A stretch of DNA of 21,172 nt. Source: a virus. The stretch spans positions 1-21,172 of the IMG/VR virus record IMGVR_UViG_3300046007_002553; one strand, written 5' to 3'. The notes beneath the pieces are model-generated. The model had not been told where the DNA came from. It saw only the letters and a program-made list of their open reading frames with translations, and ran no database searches. Below, piece by piece: positions 1 to 21,172 of this stretch (its first letter is position 1; each line of letters begins with the position of its first letter). The position numbers were made by a program, and so were the translations under genes.

Positions 1-104
1 AGATGAGAGTGAAAGGTAAACAGAAGGTAATTGGTAGATACGATTCACCAGAAGATGCTAAGTTCCATAGAGACAGACACTTAACTTTAAATGGAAGGTC
101 ATGA
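1..104 (+). CDS. C-terminal fragment of an AP2-like DNA-binding protein (partial)
   Basis: An open frame runs from the window edge to a TGA at 102-104. From the ATG at position 3 it encodes 33 residues, including KVIGRYDSPEDAKFHRD. This looks like the end of an AP2-type DNA-binding domain (a basic strand, then IG-x-[YF]-D-[ST]-xEDA and a helix), as found in phage HNH homing endonucleases and small DNA-binding proteins. The gene probably begins upstream of the window, so the ATG at 3 may be internal. Its stop overlaps the next start as ATGA. The AP2 reading rests on a short piece and is tentative; the frame being coding is better supported. Confidence 0.45.
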   Translation, partial: MRVKGKQKVIGRYDSPEDAKFHRDRHLTLNGRS

Positions 105-277
105 CAAGAGCAGCGTTATTTACAAGAGCTAGTAACCGTAGACCATTTGAGCGATTGGTGATGCATACTAAAAGATTTCGCAGACATAAATTTGTTCATA
201 CTGATGTAATAGAGTATCGTAAAAACAAAGAAGAAGAACGTCAAGAGTATAAAGGGACTAAATATTATAACTTATGA
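101..277 (+). CDS. Small basic hypothetical protein (58 aa)
   Basis: This 58-residue frame starts at an ATG that overlaps the previous TGA (ATGA) and ends in a TGA overlapping the next ATG in the same way. The product is rich in Arg, Lys and His (for example FERLVMHTKRFRRHKF), with a charged, probably helical C-terminal half. No known domain is recognised. The stop/start chain on both sides is the main argument that it is real, because it is a common form of translational coupling in compact phage operons. It may bind nucleic acid given its charge, but that is only inference. Confidence 0.5.
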   Translation: MTRAALFTRASNRRPFERLVMHTKRFRRHKFVHTDVIEYRKNKEEERQEYKGTKYYNL

Positions 278-357
278 AGGATAGAGATTGGGTAGAAATT
301 AATAAAGCAATTAATAAGAGAATACATGAATATAATTTATCAAATAAAGGTAAGTGA
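274..357 (+). CDS. Very small hypothetical protein (27 aa)
   Basis: A 27-codon frame begins at the ATG that overlaps the preceding TGA and ends at TGA 355-357. It shares 32 nt with the following gene, which begins at 326. The product starts MKDRDWVEINKAINKRIHEY and looks like one amphipathic helix. Its function is unknown. It may be a true micro-protein or a leader whose translation delivers ribosomes to the overlapping downstream start. Confidence is limited by its size. Confidence 0.35.
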   Translation: MKDRDWVEINKAINKRIHEYNLSNKGK

Positions 358-604
358 TTTATTTCCTACCTATAGGAATATTAGATGGAAGGATGCTGAT
401 ATACCAGAGGATAAATGGAAATATATCAAAGGTGAAGATAATATAACCGTACTTTTATTTAAAGGCTATAAAGCGGCAGACAATTTTGTCAAAAGATTAA
501 AAGAAATACCTGCCAAAGAGAATCCATACCTATACATAAAATGGTATAAAGGAAGAGAGACAGGAGATTTATTTAGAAAATTTAAACACAATATAATACA
601 ATGA
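326..604 (+). CDS. Hypothetical protein upstream of groEL (92 aa)
   Basis: The 92-residue product mixes beta-like hydrophobic stretches (ITVLLFKGYKAADNFVKRLK, YLYIKWYKG) with charged residues, and has no signal peptide or membrane segment. No family is recognised. The gene overlaps the tiny gene before it by 32 nt and groEL after it by the ATGA at 601-604, so it is almost certainly co-translated with the chaperonin genes. It could be a small accessory factor of the chaperonin operon or an unrelated early protein; the sequence does not decide. Confidence 0.65.
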   Translation: MNIIYQIKVSDLFPTYRNIRWKDADIPEDKWKYIKGEDNITVLLFKGYKAADNFVKRLKEIPAKENPYLYIKWYKGRETGDLFRKFKHNIIQ

Positions 605-2172
605 TCGTAAAACAAGTTAAAAATTTCGGCTCAGGACAAGTTGAATTAAGAAAAGGAATGAATATATTAGCGGATGCTGTTTGCTCTACATTAGGACCTG
701 AAGGCAGACCTGCAATTATTGAATCTGAACACGCAGTTAATGGGCTTATTATCAGTAAGGATGGTGTTACAGTGGCTAAGAGTATTTCGTTAGAAAATCC
801 TATCGAGAATATGGCTGTTCAGATTATGAAACAAGCAGCAGATAGGACCGCAATTGTAGCTGGAGATGGAACAACAACATCAATCTGTTTAACAAGAGCT
901 ATTCTTGAAGAGGCTTACGAACAGATGGGAGAGGATAATAACAAGTCTGAAGTAATAAGAGCTATTGTTGAAGTAAGTAAAATGATCGACAAGAACTTAA
1001 CAGCTGCAAGTAAAAAGATTACCAATAAGAGATTACTTGATGTAGCTACAATATCAGCAAACAACGACAAGGTTACAGGTAAATTAATCGCTGATGCATA
1101 TAGCAAAGCCTCTTTAGTTACTGTTGAGAACTCAATGACTACAAGCTCATATTATGAGGTTATTGAAGGTATTAAAATCAATAGAGGTTTCAGTAGTAAG
1201 TTCTTTGTTACAGACCATAAGAAGAACGAAGCTGTATTAGATAATGCATTAGTATTAATAACAGATCAAGAGATTAACACATTGGAATCTATTGAGCCTG
1301 TGTTAGCGTTCTGTGTAAAGAATAATAAACCATTATTCATTATTGGCGAGTTAGCTCCAGCAGTATTGAATACATTAAATATGAACGTAATTCAGAAGCG
1401 TATTAAGTTCGGAAATTGTATTCCTCCTGCAATGGGATACCGTAAAGAAGAATTACTTACAGACTTAGCTATTGCATTAGGTGCTAAATACTACTCAGAG
1501 CGCACAGGAGACATTTTAACTTCAATTTCAGTTGATGGGTTAGGATTTGCAAAAAAGGTTATTATAGGGCAGGAAAACACTATTATAATTAAAAGTGAAG
1601 AAGAACAAGTTGTAGAGCTTGAGGATCATATCAATCAATTGAAAGATAGTATTAAACTTCAGTCAAATCCTTCAGCTATCGATTTCTTGAACGAGCGTAT
1701 CGCAAACATCTCAGGAGGCATTGCTGTAATTCACGTAGGAGCAGAAACTGATATCGAACAGAAAGAACTTTACGATAGAGTAGAGGATGCTGTATTAGCT
1801 GTAAGAGCTTCATTGGAAGAAGGTATTCTACCTGGTGGTGGTATCGGACTAATTAATGCTTGCGAGAGTATTACGTACAAAGATAGCGAGGACTTTAATA
1901 CAGCAGTTGATATTGTATTTAAAGCATTAGAATATCCATTCTTACAGATATTAGAAAATTCAGGTATCGAAGAGCCTGATTCATTTGTTCATAAAATCTG
2001 TGCTGAAGATGCAGGATATGGATATAACGTTAAGACTAAAGAGTTCGGAGATATGATTAAAATGGGAATCATCGATCCAGCAAAAGTTACGAAGAGCGCA
2101 TTGAAGAACGCTGTATCAGTAGCAACAACAATATTATCAACAAGTACAATTATTTCAAACATCAGAGCATGA
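601..2172 (+). CDS. groEL: Phage chaperonin GroEL (Hsp60, group I)
   Basis: A 523-residue group I chaperonin subunit, expected to form rings that fold client proteins in the cytoplasm using ATP and the GroES lid. Hallmarks are in order: SKDGVTVAK near residue 58; the ATP-binding GDGTTT motif at 88-93 (D89 corresponds to E. coli D87); an apical domain with the pattern ALGAKYYSERTGD; the hydrolytic Asp in RVEDAV (D396, equivalent to D398); and PGGG at 411-414. It stops after the final equatorial helix and lacks the GGM-repeat tail of bacterial GroEL (about 548 aa in E. coli). It is fused by ATGA overlaps to the 92-aa gene before it and to groES after it. Family assignment is very secure. Its clients are unknown; capsid, spike or other virion proteins are plausible by analogy with other phage chaperonins. 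Confidence 0.97.
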   Translation: MIVKQVKNFGSGQVELRKGMNILADAVCSTLGPEGRPAIIESEHAVNGLIISKDGVTVAKSISLENPIENMAVQIMKQAADRTAIVAGDGTTTSICLTRAILEEAYEQMGEDNNKSEVIRAIVEVSKMIDKNLTAASKKITNKRLLDVATISANNDKVTGKLIADAYSKASLVTVENSMTTSSYYEVIEGIKINRGFSSKFFVTDHKKNEAVLDNALVLITDQEINTLESIEPVLAFCVKNNKPLFIIGELAPAVLNTLNMNVIQKRIKFGNCIPPAMGYRKEELLTDLAIALGAKYYSERTGDILTSISVDGLGFAKKVIIGQENTIIIKSEEEQVVELEDHINQLKDSIKLQSNPSAIDFLNERIANISGGIAVIHVGAETDIEQKELYDRVEDAVLAVRASLEEGILPGGGIGLINACESITYKDSEDFNTAVDIVFKALEYPFLQILENSGIEEPDSFVHKICAEDAGYGYNVKTKEFGDMIKMGIIDPAKVTKSALKNAVSVATTILSTSTIISNIRA

Positions 2173-2441
2173 GAGCATTAGGTAATTTTTTAGTAATTAA
2201 GCCTGAGAAGGTAGAAGAACAAGTATCAGCAAGCGGTCTATTGATGACCGCAGCTGACTCTAATAGCTTCAGATATCATGAGGCTGTCGTCCTATTAGTA
2301 GGAGATTCGAAAGATGTAAAAGTAGGAGACATAATTGCATTCGATAAAAGTGCAGGTCATCCATACAAATTAGATGGCGAGATGGTTCGTATTATTCAGG
2401 AGCGAGATTGCGCTTTGATTTTAGATACTCCTTCAAAGTAA
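2169..2441 (+). CDS. groES: Phage co-chaperonin GroES (Cpn10)
   Basis: A 90-residue co-chaperonin that should form the heptameric lid of the adjacent GroEL. It shows the N-terminal strand FLVIKPE, a mobile-loop segment EEQVSASGLLM (residues 16-26, with LLM at 24-26 in place of the E. coli GroEL-contacting IVL), the core KVGDIIAFDK, and a C-terminal ERDCALIL that matches the family's SxDILA strand. The segment equivalent to the roof hairpin is shortened to VGDSKDVKVGD. The start overlaps the groEL stop (ATGA). In bacteria groES normally precedes groEL, so this order is reversed. The last 50 nt overlap the 3' end of the convergent gene, and a terminator hairpin follows 45 nt after the stop. Confidence 0.93.
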   Translation: MRALGNFLVIKPEKVEEQVSASGLLMTAADSNSFRYHEAVVLLVGDSKDVKVGDIIAFDKSAGHPYKLDGEMVRIIQERDCALILDTPSK

Positions 2442-3069
2442 GACCATTACGGACATACTTATTGTCATCTATTTTTTCTTTAAAAATGCCAGGGTATCTT
2501 TCCTTGGCATTTTTTTTATTCATCTCTATAATTGCTTTAGCGTACTGTTTCTCAGCATATCCAGCAGATGCCATAAACAACGGATTGTTTGTATGTCGTT
2601 CAGATATTGGCTCAAGACCATTTAACTTTCTGTAGATAGTAAATACCATACTTCTAGCTTTCTTTGATAGCTCATATGTAGATACCTCGAACTTAGTTGG
2701 TCGTTTGAAGATGACTACCCATCCATCTTTACGTAGGTCATCAAATCTACCTTGTGTGAATCCACAAATCTTTGCATAATCTTCGAAATAGTTCTCCGTA
2801 AATAATCCTTCAGAGTGCAAGAAAAGAATAATCTCTAAGTTAGGAAATGAGATATTATAATACTTACAAGCCCAATATCTGACAATACGATAATATTTCA
2901 AGTAGTCTTCTTTAGGTGGAGTTCGGTTGTAATTCATAACCTTACCTCTTGTATTATAAACAACCTTTGTTTTTTGTACGAACGTTCGTTTATTAACTCC
3001 ATACTCTAATTCACGCTTCTCTTTACGTCTTTGGTGTATGCTTTTTCTTTTTGGTTTTTCTTCTTCCAT
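2392..3069 (-). CDS. Putative winged-helix DNA-binding regulator
   Basis: A 225-residue protein and the only leftward gene in the window. A very basic N-terminus (residues 1-45, rich in Lys/Arg) precedes a segment that reads as a winged helix-turn-helix. Helices at about 56-100 include ILFLHSEGLF, a likely recognition helix is at 103-114 (GFTQGRFDDLRK), and a beta wing follows at about 116-134 (GWVVIFKRPTKFEVSTYEL). The layout resembles MarR-like repressors. A charged helical tail follows. It is transcribed divergently from the spike region and converges on groES, overlapping its end by 50 nt. Position and fold suggest a regulator of its own divergent promoter region. The DNA-binding role is inferred, and other DNA-associated functions are possible. 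Confidence 0.7.
   Translation of the reverse strand: MEEEKPKRKSIHQRRKEKRELEYGVNKRTFVQKTKVVYNTRGKVMNYNRTPPKEDYLKYYRIVRYWACKYYNISFPNLEIILFLHSEGLFTENYFEDYAKICGFTQGRFDDLRKDGWVVIFKRPTKFEVSTYELSKKARSMVFTIYRKLNGLEPISERHTNNPLFMASAGYAEKQYAKAIIEMNKKNAKERYPGIFKEKIDDNKYVRNGLTLKEYLKSKRNLAPE
2482..2517 (+). terminator. Intrinsic terminator after groES
   Basis: ATGCCAGGG at 2486-2494 pairs with CCTTGGCAT at 2502-2510 (nine pairs including one G-T), with a 7-nt loop, followed by seven T at 2511-2517. It ends the rightward chaperonin transcript. Four A residues upstream of the stem give a shorter T run on the other strand, so it may work in both directions. It lies inside the coding sequence of the leftward gene, at about codons 186-194. 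Confidence 0.8.
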
Positions 3070-3085
3070 TTGATTTAATTTATTT

Positions 3086-3093
3086 CAAAATTA
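3086..3093 (-). promoter_or_regulatory. Leftward -7 box (TAATTTTG) for the winged-helix gene
   Basis: On the minus strand TAATTTTG fits the Bacteroidota -7 consensus TAnnTTTG. It lies 16 nt upstream of the regulator's ATG (3069), giving a very short A-rich leader without a Shine-Dalgarno sequence. No convincing -33 box is seen. Confidence 0.55.
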
Positions 3094-3118
3094 CGTAAAA
3101 ATCACTATATTTGCGTAA
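3091..3118. promoter_or_regulatory. Candidate operator: two TTRCGTAA repeats in the divergent promoter
   Basis: TTACGTAA at 3091-3098 (a perfect palindrome) and TTGCGTAA at 3111-3118 match at seven of eight positions and are exactly 20 bp apart, close to two helical turns. The first overlaps the leftward -7 box and the second overlaps the end of the rightward -7 box and its likely start site. A protein bound to both could control both directions; the neighbouring winged-helix protein is the obvious candidate. A related TTGCATAA occurs at 10476-10483 in another promoter. Confidence 0.4.
3106..3113 (+). promoter_or_regulatory. Rightward -7 box (TATATTTG) for the spike region
   Basis: TATATTTG matches TAnnTTTG and ends only 4 nt before the ATG at 3118. 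Transcription would start at or next to the start codon, so the first mRNA would be leaderless or almost so. The wider string TATATTTGCGTAA matches TATGTTTGCATAA at 10471-10483 at 11 of 13 positions. Confidence 0.6.
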
Positions 3119-3390
3119 TGATTTATCCAAGACCTTTAAAATACGTATTAGGTAAGATAGTTCCGTTTAGCGGCACTGATGTTATACATCCTACTAATAT
3201 TGGCTCAGGAACAACAGATGGGACTAAGTTTTTAAGGGATGATGGTCAGTGGGCTAATGTAGACTCAGTTGTAGATAATACTGTTTACATTCTTAGCGGT
3301 GGTGTTAACAATCAAGATGAAGATGTACCGCAATTAATAGGTGGTTTAAATGGTACTTCTAAAAATTCAAACACAATAAATAATGGCTAA
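3118..3390 (+). CDS. Short tail-fibre/spike adaptor-like protein (90 aa)
   Basis: The 90-residue product contains GSGTTDGTKFLRDDGQW at residues 29-45. This is the G-[ST]-x-T-xFLR-x-DG-x-W motif that recurs at the shaft or head junction of Bacteroidota phage tail fibres and spikes, and a related version occurs in the 743-aa spike (residues 125-142). The rest is low in charge and Gly/Asn-rich with no membrane segment. It overlaps the following spike gene by 8 nt. It is probably a virion protein that links or caps the 449-aa spike. It has no other Met codon, and a promoter box ends 4 nt before its ATG, so either the message is leaderless or the true start is a later non-ATG codon. Confidence 0.6.
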   Translation: MIYPRPLKYVLGKIVPFSGTDVIHPTNIGSGTTDGTKFLRDDGQWANVDSVVDNTVYILSGGVNNQDEDVPQLIGGLNGTSKNSNTINNG

Positions 3391-4732
3391 CGAAACAAGA
3401 AGGATAATAATAAAAAAAGGAGCAGGAACTCCAACTGTACCTGCGAGTTCAGATCATACAGATGGTACTTGGATAAGCAGTGATATTTATGAAGGAGAGC
3501 TATATTTAGACACAACAAACGGTTTAAATTACACTCGCTACGACAATACAATAGTTGAGTTATTTCCAACTTCCACAGGGTTAGCAGGTAATGAATTTGT
3601 TTTTGTTTTCTCTAAGCTAGACTTACCAACTGCATCGGGTGGTATTATTACGTTAGTTGATAATTACACTTACTTTATAACAAAAACAATTGACTTAACA
3701 GGAGATAGAATTGTCGGTGGAGTGAACAGTGTTATCATTGGAGGTAGTTCTGAAAACTGTATCTTAAAGAGTACAGGCTTGAGTGCGGCTACAGCGTTAA
3801 TTACTTCTAACTATTCTCTGCCTATGCGTAATTTTACTATTACACATGGTACTGCATTAGATTTAGATGGGGACGGAGTAACAACTGCATTAGATTGGTT
3901 TGGTGTTAACTTTACAGATTGTGCAACAGTTGGAACGATTAAAGATTACACTAATTTTGTAATGAGTGATGGAGCTTTTTTAAATAGTGGAAATCTAACA
4001 TTCGATGGAACGATTGGAACTATCGGTATGAGTAACTGCTTATTTGATTGTACAAGTGGCAGTACAGCATTAATCCTGCCTAGCACATTGACTGTAAGTA
4101 GAAGATTCAGAGTTATCTATTCATCTTTCGTAGTATTATCAGGAGAAACAGGAATAAATGTAAGTTCAAGTGCTACAATCTCAAGTGAGCGTTATATCTT
4201 AGATACGGTAAACTTTAGTGGTGGAGGTACTTACACAACAGGTGTTGCATATACAGATAATAAAGCGTTATTCGTTAACTGCGTAGGTATTACAAATACA
4301 TCTACAAAAGGTTTCATGTATATGCTTAACAACGGAACTGATACAGCTATTGGAGTTGCTAACGTGAACACATGGGTAAAAGCTACAGGGACTACAACGA
4401 GTGGAACAAATTCTAAATTTACACATACAACAAATAGACTAACGTATAACGGAGCATTTACAAATTCATTTTTAGTAACTATTAATGCGACAGTAAGAAG
4501 CGCAGGAACGAACCAATCTATATCAATAGGTGTTGCTAAAAACGGAACTATAATAACTGAAAGCGAGGGGATTGTTAGAACTGCAACAGCAAATGTTGAA
4601 CACGGAGGAAGTACACAAGCGGTGCTTGAGATGGTTGCTAATGATTATGTTGAGTTGTTTGTTAGAAATACATCTTCAACAGATATAAGAGTAACAGATT
4701 TTAACTTTAACGTTGTAAAAATACCAGTATAA
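3383..4732 (+). CDS. Tail spike/fibre with beta-helix and C1q/TNF-like C-terminal domain
   Basis: A 449-residue, beta-rich, Gly/Ser/Thr/Asn-rich virion protein predicted to bind the host surface. After a short N-terminal segment (RRIIIKKGAGTPTVPASSDH, residues 6-25), a repetitive region at about 75-300 has the look of a parallel beta-helix (DLTGDRIVGGVNSVIIGG, ITHGTALDLDGDG, MSNCLFDCTSGS). The last 130 residues (LNNGTDTAIG, FTHTTNRLTYNGAFT, ISIGVAKNGTII, ANDYVELFVRN, RVTDFNFNVVKI) follow the strand pattern of the trimeric C1q/TNF jelly roll often found at fibre tips. It follows the 90-aa protein with an 8-nt overlap and ends in TAATG, coupling it to the next gene. A polysaccharide-cleaving activity is possible, but no catalytic residues can be assigned. 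Confidence 0.75.
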   Translation: MANETRRIIIKKGAGTPTVPASSDHTDGTWISSDIYEGELYLDTTNGLNYTRYDNTIVELFPTSTGLAGNEFVFVFSKLDLPTASGGIITLVDNYTYFITKTIDLTGDRIVGGVNSVIIGGSSENCILKSTGLSAATALITSNYSLPMRNFTITHGTALDLDGDGVTTALDWFGVNFTDCATVGTIKDYTNFVMSDGAFLNSGNLTFDGTIGTIGMSNCLFDCTSGSTALILPSTLTVSRRFRVIYSSFVVLSGETGINVSSSATISSERYILDTVNFSGGGTYTTGVAYTDNKALFVNCVGITNTSTKGFMYMLNNGTDTAIGVANVNTWVKATGTTTSGTNSKFTHTTNRLTYNGAFTNSFLVTINATVRSAGTNQSISIGVAKNGTIITESEGIVRTATANVEHGGSTQAVLEMVANDYVELFVRNTSSTDIRVTDFNFNVVKIPV

Positions 4733-5010
4733 TGGCAAATAAAAAGAACGTATCTCTATCAATCGGAAGAGGAGAGAAATCAAAAAGTGGAGGTCTTACG
4801 CAAAAAGGTGTCGACAAATATAACCGAGAAACAGGCAGCAAACTACAAATGGCAGTTACAACAAAGCCTTCTAAACTGAAGCCAGGAAGTAAGGATGCTA
4901 AGCGTAGAGATGCCTTCTGTAGTCGAATGGGCGGAGTAAAAGGACCTATGAAAGATGAGAACGGAAAGCCAACAAGAAAAGCATTAGCCCTTAAGAAGTG
5001 GAATTGTTAA
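4732..5010 (+). CDS. Small Lys-rich conserved phage protein (DUF6321-like)
   Basis: A 92-residue basic protein with a recognisable pattern: GGLTQKGVDKYNRETGSKLQ, then KPSKLKPGSKDAKRRDAFCSRM, then GKPTRKALALKKWNC at the C-terminus. The same pattern is widespread in marine and gut phages and, from memory, corresponds to DUF6321; this was not checked. The two Cys (in FCSRM and the terminal WNC) are part of it. It has no signal or membrane segment. Its start overlaps the spike stop (TAATG). The function is unknown. High positive charge and co-expression with virion genes would fit a DNA-associated or minor virion protein. Confidence 0.8.
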   Translation: MANKKNVSLSIGRGEKSKSGGLTQKGVDKYNRETGSKLQMAVTTKPSKLKPGSKDAKRRDAFCSRMGGVKGPMKDENGKPTRKALALKKWNC

Positions 5011-5023
5011 TAAATAAACATAT

Positions 5024-5503
5024 ATGGAGAATTTAAGTAAAAATCTACCTTATGATGAAGTCATTAGGACAAGCAGTAAGAAGAAAAATATTCCAAATGA
5101 AGAGCAGTTGGAAAATATTAAGCTATGGGCTGAGAAAGTTTTTCAACCATGTAGAGACTGGGCTAACGGAGTTATTGTATGCAATTCAGTATTCCGTTCT
5201 AAAGAAGTAAACAAAGCAGTAGGCGGTTCATCTACAAGTGAACATATGGCTAACAACGGTTCAGCAGCAGGTGATTTAGATGCAAAGACAGTTAAGAATT
5301 TCGAACTGTTTCACTTTATCCGTAAAAACTTGGTGTTTAATCAACTTATCGCTGAGTTTCCTGTGAAAGGAGAGCCTTCATGGATTCATGTAAGTTACAA
5401 CAAAACTAAGAACAAGAATCAGATTTTAATTGCTAAGAAAAATAAAGCAGGTAAAACTGAATATGTTCCTTACATTGGTAATGAAAGATTGGTAAATATT
5501 TAG
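5024..5503 (+). CDS. M15-type peptidase, probable endolysin
   Basis: A 159-residue protein of the peptidase M15 (VanY / D-Ala-D-Ala carboxypeptidase, M15A-like) fold, expected to cut peptidoglycan cross-link peptides. Visible elements are NSVFRSKEVNKAVGGS (54-69), SEHMANNGSAAGDLD (72-86) with candidate zinc ligands H74 and D84, and WIHVSY (119-124) with the third ligand H121. The spacing between H74 and D84 is three residues longer than the usual SxHxxGxAaD pattern. There is no signal peptide, so it would need a holin to reach the wall, as expected for an endolysin. It is separated from the holin/spanin cassette by about 3.5 kb, and a virion-borne wall-degrading role cannot be excluded. Confidence 0.85.
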   Translation: MENLSKNLPYDEVIRTSSKKKNIPNEEQLENIKLWAEKVFQPCRDWANGVIVCNSVFRSKEVNKAVGGSSTSEHMANNGSAAGDLDAKTVKNFELFHFIRKNLVFNQLIAEFPVKGEPSWIHVSYNKTKNKNQILIAKKNKAGKTEYVPYIGNERLVNI

Positions 5504-5513
5504 TAACTTTACA
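5500..5513 (+). promoter_or_regulatory. Possible weak promoter (TTAGTAACTTTACA)
   Basis: This string matches the late-promoter string at 16422-16435 at 11 of 14 positions, but the last base of the -7 box is A rather than G (TAACTTTA). It begins inside the last codons of the peptidase gene and lies just upstream of an A-run leader and the ATG at 5524. Confidence 0.3.
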
Positions 5514-5523
5514 AAAAAAAGTC

Positions 5524-5667
5524 ATGGCTAAAAAAATGATTGTCGAGAAAAAGACAGGTGAGAAGTACGCTAGCAAAGCAGCTATGAAATCTCATGAGAA
5601 AATGGAAGGACCGAAGATGCGTAAGATGGAGAAATCTATGACTATGAAAAAAGGTAAAAAGTGCTAA
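5524..5667 (+). CDS. Very basic small protein (47 aa)
   Basis: A 47-residue frame from the ATG after an A-run leader to TAA 5665-5667. The product begins MAKKMIVEKKTGEKYASKAA and continues with repeated KxM and EKM units, ending KKGKKC. About a third of the residues are Lys and nine are Met. No domain is recognised. It resembles small Lys/Met-rich proteins in other Bacteroidota phages as remembered. It sits between the peptidase gene and the 63-aa gene with 1 nt to the next start. A nucleic-acid-binding role is possible from charge alone. Confidence 0.65.
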   Translation: MAKKMIVEKKTGEKYASKAAMKSHEKMEGPKMRKMEKSMTMKKGKKC

Positions 5668-5668
5668 A

Positions 5669-5860
5669 ATGATTCAGGTCGTTAAGAAGGATGGACTAGG
5701 CAATGTTGTCGAGAAATTTTTCGATAAGACTGGAATTGCTTATGCAGTAAAAGCAGCCGCAAGTTCTTTAGGAATAGAGGACTGCGGATGTGATAAAAGA
5801 AAAGAATTACTGAACAATATACCTGTTTATGGCATTAGGAAAAACAGCAAAGTATTATAG
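5669..5860 (+). CDS. Small conserved phage protein with CGC motif (63 aa)
   Basis: The 63-residue product has a short beta start (MIQVVKKDGLGNVVEKFFDK), an Ala-rich helix at 23-35 and the motif LGIEDCGCDKRKELLN (34-49) with C39 and C41. This GIxDCGCxKRKExLN pattern recurs in small proteins of tailed phages, usually near structural or lysis genes; no function is known. A metal or disulfide role for the two Cys cannot be judged because only one pair is present. The gene follows the 47-aa gene by 1 nt and overlaps the next gene by 32 nt. Confidence 0.65.
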   Translation: MIQVVKKDGLGNVVEKFFDKTGIAYAVKAAASSLGIEDCGCDKRKELLNNIPVYGIRKNSKVL

Positions 5861-6089
5861 AGAAAATCCTGAAGCTAAGGCTAAACGAAATGCTTATCAA
5901 CGTGAATACAATAAGTCTGATGAAGCAAAGAAACATCGAGCTGAATGTAATGCAGGAAGAAAAGAGTTAGGTCTTAAAAAAGGAGATAAACGAGATGCCA
6001 GTCATACTAAGTCAGGTAAGATGGTAGCTGAACATAGGGTAACCAATAGAGCTAGGCAAGGAGCAAACGGAAAGTCAACAAAAAAATAA
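5829..6089 (+). CDS. Small basic conserved phage protein (86 aa)
   Basis: The 86-residue, strongly basic product starts MALGKTAKYYRENPEAKAKR and contains AYQREYNKSDEAKKHRAE, GDKRDASHTKSGKMVAEH and RVTNRARQGANGKSTKK. The KYYxxNPEAxAKxxAY...HxxxG and SHTKSGK pattern is shared with a common small protein of many marine phages, as remembered; its function is not established. It is predicted to be helical and without a membrane segment. Its start lies 32 nt inside the 63-aa gene. Together with the 92-aa and 47-aa proteins it forms a set of small Lys-rich products between the two spike modules. Confidence 0.75.
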   Translation: MALGKTAKYYRENPEAKAKRNAYQREYNKSDEAKKHRAECNAGRKELGLKKGDKRDASHTKSGKMVAEHRVTNRARQGANGKSTKK

Positions 6090-6091
6090 TT

Positions 6092-6445
6092 ATGGAACAA
6101 CAAAAAGCAAACGTAGTACCAGAGGTAGGTAATGTAGCTATTACTTCATGGAACGCAGCAACGTCATTTACATCTGACTTCATAGAGTTCGAGGCATCTG
6201 TTCCTTGGGCTTTAGATATCCAAGGATATGCAGGAGTAACAGCAGGAACACCTACAATCAGTATCTTGCATTCTAACAAGCAAGATGGAGAGTATAAGGC
6301 ATACAAGTCGTTAGCTACAAATGTAGATATTACTATATCAGGGAATAGAATAATTTTTGATGATAGTTTTTTCGCTCGTTTCATGAAGATACAATATGTT
6401 AGCGGTGGATCAACAGGAACTTTCTCACTTCAATTAAGTAAATAG
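6092..6445 (+). CDS. Beta-rich small virion protein (117 aa), possible spike adaptor
   Basis: The 117-residue product alternates short hydrophobic strands with turns (DFIEFEASVPWALDIQGYAG, TPTISILHSNKQDGEYKAYK, VDITISGNRIIFD, RFMKIQYVSGGSTGTFSLQL). This is the pattern of small beta-sandwich proteins in phage heads or tails. The D-G-E-Y-K-x-Y phrase and the SGGSTGTFSLQL end look like a jelly-roll or Ig-like decoration. It lies 2 nt before the 743-aa spike gene, so an adaptor, cap or decoration role beside that spike is likely. No family is recognised with certainty. Confidence 0.65.
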   Translation: MEQQKANVVPEVGNVAITSWNAATSFTSDFIEFEASVPWALDIQGYAGVTAGTPTISILHSNKQDGEYKAYKSLATNVDITISGNRIIFDDSFFARFMKIQYVSGGSTGTFSLQLSK

Positions 6446-6447
6446 AT

Positions 6448-8679
6448 ATGGATTTAAGAGGAACAGATTTAGTAGAAACACCATCCGAGGTTGTAAATTT
6501 CGATAAAGCTACACCAACAACTGTAGGAGTAGTATTTGATCCAAACACACCTGCGACTACAGACGTATTATATGTATCATCAGTTGATGCGAGTACATGG
6601 ATTTACAATGGTACATCTTATGTTACATATAGTAAAGAAATACCAGCATCAACAGCTTTCTATTTACTAGGAACAACTATTGATGCAGGAGCTAATAAGA
6701 CAGCTGCTATTCAGCATTTAGGTCCATTAAGAGCTACAACTCTTACAGGTAATGGTATAAACATCACAGGAATTAATGCAGCTAATTTAGAGACAGGTGT
6801 AATAAGTGTTAATCGCTTAGGTTCATCAGGAACGAGAGACAATACAACTTATTTAAGAGGTGATAATACATGGCAATCGTTATCAGTATCAGTTCCACAA
6901 GCAAATAAAATTTATGTTGATTCAATTACTGGAGTTAATTCAACTGGGAGAGGTCGAATTGATGCACCATATTTAACTGTTGAATATGCTTTATCTGATA
7001 ATACAAATACTGGAACAGTAACTGCAACAACAACAAATACAAGTGCTACATTGACGTCTGTTTCAAGTACTGCAAATATTGTTATAGGTCAAGTAATAAC
7101 TGGAGCTGGAATCCCTTATGATTCAGTTGTTGTTAGTAAAACATCAAACACAATTACACTTTCAAGAACTTGTACTGCTTCAGCTTCAATAACTGCTACA
7201 TGGTGGACCATTTATGAAATTCAATTAAATGGAAATTTCACTGCTTCATCAAATTGGTTTAAAGCTGGTTTTTGGATTGATGCTAAATCTTCAAATATTT
7301 CATTTGGTGCATTTACTATTTTCGCTAAAACTTCAGCTATCTTAATACATGAATCTATTAAGGGAGGAAATTGGTACGGAACTAATGCTAGTTCAAAATT
7401 CATAACAACTACTACTGGATCAGATAATGATTTATACTTAGATATTAATAATTATTATTCAATAGGAACTGGGCAACAATTAGAATTAAATCAATACAAC
7501 ATATCTTACAAAAATATATATTTTAGATGTAAATCTTTTGATGCTAGATTTGGTAGTGTTGGTTATTTATGGGCAAATAAGCGAATTTTTATAGAGGGAG
7601 ATTTTTACGGATTGCTTTATGGTTTATACTGCAGAACTGCGGATACATTTAATCTAAATGGAACAATTGAAACACCTTCGTCAATTACTGCATTAGAAGT
7701 AAATGCGAATAAATTAATTATAAATGCAAATATTATAGGTCAATTACAATTAACTTCAGCACAAGGAGTTTTTAATGGTACTATAAGTGGAACAACTTTG
7801 AATGTTAGCACTTCACAATATTATAAACCATTTATTTTTAATGGTTCAATAAGTTGTACAACATTTAATCAAAGTGGCGATGGAAATACTATTTTTAATG
7901 GTTCAGTTGATTGTACAACATTTAATTGTTCTGGTGGTAATATTAGTATTTCAATATTTAGAGGAAATTATGTTGGAAGTGGAGTTTCAAAAGCAGTTGT
8001 TTCTTCCATGCAAATACCAGGAAACATATTTCCATTTAAAAACATAACGCTTACAAATACAGCCGAAATAACTGTAATAAATAACCCACTTCAAGATGGA
8101 GCTATTATTTATGGTAACTATCCTGTAATATCAATTGCCAGTGGTTGTAAAATGACTGTTTTAGGATTCTCATATGGTGCATTTGCTTTATTAGATGGGA
8201 CATTTGTTAATAGAGGTACTTTTAATTTAACCACAAGAGGTGCTGGAGTTGGTTTAATGTCCGCATTGAGTGGATTGTTAGAAAATAATGGAACAATTGA
8301 ACTTGTAAGATTTGGAGTTGAAGGTGCTTTAAACACTCCATGTATTGTTGTTGGAACTGGTAAATACATTCAAAACGGTGGTAAATTATTTTGCTCTCAT
8401 GCTGATTCAAAAAGTGCTTTAATTAGAAAGACTGCAAGTGGTGGAAAGGTTTTATTGAAAGGTCAGCCACAATTAATTGTCGCAAATGGTTTAGCACCTT
8501 TACAAATTCTTTCTAATACTGGAACTGCACAAGATGTTCATAATTTCGGTATCGTTGGAAATGGTGGTGTTGGATTCAGAATTGCTGATACTTTTTCAGA
8601 TACAACTTATGGTACTGCATACGCTCCAAATTTAATCGGAACTGCAACGAATAATGAAGATACAACTTATAATATTTAA
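6448..8679 (+). CDS. Large beta-helix tail spike/fibre (743 aa)
   Basis: A virion receptor-binding or polysaccharide-degrading protein. Residues 1-145 form a head segment that includes the fibre motif GSSGTRDNTTYLRGDNTW (125-142), related to one in the 90-aa protein. From about 155 (KIYVDSITGVNSTGRGRIDAPY) begins a pectate-lyase-like parallel beta-helix in the manner of phage tailspikes, with long Asn/Gly/Thr/Ser-rich coils to the C-terminus. Three near-repeats beginning FNG-[TS]-[IV] occur at residues 442, 464 and 483. No active-site residues can be named. From about nt 6890 the codon use and wording differ from the flanks, with more T-ending codons, suggesting an exchanged spike body. The gene lies 2 nt after the 117-aa gene and 2 nt before the 110-aa gene. 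Confidence 0.8.
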   Translation: MDLRGTDLVETPSEVVNFDKATPTTVGVVFDPNTPATTDVLYVSSVDASTWIYNGTSYVTYSKEIPASTAFYLLGTTIDAGANKTAAIQHLGPLRATTLTGNGINITGINAANLETGVISVNRLGSSGTRDNTTYLRGDNTWQSLSVSVPQANKIYVDSITGVNSTGRGRIDAPYLTVEYALSDNTNTGTVTATTTNTSATLTSVSSTANIVIGQVITGAGIPYDSVVVSKTSNTITLSRTCTASASITATWWTIYEIQLNGNFTASSNWFKAGFWIDAKSSNISFGAFTIFAKTSAILIHESIKGGNWYGTNASSKFITTTTGSDNDLYLDINNYYSIGTGQQLELNQYNISYKNIYFRCKSFDARFGSVGYLWANKRIFIEGDFYGLLYGLYCRTADTFNLNGTIETPSSITALEVNANKLIINANIIGQLQLTSAQGVFNGTISGTTLNVSTSQYYKPFIFNGSISCTTFNQSGDGNTIFNGSVDCTTFNCSGGNISISIFRGNYVGSGVSKAVVSSMQIPGNIFPFKNITLTNTAEITVINNPLQDGAIIYGNYPVISIASGCKMTVLGFSYGAFALLDGTFVNRGTFNLTTRGAGVGLMSALSGLLENNGTIELVRFGVEGALNTPCIVVGTGKYIQNGGKLFCSHADSKSALIRKTASGGKVLLKGQPQLIVANGLAPLQILSNTGTAQDVHNFGIVGNGGVGFRIADTFSDTTYGTAYAPNLIGTATNNEDTTYNI
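7771..7956 (+). repeat. Imperfect in-frame repeats in the spike (FNG units)
   Basis: Three coils start with TTTAATGGT at 7771, 7837 and 7894. The last two are spaced 57 nt (19 residues) and share most bases across the stretch encoding FNGS[IV]xCTTFN; the first is 66 nt upstream. They most likely represent rungs of the beta-helix. Confidence 0.6.
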
Positions 8680-8681
8680 TC

Positions 8682-9014
8682 ATGGAAGATTTTAAACAAA
8701 TAGTATTCAGAAACGAAGATGAAGTTTTGGTGATTGTGCCACAATCTGAAGATGCCATTACAAAGGTTAATTTTTTAAATGAAATTGATTCTGTTAAGGC
8801 AGGTAAATTAAATGCCTTAAAGAATTTATGTATTGAAAAAATACCAGTAGATTCAGTTTTGAAATATGTTGTAGCTGAAAAAGGAACTAATATTTTAAAT
8901 ATCGAACATTCGGAAGGAGTTATCTCACTTGATATCACAACACTTGAATCTAGTGAACAATTAATAGTTAGCAATTCAATACAAGTTTGCATTCAATTAA
9001 TTAATAATATATAA
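8682..9014 (+). CDS. Hypothetical protein downstream of the large spike (110 aa)
   Basis: The 110-residue acidic product begins MEDFKQIVFRNEDEVLVIVP and ends in a hydrophobic stretch (LIVSNSIQVCIQLINNI). Its middle (VKAGKLNALKNLCIEKIPVD) is probably helical. No domain is recognised. It begins 2 nt after the spike stop and ends 2 nt before the hydrolase gene. A spike chaperone or assembly factor is plausible from position, since phages often place such genes right after fibre genes, but nothing in the sequence proves it. Confidence 0.6.
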   Translation: MEDFKQIVFRNEDEVLVIVPQSEDAITKVNFLNEIDSVKAGKLNALKNLCIEKIPVDSVLKYVVAEKGTNILNIEHSEGVISLDITTLESSEQLIVSNSIQVCIQLINNI

Positions 9015-9016
9015 CA

Positions 9017-9511
9017 ATGAACTTACAAACAGGAGATATATTACACTGTAAAGGTAAAAGGCTATTAAGTAAATTAATAGCCTTTGCTACTAATTCAGAA
9101 TTTACACATACAGCTATTGTAAAAGTAGAAGAAGGAGAAGTCTTTATTGCAGAAATGCAGAAGAACGGATGTGAGTTAAAGTCGTATGAGAATTGGCAGA
9201 AAGATTATGGATATAAGTACGTAGCCACTAGATGTTATAACGTAAGTAATTTGAATATATCAGGAAAGATATATAACAAAATAGGTTTCGCTAGATATGA
9301 TATAGCTTTACTGTTTTTAAGATATCCAGTTAAGTTATTAAAATCATTGATATTTAACAAAGAGTTCTGTATAAATAGAAAAAAGAATGAAGAGATGAGA
9401 ATGACTTGTTCTGAATTTGTAGCATATTGTTATGGGTGGAGAGATCCACAGAATTATTCACCTAAAGATGTTTATAACAAATGTATAAAAGAAGGACATA
9501 TTATCTTATAA
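9017..9511 (+). CDS. YiiX/NlpC-P60-like papain-fold hydrolase
   Basis: A 164-residue protein of the permuted NlpC/P60 (YiiX/YaeF-like) papain-fold group. The N-terminal part has TGDILHCKG (5-13) and SEFTHTAIV (27-35), where H31 is the likely catalytic His. AEMQ (45-48) may supply the polar third residue. RMTCSEFVAYCYG (128-140) carries the likely nucleophile C131. The order His before Cys is the permuted form. Members cleave amide, ester or thioester bonds in peptidoglycan peptides or lipids; the substrate here is unknown. It heads the lysis cassette, and its last 31 nt contain the start of the spanin-like gene. A perfect 12-bp inverted repeat lies within its codons 14-23. Internal hydrophobic stretch YDIALLFLRYPVKLLKSLIF (94-113) is part of the fold or membrane contact. 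Confidence 0.8.
   Translation: MNLQTGDILHCKGKRLLSKLIAFATNSEFTHTAIVKVEEGEVFIAEMQKNGCELKSYENWQKDYGYKYVATRCYNVSNLNISGKIYNKIGFARYDIALLFLRYPVKLLKSLIFNKEFCINRKKNEEMRMTCSEFVAYCYGWRDPQNYSPKDVYNKCIKEGHIIL
9057..9085 (+). other. Perfect 12-bp hairpin inside the hydrolase gene
   Basis: AAAGGCTATTAA (9057-9068) and TTAATAGCCTTT (9074-9085) are exact reverse complements with a 5-nt loop GTAAA. The hairpin begins 40 nt after the start codon and lacks a long T tract, so it is not a standard terminator. It may affect translation or RNA cleavage in the lysis transcript. Confidence 0.6.
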
Positions 9512-10011
9512 TATTTACTTTATTGTTATCCTGCTCTACACAACGTAGGGCAGTTTGGCATATAAATAGAGCAATCAAACTAGATTCAACTCTGCTTAAC
9601 GCAAAGACTGATACTATAACTATCATTCAGAAGGAACAGTATCAAGATACTTTAATAAAAGATAGTATTGAAGTAGATAATGATAGATTATTCATAAGAG
9701 TAGATAGAGAAGGAGATTTTATAAATCTTAAATGGAAGCTGAAAGAACAGCGTTTCGACACAATCTATCATACTCATTTGTTTGACACAATTCCAATCTT
9801 TAAAACAAGACAAGACAAACGTTTAGAAGCAAAGAAAGAGCGATTGATAATTAGACAAAAAGGTAAGACAGAAAGAATATATATCAAACAAAAGAACGAA
9901 AAAAAGAACAATTGGTTGCTGTGTACATTCATTGGATTTTTTATTGGTTTCATTACTAGATATTTAGTTGATAATTTTATTAAGAAAATTTTTACTAACT
10001 TTAAAGTATGA
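9481..10011 (+). CDS. Candidate unimolecular spanin (lipoprotein with C-terminal TM)
   Basis: A 176-residue protein with an N-terminal lipoprotein signal (Arg-Arg, hydrophobic YLIIFTLLLSC, lipobox LLSC at 15-18 with C18 as the lipidated Cys), a charged periplasmic span of about 125 residues and one transmembrane segment near the C-terminus (WLLCTFIGFFIGFITRYLV, 145-163). A lipid anchor in the outer membrane and a TM in the inner membrane is the architecture of u-spanins such as phage T1 gp11, which fuse the two membranes in the last step of lysis. Bacteroidota phages often have similar Rz-like proteins. The start lies 31 nt inside the hydrolase gene; no later Met precedes the lipobox. It overlaps the holin-like gene by 4 nt. 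Confidence 0.75.
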   Translation: MYKRRTYYLIIFTLLLSCSTQRRAVWHINRAIKLDSTLLNAKTDTITIIQKEQYQDTLIKDSIEVDNDRLFIRVDREGDFINLKWKLKEQRFDTIYHTHLFDTIPIFKTRQDKRLEAKKERLIIRQKGKTERIYIKQKNEKKNNWLLCTFIGFFIGFITRYLVDNFIKKIFTNFKV

Positions 10012-10223
10012 TAAAAGACATCATATATGATACTTTAAAGAAGGAAGGAAAATGGAGCAGAACATCATTAACAATGTTCTCAGCTTGGGTTATTTCTTGT
10101 TGGTTAGCTATATCTGACTATATCTTTAACGGTTTCAAATACGAGGTTTTTGTAACATTTGTAGGAGTAGCATTAGGATCTAAATTAACAGATTCAATAG
10201 GAACAAGAATATCTAAGAAATAA
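10008..10223 (+). CDS. Putative holin (two-TM, 71 aa)
   Basis: The 71-residue protein has an N-terminal charged helix (MIKDIIYDTLKKEGKWSR), a hydrophobic segment at about 19-36 (TSLTMFSAWVISCWLAIS), a short turn with NGFKYE, and a second segment at about 45-58 (YEVFVTFVGVALGS), ending in a basic tail. Small two-TM proteins with the KxGKWSRTSLTMFSAW pattern are common in Bacteroidota phages beside lysis genes and are generally regarded as holins. It overlaps the spanin-like gene (ATGA) and the next gene (TAATG). The role is inferred from topology and position. Confidence 0.65.
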   Translation: MIKDIIYDTLKKEGKWSRTSLTMFSAWVISCWLAISDYIFNGFKYEVFVTFVGVALGSKLTDSIGTRISKK

Positions 10224-10450
10224 TGACTGAGTTAGCAGCGATAACAAAAAAATATGGAGCAACAGGCGTACTGGCTTGTTGGTTGTGGTTTACTAACTCA
10301 AGAGTAGAAGACTTAGAAAATAAACTTATTAATTGTTATCAATCTCAGGCAAGAATTGAGCAGGTAGATATGCATAATAGATATAATACAAGTGATCCAT
10401 TAGTAGCTATACTACCTGAAGACATACAAATAAAAAGAGAGAACGTATAG
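10223..10450 (+). CDS. Small one-TM lysis-cassette protein (75 aa)
   Basis: The 75-residue product has one hydrophobic segment near the N-terminus (GATGVLACWLWF, 12-23) followed by an amphipathic charged helix (SRVEDLENKLINCYQSQARIE) and a polar tail. Proteins with this TM-then-NRxxxLExxLxxCY pattern are common small phage proteins near holins; they may be holin partners or regulators. It starts at the A shared with the preceding stop (TAATG) and is the last gene of the cassette. No function is proven. Confidence 0.6.
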   Translation: MTELAAITKKYGATGVLACWLWFTNSRVEDLENKLINCYQSQARIEQVDMHNRYNTSDPLVAILPEDIQIKRENV

Positions 10451-10470
10451 TCTTTATCAAAAAAAATAGT

Positions 10471-10483
10471 TATGTTTGCATAA
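10471..10483 (+). promoter_or_regulatory. Promoter before the pre-terminase genes (TATGTTTG)
   Basis: TATGTTTG at 10471-10478 fits the Bacteroidota -7 box. The 13-base string TATGTTTGCATAA is nearly the same as TATATTTGCGTAA at 3106-3118. It is in the only sizeable gap of this region, 28 nt before the ATG at 10499, which is preceded by an A/T-rich leader with no Shine-Dalgarno. Confidence 0.6.
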
Positions 10484-10498
10484 ATTAAATTAAATATT

Positions 10499-10741
10499 AT
10501 GTCAAACAAACTTACAGAAGAAGAGTTAGATCGTTTCATCAAAACAAGACAAAACTACTTCGATTTAAAAGATCAAATAGCTGATATTACAATTAGCGAA
10601 GAAAGAATCAAACAACAGAAATCAAAAGCATTATACGATATTGAATTAGCTTACGATTCATTAACTGCTATCCATAAAGAAATACAAGAGAAGTATGGAG
10701 ATGGAAAGGTAAATCTACAGACAGGTGAAGTTAATTCGTAA
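10499..10741 (+). CDS. Coiled-coil small protein (80 aa)
   Basis: The 80-residue product is almost entirely helical with heptad-like spacing (LTEEELDRFIKTRQNYFDLK, then ISEERIKQQKSKALYDIELAY), ending in YGDGKVNLQTGEV. The KYGD-x-x-[VI]-N-[IL]-x-[TD]-G end is a pattern remembered from small proteins upstream of terminase genes in Bacteroidota phages. Function is unknown. It is first in an operon with its own promoter box and overlaps the next gene by 17 nt. A role as small terminase subunit or packaging adaptor is possible but unsupported beyond position. Confidence 0.65.
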   Translation: MSNKLTEEELDRFIKTRQNYFDLKDQIADITISEERIKQQKSKALYDIELAYDSLTAIHKEIQEKYGDGKVNLQTGEVNS

Positions 10742-10943
10742 GGTATCAATCGGAATAGATTACAAAAACTCTATGCATTTTGTAGTCGGACAGGAGGTAC
10801 TTGATAAGTCTTATCATATTGACTATATTAAAAATACTATTGATGGTATTGAAATATGGATAAAGAAGGCTAACGAAATTATACTCTGGAAGTCATTCAA
10901 TAAAGCAGTCCCAGTCGTTATAGAATATAATATTGATTTTTAA
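10725..10943 (+). CDS. Small conserved hypothetical protein (72 aa)
   Basis: The 72-residue product starts MKLIRKVSIGIDYKNSMHFV and ends IILWKSFNKAVPVVIEYNID, with alternating beta-like segments. The combination of an N-terminal RKxxIG...MxxVVGQ and C-terminal WKxFNxxxPVxxEYN is a pattern remembered from crAss-like and related Bacteroidota phages beside the terminase. It begins 17 nt inside the coiled-coil gene and abuts the next gene directly. Function is unknown. Confidence 0.65.
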   Translation: MKLIRKVSIGIDYKNSMHFVVGQEVLDKSYHIDYIKNTIDGIEIWIKKANEIILWKSFNKAVPVVIEYNIDF

Positions 10944-11468
10944 ATGAAGTCTCCCAATTATTTTATCATTAAACCATTAAACGATGCTAGATATGATAAC
11001 ATCAGGAAGTATGGTGATAATGAGTTTGTAATAAGTTCTTCTACAGAGGACCACAGAATTGTTAATCGTTATGCAATCGTTCAGTCAGTTCCAATGAATT
11101 ACAATGGAGCAATTAAGCCTGGAGATACAGTAATCGTTCATCACAACGTATTCAGAATTACTTATGGATATGATGGTCTACCTAAGAGCAGTTGGTCATT
11201 CTATAAAGACAATATATTCTTAGTATCATTAGATCAGATTTTCTGTCATAAGTCAGATGAAGAAGATTGGAAGTCAATCTATCCGTATGTATTTATCAAG
11301 CCTAATGGTACTGAATTAGAAGGCACAGTTGTCTATACTCCAAAAGAAATAATAAATGTTTCTCCTGGAGATACAATAACACATAGACCTGAAATGGAAT
11401 ATGAGTTTAAATTTGATGATGAGAAATTGTATAGAATGAAATATACTGATTTATGTCTGAAACTTTAA
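10944..11468 (+). CDS. Candidate tandem GroES-like (Cpn10-fold) protein
   Basis: The 174-residue product reads as two copies of a small beta-barrel. Copy one (about 1-90) has YFIIKPLN, RYAIVQSVP, IKPGDTVIVHHNVFRI and FLVSLDQIF. Copy two (about 91-174) has YVFIKPNG, LEGTVVYTP, VSPGDTITHRPEMEYEF and LYRMKYTDLCLKL. Each follows the Cpn10 order: a V/I-K-P start, a strand, [VI]xxGDx[VI] and a final strand before a [DE]-[QIL]-[IFL] stop. Neither copy shows a clear GroEL-binding mobile loop. It begins right after the 72-aa gene and overlaps the next by 16 nt. It could be a double co-chaperonin, or a structural protein that borrowed the fold. The resemblance was judged by eye. Confidence 0.5.
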   Translation: MKSPNYFIIKPLNDARYDNIRKYGDNEFVISSSTEDHRIVNRYAIVQSVPMNYNGAIKPGDTVIVHHNVFRITYGYDGLPKSSWSFYKDNIFLVSLDQIFCHKSDEEDWKSIYPYVFIKPNGTELEGTVVYTPKEIINVSPGDTITHRPEMEYEFKFDDEKLYRMKYTDLCLKL

Positions 11469-11743
11469 AAGATAAAAAGAATAGATTATTAGCAGCTGCC
11501 GAGAAGGGAGTCGATGAGCTTATTAAGGTACTTGAAGAACCTATTATAACTAATGCGGAGGAAGATTTATCAGCAGATAAATTAAAGAATGCAGCTCAAG
11601 CAAAGAAATTAGCGTTCTTGGATGCTATCGAGATGCTGCAAAAGATACAGCAAGAGAGAGACTCAGAGGATGCTGAAAAAATATCAACAGTACAAATAGG
11701 TAAACAAGGATTTGCCGAAGGAAGAGCTAAAGGTGGAAAATAA
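11453..11743 (+). CDS. Helical protein preceding the terminase (96 aa)
   Basis: The 96-residue product is charged and helical (LAAAEKGVDELIKVLEEP, ADKLKNAAQAKKLAFLDAIE, MLQKIQQERDSED) and ends in GFAEGRAKGGK. The A-[DE]-KLKNAxxAK-x-LA-x-x-DAIE segment and GFAEGR tail are remembered from genes directly before large terminase genes in crAss-like and related phages. A small terminase role would fit the position, helical content and basic tail, but no DNA-binding motif is certain. It overlaps the GroES-like gene by 16 nt and the terminase gene by 11 or 32 nt depending on the latter's start. Confidence 0.6.
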   Translation: MSETLKDKKNRLLAAAEKGVDELIKVLEEPIITNAEEDLSADKLKNAAQAKKLAFLDAIEMLQKIQQERDSEDAEKISTVQIGKQGFAEGRAKGGK

Positions 11744-13955
11744 GTACGCACTATATAATTTATGTAACGACATCGTTAACGCCAATGCTAGAGCTTCTAG
11801 GAATAGAAATAAGCTATGGAAGTATGGCTACGATGCTACGTATGATATTGTAGTTATATCTAAAGATGGAACTATTGGAGATATATATGATATCAACGGA
11901 CTGAAAGTAGCTCTACCATCTAATCCTAGCAAACTGATGAAAGGATCAAATAGATGGGAGTCATCAGAGTATCCTAAAGAACTTCAGAAGATAAAGACAG
12001 TATTTGATTGGAATAGAAAAGATAATGCTTTTAAATCAAAGTATGTTGATTATATAGAGGAAGAGTACGACAGAAGGGAGCAAGGTTTTTGGTTTATGAA
12101 CAATAACAAGCCTACCTACCTAACAGGAACTCATTATATGTATCTTCAGTGGTCTAAAATAGATGTTGGTCTACCTGACTTTCGTGAATCAAATAGAGTA
12201 TTCTTTATATTTTGGGAGGCTTGTAAAGCTGACAATCGTTCATTCGGAATGATATATCTTAAGAACAGACGTTCTGGATTCTCGTTTATGTCATCAGCAG
12301 AAGTATCCAACATAGGAACATTAGCAAAAGATGCTCGTTTAGGTATTTGCTCTAAGAGTGGTAACGATGCTAAGAAAATGTTTACCGATAAAGTAGTTCC
12401 AATTGTTAATAACTATCCATTTTTCTTCCAACCTGTAAGGGATGGTATGAGTAATCCAAAGACAGAACTTGCATTTAGAGTCCCTGCTTCAAAGATTACT
12501 CGTAAGAATATGGACGAGGAGCATGAAGAAGATATTGATGGACTAGATACATCTATTGACTGGAAGAATACAGATGACAACTCTTACGATGGTGAGAAGT
12601 TATTGATGTTAGTAGAGGATGAATCTGGTAAATTAGAGAGACCTAACAATATTAAAAATGGTTGGCGAGTTAGGAAAACTTGTCTTCGTTTAGGTAGTAA
12701 GATTATTGGTAAATGTATGATGGGTTCAACATCAAATGCTTTATCAAAAGGTGGACAGAACTACAAAGATATGTATTATGATTCAGATCCAAGAAAACGC
12801 TCTGCCAATGGACAGACCAAAAGTGGGCTATATGCATTATTCATACCAATGGAATGGAACTTCGAGGGTTATATCGATGAGTACGGATTCCCTGTATTTG
12901 AAGATCCAAAAAAACCTGTAATTGGAATTGATGGAGAGATGATTAATATTGGAGTAATTACCTATTGGAATAATGAGGTAGCTTCATTAAAGTCTGATTC
13001 AGATGCATTAAATGAGTTCTATCGTCAGTTCCCTAGAACAGAGTCTCATGCATTCAGAGATGAGTCCAAGGAGTCTTTATTCAACTTAACAAAGATATAT
13101 CAGCAAATCGATTATAATGACTCTTTAGTAAAAGACCAGGTATTAACTAAAGGTGGTTTCCATTGGAAGAATGGAGTTGTAGATTCAGAGGTTGTTTGGA
13201 CTCCTGATAAGAACGGTCGTTTCTTAGTTTCATGGATACCTAATACAAATTTACGTAATAGAGTTCTAGTTAAGAATGGGAAGAAATATCCTGCTAATGA
13301 GCATATCGGAGCGTTCGGTTGTGATCCATATGATATCTCAGGAACAGTTGGTGGTGGTGGATCAAATGGTGCACTACATGGTAAAACTAAATTCCACATG
13401 GAAGAAGCTCCTTCAAACGAGTTCTTTTTAGAGTACATAGCAAGACCTCAGACAGCAGAGATATTTTTCGAGGATGTATTAATGGCGTGTATATTTTACG
13501 GTATGCCGCTATTAGCAGAGAACAATAAGCCTAGATTACTTTATCATTTTAAGAATAGAGGATATAGAGGCTTTTCAATGAATAGACCTGACAAACCAAT
13601 GCATAAGCTATCTAAAACAGAGTTAGAACTTGGAGGAATACCTAACTCATCTGAAGATATAAAACAAGCGCACGCATCAGCTATTGAGTCATACGTAGAA
13701 GAATATGTAGGTATAGATACAGAAGGAACTTATAGAAGTACAGATGAGATTGGCTCAATGTATTTCACTAAAACTTTAGAGGATTGGGCTCGATTCGATA
13801 TAAATAATCGTACAAAACATGATGCCTCTATATCGTCAGGACTAGCAATTATGGCAACTCGTAAGTTTTCCGTAGCAAGGGATGCTGAAAAGTCAAAAAT
13901 AAATGTTAAATTTGCTACTTATAAAAACAATGGTAATATCAGTGAATTAAGATAG
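11712..13955 (+). CDS. terL: Terminase large subunit (TerL)
   Basis: The DNA-packaging motor and nuclease, 747 residues counted from TTG 11712. The ATPase part has an unusual Walker A-like YLKNRRSGFS (182-191), with Arg and Ser at the key positions as in crAss-like terminases, a Walker B LLMLVEDESG (297-306) with catalytic acid E302 or E304, and a coupling motif KCMMGSTSNALSKGG. The nuclease part has FGCDPYD (D538, with D541 nearby) and KHDASISSGLA (D704), the acidic residues of the RNase H-like active site. The first codon is not ATG: TTG 11712 gives a 32-nt overlap, while GTG 11733 gives an 11-nt overlap and begins VENKYALYNLC. The second is equally plausible. It precedes the portal gene by 1 nt. 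Confidence 0.93.
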   Translation: MPKEELKVENKYALYNLCNDIVNANARASRNRNKLWKYGYDATYDIVVISKDGTIGDIYDINGLKVALPSNPSKLMKGSNRWESSEYPKELQKIKTVFDWNRKDNAFKSKYVDYIEEEYDRREQGFWFMNNNKPTYLTGTHYMYLQWSKIDVGLPDFRESNRVFFIFWEACKADNRSFGMIYLKNRRSGFSFMSSAEVSNIGTLAKDARLGICSKSGNDAKKMFTDKVVPIVNNYPFFFQPVRDGMSNPKTELAFRVPASKITRKNMDEEHEEDIDGLDTSIDWKNTDDNSYDGEKLLMLVEDESGKLERPNNIKNGWRVRKTCLRLGSKIIGKCMMGSTSNALSKGGQNYKDMYYDSDPRKRSANGQTKSGLYALFIPMEWNFEGYIDEYGFPVFEDPKKPVIGIDGEMINIGVITYWNNEVASLKSDSDALNEFYRQFPRTESHAFRDESKESLFNLTKIYQQIDYNDSLVKDQVLTKGGFHWKNGVVDSEVVWTPDKNGRFLVSWIPNTNLRNRVLVKNGKKYPANEHIGAFGCDPYDISGTVGGGGSNGALHGKTKFHMEEAPSNEFFLEYIARPQTAEIFFEDVLMACIFYGMPLLAENNKPRLLYHFKNRGYRGFSMNRPDKPMHKLSKTELELGGIPNSSEDIKQAHASAIESYVEEYVGIDTEGTYRSTDEIGSMYFTKTLEDWARFDINNRTKHDASISSGLAIMATRKFSVARDAEKSKINVKFATYKNNGNISELR

Positions 13956-13956
13956 T

Positions 13957-16395
13957 ATGGAGAAACCATCAATACAAATAAAAAACGTTTCATTCCCGAA
14001 TCAAATGGCATCAGATGCCGAGAAAGAAAGCAATGAATACGGTTTAAAAGTCGGTCATGCTATTCAGGGAGAATGGTTTCGTAGAGTAGGTAATGATAGT
14101 TGCAAATACTACTCTCAATATGGAGAGTTCCATAGATTAAGATTGTACTCAAGAGGTGAGCAATCTATCGCTAAATATAAATCAGAGTTATCTCATAATG
14201 GAGATTTGTCTTATATCAACTTAGATTGGACTCCTGTTCCAATTATTCCTAAGTTTGTAGACATACTTGTTAATGGTATTCAAGATAGATTATACAAAGT
14301 AAAAGTAGAGGCACAAGATATTATGTCGGCAGAGAAGAAGAATCTTTTCCAAGATATGGTTGAGTCAGATATGGTAGCTAAAGATTTCTTAGCACAAGCT
14401 AAAGAACAAACAGGTATTGATGCATTCAATGTTCCTGAAAAAGAATTACCTGAGACATCTGAAGAGTTGTCATTATATATGCAACTTAAATTCAAGCCAT
14501 CTGTAGAGATAGCTGAAGAGATAGCATTAAATACGATATTATTACAAAACGATTATCAAGATACTCTTAAACCAGATATCGATAGAGATATTGCTGTAAT
14601 TGGAGTTGGAGCTGTTAAACATGAGTTTAATCCATCATCAGGACTTGAGCTTAGTTATGTTGATCCTGCTTCATTGGTGTATAGTTATACAGAGAAGAGA
14701 GATTTCTCTGACTGTTATTATTTCGGTGAAGTAAAACAAGTACACGTTACAGAGTTACTTAAAATTGATCCAACATTAACTGATGAAGATATTCAATCAA
14801 TATCTCAAACAGCAGGAGCTTGGCAGAATCATTTCCCTATCGTTAAGTCATTCAATGATGATTCGTTCGGTGGAGAGATGGTATCTATATTATTCTTCAA
14901 CTATAAAACATCTAAGCGATTTGCCTACAAACGTAAGTTCTTGAAGAATGGTGGAGAGAGAGTTATTAAGAAATCAGATACATTCAGACCTAACGTTGGA
15001 GAGGATGATAGCTTTGGAGTTCTTGAGTCAGTTAAGGATGTTTGGTATGAAGGAGTTCTTGTATTAGGTAGCAACAAATTACTTAAATGGAACTTACTTA
15101 AAAATATGGTTAGACCTGATGCTGCTACTCAAAAAGCATTACCTAACTATGTTGTTTGCGCTCCGAATATGTACAATGGTGTAATCGAGTCTATAACTAG
15201 ACGTATGATACCATTTGCTGATCAGATACAATTAACTCACTTGAAGTTACAACAAGTAATGTCAAGAGTAGTTCCTGATGGGGTATTCATTGATGCTGAT
15301 GGACTTAATGAAGTTGATTTAGGTAATGGAGCAGCTTACAATCCTGAGGAAGCATTAAAGCTATATTTCCAAACAGGTTCTGTTATTGGCAGAAGTAATA
15401 CAATGGAGGGCGAATTTAATAACGCTCGTATTCCAATTCAAGAGTTATCTACTAACAGTGGTCAATCTAAGATGCAAGCATTAATATCTGTTTACAACTA
15501 CAATCTTAATATGATTAGAGATGTAACAGGAATGAATGAAGCAAGAGATGGTTCTATGCCTAATTCAGATGCATTAGTTGGTGTTCAGAAATTAGCAGCA
15601 TTAAATAGTAATATCGCTACAAGACATATATTAGAAGGCGGTTTATTAATCACTAAAAGATTATGTCAATGTATTTCATTAAGAATTGCTGATATCCTTA
15701 AATATGCAGACTTCAGAGATGAGTTCGCTATGCAGATTGGTAATTACAATCTAGCAATATTAGATGATATCAAGAACTTGTACTTACATTCGTTCGGTGT
15801 GTTTATCGAGTTAGCTCCTGATGAAGAAGAGAAACAATTAGTAGAACAAAATATTCAAATAGCATTAAGCAGAGATCAAATTGATTTAGAAGATGCTATC
15901 GATATACGTACAATTAACAATCTTAAATTAGCTAATGAGCTATTGAAAGTTAAGAGACGTAAGAAAATGGAGGCTGCTCAGAAAAGCCAGGAGATGCAAA
16001 TGCAAATGCAAATGCAGTCTAATATCCAATCTCAACAAGCTGCTGCACAAGCTAAACAACAACAATCTCAGATTGATGCTCAAGCTAAAATATCTGTAAT
16101 CTCAGCACAAGCACAAGTAGATATGCAGAAATTAGAGCTTGAAGTACAGAAGAAAAAAGAGTTAATGCAAGTTGAGTTTGATTACAATATGCAATTGAAA
16201 GGAATAGAGACTGACAATCTGAAAACAAGAGAGAAAGCTAAGGAAGATGCTAAAGACGAACGAGTTAAGAAGCAGGCTACAGCTCAATCTAAGTTGATAG
16301 AGCAACGTCAGAACAATCTTCCTCCTGTTGATTTTGAGAGTAGTGGTAATGATGCGTTAGGTGATTTCAACCTGGAAGCCTTTGAACCAAGGTAA
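13957..16395 (+). CDS. Portal protein (crAss-like)
   Basis: An 812-residue portal, the dodecameric ring through which DNA enters the head. The N-terminal 630 residues hold the portal body; NMIRDVTGMNEARDGS starting near residue 518 and DALVGVQKLAALNSNIATRH after it are recognised from portals of crAss-like and related Bacteroidota phages. Residues about 655-780 form a Gln/Lys/Glu/Met-rich coiled coil with EMQMQMQMQS near 685, consistent with the extended C-terminal barrel. The C-terminal end is acidic (GNDALGDFNLEAFEPR). It sits between terminase and scaffold, the canonical place. Length is large compared with the 500-600 residues of many phage portals but usual for this group. Confidence 0.92.
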   Translation: MEKPSIQIKNVSFPNQMASDAEKESNEYGLKVGHAIQGEWFRRVGNDSCKYYSQYGEFHRLRLYSRGEQSIAKYKSELSHNGDLSYINLDWTPVPIIPKFVDILVNGIQDRLYKVKVEAQDIMSAEKKNLFQDMVESDMVAKDFLAQAKEQTGIDAFNVPEKELPETSEELSLYMQLKFKPSVEIAEEIALNTILLQNDYQDTLKPDIDRDIAVIGVGAVKHEFNPSSGLELSYVDPASLVYSYTEKRDFSDCYYFGEVKQVHVTELLKIDPTLTDEDIQSISQTAGAWQNHFPIVKSFNDDSFGGEMVSILFFNYKTSKRFAYKRKFLKNGGERVIKKSDTFRPNVGEDDSFGVLESVKDVWYEGVLVLGSNKLLKWNLLKNMVRPDAATQKALPNYVVCAPNMYNGVIESITRRMIPFADQIQLTHLKLQQVMSRVVPDGVFIDADGLNEVDLGNGAAYNPEEALKLYFQTGSVIGRSNTMEGEFNNARIPIQELSTNSGQSKMQALISVYNYNLNMIRDVTGMNEARDGSMPNSDALVGVQKLAALNSNIATRHILEGGLLITKRLCQCISLRIADILKYADFRDEFAMQIGNYNLAILDDIKNLYLHSFGVFIELAPDEEEKQLVEQNIQIALSRDQIDLEDAIDIRTINNLKLANELLKVKRRKKMEAAQKSQEMQMQMQMQSNIQSQQAAAQAKQQQSQIDAQAKISVISAQAQVDMQKLELEVQKKKELMQVEFDYNMQLKGIETDNLKTREKAKEDAKDERVKKQATAQSKLIEQRQNNLPPVDFESSGNDALGDFNLEAFEPR

Positions 16396-16421
16396 TTTCG
16401 CAAAATTCAATTAAAAATTTA

Positions 16422-16435
16422 TTATTAACTTTGTA
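16422..16435 (+). promoter_or_regulatory. Late promoter for scaffold and capsid (TTATTAACTTTGTA)
   Basis: Contains a -7 box TAACTTTG and matches TTATTANNTTTGTA, also found at 19888-19901 and 20297-20310. It is in the 60-nt gap between portal and scaffold genes, 20 nt before the ATG at 16456, with an A/T-rich leader. It is probably the source of the major capsid message, because the gap before the capsid gene has no box. Confidence 0.7.
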
Positions 16436-16455
16436 ACAATTAAAATTAAATTCAA

Positions 16456-17553
16456 ATGGAAGAGGAAAAACAAGAATGGACAGTTAGAGCTGTTGACTTT
16501 GAAGAAAAGTCTGCTGCTGAGATTGAGAGAGAAGTTGTTCAGATGTATGACGAACAAGAAGAAACTCAAGATACTGAAACTATTCAAGAAGAACAACAAG
16601 AAGAAGTTCAAGAGGAAGAAATTCCAACAAACGAGATAGATGATGACATCGTTCTTTCACATATTAAGAATAAATACGGAAGAGAAGTAAATTCATTAGA
16701 TGAGTTATTCCAAGAGCAACAATCTCGTGAGGAGTTACCTGAAGATGTAAATGCTTTTCTTAAGTATAAAAAAGAAACAGGTCGTTCTTTCGAGGATTTT
16801 ATCAGTCTTAATAAAGACTTTGATAAAGTAGAGCCAAACAAATTATTGGCTGATTACTTGAAAGAAAAGAATCCACATTTAGATGACGAGGATATTGCAT
16901 TCAAGTTAGAAGAATATGGATACGATGAAGACATTGATTCAGATAAAGAAATTAGAGCTAAGAAAATAGCTTTTAAAGAAGACCTTTCGAAAGCAAAGGA
17001 ATATTTTAATAATCTTAAAGAACAATATAAAGTTCCTCTTGAGTCAAGAGATTCTTTTGTTCCACAAGATGAAAAGGAAGAATACAATGCTTACAAGGAA
17101 TACAAAAAAACAGTTTCAAGTCAAAGTGAACTGCAACAACGTCAATCGGAAGTATTTGCTGAAAAGACAAGTAATCTATTTTCTGATAAATTCGAGGGCT
17201 TCGGATTTAACTTAGATGAAAATACAAACATTACTTACAAACCATCAGATGCTAAAGAACTTAAAGATAAACAAAGTAATCTAGGAGAGTTTATTAAAGG
17301 ATTCTTAGATAACGATGGATACCTTACAGATGCTGAAGCTTTTCATAAAGCTATCGCTGTAGCTAGAGAGCCTGAGAAATTTGCTAAGTTTTTCTATGAA
17401 AAAGGAAAAGCTGATCAAACTGTAGAAATTGAGAAGGACAGCAAGAATATCGATATGGTACGAAATGCTCCTAAATCTGTTCCTACTGATGGACCAAAAG
17501 TTAGAGTGTTAGATGACAACGGTGGAACTGGGTTAAGATTTAGAAAACGTTAA
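16456..17553 (+). CDS. Putative scaffolding protein
   Basis: A 365-residue, acidic, predicted helical protein between the portal and capsid genes, where scaffolds usually lie. Residues 1-70 are very rich in Glu and Gln (DEQEETQDTETIQEEQQEEV). The middle has VNAFLKYKKETGRSFEDFIS and LNKDFDKVEPNKLLADYLKE, patterns shared with putative scaffolds of other Bacteroidota phages. The C-terminus turns basic (GTGLRFRKR), as in scaffolds whose positively charged tail docks on the capsid protein. It would guide assembly of the procapsid and leave before packaging. No protease domain is visible in it. It is co-transcribed with the capsid gene, 19 nt apart. Confidence 0.75.
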   Translation: MEEEKQEWTVRAVDFEEKSAAEIEREVVQMYDEQEETQDTETIQEEQQEEVQEEEIPTNEIDDDIVLSHIKNKYGREVNSLDELFQEQQSREELPEDVNAFLKYKKETGRSFEDFISLNKDFDKVEPNKLLADYLKEKNPHLDDEDIAFKLEEYGYDEDIDSDKEIRAKKIAFKEDLSKAKEYFNNLKEQYKVPLESRDSFVPQDEKEEYNAYKEYKKTVSSQSELQQRQSEVFAEKTSNLFSDKFEGFGFNLDENTNITYKPSDAKELKDKQSNLGEFIKGFLDNDGYLTDAEAFHKAIAVAREPEKFAKFFYEKGKADQTVEIEKDSKNIDMVRNAPKSVPTDGPKVRVLDDNGGTGLRFRKR

Positions 17554-17572
17554 AATTTAAAACAAAAACAAA

Positions 17573-18988
17573 ATGGCTGGAACATTAGCAACATCACCAG
17601 GAGTAAATATCACTCCAAGTTCAGTAAAGGCAGTATTGCCTTCTAACTACATCAAGAACTTTGATTTCTTGAACCAATACTTACCAGATACTTACGAGCA
17701 AGAGTTCGAAGCATATGGTGAAAGATCTATCTCTTCTTTCTTACGTAACGTAGGAGCTGAGTCTGCATCTGCATCTGATTTGATCAAATGGACAGAGCAA
17801 GGTCGTTTACATACAAAATATACAGGAGTTACTGCTGATTCAGCTGCTGGTACTGATACTGCATTATTCTCTATCGCAGGAGCTACTAACTGTGTTTTCC
17901 GTAAACACCAAGTTGTTTTCTTGTCTGCTGAGTCTGGTACTTTATCTGCAAAAGCAATCATTTCAGGAGTTGGTACAGCTGATTCTTTAGCTGATAATCA
18001 ACAATTCCAAGTTAAGTTCTACGAAGCTGCTGGTTCTCCATTCCAATCAGGTGATAAAGTAACTGCATTCGTTTACGGTTCTGAGTTCTCTAAAGGAGAC
18101 AACGGTATGTCAGGTTCAGTTGAGTCTGAAACTAGCTTCTATGAAGTTAAACCAGTTATTATCAAAGACAAATATGTTGTTTCTGGTTCTGATATGGCTC
18201 AAATCGGATGGGTAGAAGTACAAGGAGATAATGGTACAGGTTACTTATGGTACTTGAAATCAGCTCATGATACTCGTGTTCGTTTTGACGATTACTTAGA
18301 AATGATGATGGTTGAGCACGTAGAGGCTGAAAATGGTTCTGCTGCTGAAGCTTACTTATCTACTAATACAGGTGGTGGTAATGCAGGTACAGAAGGTTTA
18401 TTCGCTTCTATCGAATCAAGAGGAAATGTTTACAACGGTGGTAACCCATCTACGTTAGCTGACTTCGATACAATCGTTGCTCGTTTAGACAAACAAGGTG
18501 CTATCGCTGAGAACGCATTATTCGTTAATAGAGGATTCTCTACTGATATCGATGATATGTTAGGTAATATCTCTACAGTTGCAGGTGCTTCTTACGGTAT
18601 GTTCGACAATGACAAAAATATGTCATTAAACTTAGGTTTCGAAGGGTTCCGTAGAGGTTCTTATGATTTCTACAAAACTGACTGGAAATACTTAAATGAT
18701 GCTACTTTACGTGGTGGTTTAACAGCAGGAGCAGTTAATGGGGTATTAGTACCAGCAGGAACTACTTCAGTTTACGATCAAGTAATGGGACAAACAGTTA
18801 AGAGACCATTCTTACACGTTCGTTACAGAGCTAACGAAAGAGTTAACCGTAGATTACAAACTTGGACTACAGGTTCTCAAGGAGAAGGAACAGCTACTAG
18901 CGATTTAGATGCTATGGAGTTACACTTCTTATCTGAAAGAGCTTTATGTACATTAGGAGCAAACAACTTCATGTTGTTCCAAGACTAA
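17573..18988 (+). CDS. Major capsid protein
   Basis: A 471-residue protein expected to adopt the HK97 fold and build the icosahedral shell. Evidence is its place after portal and scaffold, its size, the absence of signal or membrane segments, and segments such as LHVRYRANERVNRRLQ and LDAMELHFLSERALCTLGAN near the C-terminus that are familiar from capsid proteins of this phage group. Its codons favour TTC, TAC, AAC and CGT far more than its neighbours, as expected for the most abundant product. Translation begins after an A-rich leader without a Shine-Dalgarno, and a strong hairpin terminator follows 9 nt after the stop. Confidence 0.88.
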   Translation: MAGTLATSPGVNITPSSVKAVLPSNYIKNFDFLNQYLPDTYEQEFEAYGERSISSFLRNVGAESASASDLIKWTEQGRLHTKYTGVTADSAAGTDTALFSIAGATNCVFRKHQVVFLSAESGTLSAKAIISGVGTADSLADNQQFQVKFYEAAGSPFQSGDKVTAFVYGSEFSKGDNGMSGSVESETSFYEVKPVIIKDKYVVSGSDMAQIGWVEVQGDNGTGYLWYLKSAHDTRVRFDDYLEMMMVEHVEAENGSAAEAYLSTNTGGGNAGTEGLFASIESRGNVYNGGNPSTLADFDTIVARLDKQGAIAENALFVNRGFSTDIDDMLGNISTVAGASYGMFDNDKNMSLNLGFEGFRRGSYDFYKTDWKYLNDATLRGGLTAGAVNGVLVPAGTTSVYDQVMGQTVKRPFLHVRYRANERVNRRLQTWTTGSQGEGTATSDLDAMELHFLSERALCTLGANNFMLFQD

Positions 18989-18997
18989 TAAATTCTC

Positions 18998-19032
18998 AGA
19001 GAGTCTCATCAGTGAGGCTCTCTTCTTTTTTT
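18998..19032 (+). terminator. Intrinsic terminator after the capsid gene
   Basis: AGAGAGTCTCA (18998-19008) pairs with TGAGGCTCTCT (19013-19023), eleven pairs with one T-G, around the 4-nt loop TCAG, followed by seven T at 19026-19032. No promoter box lies between it and the next ATG at 19053, so the downstream gene may depend on readthrough. Confidence 0.85.
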
Positions 19033-19052
19033 AAATTAAAATTCAAATCAAA

Positions 19053-19820
19053 ATGAAAAAAACTTTAGAGTTAAAAGACCGAGTTTATAACTTGGCAGGA
19101 AGTAAAACACCATTAGCATTATACATTGCTTCAAGACACACAAACAGAAAGTCATTATTATATTTTGACGAAACAATGGGAACAAACGGAGCAGCAAGAG
19201 AGCTTCGATATGCTAAAAACCAAAAATCACCATTCGTAGATGAACAAGATGGAACAGCAATCGTTGAACCAATCATTTTTGAGGATGGTATCTTAAGAGT
19301 TCCAAAAACAAACAGAGTATTACAAGAGTTCTTATACTACAGTCCTGACAACGTATCTAACGGTGGAGGTGTATTTGAAGAGTTTGATCCATCAGTAAGT
19401 GCTGCTAAGAAAGTTGCTTCATTAGACTTAGAGTTAGATGCAGCTATCAAAGCAAGAGAGCTTGACTTAAATACAATGTTAGCAGTAGGAAGAATCTATC
19501 TTAATGGAAATGTTGATAAAATGTCAACAGATGAGTTGAAGAGAGATATCAGATTATTTGCTAAAACAAATCCACAAGAGTTTTTAGATGCAGTAGAAGA
19601 TCCTGATTTGAATATCAATAATATTGCTACTAGAGCATTCGCTGAAAGCTTTGTAACATTCAGAGGAGGTAAAGATGTATTCTATAATCTTTCTGACAAC
19701 AAAAAGAAAATCCTTACTGTACCATTCGGTGAGAACCATATTGATAAATTAGCTACATGGTTACACACAAACGAAGGACAGGAATTTTATAAATTATTAC
19801 AAAAAGAATTTGGTGAATAA
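19053..19820 (+). CDS. Conserved protein downstream of capsid (255 aa)
   Basis: The 255-residue product has the segment RYAKNQKSPFVDEQDG followed by EPIIFEDGILRVPKTNRVLQ (overall about residues 52-94). The FVDEQxG...PIxFExGxLxVPKxNxxLQ pattern is remembered from proteins next to capsid genes in Bacteroidota phages. The second half is charged and helical (ELDAAIKARELDLNTMLAVG, RDIRLFAKTNPQEFLDAVED). There is no membrane segment. Function is unknown; a head-associated or DNA-end protein is possible. It starts 20 nt after the capsid terminator behind an A-rich leader without its own promoter box, so its level may be set by readthrough. Confidence 0.7.
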   Translation: MKKTLELKDRVYNLAGSKTPLALYIASRHTNRKSLLYFDETMGTNGAARELRYAKNQKSPFVDEQDGTAIVEPIIFEDGILRVPKTNRVLQEFLYYSPDNVSNGGGVFEEFDPSVSAAKKVASLDLELDAAIKARELDLNTMLAVGRIYLNGNVDKMSTDELKRDIRLFAKTNPQEFLDAVEDPDLNINNIATRAFAESFVTFRGGKDVFYNLSDNKKKILTVPFGENHIDKLATWLHTNEGQEFYKLLQKEFGE

Positions 19821-19863
19821 AAAATATTGATTATATTTGAACTCATCTTAGTTAATAAATTAG

Positions 19864-19889
19864 AGCTGGCATTAGTGTCAGCTTTTTTT
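19864..19889 (+). terminator. Intrinsic terminator fused to the next promoter
   Basis: AGCTGGCA (19864-19871) pairs with TGTCAGCT (19876-19883), eight pairs with one G-T, around the loop TTAG; the T run is 19883-19889. The T run is also the start of the following promoter string. Confidence 0.8.
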
Positions 19890-19901
19890 ATTACATTTGT
19901 A
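19888..19901 (+). promoter_or_regulatory. Late promoter for the 105-aa gene (TTATTACATTTGTA)
   Basis: Carries the -7 box TACATTTG at 19892-19899 and fits TTATTANNTTTGTA. It begins on the last T residues of the preceding terminator and is 29 nt before the ATG at 19931, leaving a leader containing AACAATTAAACT. Confidence 0.7.
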
Positions 19902-19930
19902 CTTTATAAACAATTAAACTATTTTCGAAA

Positions 19931-20248
19931 ATGGCTAAATTTTTGCAATTCACAATTGGAGCAGCTGATGCTCTACCAAAGGCTTTAATCTCTGCTGGAG
20001 CAGATTACTTGATTACAATGCCTTCAAACGCAACAGTAGTATTGACTGCATTAGGTGGTGTAGCTACAGCTGACGTTCTTACTATTACATTTACTACAGC
20101 TGATGCAACTTACGCATCTCACTACGCTGTTGTTGATGCTTTGGCTTTAGCTAACGGACCAAAATCTGCTCCTGATGCTATCATTATCCCTAAGTTACCA
20201 TTAGTTGGAGCAACTCAACAATTAATTACATCTGTAGCTATTGCATAA
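19931..20248 (+). CDS. Abundant small virion protein candidate (105 aa)
   Basis: The 105-residue product is Ala/Thr/Val-rich with alternating strands (MAKFLQFTIGAAD, YLITMPSNATVVLTALGG, TADVLTITFTTADATY, QQLITSVAIA) and almost no charge, as in small beta-sandwich capsid decorations. Codon choice matches the capsid gene (TAC, AAC, GCT and GTT prominent), pointing to very high expression. It has a private promoter and private terminators on both sides, so it makes a single-gene message. A capsid decoration or auxiliary capsid protein is the best inference; no family is recognised. Confidence 0.7.
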   Translation: MAKFLQFTIGAADALPKALISAGADYLITMPSNATVVLTALGGVATADVLTITFTTADATYASHYAVVDALALANGPKSAPDAIIIPKLPLVGATQQLITSVAIA

Positions 20249-20269
20249 TCAATAAGCTAAGATATTTAG

Positions 20270-20298
20270 AGGCACAGCATTATTGTTGTGCCTTTTTT
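20270..20298 (+). terminator. Intrinsic terminator after the 105-aa gene
   Basis: GGCACAGCA (20271-20279) pairs with TGTTGTGCC (20284-20292), nine pairs with one G-T, around the loop TTAT, followed by six T at 20293-20298. As with the previous terminator, the T run merges with the next promoter. Confidence 0.82.
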
Positions 20299-20310
20299 AT
20301 TATCTTTGTA
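20297..20310 (+). promoter_or_regulatory. Late promoter for the connector gene (TTATTATCTTTGTA)
   Basis: Contains the -7 box TATCTTTG (20301-20308) and fits TTATTANNTTTGTA. It begins on the terminator T run and ends 12 nt before the ATG at 20323. Confidence 0.7.
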
Positions 20311-20322
20311 AAAAAGTAAGAA

Positions 20323-21048
20323 ATGATTAATAGCGTTAGAAATACAGTTCTATCTATACTTAGTAAAGACGTTAGAGGATATGTAACTCCAGAAGAGTTT
20401 AACTTATTCTCTAAACAAGCACAAACAGAGATTTTCGAGCAATTGAACTTTGATTATAGCAATGCTATGAACAAACAAAATGCAGGACTTCACGGCTCTG
20501 GGTATTCAGATATTGTAGAGAAGATTGGAGAAGTATTAGATGAGTTCATTGTTACAGAAGTTCTTCACTATAATGGTATTACTACAAAGTTCTATATGCC
20601 AGGAGAAGATCCTGCAAATACACAAGAAGCATTATCATACCGTTTAGATAGATTGATTTACAATAATGCAATTGAGATTGATAAAGTAGATAGACGTAAG
20701 ATATTAAATCTAACAGCTAGTAATCTAACAGCTCCATCTACATTATATCCTGTATATACATTAGATAATCAAGGTATAAAGGTATATCCAACAACAATTA
20801 CGTCAAACGTTATGGTTGACTACTTGAGATATCCTAAAGATCCGAAATGGACATATACATCTTTAGCAGGAGGTGAAGCATTATTTAATCAAGGTGCATC
20901 TGATTATCAAGACTTCGAGCTTCCACAAGCGTATGAGACAGATTTAATTATTAAGATATGTCAATATGCAGGAGTATCTATTAGAGAAGCTGAAGTTGTA
21001 CAAGCAGCTAAGTCAGATGAAGTACAAAGCAAACAAGAAAAAATATAA
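20323..21048 (+). CDS. Putative head-tail connector (adaptor/ring) protein
   Basis: The 241-residue product opens MINSVRNTVLSILSKDVRGY, then TPEEFNLFSKQAQTEIFEQL, and later has TLYPVYTLDNQGIKVYPTTI, DYLRYPKDPKWTY and DFELPQAYETDLIIKICQYA. This whole pattern is familiar from a conserved structural protein of crAss-like and other Bacteroidota podoviruses that follows the capsid genes and is thought to form a connector or ring below the portal. A helical start and end flank a beta-rich centre, as in such adaptors. It is followed 4 nt later by another structural gene. The exact ring position is uncertain. Confidence 0.72.
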   Translation: MINSVRNTVLSILSKDVRGYVTPEEFNLFSKQAQTEIFEQLNFDYSNAMNKQNAGLHGSGYSDIVEKIGEVLDEFIVTEVLHYNGITTKFYMPGEDPANTQEALSYRLDRLIYNNAIEIDKVDRRKILNLTASNLTAPSTLYPVYTLDNQGIKVYPTTITSNVMVDYLRYPKDPKWTYTSLAGGEALFNQGASDYQDFELPQAYETDLIIKICQYAGVSIREAEVVQAAKSDEVQSKQEKI

Positions 21049-21052
21049 GTAG

Positions 21053-21172
21053 ATGTCATATATAACTCCGTATCAATATTACACGAATGGTGGTACAGCT
21101 CCAACAGATTCGAATTGGGGTTCGTATCAATATATCTCTCTAGCAGATGCTATAAATAACTTCACACTTCTC
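21053..21172 (+). CDS. Start of a conserved structural protein (partial)
   Basis: Forty codons are present before the window ends: MSYITPYQYYTNGGTAPTDS, then NWGSYQYISL and ADAINNF. The Tyr-rich opening and the WGSYQYxSLxDxxNNF pattern match the beginning of a conserved virion protein that follows the connector gene in Bacteroidota podoviruses, probably part of the neck or tail. It begins 4 nt after the preceding stop in the same operon. The 3' part lies outside the window. Confidence 0.7.
   Translation, partial: MSYITPYQYYTNGGTAPTDSNWGSYQYISLADAINNFTLL

Follow-up and report, generated by a model that had tools for sequence, protein, structure and literature searches.

The window, an entire virus record of 21,172 bases, carries a gene for a group I chaperonin followed directly by a gene for its co-chaperonin, the reverse of the bacterial order. 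We consider it highly probable that the two genes encode a phage chaperonin together with its lid and have been passed down vertically in a clade of ~60-kb tailed phages of Bacteroidota (Elemovirus and ctfjg026-like phages). The reversed order is an inherited trait of that whole clade and is not peculiar to the window phage, so that an apparent single-genome oddity becomes a lineage trait. A full chaperonin has been kept through deep divergence (groEL to about 33% identity) and co-inherited with packaging genes, which implies steady selection to keep a folding machine of the phages' own. The window also encodes a second co-chaperonin-like protein with two predicted Cpn10-like domains, which has real discovery potential and suggests that the lid system is more elaborate than the host's.

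The window encodes an intact groEL-groES pair

326 to 604, forward strand: 92-aa ORF upstream of groEL; a second ATGA at 601-604 couples it to groEL
601 to 2172, forward strand: groEL, group I chaperonin large subunit, 523 aa (PF00118, E 8.4e-52; phrog_5725 'chaperonin groEL', E 4e-123)
862 to 879, forward strand: GDGTTT nucleotide-binding motif, GroEL residues 88-93 (alignment with clade members)
1786 to 1788, forward strand: hydrolytic Asp396 of GroEL (E. coli D398), unchanged in all 28 clade members compared
1831 to 1842, forward strand: PGGG, GroEL residues 411-414 (from the sequence)
2169 to 2172, forward strand: ATGA overlap of the groES start codon and the groEL stop codon (from the sequence)
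2169 to 2441, forward strand: groES, single-domain co-chaperonin, 90 aa (PF00166, E 1.2e-8; phrog_3188 'co-chaperonin GroES', E 8.6e-13)
2235 to 2246, forward strand: GLLM, tip of the GroES mobile loop, residues 23-26 (clade consensus KTxSGLLLS, Gly invariant)

The first-pass annotation had described a complete pair at 601-2441 with groEL first and the two genes coupled by ATGA. Both ORFs are intact in the ORF list of the window, both match Pfam and PHROG families, and the overlap is present at 2169-2172. Since the groES start overlaps the groEL stop, the pair is probably translated from a single message. GroEL could be aligned to PDB GroEL across residues 4-519 and scored above the cut-off of NCBIfam NF009487 (459 bits against 352), and GroES passed the gathering cut-off of PF00166 (35.3 bits against 21.1). 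GroEL scored below the cut-off of TIGR02348 (418 against 582) and GroES fell under the GroES cut-offs of NCBIfam, which we read as a sign of divergence. The predicted fold of GroES (pLDDT 85) matched GroES structure 3nx6 with Z 11.6 and rmsd 1.2 over 64 residues, and the lowest confidence in the model was in the mobile-loop region. The 92-aa ORF upstream gave only a weak PHROG match and no match in a Pfam search.

Conserved residues and selection point to a probable working chaperonin

All of the key residues reported earlier (GDGTTT, the hydrolytic Asp, PGGG and the GLLM loop) are in place. E. coli D52, D87, T89-91, D398 and D495 correspond to D54, D89, T91-93, D396 and D492 of the window GroEL; across 28 clade members, no key aspartate varies and the nucleotide loop hardly does. 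The GroES mobile loop, SGLLM at residues 22-26 in the window, is conserved across 55 groES sequences. The GGM tail, already noted as missing from the window GroEL, is absent from all 28 clade members compared as well. Conservation of the catalytic residues and mobile loop supports the earlier view that a working chamber is likely. The genes are under purifying selection, with dN/dS of about 0.04-0.25 in groEL, groES and the two-domain gene where synonymous change was estimable. For the related phage phi38:1, mass spectrometry identified GroEL both in infected cells and in samples of free virions (PMC13288928). Given the conserved residues and loop, the dN/dS values and the mass spectrometry of phi38:1, the window pair most likely constitutes a working, expressed phage chaperonin.

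Some positions depart from the E. coli protein. The inter-ring contacts R452, E461, S463 and V464 of E. coli correspond to L448, E457, D460 and S461 in the window and vary within the clade, and because these ring-ring contact positions are not conserved the ring architecture is uncertain. Single-ring forms are known among some other phage chaperonins, and the residues at these positions make a single-ring GroEL possible in the window clade. At the apical positions L234 and V263, the window GroEL has Glu and Asn, respectively, so client binding may differ.

We propose that the phage GroEL would assemble into a ring with ATPase activity, that its apical domains would bind unfolded proteins, that ATP and the GroES mobile loop (GLLM) would close the chamber, and that hydrolysis would reopen it. 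Its likely role during infection would be to provide folding capacity adapted to the proteins of the phage. T4 gp31 replaces host GroES, and the window phage would offer a parallel in which the phage brings both parts. By analogy with gp31, virion proteins are the natural guess for clients. The two-domain Cpn10-like protein may work with the same chamber.

Reversed gene order extends through the phage clade

11712 to 13955, forward strand: terminase large subunit, marker of the phage clade (phrog_6681, E 4.5e-174)

The window terminase shares 68% identity with its counterpart in Podoviridae ctfjg026 (MW202828) and 44% with those of Elemovirus phages of Flavobacterium; its other annotated relatives infect Cellulophaga, Maribacter and Tenacibaculum. 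We infer that the host of the window phage is most likely a member of the Bacteroidota.

An alignment-based scan of IMG/VR found hundreds of matches and gave at least 80 groEL loci. Searching IMG/VR with the window groEL as the sole query yielded no match, owing to the divergence of that protein. Most seeds of the alignment-based scan were reversed-order phages and a few of the loci were near-duplicates, so the sample speaks for the clade but not for phages in general. Among the matches listed, 72 of 80 IMG/VR loci had groEL before groES: groES lay less than 2 kb downstream in 70 and at 2.5-3.4 kb in 2, the order was groES-groEL in 3, and no groES was seen in 5. Spacing in 74 downstream pairs ran from a 20-base overlap to 2.5 kb, with 41 of the 74 between a 25-base overlap and a 20-base gap. 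The exact ATGA overlap occurred in 10 of the 74, including the window.

Large contigs of the clade showed the same arrangement. All 24 IMG/VR contigs searched, 50-67 kb in length, carried the terminase, a small cpn10 and groEL, in every case with groEL first, and the two-domain protein was found in 23, the terminase of the remaining contig being cut by the contig end. Ten of the 24 had been picked by terminase alone, so that the presence of groEL in these does not stem from how they were sampled. The first-pass annotation had called full pairs rare in phages. This holds for phages overall, since any groEL match at all was found in 270 of 50,697 phage records, but not inside the window clade, where every large contig sampled carries the pair.

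Bacterial loci gave the opposite picture. A neighbouring groES was present at 79 of 80 groEL loci in our control, and in all 79 the order was groES-groEL, as the first-pass annotation had stated for bacterial operons; the reversed order was found in none of the 79. In a survey of 4,861 prokaryotic genomes, 4,824 of 5,658 groEL genes followed closely after groES, and the remaining 834 had no groES as a neighbour (PMC5406781).

Annotated phages show both arrangements. The groEL-groES order is annotated in ctfjg026 and Elemovirus, and Maribacter phage Panino has the same order with a small ORF in between. Phages immuto and SJC03 have the canonical groES-groEL order, Callevirus phi40:1 has groES-orf-groEL, and in the Vibrio phages examined cpn10 lies apart from groEL. 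Bacterial-type groES-groEL pairs occur in other phage groups (L091, L099 and L104), and record L020 is also of this bacterial type. In crAss phage cr108_1, a cpn10-like match 1.4 kb from groEL was below the Pfam cut-off and was not counted as a pair.

The pair is inherited with the phage

In a groEL tree of 67 sequences, the window fell in a clade of 31 rows (support 98/91) made up of reversed-order phages, ctfjg026, Elemovirus and Panino among them, except for one contig that ends soon after groEL. A split with support 99/94 separated the phage side, with phi40:1, from bacteria and bacterial-type phage GroELs. The groES tree, built on a short alignment, recovered a clade of 39 reversed-order phages (95/88), and the nearest relatives of the window (L025-L027) were identical in the two trees. 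The deepest joins are uncertain, with long branches leading to elemoA, Panino and phi40:1 and a bootstrap that had not fully settled. Among nine genomes with all genes, Mantel correlations with terminase distances were 0.92 for groEL, 0.74 for groES and 0.90 for the two-domain gene, and groEL and groES distances correlated with each other (r 0.81). Distances that track the terminase, together with agreeing trees, indicate that the pair is inherited with the phage. The first-pass annotation had taken the order as a mark of independent assembly of the operon in this phage, a reading that gives way here to a clade-wide trait inherited with the terminase.

Assembly further back, with genes of different sources joined in the ancestor of the clade, is possible but rather unlikely in our estimation. 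In its favour, the order is reversed clade-wide and never in sampled bacterial loci, and the two genes of many relatives are set apart by an ORF or by a gap of 120-400 bases. Against this, the two gene trees are congruent within the clade, a pattern that a single joint origin would explain just as well, and the deep nodes are poorly resolved. The next branch after the window clade in the groEL tree is phi40:1, whose order is canonical, so the order may have changed in either direction. For the ancestor of the clade, the data fit both two separate acquisitions and one acquisition followed by rearrangement. We also considered whether groES came first and groEL was inserted upstream later, an idea drawn from Cellulophaga phage phi13:2, which has cpn10 genes without groEL. 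This was not supported, because the small cpn10 of phi13:2 groups with that of Bacteroides phage SJC03 on the bacterial side of the groES tree.

A predicted two-domain Cpn10-like protein lies beside the terminase

10944 to 11468, forward strand: second co-chaperonin-like protein of 174 aa, predicted to hold two Cpn10-like domains in a single chain (phrog_13932 'co-chaperonin GroES', E 8.4e-16; predicted fold)

Just upstream of the terminase gene, the window encodes a second co-chaperonin-like protein, which the first-pass annotation had not connected with the pair. A structural model built from 61 homologues had a mean pLDDT of 88, and its best PDB match was Chlamydomonas CPN20 (7ekq_R, Foldseek E 1.7e-4). 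The superposition covered 149 residues and spanned residues 1-174, with VIA Z 10.8, rmsd 3.1 and 17% identity. The C-terminal domain matched the groES profile (hhalign 93.5%, E 2e-7), and GroES structures matched residues 108-174 with Z of about 10; in the window its mobile loop is lost, down to a few residues. Profile comparisons of the N-terminal domain with groES and with its own C-terminal domain were not significant, so this domain appears Cpn10-like by predicted fold only; it carries a conserved GxxxF(I/V)xS stretch. A weak match of the protein to PF16450, below the cut-off, recurred in 2 of 61 homologues and was set aside.

The gene precedes the terminase at 77 of the 78 loci where enough sequence is available. 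Annotated relatives name it cpn10 or GroES, and 'chaperonin cpn10' is a listed core gene of Pervagoviridae (PMC8776804). In the open-access literature, we found no paper on the two-domain build of the phage protein or on its likeness to Cpn20.

The nearest parallel for a phage set of two lids is chloroplast Cpn10 and Cpn20, which are reported to combine into seven-domain lids (PMC5780408). By extension, the phage GroEL might be closed by a two-part lid in which single-domain GroES and the tandem Cpn20-like protein mix their domains as in chloroplasts, a proposal that we regard as speculative and on balance unlikely. If true, a heteromeric co-chaperonin lid would have originated twice, the second time in viruses, where it may be adapted to capsid, portal or terminase proteins.

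Lids can also exist without a phage chamber. Phage phi13:2 (L021, NC_021803), of the same terminase family, has two cpn10 genes, a small one at 88-336 and a two-domain one at 10709-11311, and groEL was not found in it. Gundel_1, in the wider terminase family, yielded neither groEL nor cpn10. Phage GroES and the two-domain protein might therefore mainly serve host GroEL, in the manner of T4 gp31, with the phage GroEL acting separately as a lid-free holdase or single-ring chaperonin. The retention of both lids in the Pachyvirus phi13:2, the loss of inter-ring contact positions in the window clade, and the report that phage chaperonin EL functions without GroES (PMC7185714) are consistent with such a division of labour. 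We nonetheless judge it improbable, as groEL adjoins groES in nearly all relatives, their distances are correlated as given above, and the mobile loop is GLLL-like, as in canonical GroES.

Relation to bacterial chaperonins

As a rival origin, this phage lineage might recently have taken up a host groESL operon and then swapped the gene order. The best non-viral matches of the window groEL are indeed from Bacteroidota and other bacteria, at 38-40% identity, and the bacterial-type pairs of other phage groups show that such operons do occur in phages. Its closest relatives, however, are the groELs of other phages, at 52-57% identity, within the well-supported phage clade. Forcing the window groEL together with Flavobacteriaceae lowered the log-likelihood by 248 and was rejected (p-AU 2.6e-9). 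With that grouping rejected and the reversed order in no sampled bacterial locus, recent capture is very improbable, in line with the first-pass annotation, which had argued against a simple capture from the host. Bacterial contamination or an assembly artefact can be dismissed almost entirely: some phage-labelled records, such as MT835992, do carry a bacterial-type pair with no annotation, but the window has terminase, portal and virion protein genes on the same 21-kb contig, and its arrangement recurs in more than 70 independent viral contigs.

Comparison with known systems

Viral GroEL, the link between gene order and phylogeny, and the pair of Panino were already known, and the window is a further case of these. 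GroEL has been described in marine Bacteroidetes phages (Nishimura 2017, PMC5332604), and both chaperonin genes of Panino have been reported (PMC11590407). The virioplankton GroELs of Marine 2017, in the passages quoted in PMC9611531, are also viral group I chaperonins whose subunit gene order is linked to GroEL phylogeny; the same passages associate viral GroEL with genomes larger than 70 kb, compared with contigs of about 51-67 kb in the window clade.

The closest named systems are the Flavobacterium phages elemoA-F (Elemovirus) and ctfjg026, which share the terminase clade of the window, the groEL-groES order with overlapping or abutting genes, and a second cpn10-like gene upstream of the terminase. 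Their groELs are only 33-44% identical to that of the window, and in elemoA the pair is on the strand opposite to the terminase. The Cellulophaga phages phi38:1 and phi40:1 (Callevirus) resemble the window in having groEL, a small cpn10 and a two-domain cpn10 before the terminase, but their order is groES-orf-groEL and their groEL is 35% identical to that of the window.

E. coli GroEL/GroES shares with the window pair its fold, nucleotide and hydrolysis residues and mobile-loop lid; it differs in gene order, in its GGM tail and in the ring-ring contact positions, which are not conserved in the window. The chaperonin EL (gp146) of Pseudomonas phage EL is GroEL-like and phage-encoded, as in the window, but lies farther from the window groEL (E 1.6e-30) than E. 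coli GroEL does (E 1e-94), and it showed no interaction with E. coli GroES (PMC7185714). Chloroplast CPN20 has two Cpn10-like domains per chain, as predicted for the 174-aa protein, and like it is encoded alongside a single-domain Cpn10. The two differ in that their identity is 17%, the C-terminal domain in the window has no mobile loop, and the N-terminal domain could not be related by profile.

Neighbouring genes

A convergent gene at 2392-3069 on the reverse strand overlaps the 3' end of groES by 50 bases. Its homologue in ctfjg026, 40% identical and in the same place beside groES, is annotated 'repressor protein'. The 92-aa protein encoded at 4732-5010 looks like a mobile C-terminal domain, its matches falling at the C-terminal ends of many phage families that are unrelated to each other (phrog_10346, phrog_4689, phrog_3477 and others). 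Two genes likely encode cell-wall enzymes: an M15 peptidase at 5024-5503 (PF08291, E 6e-11) and a YiiX/C92-type amidase-like protein at 9017-9511 (PF05708, E 3e-5, below the cut-off). Adjoining the latter, the gene at 9481-10011 has an N-terminal lipoprotein-type signal, MYKRRTYYLIIFTLLLSC, and by inspection only its product is possibly a lysis (spanin) component.
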